A stretch of 64,000 nucleotides of DNA. It comes from Nitrospira sp. (GTDB taxonomy: Bacteria; Nitrospirota; Nitrospiria; Nitrospirales; Nitrospiraceae). The first letter of the stretch is position 1, and the number at the start of each line of letters is the position of its first letter. Where the stretch lies: assembly GCA_030653545.1 (NCBI GenBank), contig JAURZE010000013.1, forward strand, positions 124,001-188,000, written 5' to 3'. Of the stretch, positions 1 through 64,000 are shown piece by piece. Made by a program: the position numbers and the translations under genes. The notes beneath the pieces are model-generated. The model saw only the letters and a program-made list of their open reading frames with translations. It ran no database searches and had not been told where the DNA came from.

Positions 1-1252
1 AGTCCACGGTATACGACCGGTTCTTGGCCCTGGCAAATCGAATAAAGTCGCCCCGCACCTTGGCTCGCGTGGTTTGCGGCGGCGTCGACATCGCCCGTTG
101 CACCGCCTCTTCCTCCACGACCCGCTCGATGAGCCCCTTGGACTCCATCAGATAATATAATCCCCGCGTTCGTTTCACATCATGGAATTGTAAATCCAGC
201 AGATACACACGGGGATCGTCCCACCCGCAGCCTTTTTTATCGACATACGACTGAATGAGGTGCTTCTTGGTCACCCAGTCCACCTGATGGACCAGTTGCA
301 TCGGATCATCTTCCAACCGATCCAGCAACGTCGCCCATTTATGAAACACATCGTCGTGGACGGGATCATGCTCGCGCTGCGCCAAATACTGCTCCGCGCG
401 CTCAAGATAGACCCGCTGTATTTCAATGGCGGTCATTTGGCGTCCATCGTCCAGCTTCACCTTCTTCTTCAAGGTCGGGTCTCGTGAAATCTCCCGAATT
501 GCTTTGACCGGATCTTCCAACTCCATCCCCTGCACGGCGTATCCGTCTTCGATCATCGACAGCACCAATGCCGCCGTCCCCACCTTCACATAGGTGACAA
601 ACTCCGACATGTTGGAGTCCCCGACGATAATATGCAGCCGACGGTAGCGCTCCGCATCGGCATGCGGTTCATCCCGGGTATTGATGATGCTGCGAGACGA
701 GGTGGTGGAAGAGGACGTTTTCTCGTGAATATGCTGGGCGCGCTGAGAGATGAAGTACTGGGGCTTACCGGACACCTTCAGTACCTTTCCCGCTCCACCA
801 TAAATCTGTCGGGTCACGAAGAAGGGAATCAGTTGCTCCGTGACCTTCCAGAAGTCCACGTCGCGCCGCATCAGAAAGTTTTCATGACACCCGTACGTAT
901 TCCCGAGGGAATCCGTGTTGTTCTTAAAGATGTAGATCTCGCCGGACAGTCCTTCTTCACGCAATCGTTCTTCTGCCGCGGGAAGACAGGCTTCCAGCAA
1001 CCGCTCCCCGGCTTTATCGTGAATGACGAGATCGAGAATATTGTCGCACTCGGGCGTGGAGTATTCGGGGTGACAACCGGTGTCCTGGTAGAACCGGGCG
1101 CCATTGACGAGGAATGCGTTGGAGGGCCAGCTGTTGGGAATCAGACCTTCAAAAATGTAGCCGAGGACTTTCTCCATCGGCAGATAGATCCGTCCGTTCG
1201 GCGAGAAGATCAGGCCGTACTCGTTTTCCAGGCCGAAGATCCGCTGCTTCAT
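1..1252 (-). CDS. pafA: Pup--protein ligase PafA (3' end cut by window edge)
   Basis: Catalyses ATP-dependent isopeptide bond formation between the C-terminal Glu of Pup and substrate lysines (pupylation), in the cytoplasm. About 417 residues are visible of a family of roughly 450-480; the C-terminus lies off the left edge. The protein begins MKQRIFGLENEYG, the carboxylate-amine-ligase-like signature with metal-binding glutamates. Asp57 in the FYQDTGCHPEYSTPEC stretch matches the catalytic Asp of the family. There is no insertion after the first strand, unlike its paralogue Dop encoded upstream. An in-frame ATG at 1270 would add six residues (MISPGS). I prefer 1252 because homologues start at M(K/Q)xRIFG; neither start has a clear Shine-Dalgarno. 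It is the last visible gene of the mpa-dop-prcB-prcA-pafA operon, 83 bp behind prcA. Confidence 0.95.
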   Translation of the reverse strand, partial: MKQRIFGLENEYGLIFSPNGRIYLPMEKVLGYIFEGLIPNSWPSNAFLVNGARFYQDTGCHPEYSTPECDNILDLVIHDKAGERLLEACLPAAEERLREEGLSGEIYIFKNNTDSLGNTYGCHENFLMRRDVDFWKVTEQLIPFFVTRQIYGGAGKVLKVSGKPQYFISQRAQHIHEKTSSSTTSSRSIINTRDEPHADAERYRRLHIIVGDSNMSEFVTYVKVGTAALVLSMIEDGYAVQGMELEDPVKAIREISRDPTLKKKVKLDDGRQMTAIEIQRVYLERAEQYLAQREHDPVHDDVFHKWATLLDRLEDDPMQLVHQVDWVTKKHLIQSYVDKKGCGWDDPRVYLLDLQFHDVKRTRGLYYLMESKGLIERVVEEEAVQRAMSTPPQTTRAKVRGDFIRFARAKNRSYTVD

Positions 1253-1335
1253 AGAACCGGGGGATATCATGGAGGGTTACAACACAATACACGGCCAATG
1301 ATGGATCTTCAACTTCCACATCCAGCACGAACGCT

Positions 1336-2022
1336 TCAGACTGTCAGGAGTTGCTGAACTTCACCCGGCGTGAGCCGCCTAAATTTGCGGCCGGTGCGCG
1401 CCCGTTCGAGCACGGCGACTTCCAATCCCTCTGGGTTGAGCTTCTGATTGGCCGTCTGCTCCAGCGCAGAGACGCAGAAGCCGAGCGCGGCTTTGAGAGC
1501 CGGAGGAGGACCGGTCACCTTGTCCTTCATCGCCGCCAACACCGCCTCCGATCGTCCACCGATGACGGCAACGGCCTTCTCATCGATGATGCTGCCGTCG
1601 AAGGAAATGCGGTAAATTTCATTCGCCTGGCTGTTCAACCCTACCTGGACCACGAGAATCTCCACCTCAAGCGGCTTCATTTCCTGGCTGAAGATGGTGC
1701 CAAGGCTTTGCGAATAGCCGTTGGCCAGCGAGCGCGCCGTGACATCCTCCCGGCTGTACATGAACCCCTTCAGATCCGCATGACGAATGCCGGCCTTTCG
1801 GAGATTCTCAAACTCGCTGTACTTCCCGGCCCCGGCAAACGCGATACAGTCATACACCTCGGAGATTTTATGGAGCGACGCACTGGGGTTATCCGCGGTG
1901 AACAACACTCCGTCCGCATATTCCATGGCGATACTTGAGCGGCCCTTCGCGATGCCTTTCTTGGCATACTCCGCCTTGTCCTGCATCATCTGCTCGGGAG
2001 ACACGTAGTACGGCATCGGCAT
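1336..2022 (-). CDS. prcA: proteasome subunit alpha PrcA
   Basis: Non-catalytic outer-ring subunit of the bacterial 20S proteasome. It forms the gate and the docking surface for the Mpa ATPase. It has 228 residues, normal for bacterial alpha subunits. The N-terminal segment MPYYVSPEQMMQDKAEYAKKG is the typical alpha-subunit H0 region (YxSPEQ...KAEYARKGIARG in actinobacterial PrcA), followed by a proteasome fold with FTADN and AFAGAGKYSEFENLR. No N-terminal catalytic Thr is present, as expected. It starts 2 bp after the prcB stop (prcB lies upstream on the minus strand), so the two are translationally coupled. Confidence 0.97.
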   Translation of the reverse strand: MPMPYYVSPEQMMQDKAEYAKKGIAKGRSSIAMEYADGVLFTADNPSASLHKISEVYDCIAFAGAGKYSEFENLRKAGIRHADLKGFMYSREDVTARSLANGYSQSLGTIFSQEMKPLEVEILVVQVGLNSQANEIYRISFDGSIIDEKAVAVIGGRSEAVLAAMKDKVTGPPPALKAALGFCVSALEQTANQKLNPEGLEVAVLERARTGRKFRRLTPGEVQQLLTV

Positions 2023-2024
2023 CG

Positions 2025-2849
2025 TTAGGTCTCCTTCGAGCGACGGGCGGCCATCAGCACGTCATAGACTGCGCGAATGCTGTCGTTCGACACATCCGTA
2101 ATCCCCTGCGCGTTCACCAGCTTGGCGGTGGGATAAATCCCCCGCACCAGGTCAGGGCCTCCGGTTCCCACATCGTCATCGGCGGCATTGTAGAGCGACA
2201 TCAGGGCAAGCCTGAGCGCCTCGGCCTCCGGAAGTTGGCGCTGAAAATGTTCGCGCATGGTATTTCGCGCGTCCTTGCCGCCTGATCCGATCGCATGATA
2301 GTCGGACTCTTCATACCGCCCGCCCGTGATGTCGTACTTGAAAATACGCCCCTCGCCTCGCTTGAGATCATACCCCACGTACAGCGGCATCACGACGAGT
2401 CCTTGAAACACCATAGGCAAATTCGCCTTCACCATCTGCCCGAGCTTATTGGCCTTCCCTTCGCACGACAGCGACATTCCCTCCAGCTTTTCGTAATGCT
2501 CCAATTCGGTCTGAAACAGTTTCGCCATCTCAATGCAGGGCCCGGCCGCACCGGCAATGGCCATGGCCGAATGCTCATCGATTTTGAACACCTTCTCGAT
2601 TCGACGGTCGGCGATTTGAAATCCCTCGGTTGCCCGGCGATCCCCGGCAATCACCACGCCCTGCTGATATTTGATGGCCAGCACCGTCGTAGCCTGCGGA
2701 ACCGTCAAGGCCCCTCCCCCTCGGGATGAATCCTGAGTTCCGGGAAAGCCACCACCACCATTGCCTCCCAGCGTCAATCCAGGGTGTTGCTTCGAAATGA
2801 AATCGAAGAAACTCGGCTCATCGTAATTCGGCAAAAAAGGAAGATTCAT
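2025..2849 (-). CDS. prcB: proteasome subunit beta PrcB, with propeptide
   Basis: Catalytic inner-ring subunit of the 20S proteasome, an N-terminal-nucleophile threonine protease. It has 274 residues with a Gly-rich propeptide of about 53 residues. The predicted mature start is Thr54 in PQATTVLAIKY. Counting from Thr54 as residue 1, Asp70 (GDRRAT) is position 17 and Lys86 (RRIEKV) is position 33, giving the full Thr1/Asp17/Lys33 catalytic set. The start at 2849 is preceded by a GAGG at a somewhat long spacing. Only 27 bp separate it from the dop stop, where actinobacteria usually carry pup; there is no room for pup here. Confidence 0.97.
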   Translation of the reverse strand: MNLPFLPNYDEPSFFDFISKQHPGLTLGGNGGGGFPGTQDSSRGGGALTVPQATTVLAIKYQQGVVIAGDRRATEGFQIADRRIEKVFKIDEHSAMAIAGAAGPCIEMAKLFQTELEHYEKLEGMSLSCEGKANKLGQMVKANLPMVFQGLVVMPLYVGYDLKRGEGRIFKYDITGGRYEESDYHAIGSGGKDARNTMREHFQRQLPEAEALRLALMSLYNAADDDVGTGGPDLVRGIYPTAKLVNAQGITDVSNDSIRAVYDVLMAARRSKET

Positions 2850-2876
2850 GATTGACGCGTAACGCGGCTCCTCGGG

Positions 2877-4376
2877 TTAGGCTTTCAACTTGGCTAATAG
2901 GGCTTCGGCCGTCGCGCAACTCTCTAGCAGCGCGCCCGTCATGGCTTCGGTGCCTCGGCCTGGATCCATCAGCGGAATCCTGGTAATGGTGGGGTTCCCG
3001 AAGTCGAATAGCACCGAGGTCCAGCTGACCCCATACAGTGAGGCGGCAAACTTGGCCGCGCAACGCCCGCGGAAATAGGCGCGTGTCCCTGGAGGCGGCA
3101 TGGTTTCCGCACGCACGATTTCAGCTTCACTGACGATGCGCTTCATCCGATTCCCCCGCTCGAGAGTATAGAAGAGCCCTCTCTCAGGCCGCACATCATG
3201 ATACTGCAAATCCATGAGCTTGACCCGCGGATCCGTCCACCCACACCCCTTCCGGTCTAAATACGACTCGATCATATGACGCTTGGCCACCCAATCCAGC
3301 TCGTCCACCAACAACCGTGGATCTTTCTCCAAGCCATCCAAGACATGCTCCCAGCGAGCCAAGACGTCCTGCATGATCTCCGTGGTTGGATGACTCGCGT
3401 AAAAGGCCTTTGCGGCACTCCAATAGGCTCGTTGAATGGCCAACGCGGTCGTCGGCCGTCCGCTTGAGAGTTTCAACGACTGCTTCATATCCAAATCGCG
3501 CGAGACTTGCTTGATCGCTCGAACCGGTTCGTCCAACTCAATCTGCGGGAGATCCGCACCCGCTTCCAACAGTTCCAACACCATGCTTAATGTTCCCACC
3601 TTCAGATAGGTGGAGAGCTCGGCCATGTTGGCGTCACCCACAATCACGTGCAGTCGCCGATACTTGCTGTACTCAGCATGCGGTTCATCCCGCGTATTGA
3701 TGATGGGCCGCTTGACCATCGTATTGAGGTCGGCCAGGCATTCAAAAAAATCGGCGCGTTGGGAAATCTGGTACTCGGCGGGGCTCGTCTGATTCTCGGC
3801 GCCGACCTTCCCGGCTCCGGCCACGATCAAACGCGTGACAAAAAACGGCGCCAGCACGCGGAGTATGTCATCGAACGGAACGGATCGAGCAACGAGATAG
3901 TTCTCGTGATATCCGTAGCTATTTCCTTTGCCGTCAGAATTATTCTTGTAGACAACGCATTGCTCGCAGCCGCGCGCGCGGGTCAACTCAGTCAGACTCC
4001 TGGCGAGAATCCGTTCCCCGATGCGTTCAAAAGCCACCACTTCCCTGGGGTTCGAGCATTCCGGAATGGAATATTCAGGATGCGCCCCATCGACATAAAG
4101 CCGGCCGCCGTTCGCCAACACCTTATTGAGCTGGCGATTGTACTCAGGGTTGGGGCGCTCTCGCTCTCCCTCCACCTCGAAACCGCGCGCATCCAAAAGG
4201 GGATTTTCGTTTTCATAGTCCCAAATGGCATTGGGAGCCGGCAAGCCCGGGTAGTGGCCGATCACGGCGATTGATGCGGCCACAGGATCCGATAATGCCG
4301 CCTCCTTGGCTGCAATACCGAACTCGGTTTCTGTGCCGATCACGCGGGAGAAGTTCGTCGACGGCTGGTCTTGCAT
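2877..4376 (-). CDS. dop: depupylase/deamidase Dop
   Basis: Removes Pup from conjugates and, where Pup ends in Gln, deamidates it to Glu. It has 499 residues, typical for Dop. The N-terminal GTETEFGI carries the metal-binding glutamate (Glu16). The family-specific Dop loop follows (about residues 42-85, with WDYENENPL and DARGF), and then the catalytic Asp96 in LYVDGAHPEYSIPEC. The loop after the first strand separates it from PafA encoded three genes downstream. It lies 15 bp after mpa and 27 bp before prcB. Since the Pup in this window already ends in Glu, depupylation is probably its only essential activity here (inference). Confidence 0.95.
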   Translation of the reverse strand: MQDQPSTNFSRVIGTETEFGIAAKEAALSDPVAASIAVIGHYPGLPAPNAIWDYENENPLLDARGFEVEGERERPNPEYNRQLNKVLANGGRLYVDGAHPEYSIPECSNPREVVAFERIGERILARSLTELTRARGCEQCVVYKNNSDGKGNSYGYHENYLVARSVPFDDILRVLAPFFVTRLIVAGAGKVGAENQTSPAEYQISQRADFFECLADLNTMVKRPIINTRDEPHAEYSKYRRLHVIVGDANMAELSTYLKVGTLSMVLELLEAGADLPQIELDEPVRAIKQVSRDLDMKQSLKLSSGRPTTALAIQRAYWSAAKAFYASHPTTEIMQDVLARWEHVLDGLEKDPRLLVDELDWVAKRHMIESYLDRKGCGWTDPRVKLMDLQYHDVRPERGLFYTLERGNRMKRIVSEAEIVRAETMPPPGTRAYFRGRCAAKFAASLYGVSWTSVLFDFGNPTITRIPLMDPGRGTEAMTGALLESCATAEALLAKLKA

Positions 4377-4391
4377 AGGATGATGAGACGA

Positions 4392-6161
4392 CTAGAGATA
4401 ATGGCCCGTGGTCACGGTTTCGATCTGGCGAGACTCCGCCGGCCCGCCGCTGATCGTCCGCAGGTGCACGATTTTTTCGCCCTTTTTGCCGGCCACTTTG
4501 GCCCAGTCGTCCGGATTGGTGGTGTTCGGCAGGTCCTCATGCTCCTTGAACTCTTCACGAATGGCCCGGATCAGATCCTCCGAACGAAGCCCAACCCCTT
4601 CTTTCGCAATAGCCCGCTTCACCGCATATTTCTTGGCGCGGGAGACAATCCCCTCAATCAGCGCACCGCTGGCGAAATCCTTGAAGTAGAGGACTTCCTT
4701 CTCGCCGTTGGCGTACGTGACTTCGATGAACTTATTCTCCTCGGACGCCGCGTACATCGCATCAACGGTGAGCGTCGTCAGTTTTTCAACCAGCGCTTTC
4801 CGATCGCCGCCATGTTGCGCCAACTCCTCCGGCGCAAAAGGCAATTCGGTGGAGACATACTTTGAAAAGATATCCCGGGCCGCCGTAGCATCCGGACGGC
4901 CGACTTTGACTTTGACATCCAGCCGCCCCGCCCGCAACACCGCCGGATCGATGAGATCCTGTCGATTGCTGGCCCCGATCACGATGACGTTCCGCAAACG
5001 TTCCATTCCATCAATCTCTGAGAGAAACTGCGGCACAATGGTCGACTCGATATCGGAAGAAATCCCCGTGCCGCGCGTCCTGAAAAGGGCGTCCATTTCA
5101 TCGAAGAACACAATGACCGGATTGCCCTCCGCCGCTTGTTCCTTCGCCTTCTTGAATACTTCACGCACCTGCCGTTCCGACTCACCGACATATTTATTGA
5201 GCAACTCCGGGCCCTTCACGTGCAGAAAGTAGCTCCGGATTTGCTTTCCCGTGAGATGACCCAATTTCTTGGCGATTGAGTTGGCCACCGCCTTGGCAAT
5301 CAAGGTCTTTCCGCACCCGGGAGGGCCATAGAGCAACACCCCTTTGGGAGCGCTTAGCTTAAAATCCGCAAACAGCTCGGCATGGAGGAACGGCAATTCC
5401 ACGGCATCGCGGACATGTTCCAGCTCCTTCTGAAGCCCCCCGATATGCTCGTAGTCGACGTCCGGCACTTCTTCGAGCACCAAATCTTCGGCTTCAGACT
5501 TTGGCAGTTTTTCGATGACATACCCGGAGCGAGCATCGTACAGCAGATGATCGCCAACGCTGAGCCGCTCGGCCAACAGGGGATCAGCGAGTTCCGCGAC
5601 TTTTTCCTCATCAAAGTGCAGGGTGACGAGCGCGCGGCCTCCCTCTAAAACATCTTTTAACCGCACGACCTCGCCTTGCACGTCGAAGCCCTTCGCCTCA
5701 ATGACGTTCAACGCTTCATTCAACACCACTTCCTGCCCGCGTCGCAGCTCCTTGCCGTTGATCGCGGGAAGCAGACTGACCTTCATTTTGCGGCCGGACA
5801 CAAACACATTCGCGGTGCCATCGGCGTTCATGGAGGAATAGATCGCGTAGGAAGAGGGCGGCGCAGTCAGCTTCTCGATCTCTGCGCGGAGCGCTTCGAT
5901 CTGAGCCTTAGCTTCCTGCAGCGTGGCGACAAGCTTGTCGTTCTGTTTGGTGGCGTGGTCGAGTTGGTAACGGGATTGATACAGCCGACGGATTTCTTCT
6001 TCCATCGACTGAATTTGAACGCGAAGCTTGTCGACTTCGCGGGCCTGGTCGTCGTTTTTTGAAATCACGTCCGCTTTCCCCTCTGACAACCGCTTCGTGA
6101 TTTGCTTCACGGAATCTCGGAGGGACCGGATTCGGCTCGAACCGCTCTTCTTCTCTGCCAT
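4392..6161 (-). CDS. mpa: proteasomal ATPase Mpa/ARC
   Basis: AAA+ unfoldase ring that recognises pupylated proteins and feeds them into the 20S core. It has 589 residues: an N-terminal coiled coil (about 35-100) that binds Pup in homologues, OB-type interdomain (about 105-215), then the AAA module. The AAA module has Walker A GPPGCGKT (279-286), Walker B VIVFFDEMD (about 349-357), and the FRTRGTG region. The C-terminus ends GHYL, close to the GQYL gate-opening tail of Mycobacterium Mpa that inserts into alpha-ring pockets. It is the first gene of the proteasome operon, with promoter elements 60-90 bp upstream. Confidence 0.95.
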   Translation of the reverse strand: MAEKKSGSSRIRSLRDSVKQITKRLSEGKADVISKNDDQAREVDKLRVQIQSMEEEIRRLYQSRYQLDHATKQNDKLVATLQEAKAQIEALRAEIEKLTAPPSSYAIYSSMNADGTANVFVSGRKMKVSLLPAINGKELRRGQEVVLNEALNVIEAKGFDVQGEVVRLKDVLEGGRALVTLHFDEEKVAELADPLLAERLSVGDHLLYDARSGYVIEKLPKSEAEDLVLEEVPDVDYEHIGGLQKELEHVRDAVELPFLHAELFADFKLSAPKGVLLYGPPGCGKTLIAKAVANSIAKKLGHLTGKQIRSYFLHVKGPELLNKYVGESERQVREVFKKAKEQAAEGNPVIVFFDEMDALFRTRGTGISSDIESTIVPQFLSEIDGMERLRNVIVIGASNRQDLIDPAVLRAGRLDVKVKVGRPDATAARDIFSKYVSTELPFAPEELAQHGGDRKALVEKLTTLTVDAMYAASEENKFIEVTYANGEKEVLYFKDFASGALIEGIVSRAKKYAVKRAIAKEGVGLRSEDLIRAIREEFKEHEDLPNTTNPDDWAKVAGKKGEKIVHLRTISGGPAESRQIETVTTGHYL

Positions 6162-6222
6162 GTGCCTACTCGCCGTAACGCTAGGACACCGCGCGCCATC
6201 GCATCTTCAAGCCAGTGAACGG

Positions 6223-6251
6223 ATTCTAACACCCGACCTGGGGGTGGTCAA
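6223..6251 (-). promoter_or_regulatory. sigma70-type promoter of the proteasome operon
   Basis: On the minus strand, a -35 box TTGACC (6246-6251) and a -10 box TAGAAT (6223-6228) are separated by exactly 17 bp. Transcription would start near 6216, giving a leader of about 55 nt before mpa. The promoter sits immediately behind the thiE stop codon, so the proteasome genes can be transcribed independently of the thiamine genes. Confidence 0.6.
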
Positions 6252-6261
6252 CTGCACGAGG

Positions 6262-6927
6262 TCAACGTGCCTGCGAGCCATCGGGCAAATGAGATGGCCA
6301 CGCGGCACGAACAGCCGCCTGCATATCGATGGTTGCTCTCCCGACATTCGCTTGGCCGAGAATTCCACCGATCATCGCTACGCCGAACGCCCCCGCGCCC
6401 CTCACTGATTCGATTCGTTCGCGCGTAATGCCACCGATGGCAAATACCGGCACGGGTGATTGGCGGCAGGCGGCAGCCAGCACGGCTAATCCCAAGGGCG
6501 CGCCGAATTCCCGCTTCGATGGGGTCTCAAAAATCGGGCCGAGGAGCACGTAGTCGGCGCCGTCACCGCCGGCCTGTTGCACTTCTGTGACTGAATGCAC
6601 CGACACGCCGATGAGCCGATGCCGGCCCACGACTCGGCGCGCGACCGAAACCGGCAGACTGCTGGCGCGAAGGTGGACCCCGTCGAGATCCAATGCCACC
6701 GCCATATCAATACGATCATTGATGATCAACGGAACGGCACGATCTCGCGTCATCGCGCCAATCTGCTGCGTCAATGACAGGAGTTCTCGGGTCGGAAGAT
6801 CACGCTCACGCAACTGGATTGCCGGCACACCGGCATCCACCGCTTCCCGGAGGGCGCTCTCAAACGAGCGTCCGTGAACCAGCGACCGATCCGTGACCAA
6901 GAGTAGACGGAAATTAACAGGCAGCAT
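6262..6927 (-). CDS. thiamine phosphate synthase ThiE or thiazole tautomerase TenI family
   Basis: A 221-residue TIM barrel of the ThiE/TenI family. Visible family motifs are QLRERDLPTREL, INDRIDMA, DGVHL, GVSVHS, ADYVLLGPIFETPSK and the GGI phosphate loop. ThiE couples HMP-PP to thiazole phosphate. TenI (Bacillus type) aromatises the ThiG product. In ThiE the GVHL strand is normally followed by GQxD; here it reads RASSLP, lacking that Asp, which favours TenI. The position directly after thiS-thiG fits either role. Which reaction it performs depends on whether another thiE exists in the genome. It is separated from thiG by 95 bp. Confidence 0.8.
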   Translation of the reverse strand: MLPVNFRLLLVTDRSLVHGRSFESALREAVDAGVPAIQLRERDLPTRELLSLTQQIGAMTRDRAVPLIINDRIDMAVALDLDGVHLRASSLPVSVARRVVGRHRLIGVSVHSVTEVQQAGGDGADYVLLGPIFETPSKREFGAPLGLAVLAAACRQSPVPVFAIGGITRERIESVRGAGAFGVAMIGGILGQANVGRATIDMQAAVRAAWPSHLPDGSQAR

Positions 6928-7022
6928 GGGGCCAGCGGCAGAACACCTGATCGGACAAATTGACGCGATGGCGGACGCAACTATCGAGAAACCGTTCCGC
7001 CATCGCTACTCGACACACGTAA

Positions 7023-7799
7023 TTAGAGCATGCCCTCGATAGGACTACTCGCGGTCGCGTACAACTTTCTTGGAATACGCCCCGCCTTGTAGGCCAACCG
7101 ACCGGCATAGACCGCATATTTCATGGCTTCCGCCATGGCGATCGGATGCTGCGCCCCTGCGATCGCCGTGTTCATTAACACCGCATCGGCACCGTACTCC
7201 ATGGCTAGCGCGGCATCAGAGGCCGTCCCCACTCCCGCATCGACAATGATGGGGACCTTCACCGTTTCCATGATGATCTTGAGATTGTACGGATTGCGGA
7301 TCCCCAGTCCAGACCCGATGGGCGCCGCCAGAGGCATCACTGCCGGACAACCGATGTCGACCAGCTTCTTCGCGACAATGGGATCATCGTTCGTGTAGGG
7401 CAACACGATGAACCCTTCCTTGATGAGAATCTTGGCGGCTTCAATGAGCCCCGCGGTATCTGGGAACAGCGTTCGCTCATCGCCGAGTACTTCCAACTTC
7501 ACGAGATCGGAGATGCCAGCTGCCCGCGCGAGCCGTGCATATCGCACCGCGTCCTCGACCGTGTAACAACCGGCCGTGTTCGGAAGAATCGTGTACTTCT
7601 TCGGATCGATGTAGTCGAGGAGATTCTCTTTCGACCGGTCTGTGATATTCACGCGCCGGACCGCCACCGTCACCACATCGGCCCCGGATGCCTCGATCGC
7701 CTTTTTCGTCTCGGCGAAATCTTTATACTTTCCTGTCCCCACCCACAGTCGTGAGCGGAATTCATGACCGGCAATCGTCAACCTATCGTTCGCGTCCAT
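7023..7799 (-). CDS. thiG: thiazole synthase ThiG
   Basis: Forms the thiazole phosphate moiety of thiamine from DXP, dehydroglycine and ThiS thiocarboxylate. It has 258 residues from the ATG at 7799. Motifs are [20 protein letters not shown] and the Schiff-base lysine Lys101 in [10 protein letters not shown], with [13 protein letters not shown] near the C-terminus. A longer reading frame reaches 7907, but that extension overlaps thiS in another frame. The ATG at 7799 has a GGAG 6-8 nt upstream and aligns with the family N-terminus ([12 protein letters not shown]). The gene start overlaps the 3' end of thiS. Confidence 0.95.
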
Positions 7800-8031
7800 C
7801 CGATTCTCCTTTAGTCCCGCATCCGCCGCCGATAAATCCAAGAATCTCGACCCGATCTCCCTCGCGAAGACATCGCTGTCCAAAATCCTTCCGGTCGAGA
7901 ATTTCAAGATTCAATTCGACGGCCACACGCTCCGTCGCAATCGCCAGATCCTTCAGCAGATCGGCAACGGAGTCGCCGTCCCGCCACCCTCGCGGCTCGC
8001 CATTCACATGGATTTGAATCTCGTTCGCCAT
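7783..8031 (-). CDS. thiS: sulfur carrier protein ThiS, with C-terminal extension after GG
   Basis: Ubiquitin-fold sulfur carrier that, as a C-terminal thiocarboxylate, donates sulfur to ThiG. It has 82 residues. The N-terminus is [14 protein letters not shown], and the core has [18 protein letters not shown] and [13 protein letters not shown]. Normal ThiS ends at the GG; this frame continues with [12 protein letters not shown] before a TAG, overlapping thiG by 17 bp. Either the tail is removed by a protease, as for the QbsE-type carriers, or a nearby frameshift/sequence error hides the true end. ATG 8031 follows AGGA; an alternative ATG lies three codons upstream. Confidence 0.85.
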
Positions 8032-8038
8032 GGCGATC

Positions 8039-8068
8039 ATCCTATGGGAGCACAATTCTGGTTGTCAA
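8039..8068 (-). promoter_or_regulatory. possible promoter upstream of thiS
   Basis: Minus-strand TTGACA (8063-8068), 18 bp, TAGGAT (8039-8044). The -35 is perfect. The -10 overlaps the likely ribosome-binding AGGA, so transcription would start at or next to the thiS ATG and produce a nearly leaderless message. There is no TPP riboswitch-like sequence in the 110 bp between thiS and the divergent gene at 8143. Confidence 0.35.
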
Positions 8069-8142
8069 TTAGCCCTCCCCCTTGTCTCGAGAGGGGCATC
8101 CCCCGCACAATGCAGATCCGTCGATAGCCGGAGTGACCTGAC

Positions 8143-8613
8143 ATGCCTACGCAAAATGAACGAGTCGCCCAGATCTTTCAATCCATTGCCACACTGCTCG
8201 CCTCCCAGCGGGCCAACCCCTACCGCATCAGAGCCTATCGCCGGGCTGCGGATTCGATTCTGGCACTGGAAGAGGATGTCGCGCTTGTGGCACAGCGTCA
8301 CGAACTTGAAGACATCGACGGGATCGGGAAAGATTTGGGGGGAAAGATCAGGGAGTTTCTGGAAACCGGGACGATTCGCACGTATGAAGAATTGAAGACA
8401 CCATTGCCACCCGAGGTAAAGAGCTGGGCGCGGCTGCCGGGCCTCCACGATTCACTGGTGAGCTATCTCTATGCCAGGCTGGGTATCCGAACGCTGGACG
8501 ACCTGGAGCAACTGGTCTCATCCCACCTTCTCCGCACCGTTCCAGGATTTACCGGATCGGAGGATGAATTGCTCCAGGCCATTCGACAGCAGAACGCGTC
8601 CCCTCCGGGTTAG
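8143..8613 (+). CDS. helix-hairpin-helix protein related to the PolX N-terminal domain
   Basis: 156 residues resembling the 8-kDa/HhH N-terminal region of DNA polymerase beta/PolX: NERVAQIFQSIATLL, then PYRIRAYRRAADSIL, then the hairpin DIDGIGKDLGGKIREFLETG. A second, degenerate HhH (VPGFTGSEDELL) lies near the C-terminus. The nucleotidyl-transferase palm and the PHP domain of PolX are absent, so it is probably a small DNA-binding protein, not a polymerase. It is transcribed alone on the plus strand, and its stop overlaps that of the convergent protease gene by 3 bp. Its function is unknown. Confidence 0.75.
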   Translation: MPTQNERVAQIFQSIATLLASQRANPYRIRAYRRAADSILALEEDVALVAQRHELEDIDGIGKDLGGKIREFLETGTIRTYEELKTPLPPEVKSWARLPGLHDSLVSYLYARLGIRTLDDLEQLVSSHLLRTVPGFTGSEDELLQAIRQQNASPPG

Positions 8614-9971
8614 GAGACTTTCATCTCCTTAAAAATCTTCCAGGTCTTCAGCAACTCCACCGCTTTCTGCAATTGCGCATCCTGCTCAAGGGCCGGATCA
8701 CCGGCCGAATCAACTGCAGGTGTTTGAGGTGCCGCGCCACCCTTGGTTGCCGTGTCCTCCGGTGCCTTCCCGTTGGAATGCGGCGCCGCCTCCTTCTCTT
8801 TCCCCGGAGCCGGCTTCACAGCCTTGGCGTCAGGTGACGGATCGACGGGCTTCCCGTCCTTTGCCGGGGCTGGAGTCGGAAGCTTCACAACAATATCCGG
8901 AGTAATGCCTGTGGACTGGATCGATCGCCCCTTGGGCGTATAGTACTTCGCCGTGGTGAGTCGAAGTCCTGAGCCGTCGCCGAGCGGAAGGATGGTCTGG
9001 ACCGATCCCTTCCCGAACGAGGTGGTGCCGACAATCACCGCACGCCCCCAGTCTTGCAGCGCTCCGGCAACGATCTCCGACGCGCTCGCCGACCCTTCAT
9101 TCACGAGAATGATCATCGGAAGTTCATCCATTTGATCTTTCGACTTCGCCAACCATTCATCCTTCTTACCTTCGCGATTCTTGGTGAACACGACGAGCTT
9201 CCCGTTGGGGAGAAACTGTTCGGACACATCGACCGCCGCCGTCAGCAATCCGCCGGGATTGTTCCGGAGATCCAGAATGGCCCCCTGGACTTTCTGTTCG
9301 CGGAATTGCTTGATGGCTTTCGCGAGATCCCGTCCCGTCGCTTCCTGAAACTGTGTCAGCCGAACATAGCCCAGGTTGTCGATGACCTTCGACTTCACGC
9401 TTTCGATCTTGATGGTATCCCGCATCAGCGTAAACTGCAGCGGATCCGGCGTCCCCTCGCGCTGAATGGTCAGGTTGACCTTGGTCCCCTTCGGGCCGCG
9501 CATCTTCTGGACCGCATCCATCAACGTAAGATCCTTCGTCGTCTCATCGTTGACCTTCACGATGAAGTCTCCGGCCTTAATCCCTGCCCGCTGGGCCGGA
9601 GTCCCTTCGATCGGTGCGATCACAGCCAACCGATTCTCTTTCACTCCTATCTGAATGCCAACGCCGCCGAACTCGCCCTTGGTTTCCACCTGCATCTCTT
9701 TGTACATCTCGGGCGTCATATAGGCGGAGTGGGGGTCAAGCGTCGACAGCATGCCGCGGATGGCCCCTTGCACCAATTCCTTCGTTTTCGTTTCATCGAC
9801 GTAATGCCGCTGCACCTGATTGAGCACCTCCGAAAATGTCTTGAGCTCCTCGTACGTTTCCGTCGCATGGCCGGTTCGCTCCCAGCCCTTGCCGATCAGA
9901 ACCCCGCACACGATGGCCACAACCATCATTGGCCCGATGACCCAAGACTTCGCTCGCGGCTGCTGTTCCAT
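8610..9971 (-). CDS. S41 family C-terminal processing protease (CtpA-like)
   Basis: Periplasmic serine protease of the CtpA/Tsp family. It has 453 residues from the ATG at 9971, one N-terminal membrane-anchor/signal segment (about 10-28) and a PDZ domain (about 100-175). The catalytic Ser296 is in GSASASE and Lys321 in SFGKGSVQ, with the family spacing of 25. The C-terminal tail is Pro/Ala/Lys-rich and low complexity (about 365-440). An upstream start at 10016 would add 15 residues. It is the last gene of ftsE-ftsX-envC-ctpA; Ctp proteases clip cell-wall hydrolases and their regulators in other bacteria, which fits these neighbours. Confidence 0.92.
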   Translation of the reverse strand: MEQQPRAKSWVIGPMMVVAIVCGVLIGKGWERTGHATETYEELKTFSEVLNQVQRHYVDETKTKELVQGAIRGMLSTLDPHSAYMTPEMYKEMQVETKGEFGGVGIQIGVKENRLAVIAPIEGTPAQRAGIKAGDFIVKVNDETTKDLTLMDAVQKMRGPKGTKVNLTIQREGTPDPLQFTLMRDTIKIESVKSKVIDNLGYVRLTQFQEATGRDLAKAIKQFREQKVQGAILDLRNNPGGLLTAAVDVSEQFLPNGKLVVFTKNREGKKDEWLAKSKDQMDELPMIILVNEGSASASEIVAGALQDWGRAVIVGTTSFGKGSVQTILPLGDGSGLRLTTAKYYTPKGRSIQSTGITPDIVVKLPTPAPAKDGKPVDPSPDAKAVKPAPGKEKEAAPHSNGKAPEDTATKGGAAPQTPAVDSAGDPALEQDAQLQKAVELLKTWKIFKEMKVS

Positions 9972-10042
9972 AAAGCGTCTATCCTTTCCGTCCAAATGCC
10001 CGAACCCTGTCACCAATCAAGTCTGTTTCCAGACCATATTTT

Positions 10043-11230
10043 CTATCGCTTGGCCAACCACAGCATCGGGTCCACGGCATCGGACCCTTCACGTAATTCA
10101 AAGTATAATGTATTTTCGCCGATCATGCCCGTATCTCCGGTTTCTCCGATCGCCTGCCCTTCCGTGACACGTTCCCCGACTTTTGCCAAAATCCTCGAGG
10201 CGTGGGCATAGAGCGAGAAAAATCCGTTCGTATGATCCATGATTATAACCAGTCCATACCCTTTCAACCAGTCGGCATAGACCACGGTGCCCGGCATGAC
10301 GGAATGGATAAAACTGCCCTCCACCGTTCTGATTTCGATACCCTTCCGTTGCACATAGGTATTGAACGTCGGATGTTTTTGCCGGCCGAAGAACGACACG
10401 ACCTGCCCATCTGCCGGCCAGGGCAACGCGCCCTTGGCTCCGCGCGGAACCGCCGGCGCGGTCGGCGGCCGCATTGCCATGGCCTTCCGGCGCGTCTCCA
10501 ATTCATGCAGGAGGCTATCAACCCGAGAGGCAGACCGTTCAAGCTCTTCGGCCGCCCGGCTGAACGAATCTTTCTCCTGCGTGATCTTGGTGAAATAGAC
10601 CTTCTTCTCCTTCTGCAGCGAGCGGATGTCGGAAAGCTTTTTCTCTGTCGCCTCCTTGTACGCCAACATTCCAGCGCGAGCTTCCGCCCGTTGCCGCTCC
10701 GCCTGCTCCATCCGTCCGACATCGGCTCGAAACGTCCCCATCAACTCAAAATCTTTTTGAGACACCGCCGAGAGATATTGCAATCGCCGTTGAAAATCAC
10801 CATAGGAGTCCGCCGATAACAATGTCTTCACATAGCCGGCCCGCCCCTCCATATATTGCACTCGGAGCCGAGCCAGAATGGCCTCGCGACGCTCCTGGAT
10901 GCTGCCACGTATCGCCCCGAGCTGTTCGGTGATCGAGTCGATCTCACGATCCTTTTTCCGAAGCTTCTTGTTGATCTCCTGATGTTCCTGGCGGGTCCGC
11001 ACCAATCGCTCATCAAGCGTTTGAATCCCCTGGAGCACGGACTCCCGTTTTTTCTCCGCTTCGTCCGCCCGTTTTCGTTTCTCCTCGATTTTATCTTTCA
11101 GCTGTTCCAGCGTCTTCCGTTCACGCTCAATTTTTTCAGAAATCGGATCGCCCGCCGCCCTGGCAGAACTCGTCGCACCGACACACAGGACCAGACAACC
11201 GGCCAATGTAAGTATGTGTGCGCCCCTCAT
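10043..11230 (-). CDS. EnvC-like murein hydrolase activator (M23 domain)
   Basis: A 395-residue secreted protein with signal peptide MRGAHILTLAGCLVLCVG...ARA. A long coiled coil follows (about 30-255, KIERERKTLEQLKD onward) and then a C-terminal LytM/M23 domain (about 280-390). The zinc ligands of active M23 enzymes are partly replaced: the region reads GTVVYADWLKGYGLVIIMDHTNGFFSLYAH, so it may be an EnvC-type activator, not an enzyme. The ATG at 11230 overlaps the ftsX stop by 4 bp (ATGA). A longer in-frame reading to 11485 lies inside ftsX and is rejected. Its partner would be FtsEX, which drives EnvC conformational change at the septum. Confidence 0.88.
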   Translation of the reverse strand: MRGAHILTLAGCLVLCVGATSSARAAGDPISEKIERERKTLEQLKDKIEEKRKRADEAEKKRESVLQGIQTLDERLVRTRQEHQEINKKLRKKDREIDSITEQLGAIRGSIQERREAILARLRVQYMEGRAGYVKTLLSADSYGDFQRRLQYLSAVSQKDFELMGTFRADVGRMEQAERQRAEARAGMLAYKEATEKKLSDIRSLQKEKKVYFTKITQEKDSFSRAAEELERSASRVDSLLHELETRRKAMAMRPPTAPAVPRGAKGALPWPADGQVVSFFGRQKHPTFNTYVQRKGIEIRTVEGSFIHSVMPGTVVYADWLKGYGLVIIMDHTNGFFSLYAHASRILAKVGERVTEGQAIGETGDTGMIGENTLYFELREGSDAVDPMLWLAKR

Positions 11231-12126
11231 GCCCGCCCGTCTCCAAACCGCCGGAGCGACACGAAACTGCCGGCAAACCCAAGACCGATCCCGACCAAAA
11301 CCAGCGCCAGACAGACGGAGAGAGGGAAAAAGGTAATCATGTTTTCGATGCCGCTCAATCGGCCGGTTGAACTGATCTGTTGACGAAACAGCTCGAATCC
11401 ACCTTTTAGAATCAGTAGTGACAACGCACTTCCGCAGGCGCCCAGCACCGCGCCTTCGAGCAGATACGGAATGCGGATGAACCACCGGGTGGCGCCGATC
11501 AGCCGTAAGATCTCCACTTCCTCCCGCCGTGAAAACAGTGTCAGCCTGATGGTATTGCCGATAATCGTCACTGCGGCGGTCGAGAGAATTACCCCGACAC
11601 CGATGGCGATCAGCTCGATATACCGAATGAGCCCTGCCAACGCATCAATCCATTCTTGATTGTAATCGACCTTCGCCACCCCCCCTATCGTGCGGACCCG
11701 CTCCGTCCACCGCTTCACCGCATCGGGGGATCGAAATTGCGAAGCCAGCGTCACCACGAACGAAGCCGGGAGCGGGTTTTGTCCCAATCCTTCCAGCAGA
11801 TGGGAATCGGCTGGAAACTGGGCGCGAAACTCACCCAAGGCCTGTTCCTTTGAAATAAATACCGCGGCCGCCACCATCCGATCCGCCTTCAATCGACCTT
11901 CCAGCTCAATTACGGCTTCCCGGGTAAGCTGGTCATCCAGATAGACCATGATTTTGATGTCTTCTTGGAGCCAGCCTGCGGCGCTCCGCAGATTCACGTA
12001 AAGCAGCAGAAAGATCCCGACACAGGACAGCGTAAAGGCCGTCGTCAAAATCGCCACGACGGTCGTTGTGCGGTTCGCTCGCATATTGGCCCAGGCTTCA
12101 CGGAGCAGATAGAACAATCGTCTCAT
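11227..12126 (-). CDS. ftsX: cell division permease-like protein FtsX
   Basis: A 299-residue inner membrane protein with one N-terminal transmembrane segment (about 22-48), a periplasmic domain (about 50-160) and three C-terminal segments. The conserved SRREEVEILRLIGATRWFIRIPYLLEG loop is present. FtsX forms a type VII ABC mechanotransmission complex with FtsE to control EnvC. The gene overlaps ftsE by 4 bp and envC by 4 bp, so the three are translationally coupled. Confidence 0.95.
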   Translation of the reverse strand: MRRLFYLLREAWANMRANRTTTVVAILTTAFTLSCVGIFLLLYVNLRSAAGWLQEDIKIMVYLDDQLTREAVIELEGRLKADRMVAAAVFISKEQALGEFRAQFPADSHLLEGLGQNPLPASFVVTLASQFRSPDAVKRWTERVRTIGGVAKVDYNQEWIDALAGLIRYIELIAIGVGVILSTAAVTIIGNTIRLTLFSRREEVEILRLIGATRWFIRIPYLLEGAVLGACGSALSLLILKGGFELFRQQISSTGRLSGIENMITFFPLSVCLALVLVGIGLGFAGSFVSLRRFGDGRA

Positions 12127-12803
12127 ACGCCCACCTGTACGGCATGAGCGGGAGCCGGAACCATGACGCCTTCCTGAAGGACAATCACACGACGGTTGAT
12201 CTGCGCCATAACTTGAGGGTCATGGGTCGCAACAATGACGGTCGTGCCTCGCGCATTGATGAGCTTAAACAGCTCAATAATTTCTGCCGTCCGCTCGGGA
12301 TCCAGATTGCCCGTCGGCTCATCGGCAAGCAGCACGATCGGCCCATTCACAATCGCCCGGGCAATGCAGACGCGCTGTTGCTCACCGGCGGACAGGCTGG
12401 TTGGAAACTGATCCTTCTTGTGGTCGACTCCGACCGCCCGCAATGCCTCCGTCACCTTTCGACGAATATCGACCGACGACGCCCCCTGCACAATCAACGG
12501 CAAGGCGACATTTTCAAAGACCGACTTCTTCGACAACAGACGAAAATCCTGAAACACCGTCCCAACCTTTCGGCGAAGGAAGGGAATCTCCGATTTTTTC
12601 AACTTCGTGACATTCTTTCCCTGAACAAAGATTTGCCCTTCGTCAGGATTCTCGGCCGCAATCAACATGCGCAACAAGGTCGACTTCCCGGCCCCGCTCG
12701 GCCCCATCAATAAGACAAACTCCCCTTTCTCGATATCGAGCGTGAGATCGGAGAGCGCCGGGCGGCGATCATATGTTTTCGAGACGTGAATCAGTTGAAT
12801 CAT
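12123..12803 (-). CDS. ftsE: cell division ATP-binding protein FtsE
   Basis: ABC ATPase of the FtsEX complex, 226 residues from the ATG at 12803 (MIQLIHVSKTY). Walker A is GPSGAGKST, the Q-loop is FQDFRLL, the signature is LSAGEQQR (Ala in place of the first Gly of LSGGQ), and Walker B is IVLLADEPTGNLD. Alternative ATGs at 12812 and 12815 would add 3-4 residues; no start has a strong Shine-Dalgarno. It is first in the ftsE-ftsX-envC-ctpA operon. Confidence 0.95.
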   Translation of the reverse strand: MIQLIHVSKTYDRRPALSDLTLDIEKGEFVLLMGPSGAGKSTLLRMLIAAENPDEGQIFVQGKNVTKLKKSEIPFLRRKVGTVFQDFRLLSKKSVFENVALPLIVQGASSVDIRRKVTEALRAVGVDHKKDQFPTSLSAGEQQRVCIARAIVNGPIVLLADEPTGNLDPERTAEIIELFKLINARGTTVIVATHDPQVMAQINRRVIVLQEGVMVPAPAHAVQVGV

Positions 12804-12834
12804 CGCATCCATCATACTTATCTACAGAATACTG

Positions 12835-13233
12835 CTACCAGCCCGCTTGATCCGATACCTCAAACGCATGCTCGATATGCTCGATCTGAAAGGAGGACTC
12901 CGCATCCCCCTGCACTAAGATGACATCGAATCGACAAACTCGATCGCTCAAATGGCGCTGGGCCAGATACTGTCCTGCCAACCGGATCAACTTGGCTTGT
13001 TTCCGCCGATCTACCGCCAGGAGCGCACCGCCAAACGCTCCGGTGGTTCGTGCTTTGACTTCAACAAACACCAACACACCGTGATCATCGGCGACCAGAT
13101 CAAGCTCGCCGATTGTGGTCCGAAGATTCCGTTCCAGAATCGCATAGCCCTTCCGGCGTAAAAACTGCTCGGCGCTTGCTTCACTGTCCTGACCGAATTG
13201 GTGGCGAGGATCACGCATCGTCTCCGCCCTCAT
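12835..13233 (-). CDS. YraN family (UPF0102) endonuclease-like protein
   Basis: 132 residues of the UPF0102/YraN family, which has a PD-(D/E)XK fold. FGQDSEASAEQFLRRKGY is followed by the nuclease motif NLRTTIGELDLVADD...LVFVEVKAR, with the catalytic Glu-Asp and E-V-K. The cellular role is uncertain; the family is commonly found beside rnhB, as here. ATG 13233 overlaps the rnhB stop by 4 bp. Confidence 0.9.
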   Translation of the reverse strand: MRAETMRDPRHQFGQDSEASAEQFLRRKGYAILERNLRTTIGELDLVADDHGVLVFVEVKARTTGAFGGALLAVDRRKQAKLIRLAGQYLAQRHLSDRVCRFDVILVQGDAESSFQIEHIEHAFEVSDQAGW

Positions 13234-13865
13234 GGTTGCAATGCCCCACAGGCAGGCGCATTCAACACCGCCGACACAGGCGCAAAGGTTCGTCGATGGA
13301 TCGGGGATGGGCCGTACTCAGCCAGACGAGCCAAATGTTCCTCTGTGCCGTACCCTTTATGAGACAGGAAATTATACTGCGGGTAGGCCTCATGGAACTG
13401 AATCATCAACCGATCCCGCGTGACTTTGGCCACAATCGACGCAGCCGCGATGGACAACGACAGGGCGTCGCCCTTGATGATCGGACGAATGGGCATCGCC
13501 ATCCCTGCAAGGGACACGGCATCGATCAACACGTAATCAGGAGCGGGCGAGATTTCGGCAAGCGCCCGACGCATCGCCAGCTTAGTCGCTTCGAGGATAT
13601 TGATCCGGTCGATCTCTTCCGCCGTCGATGACCCGACGCCGACCGAGACGGCCCGATCCATAATCTCGGCATACAGCCGATCGCGCTCTGATACGGATAG
13701 TTGCTTGGAGTCGTCCGCCCCGATCAGGCGACAACGAACGGGAAGAATCACGGCCGCGGCGACGACCGGGCCAGCCAGGGGACCTCGACCGGCTTCGTCG
13801 ACGCCGGCGATGCGGCGATACCCGCACCGCCGGGCCTCTTGCTCAAATTCCTCGGTAGGTCCCAA
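13230..13865 (-). CDS. rnhB: ribonuclease HII
   Basis: Cleaves the RNA strand of RNA-DNA hybrids and single embedded ribonucleotides. It has 211 residues. The motif GVDEAGRGPLAGPVVAAA carries the Asp-Glu metal ligands, GADDSKQLS follows, and LIDAVSLAG carries the third Asp. KVTRDRLMIQFHEAYPQYNFLSHKGYGTEEH is the type-2 C-terminal signature. It lies 75 bp downstream of rplS and is coupled to the yraN-like gene. Confidence 0.96.
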   Translation of the reverse strand: MGPTEEFEQEARRCGYRRIAGVDEAGRGPLAGPVVAAAVILPVRCRLIGADDSKQLSVSERDRLYAEIMDRAVSVGVGSSTAEEIDRINILEATKLAMRRALAEISPAPDYVLIDAVSLAGMAMPIRPIIKGDALSLSIAAASIVAKVTRDRLMIQFHEAYPQYNFLSHKGYGTEEHLARLAEYGPSPIHRRTFAPVSAVLNAPACGALQP

Positions 13866-13940
13866 CCGGCATGTCCTCCGACTTGCGAGACCGACTCAGA
13901 GGTACGGGTGCGGCTGAATGACGGCCACCCGATCAGGCCC

Positions 13941-14336
13941 TTAGGCCTTGGCTGCCGCCGCTTTTGCCGCTGCCGCCGCTTTCCCCTCACCCACAAACTC
14001 GCGTTCTTCAACCTTGGCGAACTTGCCCTTCTTGGACCGAAGATAGTAGAGCTTGGCGCGACGCACACGGCCCTGACGCACCACATCCACCTTGGTCACG
14101 ATCGGCGAGTGCACCGGGAAAATTCGCTCGACCCCGACGCCGTAGGAGACCTTGCGGACGGTAAATGTTTCCGTATTCAAGGCTCCTTTACGAGCGATCA
14201 CCGCTCCCTCGTAGACCTGAATGCGTTCCTTTTCACCCTCCACGACTTTCACATGGACCCGCACGGTATCGCCCACTTCAAACTTAGGCGGCGTGGCTTT
14301 GGTGAATGACTGCTGAAGACGTTCTAACCGATTCAT
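13941..14336 (-). CDS. rplS: 50S ribosomal protein L19
   Basis: A 131-residue ribosomal protein at the 30S-50S interface. [34 protein letters not shown] and [22 protein letters not shown] are diagnostic. The C-terminus ends in a low-complexity Ala/Lys tail (about residues 115-131), longer than the E. coli protein (115 residues). It is the last gene of the rpsP-rimM-trmD-rplS block. Confidence 0.98.
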
Positions 14337-14357
14337 GATGCTCTCCCTTTCCTTCCA

Positions 14358-15125
14358 TCAAACGGGCGTCGAGACAACGCCCTCGCTAATAATCTCACTC
14401 AATAACCGTTGATCTTCACGACTCAAACTGCGATCCCGGATGAGGTCCGGACGCCGCGCATAGGTGCTGCGCAAGGCCTGCTTCCTGCGCCAGAGACGAA
14501 TGGCTTCATGATGCCCAGAGAGCAGCACCTCGGGAACCCCCATGCCTCGCACGTCGGCAGGCCTGGTGTAGTGCGGGTATTCCAGGAGTGAATCCGAAAA
14601 AGACTCTTCGACCACGGACTCCGGGTCACCCAGCACGCCCGGCACCAATCGAGTGGCGGCGTCAATCAAAACCAAAGCCGGCAATTCGCCTCCGGTCAAA
14701 ATATAGTCGCCGACCGAAACCTCTTCCGGCTGGAGCGCCTCGCGAACCCGCTCATCAACTCCTTCATAGTGCCCGCAGAGAATGACGATCCGGCAAGGCT
14801 CGGCGGCCAGGTCTTTCGCATAGTCCTGCGTGAAGATTCGCCCCTGGGGCGAAGGAAACATCAACCGAATCTCTTCACCGGTGGATTGGGCGCTGGCACG
14901 CAACGCATCCACCGCGCGCAGGATCGGCTCCGCCTTCATAACCATCCCCGCACCGCCGCCATAGGGAACATCGTCTGCAACCTTGTGGCGATCCAGCGTG
15001 TAGTCACGAAGATTATGCGCCTGGATGGCCAGCAATCCCTTCTCTTGCGCGCGTTTGAGCATGCTATGCCCCACCGCCTGCAGAATCATTTCGGGGAACA
15101 ATGTCAGAACGTCGATGCGCAACAC
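14358..15125 (-). CDS. trmD: tRNA (guanine-N1)-methyltransferase TrmD
   Basis: SPOUT methyltransferase making m1G37 in tRNA. It has 255 residues. MLRIDVLTLFPEM starts the protein. The knot region has LCGHYEGVDERV and SVGDYILTGGELPALVLIDA, followed by the family motif ADVRGMGVPEVLLSGHHEAIRLWRR. It begins 1 bp after the rimM stop and lies between rimM and rplS as in most bacteria. Confidence 0.98.
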   Translation of the reverse strand: MLRIDVLTLFPEMILQAVGHSMLKRAQEKGLLAIQAHNLRDYTLDRHKVADDVPYGGGAGMVMKAEPILRAVDALRASAQSTGEEIRLMFPSPQGRIFTQDYAKDLAAEPCRIVILCGHYEGVDERVREALQPEEVSVGDYILTGGELPALVLIDAATRLVPGVLGDPESVVEESFSDSLLEYPHYTRPADVRGMGVPEVLLSGHHEAIRLWRRKQALRSTYARRPDLIRDRSLSREDQRLLSEIISEGVVSTPV

Positions 15126-15126
15126 G

Positions 15127-15648
15127 TCACGCTCCCAACCCTTCGATCATGTGTACGGTCATCACCCGCTGCTGTAAATCAACGGCCACAACCAAATCTC
15201 GCGCTGCGGGGATGAGCGTTTCCTTGCTCCCGTCCTGCACCACAAACACATGATTGCCGGTTAATTCCCAGATGTCGGTCAACGTCCCAATACCGTTCCC
15301 CTGTTCATCCTGCACGCGCAAACCGATGAGATCGCATTCATAATACTGTCCCTGCGGCAACGGGGGCGCACTCCCTTTCGGGATTTGAATCAACCCGCCA
15401 CGCCATTGCCCGGCCTCCTCGGGAGATGTCAATCCTTCAAATGCAAGGATATACCCCTGCCCCGCAGGACGAACCTGCGTCACCCGCGTGTCCCAAGTCT
15501 TGCCACTAGTCGCCAGGAGACTCACCGCTCCCAATGACTCCAATCGACCGGGCACGTCGCTGAGCGAACGAACTTTCACCTCGCCTCTGACGCCGAACGA
15601 TCGTTCGATCCGTCCTACTGTTACCAGCTCGACCGGTTCGGCCACCAT
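15127..15648 (-). CDS. rimM: ribosome maturation factor RimM
   Basis: 30S maturation factor, 173 residues. The N-terminal RimM domain is VTVGRIERSFGVRGEVKVRSLSDVPGR. The C-terminal PRC-barrel part has YYECDLIGLRVQDEQGNGIGTLTDIWELTGN and LIPAARDLVVAVD. It starts 5 bp after the rpsP stop, placing it in the conserved rpsP-rimM-trmD-rplS operon. Confidence 0.96.
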   Translation of the reverse strand: MVAEPVELVTVGRIERSFGVRGEVKVRSLSDVPGRLESLGAVSLLATSGKTWDTRVTQVRPAGQGYILAFEGLTSPEEAGQWRGGLIQIPKGSAPPLPQGQYYECDLIGLRVQDEQGNGIGTLTDIWELTGNHVFVVQDGSKETLIPAARDLVVAVDLQQRVMTVHMIEGLGA

Positions 15649-15653
15649 GGTCG

Positions 15654-15935
15654 CTAGGCCTTCTTCTTCGCCGCTTTCTCTGCTTCAAACTGCTTCCAGA
15701 GACCGGACCGGCGCAACAAGGTCCGCACGGTCACCGAAGGCTGGGCTCCATGATGCAACCAGGTCAACACCCGGTCCTGCTTCACATCCGGAAGACCCTG
15801 TTCCTTGAGCGGATCGAAAATGCCGAGAATTTCCAGGAACCGCCCGTCGCGGGCCTTCCGGGAATCCGCCGCTACCAAACGATACATCGGCCGCTTATGT
15901 CTGCCTGTCCGAGCCAATCTGAGATGAACTGCCAC
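15654..15935 (-). CDS. rpsP: 30S ribosomal protein S16
   Basis: A 93-residue ribosomal protein. MAVHLRLARTGRHKRPMYRLVAADSRKARDGRFLEILGIFDPL is the conserved S16 core, and the tail is Lys/Ala rich. A GGAGG lies just upstream of the ATG. It lies 50 bp behind ffh and opens the ribosomal/tRNA-modification block. Confidence 0.98.
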   Translation of the reverse strand: MAVHLRLARTGRHKRPMYRLVAADSRKARDGRFLEILGIFDPLKEQGLPDVKQDRVLTWLHHGAQPSVTVRTLLRRSGLWKQFEAEKAAKKKA

Positions 15936-15985
15936 GACTGCCCTCCTTTGAAAAACCGTCCAACACGGTGAATGAATAAATCTCG

Positions 15986-17332
15986 CTACATGGAGCGCAT
16001 GAGTTGGGCCAATTGGCGCCGCCCCCCTGTCCCCGTCATGGCCTTTGCCAATTTCTTCGCCGACAAGAATTGCTTGATCAGGCGATTCACGTCCTGCACA
16101 CTCGCGCCGCTACCGCGAGCAATCCGCTTCTTCCGGCTGCCGTTGATGATGGTATGGTCACGCCGCTCACGGGTCGTCATCGAGTCGATCATCGCCGTGA
16201 CCCGCTTCATCTCGCGCTCCGGCTTATCCCCCTCGATCACACTCTTCAACTTCTGTCCGCCCGGCAACATGCCGAGAATCTGCTCCAGCGAGCCCAGCTT
16301 GTTCATCTGAGCCATCTGCTTGCGAAAATCCTCAAGCGTAAAGCTATTACTGGTCAGGCGCTGCTGCGCCTCTTCGGCCTGTTCTTGCGTAAACGTGGCT
16401 TGCGCCTTTTCGATCAGCGAAAGGACGTCGCCCATCCCGAGGATTCGGGAAGCCATCCGATCGGGATGAAAGACTTCCAGGGCATCCAGTTTTTCGCCCA
16501 CACCGAGAAACTTAATCGGCTTACCGGTGACTGCACGGATGGATAAGACCGCTCCACCACGAGCATCACCTTCGACCTTCGTGAGGATCACCCCGGTGAG
16601 ACCCACCTTCTGATCGAACTGGGTGGCCATCGTAACGGCATCCTGCCCCGTCATCGCATCGGCCACCAGCAGGATTTCATGCGGCGTCACCGCCGTCTTC
16701 ACGGCAACCAGCTCTCCCATCAACCCGTCATCAATGTGCAGGCGACCGCCGGTATCAAGGACGACCAGGTCAAATCCCTGCTCGCGTCCACGCTCGACCC
16801 CGGCCTGGCAGATCCGCACGACGTCCGACTGAGTGGCCTGCGCATGGTCGACGCGATGAACATCAATTCCAAGATCACGGCCAAGACTGCTGAGCTGATC
16901 GCCCGCCGCGGGTCGACGCGGGTCCGCAGCGACTAAGAGCACCCGCTTCCCCTGGCCCTTGAAAAGCCGGGCCAGCTTCCCGCAGGTCGTCGTTTTTCCA
17001 GCGCCTTGCAACCCGACCATCATCACCACGGTGGGCGGTTGAGAATGGAGGGCCAAACCCGCCTTCTCACGGCCCATCATGTCACAAAGCTCATCCCACA
17101 CCACCTTAACGACCTGATGACCAGGCGTCAGGCTTTGCAGCACTTCCTGCCCGACCGCTTTGACGCGAACCCGTTCGATGAAATCCTTGACGATCTTGAA
17201 GTTCACATCGGCTTCGAGCAACGCCAGCCGGACTTCCTTCAAGGCTTCGCCGATATTCTGCTCCGTAAGCACGCCTTGCCCACGAAGCTTCTTCAGGATT
17301 TTCTCGAACTTATCGCTCAGCGCATCCAGCAT
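15986..17332 (-). CDS. ffh: signal recognition particle protein Ffh
   Basis: SRP54-type GTPase that targets nascent membrane proteins to FtsY/SecYEG. It has 448 residues. The N domain is residues 1-90, G1 is GLQGAGKTT (107-115), and the G domain has DTGGRL. G4 reads TKVEGDARGG in place of the usual TKLDGDARGG. The Met-rich M domain (about 300-448) has GMLPGGQ and IINGSRKKRIARGSG for 4.5S RNA binding. It heads the ffh-rpsP-rimM-trmD-rplS-rnhB stretch. Confidence 0.97.
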   Translation of the reverse strand: MLDALSDKFEKILKKLRGQGVLTEQNIGEALKEVRLALLEADVNFKIVKDFIERVRVKAVGQEVLQSLTPGHQVVKVVWDELCDMMGREKAGLALHSQPPTVVMMVGLQGAGKTTTCGKLARLFKGQGKRVLLVAADPRRPAAGDQLSSLGRDLGIDVHRVDHAQATQSDVVRICQAGVERGREQGFDLVVLDTGGRLHIDDGLMGELVAVKTAVTPHEILLVADAMTGQDAVTMATQFDQKVGLTGVILTKVEGDARGGAVLSIRAVTGKPIKFLGVGEKLDALEVFHPDRMASRILGMGDVLSLIEKAQATFTQEQAEEAQQRLTSNSFTLEDFRKQMAQMNKLGSLEQILGMLPGGQKLKSVIEGDKPEREMKRVTAMIDSMTTRERRDHTIINGSRKKRIARGSGASVQDVNRLIKQFLSAKKLAKAMTGTGGRRQLAQLMRSM

Positions 17333-17466
17333 GGGGCCCCAAAGAAAAAGGCAACCGAAGTCTCAATCAAGTTCTCCGATTGCCTCGTAAAACCTAAAGA
17401 AAGAGCATCGGGGAGTGTATAGAAACCGGTCCGGCGAAGTCAAGATATCCGAAGCCATCGGATTTG

Positions 17467-17495
17467 TTGACAGACCCGACACCATCCGATATGGT
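17467..17495 (+). promoter_or_regulatory. sigma70-type promoter for the DUF4321 gene
   Basis: A perfect -35 TTGACA (17467-17472), 17-bp spacer, and -10 TATGGT (17490-17495). It lies between the divergent ffh gene and the DUF4321 reading frame, and it overlaps the two upstream ATG candidates of that frame. It therefore argues for a downstream translation start. Confidence 0.5.
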
Positions 17496-17544
17496 GCCCT
17501 CAGTCGACTTCGATTGGATCTACATCAGGGAGCGTACACAGCGC

Positions 17545-17805
17545 GTGAGAAAGTCACCCTGGGTTCTTCTCATTTTCGTACTCATAGGCGGGCTACTCGG
17601 CGGAATTCTTGGAGAAATTCTGCATGTGATGGCCCCGCAGGGTAACATTCAGAGCATCTTCTCCACGCATTTCACCCCCGGAATCAGTCCTCCCCTCACG
17701 ATCGACCTGGTGCTCATCAAGTTCACGATCGGATTCAGTATCAAGGTGAACTTACTGAGCATCCTTGGCATGTTTATCGGAGTCTACCTGTACAAGCACG
17801 TTTAA
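17545..17805 (+). CDS. DUF4321 small membrane protein
   Basis: A small membrane protein with an N-terminal transmembrane helix ([21 protein letters not shown]) and a C-terminal one ([20 protein letters not shown]). The central [18 protein letters not shown] is the DUF4321 signature. From GTG 17545 it has 86 residues, matching the family size. An in-frame ATG at 17464 or 17491 would add 27 or 18 residues but lies in the apparent promoter. A GGGAG lies 12 nt before the GTG, somewhat far. Function is unknown. Its stop overlaps the uvrB stop by 4 bp (convergent). Confidence 0.75.
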
Positions 17806-19799
17806 GCCTTCAGATCCAAATCCTTCAGCCTCAATGCCCTGATCTGATTGCGCAATTCTGCTGCACGCTCAAACGCCAGCTCCTTGGCTGCCGCCTTCAT
17901 CTCGCCTTCCAACCGAAGAATCACCTGCCCCACGGTTTCGTCCTTGCCGTAGGGCTCCATGGTCTCGGCCGCCAAATCCAGCTGGACATAATCCAGCTCG
18001 GCTACCGCATACTCCAACGCAGGAATCTCTTTCTTAATACTAGCCGGGGTAATCCCATGGGCCGAGTTATACTCAGCCTGGATCAGACGCCGGCGAGTCG
18101 TCTCTGCCATGGCGACTTTCATCGACGCTGTGATGATATCACCATAAAACACCACGCGCCCTTCAACATTTCTTGCCGCACGCCCGGCCGTTTGGATCAG
18201 AGACCGATAGGATCGCAGATAGCCCTCCTTGTCTGCATCAAGAATAGCCACCAGCGTCACCTCGGGTAGATCCAGCCCTTCCCGCAGGAGATTGATCCCC
18301 ACCAGCACGTCGAACACCCCGCGGCGCAAGTCGCGGATGATCTCAGCCCGCTCAAGCGTTTTGATATCGGAGTGAAGGTACCGCACCTTCAACCCCAACT
18401 CGTGATAATACTCGCTGAGATCTTCCGCCATCCGCTTTGTGAGAGTCGTCACTAATACGCGACCGCCTTTGGCTACTTCTTTTCTCACCTCTCCTAGGAG
18501 ATGATCCACTTGTCCCTTTGCCGGTTGCACCTCAATGCTGGGATCCATCAACCCGGTCGGCCGAATAATCTGTTCGACCACCGCACCCGCCGCATGCTCC
18601 AGCTCGTAGTTCCCCAGCGTCGCCGACACATAGACCACCTGGTTCAGGATCCGTTCGAACTCCTCGAACTTGAGCGGCCGGTTATCGATGGCGGAGGGCA
18701 GGCGAAACCCGTAGTCCACCAGCGTCCGCTTCCGTGAATAGTCTCCCGCATACATCCCGCCCACCTGTGAAACCGTGGCATGCGACTCATCGATGATCAT
18801 GAGAAAGTCTTTGGGGAAGTAGTCGATGAGCGTCGGAGGAGCCTCACCAGGCGCCCGGCCGCTCAGATGGCGCGAATAGTTTTCGATGCCGTGGCAGTAC
18901 CCCATGGCGCGGATCATTTCGAGGTCGAACTTCGTCCGCTGCGCGATGCGCTGCGCCTCGACCAGCTGCTTGTGCTTCTGAAAATAGAGGACGCGCTCAT
19001 CGAGCTCTTCCTCAATCCCGGTGATCGCTCGCTCGTACCGATCCGGCGCAATCAAATAGTGGGTATTGGGATAGATCGGCACTTTGGGTAATTTGCCCAG
19101 CGATTTCCCGGTCAGCGGATCGATCTCGTGGATCGCATCGATCACGTCGCCGAACAGTTCGATTCGAACCGAAACTGCATCGCTGGCAGCCGGGAATATT
19201 TCAATGACATCCCCGCGCGCACGGAACGTCCCGCGATGAAAATCGACATCATTCCGCGCATATTGAATTTCGACAAGCTTCGCCAGAATCTTCTCGCGCC
19301 GAATTTCCATCCCCACTTCGAGATACAACAGCATGCCATGGTAGATCTCCGGCGAACCCAGGCCGTAAATGCACGAGACCGACGAGACGATGATGACGTC
19401 GTTCCGCTCTAACAAGGACCGGGTCGCCGAGTGGCGCATCTGATCGATCGCGTCGTTGATCGACGCATCCTTGGCAATGTAGGTATCCGTCTGGGGAAGA
19501 TAGGCTTCCGGCTGGTAGTAGTCGTAGTAACTGATGAAGTACTCGACGGCGTTCTGCGGGAAAAACTGTTTGAACTCCTGGTACAACTGCCCGGCCAAGG
19601 TCTTGTTATGCACAAGCACGAGCGTCGGCTTCTGAACCTGCTCGATCAGGTTCGCCATCGTAAAAGTCTTACCCGATCCGGTCACTCCGAGAAGGGCTTG
19701 ATGCTTTATGCCGGCACGAACGCCGGTTGTCAGCTTGGCAATCGCCTCGGGCTGATGACCACAGGGATGAAACGGGGCTTCGAGCTTGAACTGCGGCAC
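17802..19799 (-). CDS. uvrB: excinuclease ABC subunit B
   Basis: DNA damage-verification helicase of nucleotide excision repair, 665 residues. Walker A is [10 protein letters not shown] (about 38-47), and the beta-hairpin is [19 protein letters not shown] (motif II), [28 protein letters not shown] and QTAGRAARN (motif VI) follow. The C-terminal UVR motif (about 628-660) binds UvrC. It is a single-gene unit; a UvrA-family gene lies 11 kb away at 30520. Confidence 0.98.
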
Positions 19800-19866
19800 A
19801 GGGACCTCCGGCGGTCATCTTATCAAAGACACCGTATCTGCACGACCGGCGCAGGGAGCGAGGAAT

Positions 19867-19900
19867 AAAAAAGGGCTGCCGGAATTTCCGGCAGCCCTTT
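19867..19900 (-). terminator. intrinsic terminator of the RRM gene
   Basis: A perfect 11-bp GC-rich stem (19873-19883 with 19887-19897) with a 3-nt loop. On the minus strand it is followed by TTTTTT. It lies 26-60 bp downstream of the RRM gene stop. Its plus-strand side also has TTT, but no plus-strand gene ends here. Confidence 0.85.
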
Positions 19901-19925
19901 CATGTACTAAGAGGTCGTGACCGGT

Positions 19926-20243
19926 TTAGTACCGACCGCCGCCACCACCACCAAATCCGCCACGCCCACCACCGCCGCCGCCACCGGAACGGGGCTCTTG
20001 AGGCCGGGCTTCATTCACAGTCAATGTCCGGCCGCCGAGCTGGGTGCCGTTCAACGCGGTAATCGCCGCCTGCGCTTCGCTATCCCCCGACATCTCCACG
20101 AAACCGAATCCACGGGACTGGCCCGTGAACTTGTCCGTGATGATGCGTGACGACGTCACGGCTCCGTGCACAGCGAACAAATCGCTCAGCTGTTGCTCGG
20201 TTGTTGAGTAGGGCAATCCACCGACGTAAATCTTCGAACCCAT
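19926..20243 (-). CDS. RRM-domain RNA-binding protein with glycine-rich tail
   Basis: 105 residues with one RNA recognition motif: RNP2 IYVGGLPYS near the N-terminus and RNP1 RGFGFVEM about residue 45. A Gly/Arg-rich tail (about 85-105) resembles cyanobacterial and plant glycine-rich RNA-binding proteins. Such proteins usually act as RNA chaperones and are often cold-induced. The leader (about 20244-20290) has a near-perfect Shine-Dalgarno AAAGGAGG. It is a single-gene transcript with its own terminator. Confidence 0.93.
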   Translation of the reverse strand: MGSKIYVGGLPYSTTEQQLSDLFAVHGAVTSSRIITDKFTGQSRGFGFVEMSGDSEAQAAITALNGTQLGGRTLTVNEARPQEPRSGGGGGGGRGGFGGGGGGRY

Positions 20244-20404
20244 GGGGTTCCTCCTTTGAGAAAATGGTGTTGTGTTGGACTCGAGAACGGAGGAAGGAAG
20301 GAATGGGCCGAAGACGTCAACACAGCGGCGGCTTAGCTCTGGCTTCCGATCAAATTCCCGGGCACAACCATAACAACATCGATTCAGGCCTTGTCACATT
20401 CAAT

Positions 20405-20434
20405 GCTTGATTGCCAGGCCTCTCGCAATCAAGC
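20405..20434. terminator. hairpin between the RRM gene and the upstream unknown gene
   Basis: A perfect 10-bp inverted repeat GCTTGATTGC / GCAATCAAGC with a 10-nt loop, 70 bp downstream of the minus-strand gene that ends at 20505. There is no U-tract after it on either strand, so it could be a weak terminator or a regulator-binding palindrome. The rest of 20244-20504 shows only the leader of the RRM gene. Confidence 0.4.
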
Positions 20435-20504
20435 AAGGCGATGCTACTCCAGCAAACTGAGAAAAGGCAAGCAGAGAATCAATTGGCTCATAGCGATATC
20501 CCGT

Positions 20505-21281
20505 TTAATAGGCGGCCGGTGAAGAAAGTGGCCGATGAGAGAACAGGGGCACTGCATGCAACGTGTCGAAAAACCAGGATGTTTTCCCTTGCATCACCAC
20601 GCCGACTTGACCGGTCCCCAGCATCTGATCCTCTACCGAGAGCACCAATACTCCGTCGACAAATGCCTCGATAAAATCTTTGCTGACAATCGTGTTCCGC
20701 TGAACCCGAAGACTGTGCCAATCGATGGGTTTCAGCGTCACGGCTGTCTGACCCAATATCGTGACCACTCCCTCAATCACACGGATGACCTGTGCGCGCT
20801 TTGCTCCAAACTCGACGAGAGCCGCATAAAAGTTTTGTGCATCCCGCAAGGCAAACACAAATCCGCCCACACCGTCCACTCCATCGGCTGACCGAATACG
20901 CATCGTGAGATCCGGATACTCATATTCAAGTCCCTGCGCGATCAGCAGCCGGAAGCAGGTGCTATCCTCGCAGGCAGACGTCCCCATCACCACATTCGGA
21001 GCGGACGGGGCTGTGTCATCGGTTTCTACCGACCAGCTCGCCGAGACCCCAGCCCCAGAGGACAGCGGAACAAAACCTCCAGGGATGCTTTTGGTTGCAT
21101 CCTTGTCGAATGTCCACTTATGGAAGAGGCCGCCGGTCGCCTGCTGCTTCAGATTCGCTTCCTTCTCCTCATGGTTCTCACGAGGGACCGCCGACACCGG
21201 CGCAACCCCCACCAAGAGAACCACCGCCACACAGAGACTGAGCGACAGCGTTGCTCGAATGTTCTGAGCTATCACACGCAT
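20505..21281 (-). CDS. secreted protein of unknown function, LamG/DUF1080-like
   Basis: 258 residues from the ATG at 21281 with a signal peptide ending at APVSA (about residue 33). The mature part starts with a Glu/Lys-rich stretch and then HKWTFDKDA, GGFVFALRDAQNFYAALVEF, DWHSLRVQRNTIVSKDFIEAFVDG and GQVGVVMQGKTSWFFDTLHAV. The order (full-length beta pattern, W-H-x-L-R-V, G-x-V-G) resembles concanavalin-like DUF1080/LamG carbohydrate-binding folds. I cannot name its ligand. An alternative ATG at 21308 adds nine residues. The downstream hairpin at 20405 may terminate it. Confidence 0.7.
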   Translation of the reverse strand: MRVIAQNIRATLSLSLCVAVVLLVGVAPVSAVPRENHEEKEANLKQQATGGLFHKWTFDKDATKSIPGGFVPLSSGAGVSASWSVETDDTAPSAPNVVMGTSACEDSTCFRLLIAQGLEYEYPDLTMRIRSADGVDGVGGFVFALRDAQNFYAALVEFGAKRAQVIRVIEGVVTILGQTAVTLKPIDWHSLRVQRNTIVSKDFIEAFVDGVLVLSVEDQMLGTGQVGVVMQGKTSWFFDTLHAVPLFSHRPLSSPAAY

Positions 21282-21322
21282 GGTCCTGAGAACCTCCCGC
21301 TTGATCATTTCTGAGCCACCAG

Positions 21323-21586
21323 CTATGGCTTCGAACCCGTCTCAGAGTTCCGCCGCATGCTTACAATATCTCGCTGCAACCGATCCCGCTCGGCCAAAAT
21401 CCGCTTCCGCCGCTGCCAACGATCCCACGTCCACCATCGAAGCTTCTGGGCAAACGTCACGGACGGAGGGGCCGAGCTACCGCCTGGAGCATGCTGAAAA
21501 TCATACCCCTGATGATCGCCGCGGTTTTCGAAAAATCGCTTATAGAGGTGCTCGTACAGGCCCTGTCCAGATTCGCCGCCAGCCAC
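21323..21586 (-). CDS. hypothetical protein, small and basic
   Basis: About 87 residues with no family I recognise: an acidic/Gly N-terminal part (GLYEHLYKRFFENRGDHQ) and a basic, Trp-rich C-terminal helix (KLRWWTWDRWQRRKRILAERDRLQRD). GTG 21586 has AAAGGAG five nt upstream; a GTG two codons earlier is too close to it. It lies 12 bp after the stop of the DUF255 gene and 40 bp before the secreted unknown, so probably one transcript. Confidence 0.6.
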   Translation of the reverse strand: MAGGESGQGLYEHLYKRFFENRGDHQGYDFQHAPGGSSAPPSVTFAQKLRWWTWDRWQRRKRILAERDRLQRDIVSMRRNSETGSKP

Positions 21587-21598
21587 AGGCACTCCTTT

Positions 21599-23650
21599 CT
21601 ACAAAAGCGATTCCAATTGAGCGCTCTCCGTCACCGGCGCCGAGCAGGTGAACTGCTGGCAGACATACGCGGTCGCCTGCCCGTTCACGCTCACCTTCCC
21701 CGCCGCCAAAGGTAGCTCGCCCTCTTTTCCCCGTCGTGCCTCGTCAATGACCAGGAGAATCTTGTTCGGCACATACCGCTGATGCAAAGTGGCCAAGAGC
21801 GATTCCGTCTGCGGATTGCCCCGCGCCCCGACGATTACCACTTCTTTCGGCTTGGATAAGGACAAATCCAACCCGCAGAGAAGCCCGGACGCCCCATAGG
21901 CATTCTGATCCATCAACTGGGAAAACACCCGGAGGGTTAGTTCGGCGCGATCATAATACGTCCGTTCCCCCGTCAAAGAAAAGAGGCGAATCAGCACCTG
22001 CACCGCCACCGCATTGCCGGACGGCATCGCGCTATCCGTGCCGGACTTCATCCGATGGATGAGAACCTCGTGGTCCTTGGCCGTGAAAAAGAACCCGCCA
22101 AGGCCTTCGTCCCAGAAGTGCGTCAGCATACCATCCGCCACGACCTGAGCCTGTTCCAAATACCAGCTATGTGACGTCGTCTCGAAGGCATCGAGTAACG
22201 CCGCCGCCAGATAGGTATAGTCATCAAGATAGCCGGCAATCCGGCCGCTTCCGCCCGCGACCGTGCGGGACACGCGACCCTCGGCAATCGCGTAGTCGAT
22301 CAGGAACGTCAGGGCCTGCTCGGCTGCCGACAAGTACCACGGAGTCCCGAAGGTCTGATACGCATCAAGAAAGGCCGAGACCGCGAGAGCATTCCAGCTC
22401 GTGAGAATATTCTCATCCCGTTGGGGCTTCACTCGCTGCTCGCGGGCAGCCAACAGTTTCTTCCTGGCCGGGCGCAGGGTCGCTTCGAGCTGCTCCTGAG
22501 CCTCAGCGGACAATCCCGCATCTCCCAGCCGATTCAAGACCGTCTTCCCTTCGAAATTGCCGCCGTCCGTTACGCCATAAGCGCGGCAGAACATCTCGCC
22601 CAACTCCTGTCCAAGCACGGCCAGAATTTCCGCCTGGTCCCAGACAAAGAACCGGCCTTCCTCACCTTCACTATCGGCGTCCTGCGCAGCGAAAAAGGCT
22701 CCGTCCGCATGCGCCAGTTCCCGACGCGTCCATTCGAGCGTCTCTTCGACCACCTGGCGGAACCGCGCCTCTTTCGTCAGCCGCCAGCCATCGAGATAGA
22801 TGCGAACCAATTGTGCATTGTCATAGAGCATCTTTTCGAAATGCGGGATGAGCCACTGCCCATCGACTGAATACCGGTGGAACCCGCCGCCGAGATGATC
22901 GTAGATCCCGCCGGCCGCCATCTTTCGCAACTGCAGCAAGACCTTCTCTTGAGCCGTCACGTCCTTCGAGCGATAGGTGTGGCGCAACAACAGGCTGAGC
23001 GGGGGCACCGTGGGGAATTTCGGCCCTTCTCCGAATCCGCCGTTGACCGGATCGAAAAACAGCCCAAGATCCTTGACCCCGTCGACCAGCAACGCGTCCG
23101 TCAGCGGCTCCTGAGACGGCTGATGTAAACTCACCCGAGCCAAACCGGCCTTGACCCGCTCGACATTTTTCTCCACGTCATCCCGATGATTCCGATAGGC
23201 GTCCAGCACACCCTGCAAGACTTGCGGGAACCCCGGCAAATTATGTCGCGACACCGGAGGGAAGTAGGTCCCGCCGTAAAACGGCTCCTGATCCGGCGTG
23301 AGGAACATCGTCAGCGGCCAGCCGCCTCCCCGCCCAAGAAATACCTGCGCGGCCTTCTGATAAATATCATCGAGATCAGGGCGCTCTTCCCGATCCACCT
23401 TCACGCTCACAAAGTATTCATTGAGCACGGCCGCAATCTCACGATTCTCGAAACACTCGTGAGACATGACATGGCACCAGTGGCAGGCCGAGTAGCCGAT
23501 CGACAGGAGGATCGGCTTATCTTCAGCCTTGGCCTTCGCCAATGCCTCCGGTCCCCAGGCATACCAGTCGACAGGATTCAGCGCATGCTGCCTGAGATAG
23601 GGGCTGGATTCAGTGATGAGACGGTTGGGAAACGAATCGGCCTGCGTCAT
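21599..23650 (-). CDS. DUF255 thioredoxin-domain protein (YyaL/SSP411 family)
   Basis: 683 residues. The N-terminal thioredoxin-like domain has [13 protein letters not shown], the active-site-like CHWCHVM motif, and [16 protein letters not shown]. It is followed by an (alpha/alpha)6-barrel resembling N-acylglucosamine 2-epimerase/cellobiose epimerase, with [35 protein letters not shown]. The biological role of the family is poorly defined. An in-frame reading to 23875 overlaps the divergent peptidase gene, so ATG 23650 is chosen, where the family homology begins ([15 protein letters not shown]). Confidence 0.92.
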
Positions 23651-23765
23651 GGTGCGTATCAACATTCTCCGTGACGAATAGTACCTGGCTCGCCCCCACG
23701 GTGCAACCCGCTTGGCCCCCTGTGCTATCATCTTCGTCGGAAGCACGACAGAACGGGGCACCGAG

Positions 23766-25301
23766 ATGACAAGCAGCCTGACCATAGCATTTCTTGCCAC
23801 CTGCCGCATGGCCCTGTGCGTCATGATCTTGGGCCTGATCCATGCCGAACCAGTGCCGGCGCAGCCATCCGACACAGGGCTTCAAACTTCCCTGAACACC
23901 CTCTCAACCGAACGGATGCTGGCCGACATTCAAGCATTGAGCGCGCCCGCATTCAACGGACGGCAAGCCGCCACACCGGATGATCTGCAATCAGGACTCT
24001 GGGTGTGGGAAGCCCTTCGCGTAGCCGGCATGCGTTTCCCCAGCCTCTTCAACGGTCAGCTGATGATTCCGATGGCCAGCGGCAAAGAAGGAAGCGCCCT
24101 TGGCGTCATGGCCGCCATCATTCCCGCGCCACACATCGAAACAGACCCGACAGTCCACCTTGGCACAGCCGATCAACTAGTGACGACGCAAATCGGCGCC
24201 GACTATCTTCCCGTCTTCGATTCCCCCTCGGCTAATGTCCAAGGCCAAATCGTGTTCGTGGGCTATGGGATCGTCGATCCCGCGCGCGGCATCGATGACT
24301 ATGCCGGCGTGGATGTCGCCAATCGCATCGTCCTCTTCCTGCGCGGCAAACCGGATCACTACCCGAAACCCGTCAGCCATGCCGACAAGGTTCGATTCGC
24401 ACGAGACCGCGGTGCCCTCGCCTACCTGACCGCGACAGGACCGATTCTCAATTCCTATGACACTCGACGCGGTGTGACGGGAAGACCCAGCGCGTTCTAC
24501 GGGCAACTCCCTCCCGATCACGCCATCCCCGGCACATGGATCAGCACGGCACTCGCAGAGCAGGTCCTTGCCACGCCGAGCGACGCAAACCGCCTTCGAC
24601 ATCTTCAGGAACAGCTCAATAAGGATGCTTCGGCCCGCGCAGTGCAAACAGATCACTACGCCGCGCTCCGCTGGAACGCCGTGACCCAGGAAGGGCTCCT
24701 GACGAACGTGATCGGCCTGCTCTCCGGCACCGGACCGGACGCGATCATCATCGGCGCCCATCGCGATCACTTCGGCCGGCCGGCCGGATTGCTCTTCCCC
24801 GGTGCCGACGACAACGCGTCAGGCACCGCCGTGATGTTGGAAGTGGCCCGCGCCCTAACAAAATCAGGCATGCGCCCGCAGCGCACGATCCTCTTTGTCT
24901 CCTTCAGCGGCGAAGAGCGCGACCTGCTCGGCTCGCGCCTCTACGTCACCCGCCCAATCGTCCCCCTCGCCTCAACCAAGGCCATGATCAATATCGACCA
25001 TGCCGGGATCGGCAACGGACGATTGACGGTCGGCGTGACAGGGCTCGAGAAAGTTGTGGCGCAGCAGGCGGGGGAGCCAGTTGGTCTCGCATCCAAGCTT
25101 GATGTATTTGGATTCTTCCCCGGCGGCGACCACGTCCCGTTTAAAGAAGCCGGCGTACCAACCATTACCGTCGTCAGCGGCGGGGTCCATCCCCACTATC
25201 ATCAGCCGACCGATACAACCGACACTATCGATCCCGACGTGCTCATGACAACCGCGCGCTACGTCCTGTCGTTGGCGTGGCAACTGGCGAACGAACCGTG
25301 A
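23766..25301 (+). CDS. M28 family metallopeptidase, secreted
   Basis: 511 residues with a signal peptide ending near EPVPAQ. A PA-like insert (about 120-290) precedes the M28 zinc-peptidase domain. Zinc/catalytic residues are visible in [46 protein letters not shown] and the final His in [16 protein letters not shown] replaces the more usual HxDH with Arg at x, which is compatible with activity. ATG 23766 follows CGAG; a longer frame from 23712 lies in the intergenic region shared with the DUF255 gene. It is probably a periplasmic aminopeptidase. Confidence 0.9.
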
Positions 25302-25313
25302 AGATGAAATTGC

Positions 25314-25435
25314 GGGATGCTCAAAAAGACTGTTCAGCAAGGCCGAAGCAAGCGAAGCGGCGAATCGTACTAAGTTCTGTACGTTAAGCCTCTGAGCGCC
25401 GCGGGAACGACGCTGACGGGCTTTCTCAGGATCCT
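25314..25435. repeat. dispersed ~120-bp repeat, copy 1
   Basis: An intergenic element with imperfect terminal inverted repeats: GGATGCTCAAAAAG at the left end, and CTTTCTCAGGATCC at the right end (10 of 14 paired). It shares its layout and many blocks with 39805-39924: GCTCAAAA near the left end, GCAAGGCCG, GTACGTTAAG in the middle, and GCG-GAACGA-GCTG before a TTTCTCAG/TTTTCAGC right end. It has no coding capacity. It abuts the stop codon of the gene ending at 25437 and the end of the M28 peptidase gene, so it may also act as a terminator structure between them. Confidence 0.75.
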
Positions 25436-25436
25436 G

Positions 25437-25877
25437 TTACGGAATTTCGTCGAGCAACGTCGAAGAAATCGAAGGCAGCGGACCTGTTTGTCTGGGAGGG
25501 CCGGGCAAGACCAGCGGGGATCCGCTCTGGTTGGCGCCCTGAATCAGGCCGATCGACAGTTGCGGACCGAAGGTCATCACCGCACCGCTCCAGGCCTGAC
25601 CCGTCGTCGGGTTCCGAAAACTATACGTCTGCATATTGCCACCTGGCTGGTACAAATAACCTTGAGTTCCCTGCCCGTCGAGATAGAGATTCCCGGGCCC
25701 GGTGAGATTGAAGAGCGGCCCCACCCCGCCATCGAACGACCGCACGCCGGAGACCGTCTGCGCCGAAGCCGGTGCGCAGTCGATGAGCATAGCCCCTCCG
25801 CTCAGAGCTGCCGCGACAAGTGCACCCGTGAGCAACCGTTGCATCATAATCCTGACCGGTCGAATATGTTGAGCCAT
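25437..25877 (-). CDS. secreted hypothetical protein
   Basis: 146 residues with a signal peptide (MMQRLLTGALVAAALSGGAMLI... cleaved after ASAQ). The mature part is Gly/Pro/Asn-rich with GPGNLYLDGQGTQGYLYQPGGNMQTYSF and a Pro-rich end. No family recognised; no Cys outside the signal region. GGAG six nt before the ATG at 25877 supports this start. It is divergently transcribed from the TolC-like gene. Confidence 0.65.
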   Translation of the reverse strand: MAQHIRPVRIMMQRLLTGALVAAALSGGAMLIDCAPASAQTVSGVRSFDGGVGPLFNLTGPGNLYLDGQGTQGYLYQPGGNMQTYSFRNPTTGQAWSGAVMTFGPQLSIGLIQGANQSGSPLVLPGPPRQTGPLPSISSTLLDEIP

Positions 25878-25903
25878 GACAATCTCCAGGCCATCAGTAT
25901 AAT
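25876..25903 (+). promoter_or_regulatory. promoter of the TolC-like gene
   Basis: A perfect -10 TATAAT (25898-25903), preceded by ATGACA (25876-25881) at a 16-bp spacing, 36 bp upstream of the start codon at 25939. It shares its few bases with the start of the divergent secreted-protein gene. Confidence 0.5.
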
Positions 25904-25938
25904 ATGAGCCCGTTCAGTCTGTCGATCAAGGAGGATTC

Positions 25939-27510
25939 ATGAGGCCCGACACTCGTCTCGTTTCCGGCATGCCCAGATGGAGCAGCGGTATCGCCATCAT
26001 GCTCATATTTCTGATAACCAGCCCCTGCTGGAGCCAAGGTCCCGCCAAGACAACAACCCCGGCGGAACGGCGCGACACTATTTCCCTGCCCGACGCCGCC
26101 GTACGGGCATTACAAAGTAACCTGGATATCTCCATCAGCCGCCAAACGAAAGAGAGCCGGATCTTCGATATTACCGTCGAGCAGGCCAAGTTCGATCCGA
26201 CCTTCAGCGTGAACGGTCAATACAACCGCCAGGTCTCTCCGCTCAACCGGCCGGTCTTCGGCGGCACCGGCGGCGCCCTGACAGACATTCAGACTTTCGA
26301 TCAACGCAACAGTTCCGTCACCGTCGATGCCACGCAGAATCTCATTACCGGCGGTAACGTCGATTTGAACTACAGCCCTGCTCGTACCAACGTGAACCAA
26401 AACCTGGCCACCGGATTCCTGTTCAATCCGGCCTACACCGGCGGCCTCGCCCTCACGTTGACCCAGCCCTTGCTGCGCAACGCGGGCATCGACGTGACCA
26501 AGACCTTCATCAAAGTCGCGCAGAATAACGCCGACGTCGAACAGCATGTCTTCCGGGATCGCGTCCTGACCGTCCTCGCCACCGTCGAACAAACCTACTG
26601 GGAACTGGTCTTTGCGAACGAAAACATGAAGGTCGCCCAGGCGGCCCTCAAGGCCGCGGAAGAATTGCTGGCGACTAACCGCGCCAAAACGAAAGCCGGC
26701 GTCATGTCGATCGTCGATGTCCTGCAGGCCGAAGCCGCCGTCGCGTCACGAGTAGAACAGGTGCTGGTGGCGGAAAAATCCATCCGCGACCAGGAAGATC
26801 AATTGCGCCGGCTGCTCAATCCCGGCGAAGATGAGCTGCGGCAGGACGTGCGCCTGACACCGACCGATGCGCCGGTTGTGGTGCTCGAACCCCTCAGCTT
26901 GCAGGAAGCCATCGATACCGCCATCGAACAGCGTCCGGAAATCGTCCAGGCCAAGAAAAATCTCGAGTCAGGTGAACTCAATAAACAGTTTGCCCGCAAT
27001 CAGTTGCTACCCACCCTGTCATTTCAAGGCACGATGGGTATGGCCGGACTGGGCAAAGACTACGGCGATTCCGTCAGCAAAAATCTCAGCGGCGACTTTT
27101 ACAATTTTGGCGCAGGGCTCGTCTTGAGCTATCCGCTCGGGAATCGCTCGGCGGTCAGCACCTATAACAAGCGCCAGCTCGAATTCAAAAATGCCGAAGC
27201 CTCCCTGGTAAGCGTGCGCCAGCAAATCATCGTGGGTGTGCGGGAAGCCGTCCGCCGCGTGCAGACCGATTTCAAGCGAATCGAGACCACCCGCTCCGCC
27301 CGCATCATGGCGGAAAAGCAGTTGCAGGCCGAGCAGGAGCGGCTAAAGGTCGGCTTGAGCACCACCCGCTTCGTCCTCGACTTCCAGCGCGACCTCGCCA
27401 CCGCCCAAGGTAATGAACTCCGGTCGGTCGTCGATTACAACAAGTCGCTTTCCAATCTGGCGCGGCACAAGGCCACCACGCTGGATCGGTATAATCTGCA
27501 ACTCCAATAG
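25939..27510 (+). CDS. TolC family outer membrane efflux protein
   Basis: 523 residues with an N-terminal signal (about 18-37) and two OEP repeats. The sequence has ISLPDAAVRALQSNLDISISRQ, then long coiled coils: TVEQTYWELVFANENMKVAQAALKAAEELL and SLVSVRQQIIVGVREAVRRVQTDFKRIE. The GALTLTQPLLRN-like outer-membrane strand region is present. It would form a trimeric outer-membrane channel. No RND or ABC pump and no membrane fusion protein are next to it, so its partner must be encoded elsewhere. It has a strong AGGAGG ribosome-binding site. Confidence 0.92.
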   Translation: MRPDTRLVSGMPRWSSGIAIMLIFLITSPCWSQGPAKTTTPAERRDTISLPDAAVRALQSNLDISISRQTKESRIFDITVEQAKFDPTFSVNGQYNRQVSPLNRPVFGGTGGALTDIQTFDQRNSSVTVDATQNLITGGNVDLNYSPARTNVNQNLATGFLFNPAYTGGLALTLTQPLLRNAGIDVTKTFIKVAQNNADVEQHVFRDRVLTVLATVEQTYWELVFANENMKVAQAALKAAEELLATNRAKTKAGVMSIVDVLQAEAAVASRVEQVLVAEKSIRDQEDQLRRLLNPGEDELRQDVRLTPTDAPVVVLEPLSLQEAIDTAIEQRPEIVQAKKNLESGELNKQFARNQLLPTLSFQGTMGMAGLGKDYGDSVSKNLSGDFYNFGAGLVLSYPLGNRSAVSTYNKRQLEFKNAEASLVSVRQQIIVGVREAVRRVQTDFKRIETTRSARIMAEKQLQAEQERLKVGLSTTRFVLDFQRDLATAQGNELRSVVDYNKSLSNLARHKATTLDRYNLQLQ

Positions 27511-27516
27511 TTCCGT

Positions 27517-28230
27517 ATGCCGACGCCTGAACCGAGCGAACAAGCGACCACGGTTCAGGCCAACGAACGAGGAGCAGCCCTGGCGCTGCTCCCGATCGCC
27601 GCGACCATCGTCTATTATCTCCTCCCCCCGTCACTACAGGACCGGACGCTCGTCCAATTCTCGCCGCAGGTCCTGGCCTATCTCGCGCTCGTCTTATGGA
27701 CGACACACAACCGCCCAGTGCTTCCGCTTCTCGGTCTGCACCCGCAAGGATTGAGGTCCGGCCTCTCGTGGGGTCTCGTGATCGGCCTCGGCCTCGGTTG
27801 CCTTAACACCGTCATGATTCTCAAGGCCGTTCCCGCCATGGGCTTCGACATCATGTTTCTTAAGGACACCCCCCATGCCCGCATCCCTCTCGCTCTCATG
27901 CTGCCCTGGCTCATCCTCTGTATTGCCGTCTTTGTCGAAATCAACTTCCGGGGTTTTCTCCTCGGACGCCTCGCCGTGCTCGAATCTCCGCTGTGGCAAT
28001 CCCCCCTTACCCGGCGCCTCTCGCCTCTGGCCCTCATCACCAGCGCCGTCGCATTTTCCTTCGACCCCTTCATGGTCACGACCTTCCAACACTTGCACTG
28101 GATCGCGATCTGGGATGGTCTCCTGTGGGGGGCCGTGCGGCTCAAAACCAACAACCTCTATATCTCCATCATCGCGCATGCCGTCGAAGTTATGGTGATG
28201 TATAGTACGGTGCGAATGGCACTTGGGTAG
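27517..28230 (+). CDS. CPBP family intramembrane protease-like protein
   Basis: 237 residues and about six to seven hydrophobic segments. The CPBP/Abi signature appears as EINFRGFLLGRL (about residues 144-155), followed by the later membrane motif HLHWIAIWDGLLWGAVRLKTNNLYISIIAHAVEVM with conserved His. The usual di-glutamate EExxxR is reduced to E-I-N-F-R, so proteolytic activity is uncertain. It starts 6 bp after the TolC-like gene, so probably cotranscribed. Confidence 0.8.
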   Translation: MPTPEPSEQATTVQANERGAALALLPIAATIVYYLLPPSLQDRTLVQFSPQVLAYLALVLWTTHNRPVLPLLGLHPQGLRSGLSWGLVIGLGLGCLNTVMILKAVPAMGFDIMFLKDTPHARIPLALMLPWLILCIAVFVEINFRGFLLGRLAVLESPLWQSPLTRRLSPLALITSAVAFSFDPFMVTTFQHLHWIAIWDGLLWGAVRLKTNNLYISIIAHAVEVMVMYSTVRMALG

Positions 28231-28287
28231 AATCGCTGCACAGGGTGCGAGGCAATCGAGAGCAAGCTATCGCAGGAGGAACGATCC

Positions 28288-28626
28288 GTGAACGACTGGG
28301 GCAGGTATGTACTCTATTTTCTCTTAGGCGGCACCATCGTCAGTGTGTCGACGTACCTTGGTGCGCAGGGCCGATCATTTCTCGCAGCCTTCGCCAGCAC
28401 CTTCCCCGCCATCACCGGCGCCACGTTCATCCTGATCTATCTGAACGGCGGCAACGACGCCATCGTCAGCTACGCAAAGAATCTGCTGTGGTTCGTGCCG
28501 CCCTGGACGGTCTATGTCGTGTCCATGATCGTCGGCGTCCCGCGCTTCGGCTTCTGGCCGGCGATGGTCGGCTCCCTCACGCTCTATATGAGTTGCGTAG
28601 GCTTGGTGCGATTGATCATCCGGTAG
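28288..28626 (+). CDS. small membrane protein, GlpM/DUF3147-like
   Basis: 112 residues with four predicted transmembrane helices: RYVLYFLLGGTIVSVSTYLG, FLAAFASTFPAITGATFILIYL, WFVPPWTVYVVSMIVGV and FWPAMVGSLTLYMSCVGLVRLII. GTG start with AGGAGG about 9 nt upstream. Its layout resembles the GlpM/DUF3147 family; function unknown. It follows the CPBP gene by 57 bp on the same strand. Confidence 0.7.
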   Translation: MNDWGRYVLYFLLGGTIVSVSTYLGAQGRSFLAAFASTFPAITGATFILIYLNGGNDAIVSYAKNLLWFVPPWTVYVVSMIVGVPRFGFWPAMVGSLTLYMSCVGLVRLIIR

Positions 28627-28638
28627 GATCCGGAGGGC

Positions 28639-29394
28639 TTACGGCAGGACGATGCCAAAGTGCTCGTGAAGCACATGGGCGTATGCGGCATCACTCTCGA
28701 CCACTGATTTCTCGTTCTTTCCGTTTCGCCGGATACTTAAACTCTGATCGACCAAGGTTGTACGTCCCTCTCTCGTCGGAATCGTACAGACCCGCCGCTG
28801 CATGAACAGCGAGTCCCTGGAATGGGAATGGAAATAGTTCGCGTATTGATAATCGACCGGCTGACACGGCTGAGTCGAGAAAGAATAGAGACTATCCCAC
28901 TCACCATGAATCCATGCCTGCAACAGATACTCTCCCGATTCTCCTGAGAGGAGACGAAACCGTTCCTCCAACTGCCCGGCTTCATGCCCCACGGCCAGCG
29001 GGATTGGCTCAAGCAATCCGTTTCCACCAAAACCGACATCGACCAACCAGGGCTCCCCGCCGACTCTGACTAGTAGGACCTGATGGCTGCGCGGATAAGG
29101 CGGCTTCGCCCCATACCGCACCCGCGCGATCAGCCTCGTAACCTCAAACCCCATGGCCTCCAGGAGCAGACTGAAGAGACCATTCAACTCAAAACAGTAC
29201 CCGCCGCGACGCGCGGTCACGATCTTGGCGAACAGATCGGCAGGCTCCAGGGACACCGGCACGCCCCGATAGCCGTCCAGATTCTCAAACGGCACCGCGA
29301 ATACATGCGCAAGATGAAGCGTACACAACGTGTCGTGTGATGCTGCAGAGTCGCCCCGATAGTCAATGCGATCAAGATACGCAGAGAGATCCAT
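28639..29394 (-). CDS. arylamine N-acetyltransferase
   Basis: Transfers acetyl from acetyl-CoA to arylamines/arylhydrazines. It has 251 residues. The catalytic triad is complete: Cys67 in RRGGYCFE, His104 in RSHQVLLV, Asp119 in LVDVGFGG, matching the spacing of characterised NATs (C69/H107/D122). ATG 29394 is chosen over a GTG two codons upstream. It is a single-gene unit, convergent with the DUF3147-like gene. Confidence 0.93.
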   Translation of the reverse strand: MDLSAYLDRIDYRGDSAASHDTLCTLHLAHVFAVPFENLDGYRGVPVSLEPADLFAKIVTARRGGYCFELNGLFSLLLEAMGFEVTRLIARVRYGAKPPYPRSHQVLLVRVGGEPWLVDVGFGGNGLLEPIPLAVGHEAGQLEERFRLLSGESGEYLLQAWIHGEWDSLYSFSTQPCQPVDYQYANYFHSHSRDSLFMQRRVCTIPTREGRTTLVDQSLSIRRNGKNEKSVVESDAAYAHVLHEHFGIVLP

Positions 29395-29500
29395 AGTCAC
29401 CTATGCCACATGAAGCGAGCTGAAACGATTATAGGCAGGAACTGACGACAGATCTATCACAGCTCGGCAGACAACATGCGGAAAGGGTGAAGTACCGGCG

Positions 29501-30076
29501 TTAGACAGAAGCAGGGAAATGCAGCCGGTTCATTTCGTTGAGGGTCGAGATCATCTGATTGAGGGCGTGGGTAACGGTGCGGCTGGCTTCCTGGGAGGGA
29601 CTGTTGCTGCCGGTCCAGATATCGGGCGGGTTGGCGATCTCTTTCACGTTCTGACAAAAACGCGAGATGGTCTGTTTCCAGTGGGAAGCATCCGGGCTGG
29701 CATCGAGAAACTCGGCGCGATCGTTTGAGAACGGCTGCTCGAATTGCCCGGCGCGGAGTTGCCACATCTGCTCCATGGCCTGCTGCCGATCCGAGCCGAG
29801 CTCCAAGCCGTTCATCTTTTCGTTCAACGCAGCGAAGAACCCGCCGACCACATGCTCGACATGGGACTCAGGAAAGACGCCGACACAGGCTTGCATGAGC
29901 AGGAACTTGTGGAAGAGAAAGACCTCGGCGCTGATCCGGGCATCATTGGCGGAGGGATCGTAGGCCAGCGCGAGTTCGCGAAGAGCGTCCGCAGAAGCCC
30001 CTTCGAGACTGGAGCCCAGCAGCCGCGCGATCTGACGGCCCAAGCCAAGATATTCTGTATTCGACAGTAGTGCCAT
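29501..30076 (-). CDS. hypothetical protein, all-helical
   Basis: 191 residues with no family I recognise. The sequence is mostly amphipathic helix (MALLSNTEYLGLGRQIARLLG; AEVFLFHKFLLMQACVGVF; ALNEKMNGLELGSDRQQAMEQMW) without signal peptide or membrane segment, so probably cytoplasmic. It lies 10 bp downstream of the YbjQ gene, probably in the same transcript. Confidence 0.6.
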   Translation of the reverse strand: MALLSNTEYLGLGRQIARLLGSSLEGASADALRELALAYDPSANDARISAEVFLFHKFLLMQACVGVFPESHVEHVVGGFFAALNEKMNGLELGSDRQQAMEQMWQLRAGQFEQPFSNDRAEFLDASPDASHWKQTISRFCQNVKEIANPPDIWTGSNSPSQEASRTVTHALNQMISTLNEMNRLHFPASV

Positions 30077-30086
30077 GGGCTGCCTG

Positions 30087-30407
30087 CTATTCGACGACTA
30101 CCGCCGTCCCACTCGCACTCACCATGAGCATACTGCTGCTGGCGCCGATCGTTTCGTAGTCGATATCGATCCCGACAATGGCATTGGCACCGAGGTTCCT
30201 AGCCTGGTCGCGCATTTCGCCAATGGCAATATCCTTGGCCTTTCGCAACTCAGCTTCGTAGGAGGCCGACCGGCCGCCGACAATATCGCGAATCGATGCA
30301 AAGAAATCGCGGAAGATGTTCGCGCCAAGAATGGCGTCCCCGCTGACGAGCCCCAGATATTTGACCGCGCGCTTACCTTCAATGCTCGGTGTCGTCGTCA
30401 GAGTCAT
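30087..30407 (-). CDS. YbjQ family (UPF0145) protein
   Basis: 106 residues of the UPF0145 family. [47 protein letters not shown] and [25 protein letters not shown] are diagnostic. Structures of the family form pentamers; function is unknown and metal binding has been suggested. GGGAGG precedes the ATG. Confidence 0.92.
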
Positions 30408-30519
30408 GCGTCCCTCCCGGTGGATGCCCCCATCCTCTCACTATTGAACGTGATCGCCAAGCCTTTCCCCGTTCCCTGTTGAAGCAGAGAGGACCGACTG
30501 CTAGGATCTTCCCTTTACC

Positions 30520-33318
30520 ATGACTGGAGCGCGCGTCGTGGACATCACCCCTCTGCCCAAACCTCCATCTACCGATCTCATCGTCGAGGGTGCGCGGCAG
30601 AATAATCTCAAGAATATCTCACTCCGTATCCCACATAATCAGGTCACAGCCATCACCGGTCTGTCCGGTTCAGGCAAATCGTCCCTGGCCTTCGACACGC
30701 TCTTCGCCGAAGGCCAATGGCGCTATGTGGAATCCCTCTCGACTTACGCCCGCATGTTCATCGACAAGGTGGCGCGTCCCGACGTGGACCGCATCCTCAA
30801 CGTGCGACCGGCGATCGCCATCGAACAGAAAAACCAGGTGCGCACCGCCCGTTCGACCGTCGGCACCACCACGGAAATAGCGGACCTGCTCCGGCTGCTC
30901 TTCGCCAAGATTGGCAAGCCCGTCTGTCCTGACTGTCACCAGGAAGCCCGCTCATTCCATCCCGATACGGTGGCCACCGAGTTGCTCGAACGTTTTTCAG
31001 ACTCACGCGCGATGATCCTCTTCGCCGTGGCCTCCCCCACCGCCAAGTTGGAATCCGCATTCCTTCAATCCCTCCTGACTCGTGGATTTACCCGCCTCAA
31101 AGCCGGGAATGAGATCCTTGATCTGCTTGAGGCCACCCATCCGCCGCTCCACACAGAAACATCACTGCATGTCGTGCTCGACCGGCTTGTGATCCGGGCG
31201 GACAATCGAACCCGCCTCGTCGAAGCGATCGAGACCGCCTTCCGCGAGGGGGAAGGCCGCTGTGCGGTCGAGGTGATCGGTCACGGCGTTCACTCTTTCA
31301 GCACCAACTTTCTCTGCCAGCAATGCGGCCGAACCTTTGAACTGCTCAGGCCGATCCTCTTTTCCTTCAACCATCCTCTCGGCGCCTGTCCCGAATGCAA
31401 AGGCTTCGGCAACGTCCTCCGTTACGATCCGGACCTCGTCATTCCAGACCACGGCAAATCGCTCGCCGAAGGCGTCATCGAGCCCTGGAGCAAACCGGGA
31501 ACGGACTGGTGGGAAAAACAGATGCTCCTGGCGATGAAACGGAAGGGCATCGACGTGACGGCCCCGTTCCGCAGCCTCCCGAAAGCGACCCAGACGCTGC
31601 TGTGGGAAGGTGACGATTCCTTTGACGGCATCAACAACTTCTTTGAGTACATGGAAGGGAAACGCTACAAGCTGCATGTGCGCGTGCTCTTGAGTCGCTA
31701 CCGCACGCCGGTGGCATGTCCCGCCTGTCACGGCAGCCGATTGAAGCCGGATGCCCGCTTCGTGAAGATCGCCGGCACCGACATTCACGAGATCACTGAC
31801 CAGACAATTGCAGGCCTGCTCGACTGGATGGAGACACTGACGTTGCGGCCGTTCGAACAGGAGATTGCCGCCGATATTCTCCGCCAGTTGAAAGCCAAAC
31901 TGGGGTTCCTGCTGCGGGTCGGTCTCGGCTATCTCACGCTGGCGCGGCAAACGAAGACGCTCTCCGGCGGGGAAGCCCAGCGCGTCTCCCTCGCCAATCA
32001 ACTCGGCGCCCGGCTGGTCGGCACTCTCTATGTGCTGGACGAACCGACCATCGGTCTCCATGCCCGCGACACCGATCTACTCGCCGGCATCCTCAAAGAC
32101 CTCGCCGCCGTCGGCAACACCGTCGTCGTCGTGGAGCACGATCGCCATATGATCGAATCGGCCGACTATCTCGTTGAACTCGGCCCGCATTCCGGCGAAC
32201 GGGGCGGCGAGATCATCTGCGCGGCCCCGGCCAAGGACTTTATCCAAGACAAGCGCGCCCTCACGGCCCGCTACCTCCGTGGAGAGGAGCACATCCCGCT
32301 CCCGAAATCCCGCCGGTCCGGTAACGGCAAGGTGCTCGTCATCGCGGGAGCCAACGAACACAATCTGAAAGATCTCGTCGTTCGCCTGCCGCTCGGCATG
32401 TTTATCTGTGTCACCGGCGTATCCGGATCCGGGAAAAGTACCTTGGTCGAAGACACGTTGTACCGCGCCCTGGCCCGCGCCTTTCGTGTGGATGCGCTCC
32501 CGATGGGACGCTTCAAAGCCATCAAAGGCATCGAGCACCTCAAGGGCGTGCGCCTCATCGATCAACAACCGATCGGCCGCACGCCCCGCTCCAATCCCAT
32601 CACCTATCTGAAAGCCTTCGACGAAATCCGCCAACTCTTTGCCTCTGAACGAGATTCGCTCCGGCAGGGACTGACGCCGGGACACTTTTCCTTCAACACT
32701 ACCGGCGGCCGATGCGAGCGCTGTGAAGGTGCCGGCGTGGAAAAGCTGGAGATGTACTTTTTCGAGGACCTATACGTGCCCTGCGAGGGGTGCGACGGAA
32801 AGCGGTTTAAGCCGGAGGTCCTGGCCATCCGCTTTCGCGGAAAAACCATTTCAGAGGTCCTGGCGATGACGGTGGATGACGCGGTGCAATTCTTCAACGG
32901 ATCGCCGAAGCTGCAAGAGCGGCTGCACCTGCTCTCCTCCATCGGCCTCGGCTATCTGCGCCTCGGACAGTCCGCCACGACGCTCTCCGGCGGCGAAGCC
33001 CAGCGGCTCAAAATCGCCGCGGAGCTGAAAGATGGGTCGGCAAAAGATCTCCTCTACATCATGGACGAGCCGACGACCGGCCTGCATTTCGAAGATGTAA
33101 AGAAACTCCTCGCCGTCCTACACAAGCTGGTCAACGCAGGCAACACCCTGGTCGTCGTGGAGCACAATCTGGATGTGATCAAATCAGCCGACTGGGTCAT
33201 CGATTTAGGACCCGAAGGCGGAGCAGCAGGCGGACAAATCATCGCGGAAGGAAGACCGGAACAGGTGGCAAAAGTGGCTGCGTCACATACGGGAATATTT
33301 CTCTCAGCACTGCTCTAA
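30520..33318 (+). CDS. uvrA: excinuclease ABC subunit A family ATPase
   Basis: 932 residues with two ABC modules: the first Walker A ITGLSGSGKSSLAFDT (about 45-60) and signature LSGGEAQRVSLA, the second Walker A VTGVSGSGKSTLVEDT and signature LSGGEAQRLKIA. Zinc-binding pairs are seen as CPDC, CQQC...CPEC, CPAC and CERC...CEGC. A somewhat short UvrB-binding region lies between about 130 and 250. DNA damage recognition with UvrB (encoded at 17802) is the family role. The sequence differs at many places from the canonical UvrA (e.g. IDKVARPDVDRILNVRP), so it may be a paralogue, not the main UvrA. Confidence 0.85.
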   Translation: MTGARVVDITPLPKPPSTDLIVEGARQNNLKNISLRIPHNQVTAITGLSGSGKSSLAFDTLFAEGQWRYVESLSTYARMFIDKVARPDVDRILNVRPAIAIEQKNQVRTARSTVGTTTEIADLLRLLFAKIGKPVCPDCHQEARSFHPDTVATELLERFSDSRAMILFAVASPTAKLESAFLQSLLTRGFTRLKAGNEILDLLEATHPPLHTETSLHVVLDRLVIRADNRTRLVEAIETAFREGEGRCAVEVIGHGVHSFSTNFLCQQCGRTFELLRPILFSFNHPLGACPECKGFGNVLRYDPDLVIPDHGKSLAEGVIEPWSKPGTDWWEKQMLLAMKRKGIDVTAPFRSLPKATQTLLWEGDDSFDGINNFFEYMEGKRYKLHVRVLLSRYRTPVACPACHGSRLKPDARFVKIAGTDIHEITDQTIAGLLDWMETLTLRPFEQEIAADILRQLKAKLGFLLRVGLGYLTLARQTKTLSGGEAQRVSLANQLGARLVGTLYVLDEPTIGLHARDTDLLAGILKDLAAVGNTVVVVEHDRHMIESADYLVELGPHSGERGGEIICAAPAKDFIQDKRALTARYLRGEEHIPLPKSRRSGNGKVLVIAGANEHNLKDLVVRLPLGMFICVTGVSGSGKSTLVEDTLYRALARAFRVDALPMGRFKAIKGIEHLKGVRLIDQQPIGRTPRSNPITYLKAFDEIRQLFASERDSLRQGLTPGHFSFNTTGGRCERCEGAGVEKLEMYFFEDLYVPCEGCDGKRFKPEVLAIRFRGKTISEVLAMTVDDAVQFFNGSPKLQERLHLLSSIGLGYLRLGQSATTLSGGEAQRLKIAAELKDGSAKDLLYIMDEPTTGLHFEDVKKLLAVLHKLVNAGNTLVVVEHNLDVIKSADWVIDLGPEGGAAGGQIIAEGRPEQVAKVAASHTGIFLSALL

Positions 33319-33323
33319 TAACA

Positions 33324-34577
33324 TCACAGCCCCGGTCTTGGTTCGGCCACGATGCCGAGTTCCAGCGGGAAACCGCCGCGGCGAATATCGAGCTTGAGAG
33401 ATTGGCCTGCTTCGATCTGGCAGAGCCGCTTGGCTTCGCGTTCTGATTTCACTCCTGCCAGTGAAGACCCGTTACAGCCGACGACTTCATCTCCGACATG
33501 CAGTCCGGCTTTCTCCGCCGGGAGGCCGCTACGCAATTCCCGCACGACGTAGTAGTGCGCGCCGCCCGATTCGAGCAGCTCCCAATTCACGCCGATACGT
33601 CCGGAGCCGAGCAAGCCGGTCTGCGAACCAAAACGCGCCAGAATGCGATGGACGATGATCCGGGCTGAACTCTCCGGATCGTCGGTGGTCCGATCGGTCA
33701 AATGGCCTTCGCCATTGAAGAGAAGCTGGCCGGTTTCCACATCGATTATCCGCAGAGAGAGAGACACGCTGTTCGTCCGTGCTTCGGAGTGCTGCTCCCA
33801 TTGCTGCACGCCGCCGACGATGATCGCGTGGGCTCCGACGAGCTTCCCGACCTTCAAGACGTTGGCATCGTCGGCATGGGTGAGCTGAATCACCTGTTCC
33901 TTCAACACTTCGTCGAGCTTGGCACGCTCGACCATGTTCATATCGAGATCCAATAACAACGTGGTCACAATCCCCGCCACGCGCGAGCCGGAGCCCGGCG
34001 CATTCGGCCCGTCTTCGAACAACATGACCGCCATGGTACGGTAGCGGTCGATGGTCTCCCGATTGATCGGCCCCAGCCCGGTCACGACCGGCTCAGGCCG
34101 GCCTGTACGGCCATCTGCGCGACCGTGCGGCACGCCGGCCACCTCACACGACTTTCGCCGCTGCAAGATGGCAACCGGGGGGCCCCATGTGCACAGCTCT
34201 TCATTCACCAGCACGACATGCTGGGGATACTCGCGCTGACGTTCCAGGGCGATATTGGTAAAGGGATAAATCACACAGCCGCCGATCCAGACGGAGATCG
34301 GACAGAGGCCCAGCTCATAGAGCCATTGATTGCGGGTTGTCAGTGAATACTCCCAGACGAGCATCCGGCCATCGTCCCGCAAGACGCGATCGGGACGGCC
34401 GATCTCACCGAGCACTTGCGCTTTGGTCATCGGCACGGCCAGCCGATCCAGCTTCGACTCGGATTTATAAATGGTGTACCCGACTCCGCAGTGGGAAGAG
34501 AGGAGTGCTGCCACGAAGAGACTGATCAGTCTTATGAACCGACCAACTGCAACAGGAGAACGGGGAAGGCATCCCAT
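33324..34577 (-). CDS. secreted/lipoprotein-like protein: BamE-like, CsgG-like and PDZ regions
   Basis: About 417 residues. A hydrophobic N-terminal segment (FIRLISLFVAALLSSHC) may be a lipoprotein signal with Cys, although His at -1 is unusual. The next region (about 45-110) reads like a SmpA/BamE outer-membrane lipoprotein domain (MTKAQVLGEIGRPDRVLRDDGRMLVWEY). The middle (about 180-315) resembles CsgG/FlgO-type domains: TTLLLDLDMNMVERAKLDEVLKEQ, VGKLVGAHAIIVGGV, LRIIDVETGQLLF. The C-terminus (about 345-417) is a PDZ domain (VRELRSGLPAEKAGLHVGDEVVGCNG). I know no named protein with this order. ATG 34577 or 34592 are both possible starts. Confidence 0.7.
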   Translation of the reverse strand: MGCLPRSPVAVGRFIRLISLFVAALLSSHCGVGYTIYKSESKLDRLAVPMTKAQVLGEIGRPDRVLRDDGRMLVWEYSLTTRNQWLYELGLCPISVWIGGCVIYPFTNIALERQREYPQHVVLVNEELCTWGPPVAILQRRKSCEVAGVPHGRADGRTGRPEPVVTGLGPINRETIDRYRTMAVMLFEDGPNAPGSGSRVAGIVTTLLLDLDMNMVERAKLDEVLKEQVIQLTHADDANVLKVGKLVGAHAIIVGGVQQWEQHSEARTNSVSLSLRIIDVETGQLLFNGEGHLTDRTTDDPESSARIIVHRILARFGSQTGLLGSGRIGVNWELLESGGAHYYVVRELRSGLPAEKAGLHVGDEVVGCNGSSLAGVKSEREAKRLCQIEAGQSLKLDIRRGGFPLELGIVAEPRPGL

Positions 34578-34665
34578 GCGGCAGCCTAACACTGCCGCCG
34601 ACAGGCTTCAATGGAGTCGCCGGGCAATCGCTGCAGAGAAAATGGTCGCGACTTGAATGGGCCGT

Positions 34666-35226
34666 TCAATTACAAGATGGATCAAACGGCATGTCTGCGT
34701 AGTGTTTGTATGCATCCCCCAGGCTCAGCAGAATCTCCTGCCACACCTGCGCGGGATCTTTCTCAAACACGATCTTGGAATCGGCGGGCAAAGTAATCCA
34801 GGAACCGGTCTTCATCTCCGACTCCAACTGGCCAGGGCCCCAGCCCGAGTACCCGAGATAGGCGCGAAAGGAATCTTTGGTCGTCGGGCCGGTGAGGATC
34901 CGTTCGACCACGCCCATATCTCCGCCGAGGCACACCCCGTCAAACACATGGTGGGAATTTTCCGGCAGCTGGTCGACCCGGTATAGCAGCATGACGTGAT
35001 TCGTCTGCACGGGCCCCCCGGCATAGAGCACATGACTCGCCCCTTCGATGATGGGCACCTGCGGGAGCGCTTCCGAGATAGACATGGCGGTCGGCCGATT
35101 GACCACGACACCGAGCGCGCCTTCATCCCCATGTTCACAGAGTAAGACCACGGTCTGGCGGAAATTGGGATCGCGCAGTTGGGGCGTCGCCACGAGGAAA
35201 ATGCCCTTACCGAGTTCCATATCCAT
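34666..35226 (-). CDS. YqgE/AlgH family protein (UPF0301)
   Basis: 186 residues of the UPF0301 family: ELGKGIFLVATPQLRDPNFRQTVVLLCEHGDEGALGVVVNRP and YAGGPVQTNHVMLLYR, with LGYSGWGPGQLESEM near the middle. Function is not established, though AlgH was linked to alginate regulation in Pseudomonas. AGGA seven nt upstream supports ATG 35226. It is a single-gene unit. Confidence 0.93.
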   Translation of the reverse strand: MDMELGKGIFLVATPQLRDPNFRQTVVLLCEHGDEGALGVVVNRPTAMSISEALPQVPIIEGASHVLYAGGPVQTNHVMLLYRVDQLPENSHHVFDGVCLGGDMGVVERILTGPTTKDSFRAYLGYSGWGPGQLESEMKTGSWITLPADSKIVFEKDPAQVWQEILLSLGDAYKHYADMPFDPSCN

Positions 35227-35313
35227 AAGAAGATCCTACCGTGCTCGCGTCCATGGCGCAAGCCTACGTTGAGAACGGCCGCTCAGCGACGGCCCGCGTT
35301 CTACGAGGGATTC

Positions 35314-36105
35314 CTACTTGTGATAGAGCGCGGAACGGCGATCGCCGAGCAGATCGTTGTAGCGGGTGAGCGCCTTGTTCCGCGCCTCGGTCGGATCGAT
35401 GTCCACCACGGCCAGTTCTTCACGGTCGCGCGACGCGCGCTGCAGGATGACGCCACGGGAACTGACAACCTCGCTATTGCCGATAAATGTGAGGGCATCT
35501 TTCCCGCCGCGCGCTTCGGTTCCGATGCGATTGCACGTGACGGCGAAGATGCGATTCTCCAAGCAACGCACCGGCATGGAGTCCGGACAATTCGGCAAGA
35601 CCAAATTGGAGGGATGGCAGATGATGTCGGCTCCCATGAGGGCCAGAGTCCGCGCAGATTCTGGGAAGTACCAATCGAAGCAGATCATGACCCCGATCTT
35701 GGCGGATCCGATATCCCAAACCTGAAAGCCGGTATCTCCAGGAGCGAAGCAGAGCGTCTCTTCAAAAAACAGATGGCTCTTTCGATAGCAGCCGAGCAAT
35801 CCTGACGGCCCGACGACCACCGCCGAATTATAACAGTGCGCCCCTGCCCGCTCCGGCAAGCCGGCTACAATATGCATGCGCCGGCGCTTGGCCACTTCCA
35901 CGAGCATCTTCGTCGTCGGTCCATCCGGCACCGGTTCGGATAGCGCCAGTGCTTCCTCGACCGACACAAACTGATACCCCGATGCACAGAGCTCCGGCAG
36001 GACCATGAGGTCGGCCTCGGTCTGTTCCAGCTTGGCACGAATCACCTCCAGGTTCTTCGCGACCTTGCCGAATTCCGGCTCATATTGGTAATACCCGACG
36101 CGCAC
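35314..36105 (-). CDS. carbon-nitrogen hydrolase (nitrilase superfamily)
   Basis: 263 residues. The Glu-Lys-Cys triad is complete: Glu38 in MVLPELCASGY, Lys109 in GCYRKSHLF, Cys142 in VMICFDWYFPE. The family hydrolyses amides, nitriles or carbamoyl groups; the substrate here cannot be read. GTG start at 36105 with GGGAG upstream. It is downstream of a hairpin at 36129-36160 that separates it from the SmbP-like gene. Confidence 0.9.
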   Translation of the reverse strand: MRVGYYQYEPEFGKVAKNLEVIRAKLEQTEADLMVLPELCASGYQFVSVEEALALSEPVPDGPTTKMLVEVAKRRRMHIVAGLPERAGAHCYNSAVVVGPSGLLGCYRKSHLFFEETLCFAPGDTGFQVWDIGSAKIGVMICFDWYFPESARTLALMGADIICHPSNLVLPNCPDSMPVRCLENRIFAVTCNRIGTEARGGKDALTFIGNSEVVSSRGVILQRASRDREELAVVDIDPTEARNKALTRYNDLLGDRRSALYHK

Positions 36106-36128
36106 TGCGCTCTCTCCCGCTCAAGCAA

Positions 36129-36160
36129 GAACGGGCAGGGTTGTTGCCCCCTGCCCGTTC
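36129..36160 (-). terminator. hairpin between SmbP-like and nitrilase genes
   Basis: A perfect 12-bp stem (36129-36140 with 36149-36160; GAACGGGCAGGG) and an 8-nt loop, 50 bp downstream of the SmbP-like stop on the minus strand. The downstream side on the minus strand has only a short TTCTTGCTTG, so a weak intrinsic terminator or a transcript-stabilising hairpin. Confidence 0.6.
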
Positions 36161-36211
36161 CGAATACCCCGGCTGTCAACTGCCAGCCGGAAAATCTGTG
36201 CTGTCGATGCG

Positions 36212-36559
36212 TTACTTCACTTCCGACAAATGCGTGACGGCACCTTCGGCGTGCTGCGTGGCCACATCGGCATGACCGGCTTTGCCGTGTTCGATAGCTT
36301 CCTTCAGATGCTTGACGCCTTCGTCCAAGTGCGGATTCTTCACACCGGCCGCCTCGGCATGTTTGAGAGCGCCCTCAGCATGCTGCACCAGGGCATCGGC
36401 ATGGCCTTGCTTGCCATGGGCCGCAGCTTCTTTCGCATGCTCGACGGCCTCAGCCACATGCTTATTATCGGCCAACGCCAGACCGGTCATCACCGGACCG
36501 GCAACGAACGCACTCACTGCCGCCAACATCACCAGGCTGCGACGAATAGAGATTGTCAT
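36212..36559 (-). CDS. SmbP-like small His-rich metal-binding protein
   Basis: 115 residues with a signal peptide (MTISIRRSLVMLAAVSAFVAGPVMTGLALA). The mature part contains 12 His in evenly spaced helix positions: KHVAEAVEHAKEAAAHGKQGH and KHLKEAIEHGKAGH, with an internal near-duplication of the VxHLKEAxxHGKxGHADxxxQHAEGAxxH unit. This matches SmbP of Nitrosomonas europaea, a periplasmic Cu/Ni/Zn-binding four-helix protein. A periplasmic metal buffer is inferred. It has AGGAGG before the ATG and a strong promoter upstream. Confidence 0.88.
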   Translation of the reverse strand: MTISIRRSLVMLAAVSAFVAGPVMTGLALADNKHVAEAVEHAKEAAAHGKQGHADALVQHAEGALKHAEAAGVKNPHLDEGVKHLKEAIEHGKAGHADVATQHAEGAVTHLSEVK

Positions 36560-36621
36560 AATGGCCTCCTTACAGGTTAATCATCTTATGAAAGGTACGG
36601 ATAAGCATTCCTCGTGGATTC

Positions 36622-36650
36622 ACCTTACACAGCGCGTTTTTGACTGTCAA
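36622..36650 (-). promoter_or_regulatory. promoter of the SmbP-like gene
   Basis: On the minus strand a perfect TTGACA (36645-36650), 17-bp spacer, and TAAGGT (36622-36627) at 63-91 bp upstream of the ATG. The -35 overlaps the stop codon of the upstream sulfurtransferase gene. The same TAAGGT -10 sequence recurs in the pup upstream region. Confidence 0.6.
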
Positions 36651-37525
36651 GAAGGCCGCGCCGACTCGTTGAACCCCAGAATTTTCTGTAGCCCTTGTAT
36701 GTCTTTTTCAACCGGACAGGCGAAATCCCGGCTCCACTCCCACCAGGATCCCGGATAGTTGCGGACATTCTGATAGCCCACGAGCTTCAGAATGAAATAG
36801 AGCCAGGCCGATCGGACACCGCCGGTGCAATAGCAGATGATCTCCTGCGAATCCTGTATCCCCTTGTCCTGCAGGGAATCCTTGATGGCGACGAAATCCT
36901 TGATCGTCGCGTCCTTGTTGAGAAACGTGTTCCACGCGACATGGATGGCCGAAGGGATATGCCCGGGACGCGGAATCCCCGACACTTCCTTGCCGAGATA
37001 CTCCTCCAGGCTGCGCGCATCCAGGACAGCCGTCTGCGGATGCGCCTGACGGACGATGAGCTTTAACTCATCCTTGGTCATCGCAACACTCTTCACCGGC
37101 TTGGCTTTGAACGTGCCCGGCTTCGGCGTTTCACGGCCATGACCGAAGGGGCGCTTCTCCGCCGTCCACTTGACCCAGCCGCCGTCGAGCACCTTCAAGT
37201 TCTGATGGCCGAGATATTCCAGCATCCAGAACATGCGCCCTTCATCGCCCCAATTGTCGAAGGGATTGGAGTAGATGACCACTTCGCTGTCGTTGCTGAT
37301 CCCCAATGCCGAGAGCTGCCGCTCGACCTGCGCGAGATCGGGATTCAGGAGCCCTTTCGGAATCGCATTCGGATCGCTGTATTCGTGCCAGGTCGAATGC
37401 ACGGCGCCGGGAATGTGGCCGCCGAACTCATAGGCCGACTTTCCCCGGACATCGACAATCACCAATCCCGGCTGCCCGAGACGCTGTTGCAAGGTTTCCG
37501 TATCCATCAATAAAGGGTGTGTCAT
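36647..37525 (-). CDS. thiosulfate/3-mercaptopyruvate sulfurtransferase (tandem rhodanese)
   Basis: 292 residues with two rhodanese domains: the inactive N-terminal one (about 5-125, VIVDVRGKSAYEFGGHIPGAVH) and the catalytic one (about 150-285). Cys233 lies in the active loop CTGGVRS, and AVLDARSLEEYLG and GHIPSAIH are typical. No signal peptide at the chosen ATG 37525, so cytoplasmic. A frame extension to 37573 overlaps the cytochrome gene. It lies 23 bp behind the pentahaem cytochrome gene, so cotranscribed. Confidence 0.93.
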   Translation of the reverse strand: MTHPLLMDTETLQQRLGQPGLVIVDVRGKSAYEFGGHIPGAVHSTWHEYSDPNAIPKGLLNPDLAQVERQLSALGISNDSEVVIYSNPFDNWGDEGRMFWMLEYLGHQNLKVLDGGWVKWTAEKRPFGHGRETPKPGTFKAKPVKSVAMTKDELKLIVRQAHPQTAVLDARSLEEYLGKEVSGIPRPGHIPSAIHVAWNTFLNKDATIKDFVAIKDSLQDKGIQDSQEIICYCTGGVRSAWLYFILKLVGYQNVRNYPGSWWEWSRDFACPVEKDIQGLQKILGFNESARPS

Positions 37526-37548
37526 GTGGTTCCTTTGTTCGTACAGGA

Positions 37549-38838
37549 TCAGCTTGCAGCCTTCACCTTGCAACTCGTTTCTTCCACTGGACGACTCAAT
37601 GCGGTCTGCTGACGATTCTCCCGATCCAAGGCTGCTGCCAGTTTCTCAGAAAGAGGAAACTCCCGTTCGTAAATCACGAACCGATAGGGATCGTTCCCCG
37701 TCAGTCCATACTTGGTCCGGAGCATCTCATGCTGCCCGTCCGTCAGAATGTGGTACTGCACCCGCGCCTTGAGAATCAAGCCCTCTGATTTAGGGGGGAT
37801 ACGATAGGCAAAACTGTACTCCCGGCTCGCCAGAGGCAGGAGCCGGTTGTCGTACAGTTCGAGAATGGCCGGCTGCCAGAGAATCCAGCGCCCTATGGTC
37901 GATTTCTGTTGGTCCAACACGTTCTTCTGCGCGTCCTCGACGGAAAACTCGATAGTAAAGTGCCGGTCGGGATCGCCGGTCGGGATCTTGTGGCCCGCGC
38001 CGGCATTGATCAGGTTCAGCGTAACGGCGATTTCGTCCCCTGGTTTGGGTTGCGGGGTGTCCGTCTTGACCTCGATCGCCACCGCCCGTTGAATCATGTC
38101 CGGATCATGCCCGCCTCGCCACAGATGTCGGCGGCCATGGCGAATGGGGCTATCCGGCGCCACCGGGCGAGTCACCTCGGGCATGTGGCAACTCTGGCAA
38201 ATGAAGCCCCGTTCCTGCATGAAGAACTTGCCTTCGTACTCGGCATAGGTCCCGCAAGGGCCTACATTGTAAAACTGGGCGGGACCTGAGACGACATTGT
38301 GACAGCGCTGACAGACCTGCGTAGTTCTGAAGTTCGGATCGAACTTCGTGGGATGCGGCGCGGCAGAATCTTCGAAGGGACCATAGATCACCCCGTCGCG
38401 CACATGGCAGGCGGCGCAGGTGACCGACTCCTTTTGATAGGCGGGATCATAGTGCGGGTTCGGCTCCTGCACCGCCTTTTCCACACGACCGCGCGGGATA
38501 TCCTTCACCAAGGTCGGCTGCTGATTTTCCAGCGGCGTGTGGCAGTTCAGACAAACCCAGATGTTCTTGTCTTTCTTCCAGTAAGCCTGAAAAAATGGAT
38601 CTTCATACGCCTTGGCATGGATGCTGGTCTTCCACTCGTCATAAATCTCGCGATGGCACGATCCGCACGATTCGGCGCTTAGACTCGTCAAACCCTCGGG
38701 CACTTTCTGAAACGGAATCGCATGCGCATACTCATCGCGCAAACCGAATATCACGACGGGCTTGATCTCGGTGTAGTAGACGTAGATCGCAGCGGCCAGA
38801 CCGACGACGCCCAACCCGATTTTCACCAGCCGCGTCAT
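37549..38838 (-). CDS. membrane-anchored pentahaem c-type cytochrome
   Basis: 429 residues with one N-terminal membrane segment (KIGLGVVGLAAAIYVYY, uncleaved-looking). Five CXXCH haem sites start at Cys58, Cys96, Cys141, Cys176 and Cys214. The last three motifs are CAACH, CQRCH and CQSCHMPE. The C-terminal half (about 255-380) is a beta-rich domain without haems (KPGDEIAVTLNLINAGAGHKIPTGDPDRHFTIEF). This layout is shared with the two cytochromes at 52587 and 53855. ATG 38838 overlaps the HDAC stop by 4 bp. Electron carrier or cytochrome c554-like enzyme; the partner is unknown. Confidence 0.9.
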   Translation of the reverse strand: MTRLVKIGLGVVGLAAAIYVYYTEIKPVVIFGLRDEYAHAIPFQKVPEGLTSLSAESCGSCHREIYDEWKTSIHAKAYEDPFFQAYWKKDKNIWVCLNCHTPLENQQPTLVKDIPRGRVEKAVQEPNPHYDPAYQKESVTCAACHVRDGVIYGPFEDSAAPHPTKFDPNFRTTQVCQRCHNVVSGPAQFYNVGPCGTYAEYEGKFFMQERGFICQSCHMPEVTRPVAPDSPIRHGRRHLWRGGHDPDMIQRAVAIEVKTDTPQPKPGDEIAVTLNLINAGAGHKIPTGDPDRHFTIEFSVEDAQKNVLDQQKSTIGRWILWQPAILELYDNRLLPLASREYSFAYRIPPKSEGLILKARVQYHILTDGQHEMLRTKYGLTGNDPYRFVIYEREFPLSEKLAAALDRENRQQTALSRPVEETSCKVKAAS

Positions 38839-39779
38839 GATGCCAACAACCCGCACACGTGGGCGTCCACCGAGGCCGCCAGAGCCGTGAGATTGTATCC
38901 CCCTTCGAGAGACGAAAGAATGCGCCCCTGCGCGTACGTCCTGGCAATACCGGCCACGATGCCGGTCAACTCCGCATAACCCGCCTCGGTCAATCCCATA
39001 CTGGCAAGCGGATCGTCTTTATGCGCATCGAATCCGGCTGAGATGATCACCAGCTCAGGCTTGAACCGTTCCGCCGCCGGCACCAGCACCTTGTGGAAGA
39101 CGGCGCGATATTCGTCGTCCCCCTCTCCCGCTTCCATCGGCACGTTGATCGTGTAGCCTTCCCCTGCGCCCCGGCCTCGCTCCGATTCGCGACCCGTACC
39201 GGGGTAGTGCGGAAATTGATGGGTGCTGAAAAACAGGACCGAGGGATCGTCTTCAAAACTGTGTTGCGTGCCATTGCCGTGATGCACGTCCCAATCGACG
39301 ATCAGCACTCGGGAGAGGCCATGCTTCTTCTGGACATAGCGCGCGGCAATGGCCACATTGTTCAACAGACAAAACCCCATCGCGCGATTGGCTTCGGCAT
39401 GGTGTCCCGGAGGCCGCACCGCGCAAAAGACATGCTCAACCTGCTTCGCCATCATCGCATCGACCGCGGCCAGCGCGCCTCCGGCCGCCAGATAGGCGGC
39501 GGTCAGCGAACCAGGAGACATGGACGTATCGGGATCGAGCGGCACGCGCCCGTTCGTAGGGGCGTGCTGCTTCAGCGACGCAAGGTAGGCTGCCGTGTGT
39601 ACTTTCGTGATCCATTCATCCTCGGCCATCCGCGGCTCGATCCTGGTCAATTGCGCCATCGTGCCGCTCTGTTCCAGCTGCTGCATGATCGCGCGCAGCC
39701 GGTTCGGCGACTCGGGATGGCCCATCCCCATGTCGTGTTCGAGATAGGCCGGATGATAGACAAGACCCGTCTTACCCAC
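38835..39779 (-). CDS. histone deacetylase family protein (class II/AcuC-like)
   Basis: 314 residues of the arginase/deacetylase fold. His126-His127 in RPPGHHAE and zinc ligands Asp164 and His166 in DWDVHHGNGTQ are visible, as is Asp251 in SAGFDAHKDDPL. The family deacetylates acetyl-lysine, acetylpolyamines or similar small amides; the substrate here is not evident. It overlaps the pentahaem cytochrome gene by 4 bp, an unusual neighbour. Confidence 0.92.
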   Translation of the reverse strand: MGKTGLVYHPAYLEHDMGMGHPESPNRLRAIMQQLEQSGTMAQLTRIEPRMAEDEWITKVHTAAYLASLKQHAPTNGRVPLDPDTSMSPGSLTAAYLAAGGALAAVDAMMAKQVEHVFCAVRPPGHHAEANRAMGFCLLNNVAIAARYVQKKHGLSRVLIVDWDVHHGNGTQHSFEDDPSVLFFSTHQFPHYPGTGRESERGRGAGEGYTINVPMEAGEGDDEYRAVFHKVLVPAAERFKPELVIISAGFDAHKDDPLASMGLTEAGYAELTGIVAGIARTYAQGRILSSLEGGYNLTALAASVDAHVCGLLAS

Positions 39780-39804
39780 AACTGCTCCATTTTACAGGCT
39801 AAAC

Positions 39805-39924
39805 AGGACGCTCAAAATGGCTCCCCGGCAAGGCCGCAGCGAGAGAGATGCCATGGCGTACTTCTCAGTACGTTAAGGCGTTGAGCGACGCGAGAACGAA
39901 GCTGGCAGACATTTTCAGCGTCCT
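39805..39924. repeat. dispersed ~120-bp repeat, copy 2
   Basis: A 120-bp element with near-perfect terminal inverted repeats: AGGACGCTCAAAAT at the left and ATTTTCAGCGTCCT at the right (13 of 14 paired). It is related to 25314-25435 as described there. It lies between two divergent genes with no coding capacity. A short palindrome (GTACTTCTCAGTAC) sits near its centre. Confidence 0.8.
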
Positions 39925-40003
39925 ATCGAATCGTAGCACGCAGGAATCGGCATAGACAACGAGCGCCCGCCGCTGCTATCGTCGAAGGAACTGGAGGAGC
40001 CCC

Positions 40004-40321
40004 ATGCCCAATCCCCGTATCGAACCGCTAAAGAGAGTGCTCGCGATTGAACCGACGGACGACGTCGCATGGTTCGGTCTCGGGAAAGCCTATATGGAAG
40101 ACGGCAACTTCGACGAAGCGGCCAAGGCCTTGCAGCAATGCGTCACAGTGAAGCCGACCTATTCAGCGGCCTACTACGCGCTCGCGCAATCCCTGCACAA
40201 ACTCGGCCGGATCGACGAATGTCGTGCGGTGGCGGTCACCGGCATTGACGTCTCGACGAAGAACGGCGATGCGATGGTGACGAAGAATCTGGAAATGCTG
40301 AAGAGCTCGCTTCCCGCCTGA
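40004..40321 (+). CDS. tetratricopeptide repeat protein
   Basis: 105 residues with about two TPR units: PTDDVAWFGLGKAYMEDGNFDEAAKALQQ and PTYSAAYYALAQSLHKLGRIDECRAVAVTGI. There is no signal peptide, so a cytoplasmic adaptor-like protein. GGAG precedes the ATG. Partner unknown; convergent with the 281-residue unknown gene. Confidence 0.85.
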   Translation: MPNPRIEPLKRVLAIEPTDDVAWFGLGKAYMEDGNFDEAAKALQQCVTVKPTYSAAYYALAQSLHKLGRIDECRAVAVTGIDVSTKNGDAMVTKNLEMLKSSLPA

Positions 40322-40325
40322 CCGC

Positions 40326-41171
40326 TTAGAGCACCTGCCGAAAGGTCTCTTCCTGTAACTCTGTCAGCGGTGACAGGACACCGGGATTCTGCACCAGCAT
40401 CCGGACACGGGGATAGCCTCGCTGCCGCTTCGGCCGTTCGACGAGGTCGACGTTGGCCAGTCTCGTCCCTGCCTTCGACGGCAATGGCTCCACATCCCAC
40501 AGGGCAATCATCACGGCACTGAGCTGCCGCAATGTCGTGAGAAGCACCGTCACCGAACCGGCCAGCGCTTTCAGATCCAGCCAGATTTCTTCATGCCGGC
40601 TCGTCTTGTCCCCTAACAGATCTGCACGCGGGACGGAGATACAGAGCACCACCGGATCGCAGTAGTCGGCCAACTGCTTCGCCTTCTGCCGGATGCGGGC
40701 GAGGATGCGATGGATCAGGATGACGCCCCGATCCTCTTCATCGCCTTGCACATCGACCTCCGCCAGTCCCCGAACCGGCAACTGCCGACGTTCTGCGGAG
40801 CCCACCATCGCGGTCGCTTCGACGAAAAATCGTTCCCGGCCCAGATAACATTCTAAATCGGCCGTCCGCGCCTGCGACTCCGGCAGAAAGTTCACCCGGG
40901 CACCGACACGGATCAACTGGGTGGCCAACTCCAATTCAGCCAGCGCGGACTCTCTGACACCGTAATTATAGTGGGTCAGGCGGGGGACGAGGCGACCTAA
41001 TCGAAGATGACTGGCTGCATCGCCGCAATGCTGCTGAACCGTCGAGCAGCGTTCTTCAAGATCGCGGGACAGCCCTTGCTCTTCCCGCTTCCAGGCGGGC
41101 AGCGGAGACTGATGGCCGTCCCGAAGATGGGTGACCAATTTGAACGTGTTTCGAGGTCGGAACCGTGCCAT
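40326..41171 (-). CDS. hypothetical protein, possible nuclease-like fold
   Basis: 281 residues with no family recognised with confidence. The central region (about 70-120) reads ELELATQLIRVGARVNFLP...ARTADLECYLGRERFFVEATAMVG, which resembles the helix-then-D...ExT/K pattern of PD-(D/E)XK restriction-endonuclease folds (Asp-Leu-Glu then VEAT). The usual Lys is replaced. No signal peptide. It follows the 109-residue unknown by 3 bp, so cotranscribed. Confidence 0.6.
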   Translation of the reverse strand: MARFRPRNTFKLVTHLRDGHQSPLPAWKREEQGLSRDLEERCSTVQQHCGDAASHLRLGRLVPRLTHYNYGVRESALAELELATQLIRVGARVNFLPESQARTADLECYLGRERFFVEATAMVGSAERRQLPVRGLAEVDVQGDEEDRGVILIHRILARIRQKAKQLADYCDPVVLCISVPRADLLGDKTSRHEEIWLDLKALAGSVTVLLTTLRQLSAVMIALWDVEPLPSKAGTRLANVDLVERPKRQRGYPRVRMLVQNPGVLSPLTELQEETFRQVL

Positions 41172-41174
41172 GGC

Positions 41175-41504
41175 TCACACCGCTTCTGTTCCCTCGTCAT
41201 CACCGGAAGCCAACCCCAACGCTTCCGGCTGGCGCTTCGACACTTCTTCATACACTTCATCCAACCACCGGCTGGCACAGCCGAGGACTTCGCGAACCAA
41301 CGGCTCAGGTTGCCCGGTGCGCTTGATGGCCCATTGAGTCACATATTCCAGCAATGTCGCCCGTTCAAATTGCCGCGACGACTGCGAGGCAATGGCCGAC
41401 AATTCGCCCAGACCCGTGTTGATGATGTCCGCCACAATCTCCCGCGCATACGAGGTGCTGGCCGTCACGTATTGGATCGCTCGATTGAGTTCTTGATCGG
41501 TCAT
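41175..41504 (-). CDS. hypothetical protein
   Basis: 109 residues from the ATG at 41504. It is helical and Ala/Glu-rich (MTDQELNRAIQYVTASTSYAREIVADIINTGLGELSAIA), with a Glu/Asp-rich tail. No membrane segment or known motif. A frame extension to 41609 lies in the region with the start of the next plus-strand gene's promoter and is not used. Upstream partner of the 281-residue unknown. Confidence 0.6.
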   Translation of the reverse strand: MTDQELNRAIQYVTASTSYAREIVADIINTGLGELSAIASQSSRQFERATLLEYVTQWAIKRTGQPEPLVREVLGCASRWLDEVYEEVSKRQPEALGLASGDDEGTEAV

Positions 41505-41656
41505 GCTCGATTCCTTTCCAGCCGGATTTTCACATCCTGTCGGACCGCTGTCAACGCAGCGGTGGCCATAGCATCTCTCGTTTTTTCTCCGCGCTTGACC
41601 GGCCTCCAATGGTATGATCTCGGCTCATTCACCCCTGTGTCACGAAGGAGACGACG

Positions 41657-43471
41657 ATGGCCGGCAGATCCTCTACGCGAACCGCTTCGACATCACGCCA
41701 ATCCAAAACTCAGTCTTTCTCAGACAAATGGGACCTGACCCATCTCGTCAAGAATCCGACACGCCAACTCGATGCGCTCCTGGCCGAGTTGGAAGCGAAG
41801 GTAGTGCAGATCGAATCCGCCCGGCCCGGCCTTTCTCCGGCGATGCCCAACCAGGATCTTCTCGCCTTATTGCGGTGCAGCGAGGCCATCGCGCAAGGTT
41901 CATCCAGATTGGGCGCTTTTGCCTATCTCTGGTTTTCAGAAAACACCAAGGACGACGCGGCCCGCTCGTTCAAGACGCAGGTCGAGGAACGACTGACCGC
42001 CCTCAGTAACCGTCTGCTGTTCTTTGAACTCTGGTGGCAAAGCGTCGACGACACCAATGCCGCCCGTCTGATGGCCGATGCCGGCGACCTGCGATATCAC
42101 CTGGAAACCATCCGGCGGTTCAAGCCGCACACGTTGTCCGAACCGGAAGAGAAAATCGTCAACCTGAAGAATGTGACGGGACGCAGCGCGATCCATACGC
42201 TCTACGACATCGTGACCAATGGATTCACCTTCACGCTGACGGTCGGCGGGAAGAAGAAGACGATGAGCCGCGAGGAATTGATGGCCTATGTCCGCAGCCA
42301 GAAGGCCTCCGTGCGGCAGGCGGCGTATCAAGAACTCTACCGGGTGTTTTCAGGCCAGCGCGACCTGCTCGGCGAAATCTACAAGACGCTCGTGAACGAC
42401 TGGAAGTCGGAAAACCTCGGGCTCCGCCACTTTGGCTCTCCGATTGCGACGCGCAACCTCGGCAACGATGTCCCCGACCGGGCCGTCGACGTGCTGCTCT
42501 CAGCCTGCGCCAAGAACGCCGACATCTTTCAAACCTATTTCAAACTCAAAGCGAAGATTTGCAAGATCACGCCGATGAGCCGCTATCACCTCTATGCGCC
42601 CCACCGCACAGAGGCCAAGAAGTATAAGTATGCAGACGCGGCAAAAATGGTGCTGGAGGCCTATCGCGGATTCTCTCCCCGCCTGGCCGATCTGGCAGAG
42701 CAGGTCTTCACAGACCGGCACATCGACGGCCCGACCCGTTCAGGGAAGCTCGGCGGCGCCTACTGCTACAGCGTCGTCCCCGGCATGACGCCCTATGTAA
42801 TGCTGAACTACACCGGCGAAGCCCGCGACATCGCCACCATGGCTCATGAGCTGGGACATGCCGTCCATGGCATGATGGCCAAGGATCACTCCGTCTTTAC
42901 CTTCCACTCGACGCTTCCACTCGCGGAAACCGCCTCGGTCTTCGGCGAACGGATTCTCTCCGATGCGTTGATGTCTCAAGAGCGCAACAAGGCCGTTCGC
43001 CAGGGACTGCTGATCGGCCAGCTCGATGATATCTATGCGACGGTGTTACGCCAGGCCTATTTCGTCCGCTTTGAAAAGCTGGCGCACCAGATGGTGGGGG
43101 AAGGCGCGACGGGTGACCAGCTGGCAAAAGCCTACCTGGGCGAACTCCGCCAACAGTTCGGCAAGGCCGTCAAAGTCCCAAAGGAATTTCAGTGGGAATG
43201 GCTGAGTATTCCCCATATCTTCGCCAGCCCGTTCTATTGCTATGCCTACAGCTTCGGCAATCTGCTCGTGCTGGCCTTGTACCGCATGTACAAGGAACAA
43301 GGCGCCGCCTTTGTTCCCAAATACCTGGAACTCCTGGAGACCGGCGGATCTGAAGCTCCCCGCGACATTCTGGCCAAAGTGGGCGTCGATATGACGGCTG
43401 AAGCCTTCTGGCAGTCAGGATTCGACACGATTCGCGAAATGGTCGTCCAATTGGAAGCGACCCTTTCCTGA
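41657..43471 (+). CDS. M3 family oligoendopeptidase (PepF-like)
   Basis: 604 residues. The zinc motif is HELGHAVHGM with His397, Glu398 and His401, preceded by GARDIATMA-like context and followed by the third ligand in PLAETASVFGE. The N-terminal half is the helical PepF/M3 lobe (WDLTHLVKNPTRQLDALL). It is a cytoplasmic peptide-degrading enzyme. GGAG precedes the ATG. Single gene. Confidence 0.94.
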   Translation: MAGRSSTRTASTSRQSKTQSFSDKWDLTHLVKNPTRQLDALLAELEAKVVQIESARPGLSPAMPNQDLLALLRCSEAIAQGSSRLGAFAYLWFSENTKDDAARSFKTQVEERLTALSNRLLFFELWWQSVDDTNAARLMADAGDLRYHLETIRRFKPHTLSEPEEKIVNLKNVTGRSAIHTLYDIVTNGFTFTLTVGGKKKTMSREELMAYVRSQKASVRQAAYQELYRVFSGQRDLLGEIYKTLVNDWKSENLGLRHFGSPIATRNLGNDVPDRAVDVLLSACAKNADIFQTYFKLKAKICKITPMSRYHLYAPHRTEAKKYKYADAAKMVLEAYRGFSPRLADLAEQVFTDRHIDGPTRSGKLGGAYCYSVVPGMTPYVMLNYTGEARDIATMAHELGHAVHGMMAKDHSVFTFHSTLPLAETASVFGERILSDALMSQERNKAVRQGLLIGQLDDIYATVLRQAYFVRFEKLAHQMVGEGATGDQLAKAYLGELRQQFGKAVKVPKEFQWEWLSIPHIFASPFYCYAYSFGNLLVLALYRMYKEQGAAFVPKYLELLETGGSEAPRDILAKVGVDMTAEAFWQSGFDTIREMVVQLEATLS

Positions 43472-43527
43472 TAGAGCGACCATCTCAGAACAGCGAAATG
43501 CCCTACTCCTGGCTTATCGAAAGAGGC

Positions 43528-43556
43528 TTGACAGAATCCCCACATGCTGGCATACT
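43528..43556 (+). promoter_or_regulatory. promoter of bfd
   Basis: A perfect -35 TTGACA (43528-43533), 17-bp spacer and -10 CATACT (43551-43556), 36 bp upstream of the bfd ATG at 43592. It is immediately followed by the Fur box. Confidence 0.6.
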
Positions 43557-43575
43557 GAGAATGGTTATCATAATC
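43557..43575 (+). promoter_or_regulatory. Fur box in front of bfd
   Basis: GAGAATGGTTATCATAATC matches the 19-bp Fur consensus GATAATGATAATCATTATC at 15 of 19 positions and begins right after the -10 element. It would cover the transcription start, so Fe-loaded Fur should repress bfd and derepress it in iron limitation. Confidence 0.75.
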
Positions 43576-43591
43576 GTTCATGGAGGTTGCC

Positions 43592-43798
43592 ATGTACGTG
43601 TGTCTCTGCAACGGAATTACTGAATCGGATGTGCGGGAAGCCGGCCGGGCCGGCCATGTGACTCCCTGCGCCCTCAAAGCCAAGTTCAAGCTCAAGGGAA
43701 ACGGCTGTTGCGGACGTTGCGCGAAGAATATTTGCGAGTTCGTCGAGATTGCGGCTCAAGGATCAGCGACCTCCTGCCCCCGCACAACCGACCGATAA
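43592..43798 (+). CDS. bfd: bacterioferritin-associated ferredoxin
   Basis: 68 residues with the [2Fe-2S] BFD fold: MYVCLCNGITESDVREA (first Cys pair) and GNGCCGRCAKNICEFV (second pair, CCGRC). Bfd reduces bacterioferritin to release stored iron. A frame start four codons upstream is less likely than ATG 43592. It has a GGAGG ribosome-binding site, a good promoter and a Fur box, so it is iron-regulated. No bacterioferritin gene is next to it. Confidence 0.92.
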   Translation: MYVCLCNGITESDVREAGRAGHVTPCALKAKFKLKGNGCCGRCAKNICEFVEIAAQGSATSCPRTTDR

Positions 43799-43927
43799 CT
43801 CTCTTTCCGACTTCACCTCACAGCGAACCACGCTCCCGCTCGAAAACGCGACAGGCGATCAAGACCGCTTTTTGGTCACTCGCTGACTGTCCGGCCATTC
43901 AGGAAACTTCAGATTGTCGGAAATGAC

Positions 43928-44614
43928 TTAGCGGGAAGGCGCCGAGTGGATGAGTCGCGCGACTTCGGCGACCCGTTGGCCTAAGGCGCGAGCCTCAGCC
44001 AATTCTTTGTTGTCGATGCCGGGGCTGTCGCCTTCCGTGGTTGCAGAGGCGCCAAAGGCACCGCCGCCACTGACCACGATCATGTGATTCCCGAGCATCG
44101 CCGCCAGAATAGTCAGCATCGTTACTTCTTTGCCGCTCGAGATCTGCCCACCCGTGGCGAAGGCCGCCCCGACCTTATTTTTCATCTTGAAGTCCGGAAA
44201 GACCCCGAACTTAAACTGCCAATTGTCGAAGAAGGTCTTCACCTCGCCCGACATATTGGACCAGTAGACCGGCGAGCCGACGATGACCGCATCGGATGAA
44301 AACAAATCATCCGCCGTGACCTGCCCGACACGCTTCATCACAATCACGGCTCCCGGAACGCCCTTCGCGCCTTCGACCACTGCTTCGGCCATTCGTTCGG
44401 TATTGCCAGAGAGGGAATGATACGCGACGAGGATCCTGATGGGTGTGGGAATAGACTCGTCCGCAGAGACCGCACTGACTCCAAAAAAGGCGGAACCAAT
44501 AAGTAGACAGACGGCTAAGGCGTTAGGCAAGAAAGGACTGGGGGCTGCGGTGGGCACAGGACCAGTGGCATGACCATGGCCCTTATGCCCAGCCAGAGAT
44601 ACAAACCGGATCAC
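43928..44614 (-). CDS. WrbA/flavodoxin-like NAD(P)H:quinone oxidoreductase with hydrophobic N-terminus
   Basis: 228 residues from GTG 44614. The flavodoxin fold has the FMN phosphate loop YHSLSGNTERMAEAV, GSPVYWSNMSGEVKTFFDNW, and FATGGQISSGKEVT. Unlike typical WrbA, it has about 50 N-terminal residues: a His-rich piece (LAGHKGHGHATGP) and a hydrophobic segment (ALAVCLLIGSAFFGVSAVSA) that looks like a signal/anchor. The GTG overlaps the stop of the zinc-ribbon gene as GTGA, supporting this start over the ATG at 44704. An exported flavoprotein would be odd. Confidence 0.8.
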   Translation of the reverse strand: MIRFVSLAGHKGHGHATGPVPTAAPSPFLPNALAVCLLIGSAFFGVSAVSADESIPTPIRILVAYHSLSGNTERMAEAVVEGAKGVPGAVIVMKRVGQVTADDLFSSDAVIVGSPVYWSNMSGEVKTFFDNWQFKFGVFPDFKMKNKVGAAFATGGQISSGKEVTMLTILAAMLGNHMIVVSGGGAFGASATTEGDSPGIDNKELAEARALGQRVAEVARLIHSAPSR

Positions 44615-44796
44615 CGACGAAACGTTTCCTCTTCCATCCGCTCTTCGACGGAGACATCCGTGAGGGCTCCGCGATACTCGCAACGATGACAGCGCACGCG
44701 CCAAGCTTCAATCCATTTTTCCTGGACGTACGACTGGCGGCAGCTCGGACACACAAACACCCCTTTGACGTAATGAACCTTGCGAACTTCCTTCAT
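44611..44796 (-). CDS. small zinc-ribbon protein
   Basis: 61 residues from the ATG at 44796 with two Cys pairs 20 residues apart (FVCPSCRQSY and VRCHRCEYRG), a zinc-ribbon-like arrangement. The C-terminus is Glu-rich. No family name recognised. A longer frame to 44946 overlaps the divergent DUF192 gene region. Coupled by GTGA overlap to the flavoprotein gene. Confidence 0.7.
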   Translation of the reverse strand: MKEVRKVHYVKGVFVCPSCRQSYVQEKWIEAWRVRCHRCEYRGALTDVSVEERMEEETFRR

Positions 44797-44952
44797 GCGG
44801 GCCTCCAGGCTGAGATGGCCGAGGATGGCACAGGTCTCCTCGGGATTGCAAGACGGCCAACCCCGCCCGCGTTTCCTATATTGTTCCACGCCATCATGCG
44901 GCGGCCATACCCATACCTTGACTGCCACCATGCCGGCCAGTACCATGCCTCT

Positions 44953-45426
44953 ATGTTCATTCGAGTGATCCTGATTGCGTTCGTGGTGCTTAGCCTGGCT
45001 GGTCCATCAAACGGAGACGCCACGCCGCCGGCCGGCAGTCCCGCTGCGCGGCTGATCCCTGTGAAAACCCCTTCCGGGACCGTCGTGCAAGCCGAAATCG
45101 CCGACACTCCTCAGAAGCGCGCCGCCGGGTTGATGTACCGCGATCACCTCAAAAAAGACCACGGCATGATGTTCTTCTTCGACCAGGCCCAGGAGTGGAC
45201 CTTCTGGATGAAGAACACCCTGATCGCGCTTGATCTGATTTGGATGGATGATAAAAAACGCGTCATCCACATCGAACGGAACGTGCCGATTTGCACGAGA
45301 ACGGATGATTCCTGCCCCCAGTACCGCCCGAACGACGGGGCGATGTACGTACTGGAGATTGCCGCCGGAACCGTGGATGGATTGAAGATCGAGAAGGGCA
45401 CAAAACTGCAGTTTGCGAATCCGTAA
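44953..45426 (+). CDS. DUF192 family secreted protein
   Basis: 157 residues with a signal peptide (MFIRVILIAFVVLSLAGPSNG). The DUF192 core is EIADTPQKRAAGLMYRDHLKKDHGMMFFFDQAQEWTFWMKNTLIALDLIWMD. Function unknown; members are found in archaea and bacteria, often exported. The ATG at 44953 gives the signal peptide; a longer frame from 44686 overlaps the zinc-ribbon gene on the other strand. Confidence 0.9.
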   Translation: MFIRVILIAFVVLSLAGPSNGDATPPAGSPAARLIPVKTPSGTVVQAEIADTPQKRAAGLMYRDHLKKDHGMMFFFDQAQEWTFWMKNTLIALDLIWMDDKKRVIHIERNVPICTRTDDSCPQYRPNDGAMYVLEIAAGTVDGLKIEKGTKLQFANP

Positions 45427-45447
45427 GACCTGCGGGCCAGCCGGCCA

Positions 45448-47625
45448 TTATTTTTCCTGCCACGCCCGAATACGCCGCGCCGAGATCACCCCCTCGACCC
45501 GTTCAATCGCCTTCAGCACATGATTGATGTGCTTCGTATCATTGACTTCGACGACAAAATCCAACACCGCCTTCCGGTCTTCACGCGTCGCGATTTCCGC
45601 CCGGCTGATGTTCGCCTGACATTCCGCAATTGCGGATGATACATTCGCCAACACCCCGGTCTTGTCGACTGCCATCACCGACACTTTCACCGGGTGCAAC
45701 CCCGGCGTCGCCGTATCCCATTCCACCTCGACCAGCCGTTCCCGATCGTAATCCAGCGCTTCCAGATTGGGGCAATCCACCGAGTGGATGGTCAATCCGC
45801 GCCCGCGGGTAATGTAGCCGAGAATCCGATCCCCCGGCACCGGATTACAGCAACGAGAGAGCTGCATCAAGAGATCGCGCGCGCCTTTGACGCGTACGCC
45901 TTTGTCGTCGGATTTGCCGACCGGGGTCTTCGGTGTCGAAACCGGCTCCGCGACCGGCACTGCAGTTCCCGGCGATGGCGTCACCAGCTTCGCGATTACC
46001 TCTGCCGTCGCAAGATGGCCGAATCCTACCGCCGCCATCAGTTCGTCGAGCGTGTCATGCCCGAGCTGCCGCGCCACCTCCAATAGTTGCTCCGACCGCA
46101 GCATCTGCGCCGGCGCAAACGAGTGGCGCCGCAACTCCGACTCCAAGAGACGCCGCCCGATGTCGATGCTGCGCGTTTGCTCTTCGGCTTTGACCCAATG
46201 TTTGATTTTTGTCTTGGCGCGCGAGGTCCGGACAAACTTGAGCCAGTCCTTATGCGGCGTCTGGTTCGGCGACGTGAGAATTTCAACCGTATCCCCGCTC
46301 GTCACCTGATGCTTCAACGGCACAATCTTGCCATTGATCTTGGCCCCGACACAATGGTCACCGACTTCCGTGTGGATGGCATAGGCAAAGTCGACCGGGG
46401 TGGATCCCTTCGGCAGTTCCTTCACGATCCCCTTGGGCGTAAACACATAGACCACGTCGTGAAAGAGCTCAAGCTTGACGGAGTCCATGAACTGGCGATT
46501 GTCCGGCAGATCGGTGTGCCACTCGACAAACTGGTGTAACCAGCCGAACGCCTTGTTATCTTTCTCTGCAACCTTGCCCTGCTCTTTATATTTCCAATGC
46601 GCCGCAATCCCGTATTCTGCCACGCGATGCATTTCGTCGGTTCGAATCTGGAATTCGACGTGCTCGCCCTTCGGTCCGACCACCGTCGTGTGCAGCGATT
46701 GATAGAGGTTGGATTTGGGGATCGCGATGTAGTCCTTAAACCGGCCTGGCAGCGGGCGCCAGAGCGAATGGATCACCCCGAGCAAGGCATAACAGTTCAT
46801 CTTCGTATCGGTGATGATCCGCAAGGCCGTGAGGTCGTAGACTTCCTCAAAGGAAATATCCTGCTTGTTCATCTTCTGGTAAATGCCATACAAGTGCTTC
46901 GGGCGCCCGTACACCGTCCCCTGCAACCCGACGTCGGTCAGCGCCTTTTCGACCAGATCGCGCACTTCCTGAATGTATTGTTCCCGGTCTTCATCGCGCT
47001 TTGCGACACGCACCCGCAGCATTTCGTACACATCGGGCTTGAGGTGCTTGAGACACAAGTCTTCCAGTTCATTCTTCACCCAGCCGATCCCGATCCGGTT
47101 GGCGAGCGGAGCGTAAATCTCCAGGGTCTCCTGGGCAATTTCCAGGCGCTTCGCCTCGCCCAAGTGCTCCAGTGTCCGCATATTATGGAGGCGATCGGCC
47201 AGCTTGATGATGACGACGCGGATATCGTCCGCCATCGACAGGACCATTTTGCGGAAATTCTCCGCCTGCTTTTCTTCATAGCTCCGGAACGTGATCTTCC
47301 CGATCTTGGTTACCCCGTCGACCAGATGGACCACTTCTTTCCCGAACTCGCGCTCCAGTTCGGCCGGCGTCGCTACCGTGTCTTCCAAGGTGTCGTGCAG
47401 CAGTCCCGCCACCACCGCCGCCACATCAGTTTTGAGCAAGGTCAGCACGCCGGCGACGGCGACCGGATGCTGCACGTAGGGCTCGCCGGAACGGCGCGTT
47501 TGCCCTTCATGCACTCTGGCAGAGAAGTCATAGGCCTTGCGCACCAGACTGAGATCGGCCTCCGGCTGATAGCTCCGCACACGGTCGAGGAGCTGATCGA
47601 TATCTGTGACGGTTTCGTAGACCAT
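45448..47625 (-). CDS. bifunctional (p)ppGpp synthetase/hydrolase RelA/SpoT
   Basis: 725 residues. The N-terminal HD hydrolase has VHEGQTRRSGEPYVQHP and GLLHDTLEDT. The synthetase domain has RFKDYIAIPKSNLYQSLHTTVVGPKG. The TGS domain (about 390-450) and C-terminal ACT domain (about 650-725) follow. The RFKD motif is the bifunctional type. It is probably the only long RSH of the organism (inference). ATG 47625 matches the family start. It lies 8 bp behind recJ and is cotranscribed with it. Confidence 0.95.
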   Translation of the reverse strand: MVYETVTDIDQLLDRVRSYQPEADLSLVRKAYDFSARVHEGQTRRSGEPYVQHPVAVAGVLTLLKTDVAAVVAGLLHDTLEDTVATPAELEREFGKEVVHLVDGVTKIGKITFRSYEEKQAENFRKMVLSMADDIRVVIIKLADRLHNMRTLEHLGEAKRLEIAQETLEIYAPLANRIGIGWVKNELEDLCLKHLKPDVYEMLRVRVAKRDEDREQYIQEVRDLVEKALTDVGLQGTVYGRPKHLYGIYQKMNKQDISFEEVYDLTALRIITDTKMNCYALLGVIHSLWRPLPGRFKDYIAIPKSNLYQSLHTTVVGPKGEHVEFQIRTDEMHRVAEYGIAAHWKYKEQGKVAEKDNKAFGWLHQFVEWHTDLPDNRQFMDSVKLELFHDVVYVFTPKGIVKELPKGSTPVDFAYAIHTEVGDHCVGAKINGKIVPLKHQVTSGDTVEILTSPNQTPHKDWLKFVRTSRAKTKIKHWVKAEEQTRSIDIGRRLLESELRRHSFAPAQMLRSEQLLEVARQLGHDTLDELMAAVGFGHLATAEVIAKLVTPSPGTAVPVAEPVSTPKTPVGKSDDKGVRVKGARDLLMQLSRCCNPVPGDRILGYITRGRGLTIHSVDCPNLEALDYDRERLVEVEWDTATPGLHPVKVSVMAVDKTGVLANVSSAIAECQANISRAEIATREDRKAVLDFVVEVNDTKHINHVLKAIERVEGVISARRIRAWQEK

Positions 47626-47632
47626 CGACGCG

Positions 47633-49330
47633 TTACTCCCTCGCCGTCGCGCGCATATCCCGAATGCGCAATTGAATGCGGTCGTGCCCGTTCCAGTGAT
47701 TAATCTCGGGCGTGAAGGCCAGATCAACCGGCTGGTTGAGCGTCAATCCCTGCTCCGAAAGCGACTTCATGCCGAACCCGATACTGTCGAACGGCAGCGA
47801 CCGCCCCTGCCGGACCGTCATTTTCAAATGTTTCTCGCCGACGACGCGCGCCTCCATGATCGCCAATCCCTTCACGGCAAACATCGGCTCAGGGTTCCCC
47901 GCCCCGAATGGATGCAGCGATCCGATTTCCTGGAGGAGGCGCATATTGACTTCCGTTAGCGACACTTCAGAGTCGAGGTGCAGCGTAGGGACCACTTTTC
48001 CCGTCGAGGACCAGGCTCCTGCCACCGCCGCAAACCGTGCCTGAAATTCCGGCAATTGAGATTCGTGAATCGTCATCCCCGCTGCGCTAGGGTGCCCGCC
48101 GAATGCCACGAGCAGATCCTTGCACGAGGCCAAGGCTTGGTAGAGATCAAATCCTGGGATGGTCCTAGCCGATCCTTTGCCGATCCCCTGTTCATTGATG
48201 GCCATCACAATCGCCGGGCGATGATAGCGCTCCATTAACCGCGCGGCTACAATACCCACCACGCCGAGATGCCAGCCGCGGGAGGCCAACACAATCGCCG
48301 GCGGCACCTCGCCACCCTCAAGCATCGCGACGGCTTCCCGCATGATGTCTGCTTCAAGCTCCTGCCGGCGACGATTGAGCTGTTCAAGCTCCTGTGCGAG
48401 CTGCATCGCCTCCGATTCGGACTCGGTCGTCAGCAACTGCACGCCTTTGATCGCATGGTCCAACCGCCCTGCTGCGTTCAGCCTGGGCCCGAGCTTGAAT
48501 CCCACCGTCTCCGAAGTGCACTCACGCGTCACTCCGGCAACCTGTTTCAACGCACGAATCCCGCAACGCGACCCGCGCGACAGTTGGCGCAACCCTTCCT
48601 GAACAAATCCCCGGTTCTCATCCTGCAATGGCACCACATCGGCAATCGTCGACAAGGCCACCAGATCCAGCAGCGAATCGAGCGACACCGTCCCCTGACT
48701 GTAGCGCTGCCGGTAGGCATCGGCCACCTTGTAGGCTAATCCACCGGAGCAGAGCCCGCGGAACGGATAGCGCGCCTCCCGCCTGTGCGGATTCATAACC
48801 GCCAGCGCCGGCGGCATCTGCTCATCCGTCTGATGGTGGTCGGTCACAATGACATCCATCCCCAACTGATTGGCGACGGCAATTTCATGGTGTGAGGTGG
48901 TCCCGCAATCCGAGGTGACCAGCAGCTTCACCCCCTCCGCGGCCAGCGCCCGCACCGCCCCTTCATTCAACCCGTATCCCTCCCGAACCCGATGCGGCAC
49001 ATAGGCTTGTGCGTTGGCGCCGAGCCCGCGGAAGAACGAATAATAAATACTCGTAGCCGACATTCCATCCACGTCGTAGTCGCCATAGAAACAGACCCGC
49101 TCACTATGCTGCACGGCATAGTGCAATCGATCGATGGCGGCTTCGATGTCGGGGATCAAAAAGGGATCGTGCGCACGGAGCGGGGTCATCCAGGCGGTGG
49201 CTTCATCAGGCGTGGTGACGCCGCGCGCTAACAGTAGGCCTGCCGTCGCAGGCGAGATCGACAAGGCCTGGGCCAATGTCGCCCGCCGGCCGGGATCGAT
49301 ATCACGAAACACCCAGAGCTTAGACGTCAT
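47633..49330 (-). CDS. recJ: single-stranded-DNA-specific exonuclease RecJ
   Basis: 565 residues, 5'-3' ssDNA exonuclease of recombination and mismatch repair. DHH-family motifs: YGDYDVDGMSATS (82-94), LVTSDCGTTSHHE (about 138-150), VTDHHQTDE (162-170), and the DHHA1 motif FGGHPSAAGMT. The C-terminal OB-like part ends RIRDMRATARE. It is upstream of relA/spoT. Confidence 0.96.
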   Translation of the reverse strand: MTSKLWVFRDIDPGRRATLAQALSISPATAGLLLARGVTTPDEATAWMTPLRAHDPFLIPDIEAAIDRLHYAVQHSERVCFYGDYDVDGMSATSIYYSFFRGLGANAQAYVPHRVREGYGLNEGAVRALAAEGVKLLVTSDCGTTSHHEIAVANQLGMDVIVTDHHQTDEQMPPALAVMNPHRREARYPFRGLCSGGLAYKVADAYRQRYSQGTVSLDSLLDLVALSTIADVVPLQDENRGFVQEGLRQLSRGSRCGIRALKQVAGVTRECTSETVGFKLGPRLNAAGRLDHAIKGVQLLTTESESEAMQLAQELEQLNRRRQELEADIMREAVAMLEGGEVPPAIVLASRGWHLGVVGIVAARLMERYHRPAIVMAINEQGIGKGSARTIPGFDLYQALASCKDLLVAFGGHPSAAGMTIHESQLPEFQARFAAVAGAWSSTGKVVPTLHLDSEVSLTEVNMRLLQEIGSLHPFGAGNPEPMFAVKGLAIMEARVVGEKHLKMTVRQGRSLPFDSIGFGMKSLSEQGLTLNQPVDLAFTPEINHWNGHDRIQLRIRDMRATARE

Positions 49331-49508
49331 CCATGCCTCGGTACGGGCTACAGGCGAATAGGGTCAACAGGTCGGATACCGCGGATGGTAAATGCTCACC
49401 ATCCCTTTGTCAAACCATGCGAAAACGGTCGCTACAGAGAAGATCGGAGGCGGATCATATACCGGACGGAGAGGACAATGGAGCCAGCGGAGGGAGGGAA
49501 ATGAAGAA

Positions 49509-49540
49509 GGGGAACGCGAACCAGTCGTTCGCTATTCCCC
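49509..49540 (-). terminator. terminator overlapping the pup stop codon
   Basis: A hairpin with left arm 49509-49521 and right arm 49527-49540 (GGGGAA..GCGAAC paired with GTTCGC..TTCCCC, one small bulge), followed on the minus strand by TTCTTCATTTCC. The pup TAG (49532-49534) lies inside the stem, so the transcript ends directly behind pup. Confidence 0.65.
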
Positions 49541-49729
49541 CCCCTTTTGCACGTAGTTCTTGACGAACTCTTCAGCGTTCTTTTCGAGGACCTCGTCGAT
49601 CTCATCGACGAGCTTGTCGATATCTTCCGTGAGCTTCTTCCCGGTCTCAACGACCTTCGGATTCGCCTTGACCTCGTCCTTCGATTGAGGCTCGCGTTTC
49701 GGCTCCTGCTTGCGCTCCTGTTTTTCCAT
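49532..49729 (-). CDS. pup: prokaryotic ubiquitin-like protein Pup
   Basis: 65 residues, highly charged and disordered in the N-terminal half (MEKQERKQEPKREPQSKDEVK). The C-terminal half KLTEDIDKLVDEIDEVLEKN and AEEFVKNYVQKGGE is closely like actinobacterial Pup (LLDEIDDVLEENAEDFVRAYVQKGGQ in Mycobacterium). It ends in GGE, so the ligatable Glu is already present and Dop deamidation is unnecessary. The conserved helix (about 33-60) binds the Mpa coiled coil. It lies about 45 kb from the mpa-dop-prcBA-pafA operon, alone, with its own terminator. GGAGG precedes the ATG. Confidence 0.95.
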   Translation of the reverse strand: MEKQERKQEPKREPQSKDEVKANPKVVETGKKLTEDIDKLVDEIDEVLEKNAEEFVKNYVQKGGE

Positions 49730-49794
49730 CCGAGCACCTCCCGTAGTTCTGGGAAACTCTCGTGGACCAGCGCGGCGCGTGATCCCTTGCGATC

Positions 49795-49824
49795 ACCTTA
49801 CCTTAGGGTTATTTCAGCCGTCAA
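49795..49824 (-). promoter_or_regulatory. possible promoter of pup
   Basis: Minus-strand TTGACG (49819-49824) and TAAGGT (49795-49800) 18 bp apart, 66 bp upstream of the pup ATG. A second TAAGGT at 49800-49805 is too close (13 bp). The same -35/-10 pair type occurs before the SmbP-like gene. Confidence 0.35.
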
Positions 49825-49857
49825 GCCAAGCAGAGAATCGTGTGGCGATTCTTCGCT

Positions 49858-49893
49858 TTCGTGGCTCACGACCGTCTGATCGTGAGCCACGAA
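49858..49893 (-). terminator. hairpin downstream of hppA
   Basis: A perfect 14-bp stem (TTCGTGGCTCACGA with TCGTGAGCCACGAA; 49858-49871 and 49880-49893) and 8-nt loop, 10 bp after the hppA stop. There is no U-tract. A smaller hairpin (GAATCG-5 nt-CGATTC, 49835-49851) follows it on the minus strand. Together they may terminate hppA or protect its 3' end. Confidence 0.6.
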
Positions 49894-49903
49894 GATCGAA
49901 ACC

Positions 49904-51958
49904 CTATTTCACAATCAAGGATACAATCAACAGCGCCACAATATTGATGACTTTGATCATCGGATTGATCGCCGGACCGGCCGTATCCTTATAGGGATCG
50001 CCGACCGTATCGCCGGTAACCGCCGCCTTGTGCGTATCGGTCCCCTTCTTGCCCTGCTCTTCAATGTACTTCTTGGCATTGTCCCAGGCACCGCCGCCGC
50101 TCGTCATCGAGATCGCCACGAACAAACCGGTGACAATGCTACCGACGAGCATGCCGCCCAACGCTTGCGGACCAAGAATCACACCGACCAGAATCGGGGA
50201 GATCACCGGGATTAAGCCCGGCACCATCATCTTTTTGATCGCCGCCTGCGTCACGATATCCACGCAGGTTCCGTATTCCGGCTTGCCGGTTCCCTCCATG
50301 ATGCCCTTGATAGTCCGGAACTGCCTGCGCACTTCTTCCACTACGAGACCGGCCGCCTCTCCCACCGCTTTCATACAGAGGGCGCCAAAAATAAACGGCA
50401 ACATCCCACCCAGGAATAATCCCACCAGAACAGAGGGATTGGAAAGATCGAACGTGCTCGCTCCGGCCCCCTTTGCAACCTCACGCGCATATTCGGCGAA
50501 CAACACGACCGCCGCGAGGCCAGCCGACCCGATCGCGTAGCCCTTGGTGACTGCTTTGGTCGTATTCCCGACCGCATCCAATGGATCGGTAATATCCCGC
50601 ACCTCTTTGCCGAGGTGAGCCATCTCCGCAATCCCGCCCGCGTTATCTGTAATCGGACCGAACGCATCGATCGCCACCACAATCCCCGCCATCGACAACA
50701 TCGACACCGCCGCCACGGCCACGCCATACAATCCACCCGATGCCGCGCCGCCGCAGATCGAGTAGCTCGTCAGAATCGCGCCCCCGATCACCACCACTGG
50801 TAAGGCCGTTGCCTCCATCCCAACTGCAAGCCCTGCAATGATGTTCGTCGCATGGCCTGTTTCACTGGCCTTGGCAATGGCCTTCACCGGCGCATAGCTC
50901 TTAGACGTGTAATAGTCCGTAATGAAGACCAGCGCCAGCGTCACCGCCAAGCCGATCAACGCCGCCAGGTAGTAACTCATTCCACTCACGCCACCCACGC
51001 CGGCCATGATCGTGTTCGTCACAGGGTAGAATGCGACCGCAGCAATGCCACCCGCCACGAACAGGCCCTTATAGAGCGCCGGCATGATCTCGCCGCCGGG
51101 GCTCACCTTCACGAAGAGAATCCCGATGATCGTCGCAAAGATCGTCACGCCGCCGAGGGCGAGCGGGTAGAGAATCGGCGCGCTGTTCCCATTGAATAAG
51201 GTGAAGGCCAAGACCATCGCCGCCACCGTCGTCACCGCGTAGGTTTCGAAGAGGTCCGCGGCCATACCCGCGCAATCACCGACATTGTCACCCACGTTAT
51301 CCGCAATGACCGCCGGATTACGGGGATCGTCTTCCGGAATGCCCGCTTCGACTTTTCCGACGAGATCCGCGCCCACGTCCGCCGCTTTGGTATAGATACC
51401 GCCGCCGACACGGGCAAAGACCGAAATCAGGCTGCCGCCGAATCCAAGACTTAGCAACGCATGAATCGCCTTCTCCTGTCCTGCAATCTGCGTGGCCACT
51501 GTGTAGAAAAGAGTAATGGCCAGCAGGCCTAAACCGATCAGCAACAGCCCGGTCACGGCGCCACCGCGAAATGCGACCGTCAGCGCCGCATTCATTCCTT
51601 TATGGGCCGCCTGAGCCGTCCGCACGTTCGCCCGCACCGCGATCACCATGCCCACATAGCCGGCCAGCGATGACGCGCCGGCGCCGATTAAAAATCCGAT
51701 CGCGGTCAGTAGTCCGAATTTATCCGAGAACGCCCCTGCTCCCCACAGCATGACGAACAGCACCGCGGCAACGACGCCGACGGTTCGATACTGGCGGTTC
51801 AGATAGGCGCTCGCGCCCTCCTGAATTGCCTTCGCGATTTCCTGCATTTTGGGATTACCGGCGTCGAGCTTGAACACCCACATCGCCAGATAGAGACCGT
51901 AGGCAATACCGGTGACTGCTGCGATCAATGCAAAAGTAACGATGGCTGAGTCGCTCAC
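49904..51958 (-). CDS. hppA: membrane-bound proton-translocating pyrophosphatase
   Basis: 684 residues and about 16 transmembrane helices. It couples pyrophosphate hydrolysis to ion transport. Substrate-site motifs: [45 protein letters not shown], and the C-terminal [20 protein letters not shown]. The position that controls K+ need reads [10 protein letters not shown] (Lys, not Ala), which in the family marks the K+-independent, H+-pumping type. GTG start with AGGAGG upstream. Promoter elements at 52101-52129. Divergent from the small gene at 52236. Confidence 0.96.
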
Positions 51959-52100
51959 GGGATACCCTCCTAGTGGTTAAACGACCATTGAATGTCGCTC
52001 AATTCCCCGTGGCTTCAACCCATCCGAAGGACACTTCGAGAAGAAGTCCGCAGGGTGGTGCAGGTGCCGCTATGGTGCTAACTAGCCGAAAAACTTGGTT

Positions 52101-52129
52101 AGTCTATACAGATGGTTGAAAGGGATCAA
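52101..52129 (-). promoter_or_regulatory. possible promoter of hppA
   Basis: Minus-strand TTGATC (52124-52129), 17-bp spacer, TAGACT (52101-52106), about 143 bp upstream of the GTG start. Both boxes match consensus at four of six positions. The long leader (about 137 nt) has no recognised riboswitch. Confidence 0.35.
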
Positions 52130-52186
52130 GGTGAAAGATGGGGACAATGGAGAGGCGAAAATCTTCCTGAGGGATTACACTGTTGT

Positions 52187-52215
52187 TTGCGGGGAAGAAT
52201 CAGACTTGCTATAGT
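52187..52215 (+). promoter_or_regulatory. promoter of the small unknown gene at 52236
   Basis: TTGCGG (52187-52192), 17-bp spacer, TATAGT (52210-52215), 20 bp before the ATG. A transcription start near 52222 leaves a short leader that holds only the GGAGGG ribosome-binding site. Confidence 0.5.
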
Positions 52216-52235
52216 CCGCGCAAGTGGAGGGCTGT

Positions 52236-52490
52236 ATGGGATTTGAGCCGAACTATATCGTGATCGATGGACAGACGTTCAGCAAGGTCAAGCTGGCGTT
52301 GGACAACCATGTCTACAAGAACTGCCAGATCGACGATTGCGATCTGTACTACAGCGGCGGGCAATACGAACTGCTCGATACCCACGTGACGAATTCACGC
52401 CTGGTCCTCAACCACCCCGCCAAGGGCATCTACAACTCCCTGCAAATTTTTAAGATGAAGTCGCCGAGTTCCAAGGTCATCTTCGAGTAG
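52236..52490 (+). CDS. small hypothetical protein
   Basis: 84 residues with alternating hydrophobic and polar residues (YIVIDGQTFSKVKLALDNHVYKNCQIDDCDLYYSGG), suggesting a right-handed beta-helix/pentapeptide-repeat-like strand pattern. No signal peptide. ATG 52236 follows GGAGGG and a good promoter; a GTG four codons earlier is too close to the promoter. Function unknown. Confidence 0.65.
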   Translation: MGFEPNYIVIDGQTFSKVKLALDNHVYKNCQIDDCDLYYSGGQYELLDTHVTNSRLVLNHPAKGIYNSLQIFKMKSPSSKVIFE

Positions 52491-52586
52491 CATCCTTCGT
52501 ATCTCGGAAACGTCATTCGCCTCTCGCACGTGCGGAGACCGTTCGGCCTCCGCCACGAGATGGGCTTCACGAGCGACGAGATACGG

Positions 52587-53846
52587 CTACTTATTGACGG
52601 GAATGTTCTCGGTGCGTTTCACGATGTCGATCGCCTGAAAGACCGGATCTTGCGATCCCTTGGAGGCTTCGGCTTCGACACGCTGGAGGAACGGCGCAGG
52701 GCCACTGATCGGCGCATAGTTCAAGGTCACGTCAACGTCGAACGTCTTCGTATCTTTCGGCGTGGGGAAGGTAAAGGTTTCGACCCGCGTTTCGTCGGGC
52801 TTTAACACCGTGTCTTCGAGCACTTTCACCGCCTCAAAATCAAAGACGGTCTTTTGGCCCTTGGCATCGGCATAGGTCCGGCCATAGACCCGCCTATCGG
52901 CAAAGACCGTTTTCAGATTCTTGCCTTTGATATCGAGATCCAACACCACCGACGCCCAGGCCGGATGGGTTGTGGGCAGGTTATGCGGTACGAGGCTTTG
53001 CACTTTCACAATGACGGTGGTCTTATCCCCGTCGATCTTGGTCTGCACATCCAGCTTCGCCGCTTCCTGCCGCAGCTTGCCGATGCGCCCGGGGAACGTA
53101 TGGTTGGCGACTTTGCGTTTCTTCTCTCCGTTGGCCGATTCTCCGACCTGCTCCGGCATATGGCAGCTCTGACACTCTTTGCCGGACTTCACGGCCTGAC
53201 TCTGCTCATAGCTCCCCAGCAAATCATTGGCCTTGCCCAGATTCGCCGCCGAGGGGACGGACTGGTGGCAGTTCAGGCAGAGATCGGACTTTTGAAACAG
53301 ACCCAGTTCCATCGATTGATGCGCGAGATTCTGGACAAAATCTTTGTAGGGGCCATAGAGCGTCTTGCTGCCCAGTTCGTATTTCGGTTCCGGCGGTTGC
53401 TTGGCCCGATCGACCTGCTTAATCAAATGGCATTGTGCGCAGGCCACGCCATCCAATGAAGGATCTCCCGCCTTGGCCTGATCCACGAAGAGCTGAGCTT
53501 GATCAGGAAACTCACGCACATGGGGCGCATGACAGCGGAAGCACATCGCCTTATCTTTACCTGCGGAGGAATTCAGATACGCATCCAGCGAAGCACGGAA
53601 GGCCGGCGAATGGATCGACTTGGAGAGCGGAGAGGTTTCCCACTCTTCGAACACACGCTCATGACATCGCTTGCACTTACTGGAGTTGGGAAAGGCCTTT
53701 TCGATTACCGCCTGTGACTTGGCATCCTGCGCATATAAGCCGGGCTCCCCGCCGCTCCAGATAACCAACGCGCCGATAAGCACCGCGAGACCCACGACTC
53801 CCTGCTTGATGCGCTTGTATAAACCCACGCCACAATCCTTCTTCAA
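52587..53846 (-). CDS. periplasmic pentahaem c-type cytochrome (second of a tandem pair)
   Basis: 419 residues with a signal peptide/anchor (VVGLAVLIGALVIWSGG). Five CXXCH sites start at Cys58, Cys102, Cys136, Cys190 and Cys225. The C-terminal half (about 255-400) is a haem-free beta-rich domain (TKIDGDKTTVIVKVQSLVPHNLPTTHPAWASVVLDL). It is paralogous to the neighbouring cytochrome at 53855 and to 37549. Last gene of the operon; the start is 8 bp from the upstream cytochrome stop. A role as electron acceptor/relay is inferred. Confidence 0.92.
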   Translation of the reverse strand: MKKDCGVGLYKRIKQGVVGLAVLIGALVIWSGGEPGLYAQDAKSQAVIEKAFPNSSKCKRCHERVFEEWETSPLSKSIHSPAFRASLDAYLNSSAGKDKAMCFRCHAPHVREFPDQAQLFVDQAKAGDPSLDGVACAQCHLIKQVDRAKQPPEPKYELGSKTLYGPYKDFVQNLAHQSMELGLFQKSDLCLNCHQSVPSAANLGKANDLLGSYEQSQAVKSGKECQSCHMPEQVGESANGEKKRKVANHTFPGRIGKLRQEAAKLDVQTKIDGDKTTVIVKVQSLVPHNLPTTHPAWASVVLDLDIKGKNLKTVFADRRVYGRTYADAKGQKTVFDFEAVKVLEDTVLKPDETRVETFTFPTPKDTKTFDVDVTLNYAPISGPAPFLQRVEAEASKGSQDPVFQAIDIVKRTENIPVNK

Positions 53847-53854
53847 TGGCTACC

Positions 53855-55150
53855 CTACAATGTTTTCACGCGATAGGTGAGGAGACGCGGCTGCTGGTAC
53901 TCATCGAGCACATGCTTCGCCTCGTCCCGTTCCTTATCGGTTTTTAACGTCGCGAGATACTTTTCCCGCAACGCCGGTTCCGGCGTCGGAATCAATGCAT
54001 AGCTCAATACGGCTTCAACCGAGGCCGGGAGCGAACCTGCAGGTATCGAATAGGCAAACGGTACTTTTCTCGTATTGCCGCCTTTAATAAAGGGATCGGG
54101 AATCGGGCCGCGCAGGATCTTGTCGTAGGGCAAGCCGAACCGCTTCGTCTCTTCCGCTAAGACCTTGCCCGCCGCGTCCTTGACGGTCATCGTGAGGATC
54201 ACCTGCTTGAGCACCGGATCCCCGTCGGGGAAGCTGTGGGGGAGACTCCCCACCTTAACCAGCGTCGTCCCCTCCACCGTGCCGCTCGACTTCGCCATCT
54301 CGATATCAACACGCGGCATCCACTCGGCCTGGAGATTCCGGTTCTTTAACAACGTGCCGGGAATGACGACGCCCCGAAACCAGTGCCGGCCGATGGCCCG
54401 CGTCATCGATCCGCGCTTGGATGTCGAACTGCCGGTCGAAGGCTCCATGTGGCAGTCCTGGCAGATCGTTCCCTGGAGAATTTCACCGGGCAGCTCCCGC
54501 TTCGTGACATCTTTCACTTTATCGAAATGGCAGGAGGTACAGTAATTGGCCCCTCGGAACAGATCCGACTGCGCCCCGATGTGTACGAGGTTTTCTTCAG
54601 GATTCGCGAAGGGGCCATAGAGGGTTTTGCCCGGTGTCAGCTTGAAGGTCGGCGGCGGACCGGGCGTCGTGTCGACGGAACCGATCATATGGCAGGTCGC
54701 ACAGCCGATCCCCTCGACCTGCGGCTTTCCGGCTAAGACCTGCGCGACAATCTTTTCTGCATGCTGGGGGAACACTGTCGTGGATGGCACGTGACAGGAG
54801 AGACAGCGCTGCCGTTCATCGGAAGTCGGATTCGTCTGCATCCACACGCCCAACACCGTTCGAAAAACCGGCGACTCCAGCGACGTCCCATGCAAGAGCG
54901 CGGCATCGACGCGTCCGAAGGTTTTTAGATCCGGGGTTTGCTCCCGCATGCCTTTCCACTCTTCATAGTGGCGGTCATGACATTGCTTACAATCTTCAGA
55001 GCGGATAAACACATTCTCGATCTCGGCCACCCAGTCGGGCGGCGCCGCTCCATCCGATTTTTGCGCGATAGCCCGCTCGTGCGAGAGCGCATTCAGCCCG
55101 ATAGCGAGCAGAAGGAAACATCCAATAGCCAGGCGTCGTGTCAACGGCAT
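53855..55150 (-). CDS. periplasmic pentahaem c-type cytochrome (first of a tandem pair)
   Basis: 431 residues with a cleavable signal (MPLTRRLAIGCFLLLAIGLNALSHERAIAQ). Five CXXCH sites start at Cys54, Cys116, Cys150, Cys204 and Cys230. The C-terminal half (about 270-400) is haem-free and beta-rich (TLVKVGSLPHSFPDGDPVLKQVILTMTVKDAAGK). Haem spacing and the LYGP(F/Y) segment after the third site are shared with the 52587 protein, so the pair arose by tandem duplication. It starts 9 bp after the PDZ gene. Confidence 0.92.
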   Translation of the reverse strand: MPLTRRLAIGCFLLLAIGLNALSHERAIAQKSDGAAPPDWVAEIENVFIRSEDCKQCHDRHYEEWKGMREQTPDLKTFGRVDAALLHGTSLESPVFRTVLGVWMQTNPTSDERQRCLSCHVPSTTVFPQHAEKIVAQVLAGKPQVEGIGCATCHMIGSVDTTPGPPPTFKLTPGKTLYGPFANPEENLVHIGAQSDLFRGANYCTSCHFDKVKDVTKRELPGEILQGTICQDCHMEPSTGSSTSKRGSMTRAIGRHWFRGVVIPGTLLKNRNLQAEWMPRVDIEMAKSSGTVEGTTLVKVGSLPHSFPDGDPVLKQVILTMTVKDAAGKVLAEETKRFGLPYDKILRGPIPDPFIKGGNTRKVPFAYSIPAGSLPASVEAVLSYALIPTPEPALREKYLATLKTDKERDEAKHVLDEYQQPRLLTYRVKTL

Positions 55151-55159
55151 CTGTGACCT

Positions 55160-55675
55160 TTAATCCCGTTTGCAGCCGACAAAATGAAAATTCACACCCC
55201 ATCCGACCGGATCGCCGGGATCGGCTGGTTCATAGGTCCCGAGGGTAAAATTGCATTCCTTCATCGCTTTTTTGATCGCGATCCCGAAATCCGTCATGTT
55301 GCGAATTTCCGTCTTGTCGATTTCCTTGATGACCGATCGCACTTTGATACCGGCATAGTCTGCGCGGGAGTTTCCGATCACCTCGAATACGGCGACGCCC
55401 TTCGCCTCCTGCAGCTTCAGCTCTTTCCGGATATCCTCGTCCACGGATCCGACCATCACACCGAATTCCTCACCCAACCTGACCGCCTCGTCCTCGGTCA
55501 TAGCCACGGCGTCAGCCGCTACCGCTATCGGGAGAGAGCCGCTCGCTCCCGTGAAGCCGACGAGACTGAGGGCCAGGGTGCAACTTCGACCGCACCGGAG
55601 CGCGATGTTCACGAATCGATGGCTTCGAATAGCGATCCTTTCACGGGTCATCGGCACAGGCGATCGACGATTCAT
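55160..55675 (-). CDS. exported PDZ-domain protein
   Basis: 171 residues with an N-terminal signal (CGRSCTLALSLVGFTGASGSLPIAVAA, about 28-54). The rest is one PDZ-like domain: EEFGVMVGSVDEDIRKELKLQEAKGVAVFEVIGNSRADYAGIKVRSVIKEIDKTEI. No protease domain. It could be an assembly or scaffold factor for the neighbouring cytochromes. ATG 55675 (MNRRSPV) follows the upstream gene by 13 bp; a frame extension to 55825 overlaps that gene. Confidence 0.8.
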   Translation of the reverse strand: MNRRSPVPMTRERIAIRSHRFVNIALRCGRSCTLALSLVGFTGASGSLPIAVAADAVAMTEDEAVRLGEEFGVMVGSVDEDIRKELKLQEAKGVAVFEVIGNSRADYAGIKVRSVIKEIDKTEIRNMTDFGIAIKKAMKECNFTLGTYEPADPGDPVGWGVNFHFVGCKRD

Positions 55676-55688
55676 TACACCAGGAAAT

Positions 55689-56513
55689 TTAGAGCTTGGC
55701 AATCGGATCAATGGCCAGCTGGAACCAGGGGGCGACGGACTTCTGTCCGTTGCGCTCTTTATTCTCCCCGTTCCACACGGCGAAAGAGACGGTCTGGACG
55801 CGGCCAGGAATGAGCTTCGCCTCATTCTCCGGCTCTTCGCTCACCAGCGGGCGGCGCATCACCACACGCCACACCCCGTCTTTCCATTGCGCCTTCCCTT
55901 GAATCCGTCCCTGCTTTTCCTTCGTGGTCAGCGTGCTGAATCCTCCGCCGATCAAGTCTTCCACAGACGAGACTCGCCGGGGAATGACTTCGAACGTGCG
56001 CACGCCGCCTTCCTTCTTTTCAGTTTGGCGAGAGGCGCGACGGTCGATATCACTCTGCCAGTCCGCTTTCCAATGCCAGATATTGATGTAGTGATCAAGC
56101 TGGCCCATGCAGAAGAATGCCGGCGCGTCGCCGAGCGGCAACCCGATGGCGACGCCGTCTCGAAAGGTGCCAGGGGTCAGGCGATCATTCTTGGTGTTAT
56201 CCTGCCACTCCAGAAGGAAGGCGATCTCGGTGCCGTTATGGAGAGAGCGTACGACGAGTGCCCGCGCTGTCGGCTCAGGCCAGACCGGGCGCGTAATGAC
56301 CTGTCCGCTGAGCGGCACCGTTAAGGAAGAGACTGTGGCCCATGCCGCATCGTCCGGAGCCGACGGCAGTTCACCCTCGGCGAAATGGGACCGGATAGTC
56401 ATGCCCGCTGAGCTGACCAGCGGAATTCCCCATCCGGCTAGAACACTAGCGATAACAAGAAGGCCGGCAAAAAACACCAGCAGAAAAGGACGGGACTGGC
56501 TGAGATTCGTCAT
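55689..56513 (-). CDS. ethylbenzene-dehydrogenase-type haem b subunit (NxrC-like)
   Basis: 274 residues with an N-terminal hydrophobic segment (LLVFFAGLLVIASVLAGWG). The fold is the beta-sandwich haem b domain of DMSO-reductase-family gamma subunits. Candidate axial ligands are Met136 (FFCMGQLDHYINIWHWK) and Lys258 (NGQKSVAPWF), 122 residues apart, as in EbdC. It is shorter than the paralogue at 62320, lacking a 44-residue segment between the ligands. No catalytic molybdenum or Fe-S subunit gene is adjacent. ATG 56513; the frame extends upstream to 56600 without a signal-like start. Confidence 0.88.
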   Translation of the reverse strand: MTNLSQSRPFLLVFFAGLLVIASVLAGWGIPLVSSAGMTIRSHFAEGELPSAPDDAAWATVSSLTVPLSGQVITRPVWPEPTARALVVRSLHNGTEIAFLLEWQDNTKNDRLTPGTFRDGVAIGLPLGDAPAFFCMGQLDHYINIWHWKADWQSDIDRRASRQTEKKEGGVRTFEVIPRRVSSVEDLIGGGFSTLTTKEKQGRIQGKAQWKDGVWRVVMRRPLVSEEPENEAKLIPGRVQTVSFAVWNGENKERNGQKSVAPWFQLAIDPIAKL

Positions 56514-56616
56514 TCGCACCATGCAGATGATTCGAAATTCGACGGTCGCCGTCTGGATCACTGCAGAATACCATAGCGCCAGCCAAGAGACCTGGCTCAC
56601 GCTCAGAAACGGGGCC

Positions 56617-57870
56617 CTAGGACAGTTTCACCCGGCGAATTTTGTTCTCGCCGCGCTCGCAAATATAGAGATGCCCCTGTGAGTCGAGCGTCAACCCGAC
56701 CGGTGAGTTCACCACGGCTTCGATGCCCAACAGTCCATCGCCGTGCTTGACCGTGCCGGCCGATTCTTTGGCGACAAACCGCGCGGCGCCGCACCCGCCC
56801 ATGTTCTTGTCTTCATACCCGCTGTCGCCGTTGCCCGCCACGGTGGTGATCATGCCGGTCACCGCATCGATCCTCCGCACGCGATGATTCATGGTATCGG
56901 CAACATAGAGATTGTCTTCGGCATCGAACACAACGCCCTCGGGCGCATGCAACATCGACTTCACGGCCGGCTTGTCGTCGCCATCGTAGCCGTAGCGACA
57001 GATCCCCGCCACCGTCGAAATAATACCGGTCTGCATGTCGATCTTCCTGACACGATTGCTGCCCTTATCCACGACGACGATGTTGCCCTTGCTATCGATG
57101 GCCATTCCCACGAGATCGTAGAGGCGGGCTTCCATTGCAGGCTTCCCGTCATCCAGATACATCGACAAATCCAGACCGTCCGAGCAGACCGGCATCAACC
57201 AACCCTGGTCATCGCTGAAGTCGATGCCGATGGCATCCCCGGAAAGCACCACAAGACTGCGCGCCACCAACGGCTGCTCCCGCGATTCGTCTTCCGCCGT
57301 CCAGGCACCGGCAACCGTGGTCACCATCCCGGTACGGGGGTCATACCGCCGCACCTTGTGCGCCTGCGTATCGGCAATGTACATGACATCGTCCCGATCG
57401 AACGCAATCGCGGCAGGCCAGGTCAGATTCACTTCGAGCGCCGGGCCATCGCCATTGAACCCATGCTGGCCGGTCCCGACAACCGTCGTGATGATACCGG
57501 TTTCCCGATCGACCCGGCGAATGCGGTTGCTGCCGGAATCGCAGATGAAGAGGTTGTTCTGTGAGTCGAATGCGACATCCAGCGGCAGATACAGACCGGC
57601 TTCTCCGCAAAGCCCCTCATCGCCGCTATAGCAGGTTTCCCCGATCCCGGCAAAATTGTGGAGCGTGCCTTCGAGGATGTTGACCCGCCGGATACGGTCC
57701 GAACCGGACTCGGCAAAGTAGAGCCACTTCTCTTCCTTGTCGAGCGCGACATGGTGAGGGAGCGGAATCCCCGCCTTCACCGCCCGCTTCCCGTCACCGG
57801 TACTCCGGGCTTTCCCGTTTCCCGCAAAGGTCTCGATGTAGCCGCCGGCTAACTGCAGTTCTGTATCCAT
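56617..57870 (-). CDS. NHL-repeat beta-propeller protein
   Basis: 417 residues made of about six NHL repeats, each with the pattern GxxFDSQNNLFICDSGSNRIRRVD followed by GIITTVVGTGQHGFNGD. No clear signal peptide (MDTELQLAGGYIETFAG). Its N-terminus is intact with family-like first repeat. NHL propellers bind proteins or RNA, or act as ring-opening enzymes; here the operon suggests a scaffold or binding protein. It lies 39 bp behind tatA and 103 bp before the NxrC-like gene. Confidence 0.88.
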   Translation of the reverse strand: MDTELQLAGGYIETFAGNGKARSTGDGKRAVKAGIPLPHHVALDKEEKWLYFAESGSDRIRRVNILEGTLHNFAGIGETCYSGDEGLCGEAGLYLPLDVAFDSQNNLFICDSGSNRIRRVDRETGIITTVVGTGQHGFNGDGPALEVNLTWPAAIAFDRDDVMYIADTQAHKVRRYDPRTGMVTTVAGAWTAEDESREQPLVARSLVVLSGDAIGIDFSDDQGWLMPVCSDGLDLSMYLDDGKPAMEARLYDLVGMAIDSKGNIVVVDKGSNRVRKIDMQTGIISTVAGICRYGYDGDDKPAVKSMLHAPEGVVFDAEDNLYVADTMNHRVRRIDAVTGMITTVAGNGDSGYEDKNMGGCGAARFVAKESAGTVKHGDGLLGIEAVVNSPVGLTLDSQGHLYICERGENKIRRVKLS

Positions 57871-57909
57871 AGACGTCTGTGCGTCTCCACTTCACATCGG
57901 AAAGAAAAC

Positions 57910-58191
57910 TTACGCGCGCGAGGCCGGTTGCGCGACAGCAGCCGGTTGATCGACGGTCATCGATTGAACCGGAGCGGCGGTAATGGCCGGAGCCGCGGCC
58001 GCGGCTTGCTGCTGCGCGGCGAGCGCCTGGGCCTCGGCCTCGATGGCGTCGGCCTCATGCACGGACTTCTTGAAGCCCTTGATGGCTTTGCCCAATCCTT
58101 CGCCCAGCTGCGGCAGTTTACCGGCGCCGAAAATGATCAACACGATCACGAGGATCAGAATCAGCTCTGTGAATCCAAGACTCCCAAACAT
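57910..58191 (-). CDS. tatA: twin-arginine translocase protein TatA/E
   Basis: 93 residues: [44 protein letters not shown] is the TatA membrane helix plus amphipathic helix with FGxxKLPxLG. The C-terminal tail is Ala/Gln-rich. TatA forms the pore for export of folded, cofactor-loaded proteins. No tatBC nearby. A frame extension to 58251 overlaps the TPR gene and is not used. Its place in a redox operon suggests dedicated export of a Tat substrate such as the nitrite oxidoreductase alpha subunit (inference). Confidence 0.93.
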
Positions 58192-58216
58192 GATGGACTC
58201 CTTCCTAAGGGGTAAA

Positions 58217-59029
58217 TCAGGATGCGGAACTCTCTTTGGCTTTCTTGGCAAACCGTTCTTTTAATCGCTTCCGAGCTTCTTCAGCCTGCTCGAACATTTT
58301 GCACTTGTCGTACACACTGATGAGATTGTAGTACGCCAGGGGCTCGTCGGGATTGTTCTCGACGGCGCTCTCCATCACCTTGATCGCCAGATCGGACTTC
58401 TTGTGATTCAGTGCGATCTCCATCAATTTGAAGCTGGCTTCCAGATGCGTGGGCTCAAGTTCGAGCGTGCGCATATAGCACTGAATGCCCATATCGATCG
58501 TGTTGTAGTCGGACACCAGCGGGTTATCCAGCTCCACATACACGCTGGCGAGATTGTACCAGGCGATGGGATCTTCCGGCGTCATCTCGACAAGGCGCTC
58601 GTAGTAATCCTTGGCTTCCATGAATTTCTTCTTGTCCGCATAGACCCGGCCCAGATTAAACAGCGCCAGGATGTCATGCGGGAACACATCGAGCGCATGC
58701 TTGAATTCGGCCTCGGCTTCGTCGGCCATGTTCTTCGTGGCGTAGATGGTCCCGAGGTTCGAATAATACATGGCCAGCGACCGATTCATCTCGGCGCGCA
58801 AGCCCTCCGCCATCTCAATCGATTTCTTGACCTCGATCAAGGCGTCGTCCATCCGGCCTTTACTGAAGTACAATTCGCCCAACCGGCAGCGGGCCTGAAA
58901 ATCGTCTGGCTCCTCCGCCAGCAGCTTCTCGATCGCCAGGATTTCCTCGTCGGGCGAGAGCGGCTGATCTCCGGGATCCAGCGCGGTCGCCGTCTGCGTG
59001 GGTTCATTGCTTGGGTTCGTTGTGTCCAT
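58217..59029 (-). CDS. tetratricopeptide repeat protein
   Basis: 270 residues with about five TPR units ([83 protein letters not shown]). The N-terminal about 30 residues are Thr/Pro/Asp-rich and disordered. No signal peptide, so cytoplasmic. It sits 25 bp upstream of tatA and 27 bp behind a membrane protein gene; it may help assemble the exported complex. Confidence 0.88.
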
Positions 59030-59056
59030 ACATGCCCCTGTGTTCAGTTGCGGTGA

Positions 59057-60175
59057 TTATACCTGTTCGGTTACCAGGGCATCCGAAGAGCCCATGAGTG
59101 TATTCGCGGCCGTCGACGGAGACTCCGAGGCCACCGGTCTGACCCGATCCATCGCGAGCAGCATCACTCCCAGAATCACCATCAGCGTGAGATTGGAAAA
59201 AAGTAACGCATACCCCGCGATAAACATCAGTCCAATCCCATACCCCGCCAGCCGCCCCATATTGAGCAGCTTGATGACGGTATAGGACCAACAGAGCAGC
59301 CCCCCCATATAAATGGCGAACGGCAGATAGAAGGTATAGCCCATGCCGAACTGGAAAATCCACCCGATCCCCTGGGAAGCTTGCCGAACCCCGGACGCCA
59401 AGCCTGGGTCATACAAACCGAGCAGATAATCGGTAAAAATGAGGGTCGTGAAGATCGTCCCGGTCGTCGCCCAGAACCAGATCGCCCGATTGCGCTGCAC
59501 GCGGTTCTTCGTCCTGAGCGACAGCCCCTGGCCGTAGGCCACAAAAGTCAGAAAACTCGCCAGTACCATCAAGGCTTCGCCGATTCGATGGGCCTCATAG
59601 ACAAATGGCGGCGCCGCGACGGTGTTGGCCACACTGTAGGCGGTCGACAGAATTTGGTAATAGAGCCATCCGGAAATACCGAAAAAAAATGTGACTCCCA
59701 GCACCTGGTGCGACCGTTGCGGTTGCGTGGAGACATACTCGAACATGAACAACGCCAAAGCCAGAAAGGCGATGACGTTATAGATCAATGACCCGACCAT
59801 CCCGGAAGGTACCACCAAAAAGGCCGCGGTGAGGAGCAGTAGCAACACCACACAGCTCATCGCTACCTTGGTCATCCGGTTCACCTCCTGGCCGGCGCTG
59901 CGATTGACCATCGTCACACCCAGCGCGAGGAACAAGAGAATCGCCACGATGTTGAGGAGCCAGGTGCCGATCTCTGTGAGGGTGCTGAAGGTCGGGGTGA
60001 TCCACGGATGCGCCACAGCCATCTTGCTCAGATGCATCCCCAATCTCGAGACCAGGCGATAGAGCACCAACTCAAGAAATGAGGTCAGCAGAACGAGCTT
60101 GATCGTATACTCGAACATCGGACCGTAATCGCTGATCCGGCCTGAAATCCGATCACTCATCGTTACGCTCTTCAT
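59057..60175 (-). CDS. polytopic membrane protein of unknown function
   Basis: 372 residues from the ATG at 60175 (a start at 60220 adds 15). About ten transmembrane helices, e.g. IKLVLLTSFLELVLYRLV, WLLNIVAILLFLALGV, VGSLIYNVIAFLALALFMF, GISGWLYYQILS, LMVLASFLTFVAYG. I see no known transporter or cytochrome b motif, although there are several His (HPWITP, QRSHQV, EAHRIGEALMV). The location in the operon suggests a membrane partner of the exported redox proteins (inference). Confidence 0.75.
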   Translation of the reverse strand: MKSVTMSDRISGRISDYGPMFEYTIKLVLLTSFLELVLYRLVSRLGMHLSKMAVAHPWITPTFSTLTEIGTWLLNIVAILLFLALGVTMVNRSAGQEVNRMTKVAMSCVVLLLLLTAAFLVVPSGMVGSLIYNVIAFLALALFMFEYVSTQPQRSHQVLGVTFFFGISGWLYYQILSTAYSVANTVAAPPFVYEAHRIGEALMVLASFLTFVAYGQGLSLRTKNRVQRNRAIWFWATTGTIFTTLIFTDYLLGLYDPGLASGVRQASQGIGWIFQFGMGYTFYLPFAIYMGGLLCWSYTVIKLLNMGRLAGYGIGLMFIAGYALLFSNLTLMVILGVMLLAMDRVRPVASESPSTAANTLMGSSDALVTEQV

Positions 60176-60265
60176 ACCCTCGTACACTCCCGCCAGCAAG
60201 GACCTGATTATAGCTGTCACAAAAAAACAGGGTCAATGCCGAGTCGCAGCCACCGTCCGAGGAAG

Positions 60266-62050
60266 CTAGGACGCGCTGATCGGCTGCGGCGCCTGGACAG
60301 CCTGCGCCTTTTCATGCGCAATGTAGAGCAATCCGTCCGCCATCGAATAATTGAAGGGCAATTCGCAAACCACTTCACTGACCCGTTCATAAACATGCTG
60401 ATAGAGCTTTTCCGACTCGTCCGGCGTCATCCCCTCCTGCACCTCATAAAAGAACCCCAGACTCAGATCCTCTGCAGAGGGCCGCATGATTCTGCGTATC
60501 CCATATCCTCCAGGATCGCTCATGATCGGGGCTTCCTTCTCAAGGTCGAACAGGCAGGGCTGGCAGGAGAACCCGAACGACTCGTGCAACTTTTTGTTCT
60601 CCACGATGAAGTTCATGGTTTCCAGCGCTTCTTCTTCCTTCTCCGTAGGAAATCCGACGATGATGTAACAGTGCACCGCGATCCCAAGATCCACACAGTC
60701 GTCGGCGATCCTCCGGACCCACTCCTGCTTGATACCCTTCTTCATGAAATCCATGATGCGCTGATTGAAGGACTCCAATCCGAACACAATCTTGAGACAG
60801 CCGGCGTCACGCATGGACGTCAGAAGTTCACGTGAAAGATTCTTTTCGAACCGCATTTCGCAGGTCCATTTGATATCCAGCTTCTGCTCGGTCATCTGCT
60901 GACAGAGCCGCTTGGTGGGCGCGAGGGCAAAACACTCGTCGGTAAAAAAGAAGTTCTGCGCCCCGTACCGCTCCTTGAGCCATTTCAGCTCTTCGATCGT
61001 CCGGCCCGGCTCCTTCTGCCTGAAATTCTGGTGATCGAGCGTGAGGGCGCAGAAGGCGCAATCTTTGTAGTAGCACCCGCGCGAGAATTGGACCGGCAAC
61101 ACCGGTTCAGGAGAGAGATACTTATCCAGCGGAAACCCGTCGTAGTTCGGCGCAGGCAACTGGTTCACATTCTCTGAATAGAACGGCTGATTGACCGTAA
61201 TCTTCCCGTTTTGGCGATAGATCAGATTCGGCACCTTGCTGAAATCTTTCTTCCCGGCCATCTGATTGACCAACTCCAGCAACGCCGTCTCTCCTTCAAA
61301 CACGACGATGTCATCGGTAATATCAAACAAACTCGGACAGCGGCGGATATTATCGACCAGGCGGGTGAATATACTGCCTCCGATCGTAATATGCAGATCG
61401 GGAGCCGCTTCTTTGATCAATCGGCACAGCGTCAGTCCGGGAATAATCTGCGACGTGGCCGTGATCGACACCCCGATAAGATCCGGGCGATCGTTCACAA
61501 TCGATGGAATAAATTTATCGCGGAACAGGCTGATGTAGGGATTCTGCACTTCATCTCGAATGACCTTCATGAGGTCTTTCGAGGAATAGATCGAATAGTT
61601 GCTGAACTGATTATCGACGACCGTCAATCTTGTCGGGAAATACACCGACGACACCAACTCCAGCCATTTATCGATCATGAAGAGACTGCCGCGATAGGCA
61701 TCGAGATCGTAAAACGCCTCGCTACGCAGCGTCTCTTTTGCCAGCTCTACCCGATCGATCAAATAGGGGAACCGATCAAGCGACTCCGCAATTTTGGCCG
61801 CGTGCTCACGGCTTCCCGGACCAGTCTCTCCAGACGTACTCTTTTCCAGCTCCCGCTGCTTTGCGAGCAACTGTTCATGAACCTCAGCCCCAAATGAGCG
61901 GGTCAGAAGTTGGTCGAGCAACTCGATTCCAAGATCCCGCTGAGAGACGTCTTTGACGCCACCCTGGTGCAGGAATCCGGTGAGAGAGGGGAGACTGAGA
62001 TACGGTTGAGAGGGATGCCAGGTAGGCGGAAACAACAACGATACTTTCAT
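60266..62050 (-). CDS. B12-binding-type radical SAM protein
   Basis: 594 residues. The N-terminal region (about 10-290) contains a B12-binding-like Rossmann segment (IVNDRPDLIGVSITATSQIIPGLTLCRLIKE, then ITIGGSIFTRL). The radical SAM cluster motif is CYYKDCAFC, that is C-X4-C-X2-C, about residue 331. A Cys-rich SPASM-like end was not seen; GCLKIVFGLESFNQRIMDFM and VHCYIIVGFPTEKEEEALETM follow. The substrate is unknown. ATG 62050 (MKVSLLFPP) fits the family start better than a GTG three codons upstream. Confidence 0.85.
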   Translation of the reverse strand: MKVSLLFPPTWHPSQPYLSLPSLTGFLHQGGVKDVSQRDLGIELLDQLLTRSFGAEVHEQLLAKQRELEKSTSGETGPGSREHAAKIAESLDRFPYLIDRVELAKETLRSEAFYDLDAYRGSLFMIDKWLELVSSVYFPTRLTVVDNQFSNYSIYSSKDLMKVIRDEVQNPYISLFRDKFIPSIVNDRPDLIGVSITATSQIIPGLTLCRLIKEAAPDLHITIGGSIFTRLVDNIRRCPSLFDITDDIVVFEGETALLELVNQMAGKKDFSKVPNLIYRQNGKITVNQPFYSENVNQLPAPNYDGFPLDKYLSPEPVLPVQFSRGCYYKDCAFCALTLDHQNFRQKEPGRTIEELKWLKERYGAQNFFFTDECFALAPTKRLCQQMTEQKLDIKWTCEMRFEKNLSRELLTSMRDAGCLKIVFGLESFNQRIMDFMKKGIKQEWVRRIADDCVDLGIAVHCYIIVGFPTEKEEEALETMNFIVENKKLHESFGFSCQPCLFDLEKEAPIMSDPGGYGIRRIMRPSAEDLSLGFFYEVQEGMTPDESEKLYQHVYERVSEVVCELPFNYSMADGLLYIAHEKAQAVQAPQPISAS

Positions 62051-62202
62051 GGAAACCACTTTCTAATATCTTCGGAAAATCAGATAGTTTCGAATGATTT
62101 CACTGATCGTTTATACACTCCCGCCTTCTTCATTTGCAACCCTGCTGCATCGCACGTTGAGAGAACGCATAGCCTCTCCCCCAGCTATGCCATCACCATG
62201 CC

Positions 62203-62260
62203 AAAAAGAAAAAGCCCCGGGTCACTTCGCCATTTACATAGCGCAGACCCGGGGCCATTT
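62203..62260 (-). terminator. terminator between NxrC-like gene and radical SAM gene
   Basis: A 10-bp GC-rich stem (GCCCCGGGTC 62214-62223 with 62246-62255), 22-nt loop, with TTTTTCTTTTTGG following on the minus strand. It sits 60 bp downstream of the NxrC-like stop and splits the chaperone/NxrC unit from the radical SAM gene. The rest of 62051-62319 shows no other element. Confidence 0.75.
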
Positions 62261-62319
62261 TCTCACGTCACCTCAACGCGTTCAGCGATGAGCGGTGGTC
62301 TCTCGCGAGACCGCTTCGC

Positions 62320-63273
62320 TCACGGAAGCTTGAGCGTGAACCAGGTGGAGAGCGCCTTCATACCGTTGCGCTCAATGTTGTTCCCATCCCACACTGCAAA
62401 CGCGATGGGCACAGACATTCCCGCCTTGAACTGCGTATCGTTCGCATCGCTGGTCTCCAGGCTGCGCTTGATGACCACGCGCCAGGTCGGACCAGTGTAA
62501 CCGCCACCCTTGACGGAGCCTGACGGCTCCCACACACCGTTCCCGAACACGTCCTGATGGGATTGGGTGGTGAGGGTGCTGAATCCGTTGGCATTCAGGT
62601 CTTCAACCGAGCTCACACGGAGCGTCGGATCGGACATGATGTTACCGGACCAGATACCTGAGTTGAATGGCCCAAGGCTCCGACCGATCCGATCAGGATA
62701 GGTCACGCCACCGGCCGGCTCTTCGAAATAGTAGTCCCAGAAAATGCCTGGGTACTGATCGTCCACGTCCCACATGCCCGCGCTGTCCTTACCAAGGTCT
62801 TTCTGCCATTCCGCGTTCCACCGCCAGATGTTGGTGGTTCCGCCGGATTGACCCATACACTGGAAAGGTGGCGCACCGGACGTGGTCACCGGGAACATGA
62901 TCGCAGCCTGGTCGCGGAAGTCCTGCGGACCAATCGCTGTGTCATTCTTCGTCTGATCGCTCCACTCCACGCGCAGGCCGAGCTCCTTACCGTTGCTCAT
63001 CGCCTTCACGAACATCGACTTCACCGAGATGTTCGGGTGCATCGGGGTGGTGATCAGCTGACCGCTCAACGGAACGATTACACCAGGAACGCTTTCCCAC
63101 ACGGGGTTGGCGCCATCCATGGGAATCGGTCCCTTGACTGCCTTCGCCGGAATCGTGACCGGCTGGCTTACGGCCAAGGGCACTTGCCCGATCGTCAGCA
63201 TGACGCCGACGACGAGGGCAGAGAGCAGAATGCTAAACACCAATTTCTTGTTGGTCGTCTGCACAACTCTCAT
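62320..63273 (-). CDS. nitrite oxidoreductase gamma-type haem b protein (NxrC-like)
   Basis: 317 residues with a cleavable signal (MRVVQTTNKKLVFSILLSALVVGVMLTIGQ... ending AVS). The domain is the ethylbenzene-dehydrogenase-type haem b fold. Candidate axial ligands are Met140 (FQCMGQSGGTTNIWRW) and Lys306 (NGMKALSTWF). About 44 residues more lie between them than in EbdC or the 55689 protein, including DDQYPGIFWDYYFEEPAGG. In Nitrospira such proteins are the proposed NxrC. GGAGG 10 nt upstream supports ATG 63273. It follows the TorD-like gene. Confidence 0.88.
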   Translation of the reverse strand: MRVVQTTNKKLVFSILLSALVVGVMLTIGQVPLAVSQPVTIPAKAVKGPIPMDGANPVWESVPGVIVPLSGQLITTPMHPNISVKSMFVKAMSNGKELGLRVEWSDQTKNDTAIGPQDFRDQAAIMFPVTTSGAPPFQCMGQSGGTTNIWRWNAEWQKDLGKDSAGMWDVDDQYPGIFWDYYFEEPAGGVTYPDRIGRSLGPFNSGIWSGNIMSDPTLRVSSVEDLNANGFSTLTTQSHQDVFGNGVWEPSGSVKGGGYTGPTWRVVIKRSLETSDANDTQFKAGMSVPIAFAVWDGNNIERNGMKALSTWFTLKLP

Positions 63274-63323
63274 ACAGCTAATCCCTCCTCTCAAATTAAT
63301 GATTAAATAACATCGCCCAAAAA

Positions 63324-63343
63324 AACTACCGTATAACTACCGT
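63324..63343. repeat. tandem 9-bp direct repeats upstream of the NxrC-like gene
   Basis: AACTACCGT occurs twice (63324-63332 and 63335-63343), with an 11-bp period, i.e. one helical turn. It lies 50-70 bp before the ATG at 63273 in an AT-rich stretch and could be a regulator-binding site. No clear -35/-10 pair was found nearby. Confidence 0.4.
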
Positions 63344-63372
63344 CCAGAAAACGAGAAATAATTGCTCGAAAC

Positions 63373-64000
63373 CTACGCGGTTCCGACTGGTCCGCCCTCC
63401 TCCTTGTCCTTATCCTTGTCCTTCACATCCAGGAAGGACTGCGCGCCGACTTCATTCAACAACACGCTCAACTCATTCCCCTGGTCCTGCGCTCCGCACT
63501 CGTACGTCTGACCTTCAGGCGAATTAAAGGTCGCCGGACGATAATCTGTTTCTGTGTAAGGCTGCGGGGTGACTCCGAGGAACGCGGTTTCGAACTCAAT
63601 CCAATCAGAGGTCATATCCGCGACGATCTTGAACAGACCGGAATCGGACTTTTTCGTCAACATCCGGCAAAACAGAGGAACCCATCGCCCGATGTGATTT
63701 TTAACAAACTTTTTCTGCGCATCCACAACGATCTGCGTCTTGTCGGCACCGTCATGGCAGCGGGAATACGATTCTTTGTAGGCCAAGAAGTGCATGAACT
63801 CGAACTCGACGCTGAGGTGGTCGAGCCGCTCATGAATATCCTTCGACAACTCGACGCCAAACGCCTTATAGAAGCCGGCGATGTCGCCCATGGTATGGGA
63901 CTGCGCAAACACGTGATCGTTGCCGAAGAGGGTTTCGTACGGCGGACAATCCAGCGTGATCACATTGCTGAACACACGCCGATGCTCCGACTGCAGATCG
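63373..64000 (-). CDS. TorD-like molybdoenzyme maturation chaperone (5' end cut by window edge)
   Basis: About 209 residues are visible and the frame is open to the right edge; the N-terminus is off the window. The TorD/NarJ-like helical fold is suggested by LDHLSVEFEFMHFLAYKE (family motif ...D H L ... E F x F M x x L) and RWVPLFCRMLTKKSDSGLFKIVADMTSDWIEFE. The C-terminus is acidic/Lys-rich (KDKDKDKEEG). Such proteins bind the molybdenum subunit and its Tat signal until cofactor insertion. NxrA or a relative probably lies to the right (inference). Confidence 0.8.
   Translation of the reverse strand, partial: DLQSEHRRVFSNVITLDCPPYETLFGNDHVFAQSHTMGDIAGFYKAFGVELSKDIHERLDHLSVEFEFMHFLAYKESYSRCHDGADKTQIVVDAQKKFVKNHIGRWVPLFCRMLTKKSDSGLFKIVADMTSDWIEFETAFLGVTPQPYTETDYRPATFNSPEGQTYECGAQDQGNELSVLLNEVGAQSFLDVKDKDKDKEEGGPVGTA

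Follow-up and report, generated by a model that had tools for sequence, protein, structure and literature searches.

The window, which here means the whole stretch of 64,000 nucleotides of Nitrospira sp. that was analyzed, contains three genes encoding pentahaem cytochromes, named A, B and C in this work. A and B are neighbors, with B located upstream of A and a spacing of 8 nt between them, and C is found elsewhere in the window:

37549..38856, minus strand: C, third pentahaem cytochrome, of a separate lineage (435 amino acids, GTG start)
52587..53846, minus strand: A, pentahaem cytochrome of the c552/ExtKL type (419 amino acids, TTG start)
53855..55150, minus strand: B, pentahaem cytochrome, sister clade of A (431 amino acids, ATG start)

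The initial annotation described A and B as tandem duplicates which share five haem sites, a LYGP segment and a haem-free, beta-rich C-terminal half, with a related protein at 37549, and all these features were recovered. The frames of A, B and C are intact, and each of the three genes encodes five CXXCH motifs, a count which did not exceed one in any of the 2000 codon shuffles performed per gene. The haem histidines of these motifs are residues 62, 106, 140, 194 and 229 in A, and 58, 120, 154, 208 and 234 in B. The LYGP segment is exact in A and B and reads IYGP in C. The N-terminus of A is a hydrophobic helix, and the C-terminal half of the proteins shows no CXXCH. AlphaFold2 models are composed mainly of beta strands from about residue 263 (A) or 280 (B) onward, with one helix near residues 384-393 in the tail of A and two at 392-418 in that of B. 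Mean pLDDT and pTM were 56.6 and 0.38 for A and 66.9 and 0.70 for B, the haem half being poorly predicted and the tail mostly better. PDB matches restricted to the tail half of both models are beta-sandwich domains, many of them from glycoside hydrolases and transglutaminases.

Homology among A, B and C extends across most of their length, with BLASTP scores of 156 bits between A and B, 70.5 between A and C, and 60.5 between B and C. Comparison of tail-only profiles gave a probability of 95.5 (score 56.1) for A-B, 93.8 (50.4) for B-C and 5.8 (23.6) for A-C, and the highest score among the controls, 20 column-shuffled profiles per pair, was 19.1. The expectation that the three tails can be aligned with each other is thus upheld for A-B and B-C, while A-C is only marginal when compared directly; tail homology between these two would rest on the chain through B and on a common loop, H-x-x-P-x-(G/T)-X-P, which is present in all three tails (HSFPDGDP in B and HKIPTGDP in C).

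A and B belong to the pentahaem PHC family, which includes cytochrome c552 of Thermochromatium tepidum and ExtKL/MccSep, and a beta-sandwich tail is normal in this family. Both show five N-terminal CXXCH motifs followed by an Ig-like/beta-sandwich tail, and both are related along the whole length to c552 (PDB: 5ZE8). C, also a member of the family, shows the five motifs and a tail alignable to that of B, and its relation to 5ZE8 is by sequence only (E 1.8e-10). 5ZE8 was the top PDB match of a profile led by A (built from C and from 35 A and 16 B rows; E 6.4e-20, split over two stretches) and of a B-led profile (E 1.1e-16), as well as the top Foldseek match of both models (E 4.7e-12 and TM 0.40 for A, E 2.8e-9 and TM 0.38 for B). 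It was also first in VIA, with Z 12.5 and rmsd 7.6 over 293 residues for A, and Z 11.0 and rmsd 5.6 over 271 residues for B, although the latter Z is tied with tail-only rows (10.8), so the whole-length relation of B is carried by Foldseek and the profile. Cytochrome c552 resembles A and B in its five haems and its beta-sandwich tail, but shares only 18-24% identity with them and has Ala at loop position X. In the A-led search, two PDB matches extend into the tail, namely 5ZE8 and MccSep, a multihaem selenoprotein. MccSep (ExtKL/MccSep, PDB: 9WT8-9WTC) was matched with E 1.7e-16 at profile positions 27-364, tail included, and carries Sec325 where A and B have His or Asp; 9WT8 and 9WT9 were not among the 50 matches listed by Foldseek or VIA, which has no bearing on the fold. 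According to a 2025 paper, ExtKL, Gsu2801 and proteins of cable bacteria form one pentahaem family with an immunoglobulin-like domain, for which structural homology to c552 was noted (PMC11976967).

The ExtKL model NF040886 was the best NCBIfam match, with 109.5 bits for A, 55.7 for B and 64.5 for C. All three are below its equivalog cut-off of 250 bits, which makes ExtKL a relative only, and no protein of the window's own genome exceeds this cut-off. A further difference from ExtKL/MccSep is that no porin was found among the cluster genes scanned. Pfam gave short cytochrome matches within the haem half. The cytochrome c554 domain (PF13435) was over the cut-off in A (38.7 bits) and B (32.1 bits), restricted to an N-terminal stretch, and scored 19.4 bits in C, below the cut-off of 20.8. 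The initial view that the tail is unlike cytochrome c554 is therefore correct, since this domain covers the N-terminal stretch only; however, the proteins are not c554-like cytochromes with an odd tail, since the tail is typical of the existing 5ZE8/ExtKL family. Unlike c554 (PDB: 1FT5), A and B have five haems, about 420 amino acids and the extra tail. In the PDB profile search, c554 was found with E 0.0053 over a short stretch and the NrfA-type nitrite reductases with E 2.3e-5 and weaker, also over short stretches. The CycA type was rejected: with the Nitrosomonas c554 model NF043010, whose cut-off is 400 bits, A scored 14.7 bits, and B and C were not listed at E <= 0.1.

Among 146 Nitrospirales genomes, A was found in 135 (E <= 1e-100), B in 138 (E <= 1e-30) and C in 130 (E <= 1e-20). 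In a sample of 295 genomes of the phylum, 16 genomes outside Nitrospirales showed a match at E <= 1e-25, the best being 8.9e-50. Phylogenetic trees of 56 and 65 rows, for which 14 of 109 A rows, 14 of 107 B rows and 11 of 29 C rows were chosen, group A and B each in one clade and as mutual sisters (support 100/98 and 99/94), which agrees with their description as tandem duplicates. Several long outgroup branches were flagged by the program, and in the tree including selenocysteine proteins the join around A+B was supported by 50/2 only. Inside both the A and the B clade, rows of family f2 are split from those of f3 and f1, with the f3 and f1 grouping in B supported by only 81/79, in the first tree. 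Since this split is repeated in both clades, the A/B duplication predates the separation of the three Nitrospirales families that carry them. C forms a separate clade in both trees, grouped with paralogues of other Nitrospirota. The phylogeny including the protein at 37549 thus retains A and B as sisters and places C in a lineage of its own.

The neighborhood of C also differs from that of A and B. Two genes flank it:

36647..37573, minus strand: sulfurtransferase of the 3-mercaptopyruvate sulfurtransferase/rhodanese type, below cut-offs, with a 25 nt overlap with C
38835..39779, minus strand: histone-deacetylase-like protein, the other flank of C

The trio of histone-deacetylase-like protein, C and sulfurtransferase was found in the 24 closest C loci, all of them from f1, and in both f4 genomes inspected. 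The sulfurtransferase is similar to 3-mercaptopyruvate sulfurtransferase and weakly so to ExtH, with both matches below the cut-off. A rhodanese-like gene is also reported close to the gene of ExtKL; that C functions with sulfur or selenium would be a guess. In other families C can lie elsewhere in the genome, as in G007. C is therefore a different, sulfurtransferase-linked cytochrome outside the A/B module. The initial annotation had suggested an expansion with distinct partners, which can be read as the local multiplication of a c554-like protein into A, B and C. Their homology and their presence within one window agree with it, but C branches deeply apart from A+B, is flanked by conserved neighbors of its own, can lie elsewhere in other families and is present in genomes without A and B, so that we regard a local expansion as very improbable.

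Upstream of B, on the same strand, the window continues with the following genes up to its end:

55160..55825, minus strand: PDZ-like protein, weak family match; the true start is probably internal (149 amino acids in N. moscoviensis)
55689..56600, minus strand: EB_dh/DMSO-reductase type II haem-b subunit, orthologue of nxrC_1 (NITMOv2_3617, 30.8 kDa)
56617..57870, minus strand: NHL-repeat protein
57910..58251, minus strand: TatA
58217..59029, minus strand: TPR protein
59057..60220, minus strand: probable membrane protein, with long hydrophobic stretches seen by eye and an empty family search
60266..62059, minus strand: B12-binding radical SAM protein
62320..63294, minus strand: EB_dh/DMSO-reductase type II haem-b subunit, orthologue of nxrC_2 (NITMOv2_3624, 34.2 kDa)
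63373..64000, minus strand: NarJ/TorD-type chaperone, C-terminal part of a gene which continues past the window; its orthologue L052:539-1570 hits PF02613

Read along the strand, the order is chaperone, NxrC_2-type subunit, B12-radical SAM protein, probable membrane protein, TPR protein, TatA, NHL-repeat protein, NxrC_1-type subunit, PDZ-like protein, B and A. Nine of ten regions, which come from three families, keep this order over the part that each of them covers, and the tenth, a second copy in G043, contains B-A alone. The nine regions holding the NxrC cluster all show the B12-radical SAM gene of 60266-62059; seven of them list TatA (frames below 90 amino acids were left unread), with 92-98% identity across a 48-residue core in five of the seven, and in L057 the TPR gene is split. 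The second B-A pair of G043 (L058:7620-10324) lies off the NxrC cluster; close to this pair are CydAB, a photolyase and a fusion of a multicopper oxidase with cytochrome c. Furthermore, a pair test on 80 named loci (Nitrospira, Nitrospiraceae, Nitrospirae or Nitrospirota records, plus one Phycisphaerales MAG), leaving out TatA, recognized a cluster gene in 78. Where both members were found, adjacent pairs were on the same strand and close in every case: B-A in 72/72, PDZ-B in 72/72, NxrC_1-PDZ in 71/71 and NxrC_2-radical SAM in 48/48.

These genes are the same as those of cluster NITMOv2_3614-3631 of N. moscoviensis, as gene order and NxrC masses agree: masses in the N. moscoviensis record match those published for NITMOv2_3624 and 3617 to 0.1 kDa (3617 from an internal Met). 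In a 2025 comparison the published cluster, which contains NxrC, TorD and "two putative pentaheme cyt. c proteins", is described as expressed, as conserved among nitrite-oxidising Nitrospirales and as diagnostic of them; the available text of that account assigns the pentahaem pair to no family or fold and gives neither its duplication history nor its ligand residues (PMC12342949). Published expression is 354 for nxrC_1 and 20,365 for nxrC_2. The fixed order with NxrC, a NarJ/TorD-type chaperone and TatA, together with the absence from genomes without NXR, marks the group as an NXR accessory cluster, the absence being that of the four f4 genomes only.

The composition of the cluster also allows the reading that the pair serves NXR biogenesis, that is, that A and B feed electrons into maturation or repair in the periplasm and not into respiration. 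The chaperone, TatA, TPR, PDZ and radical SAM proteins, several of which resemble maturation or export factors, would fit it, as would the weak expression of the NxrC gene nearest to the pair. However, the most highly expressed NxrC sits in the same cluster, and multihaem electron carriers are generally unusual in maturation. We consider a role in biogenesis improbable.

A strong nxrA match (E <= 1e-100) was obtained in 116 of the 146 genomes, and A and/or B are present in 115 of these. The other one, G095 (99% complete), shows two nxrA matches and neither A nor B, as a gap or a true loss. The DMSO-reductase model TIGR03479 was rejected as a poor nxrA probe, with matches in 17/146 genomes and none over its cut-off. 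A or B without a strong nxrA were found in 25 genomes. Of these, 15 were searched again, and nxrA pieces appeared in eight, with none at E <= 1e-15 in the other seven. Several pieces begin with the very first base of their contig (G002, G027, G035 and G120), which is the pattern expected if an assembly is interrupted by near-identical nxr copies. G000 also shows an nxrA piece at a contig start (C31), and a 44-residue piece lies inside the single-contig assembly of G048 (G048:C1:2215575-2215706). Genomes with pieces only look like a collapse of repeated nxr copies, and "no nxrA" is unsafe in them; the co-occurrence of A/B and nxrA is thus weakened by assembly effects. The four f4 genomes contain no nxrA, A or B and all hold C, with 61-63% identity; from a published paper, f4 is presumably the NXR-less family UBA2166. 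G026 (71% complete) likewise holds C alone. In five f1/g2 genomes (G071, G024, G038, G121 and G067) A is located 12-13 kb from an nxrA, and in other genomes it is far from it, more than 1 Mb in G107.

On these data, we lean, with slightly better than even confidence, towards a function of A and B in periplasmic electron conduction for NXR, in which the two proteins would differ in how the tail loop tunes one haem. Both proteins would be exported, as suggested by the N-terminal hydrophobic helix and haem c, and may constitute a periplasmic multihaem wire of the nitrite oxidoreductase system. Electrons would be taken from, or given to, the haem-b subunit NxrC, and then passed between A and B and on to further cytochromes of the periplasm. 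The HxxPx(G/T)X loop of the beta-sandwich would face one haem of the N-terminal domain and set its ligand field or its access, through a residue X which varies between His in A, Asp in B and Sec in the selenoprotein relatives; with a different X, A and B would differ in the chemistry or the potential of one haem. The cluster order, the co-occurrence with nxrA, the distance of 12-13 kb in five genomes, the published cluster, the 5ZE8 fold and the fixed X count in favor of this function. Several points count against it. Cytochrome c552 is termed low-potential in a paper title, nitrite electrons are released at about +430 mV, and low-potential haems could not accept them downhill. The nearest NxrC gene, nxrC_1, is expressed far below nxrC_2, and G095, the 25 genomes with A or B and without a strong nxrA, and the G043 copy outside the cluster also weigh against it. 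Furthermore, the gene set common to Nitrospina, Kuenenia and Nitrospira, in the published listing available, includes a mono- and a dihaem cytochrome and no pentahaem one, so A and B are unlikely to be a universal NXR acceptor.

Position X is fixed within each clade. The rows compared are mostly f1, with few from f2 and f3, and the C rows come from f1 and f4 only. X is His in all 108 A rows covering it (one of the 109 is gapped), and Asp in 107/107 B rows and 29/29 C rows; the sixth place of the A loop is Thr in 103, Pro in three and Ser in two of the 108. In MccSep, X corresponds to residue 325, which is mutated in a PDB chain named U325A. An in-frame TGA is found at X in nine of 30 distant loci (L096, L097, L104, L113, L114, L115, L117, L118 and L119, from eight genomes of other Nitrospirota), and these nine pentahaem relatives outside Nitrospirales are probably selenoproteins. 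selB was over the cut-off in seven of the eight genomes, and the eighth (70% complete) has a piece of it at a contig edge. It was also found in three of 11 other genomes searched, including G001, a member of Nitrospirales whose A and B are without Sec, and no selB over the cut-off was found in G000. The frames of A, B and C contain no TGA, and thus no selenocysteine of the MccSep type. The invariance of the HxxP histidine and of X within the clades, and the Sec at X, suggest that one of these residues may touch a haem.

Histidines outside the CXXCH motifs are also clade-specific. Invariant ones are His176, 249, 288 and 294 in A, His61, 87, 190, 256 and 305 in B, and His80, 168, 244, 250, 289 and 369 in C. 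A histidine at W+5 is present in 29/29 C rows and its equivalent, His87 of B, in 106/106 covering rows, the two being matched by alignment after a 17-residue insert; in A this position is Leu, Met, Gln, Ile or Val. With five haems and only four invariant histidines outside CXXCH, and with no histidine at W+5, A leads to the alternative that A and/or B are enzymes, in which an open or weakly ligated haem and the loop residue (His in A, Asp in B) bind or reduce a small molecule such as NO, nitrite or an oxyanion of sulfur or selenium. Such a reaction would accompany nitrite oxidation as a safeguard or a side reaction. However, His79 (104/109 rows) or His109 (99/109) could serve as a ligand of the fifth haem in most A proteins. 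The Sec at X in MccSep and the nine Nitrospirota relatives would suit a catalytic role, as would the proposal of ExtKL for selenite reduction, the grouping of the cable-bacteria relatives as potentially catalytic cytochromes (PMC11976967) and the multicopper oxidase and CydAB next to the second copy of G043; against it, Sec is replaced in A and B by non-thiol residues, c552 has Ala at X, and A and B are without a known substrate. We therefore hold an enzymatic function to be unlikely.

Periplasmic electron conduction for NXR remains the reading we prefer, and the clade-fixed differences, which as read from the alignments concern candidate haem ligands or residues of a haem pocket, fit different roles for A and B. 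A broader proposal, which we offer as speculative and rather doubtful, is that the PHC tail loop would be an exchangeable haem-pocket element, with Sec in the selenoproteins, Asp in B and C and His in A, and that the A/B duplication in nitrite-oxidising Nitrospirales fixed one wire-type and one reactive NXR-dedicated cytochrome, the latter handling N-oxides or tuning potential.

The pair, the cluster and its link to nitrite oxidation are already in print (PMC12342949), and the present results agree with them. The family placement, the age of the duplication, the separation of C and the clade-fixed X residue look new, as no prior statement of these four points was found in the open-licence literature searched. 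The absence from A of a histidine that is conserved in B and C was likewise not found there. Nitrospira is a main nitrifier, and the route by which electrons leave its periplasmic nitrite oxidoreductase is an unsettled question. With A and B placed in a family with solved structures (5ZE8 and MccSep), C set apart from them, and the positions that are invariant but different named, this question gains concrete targets that can be tested.
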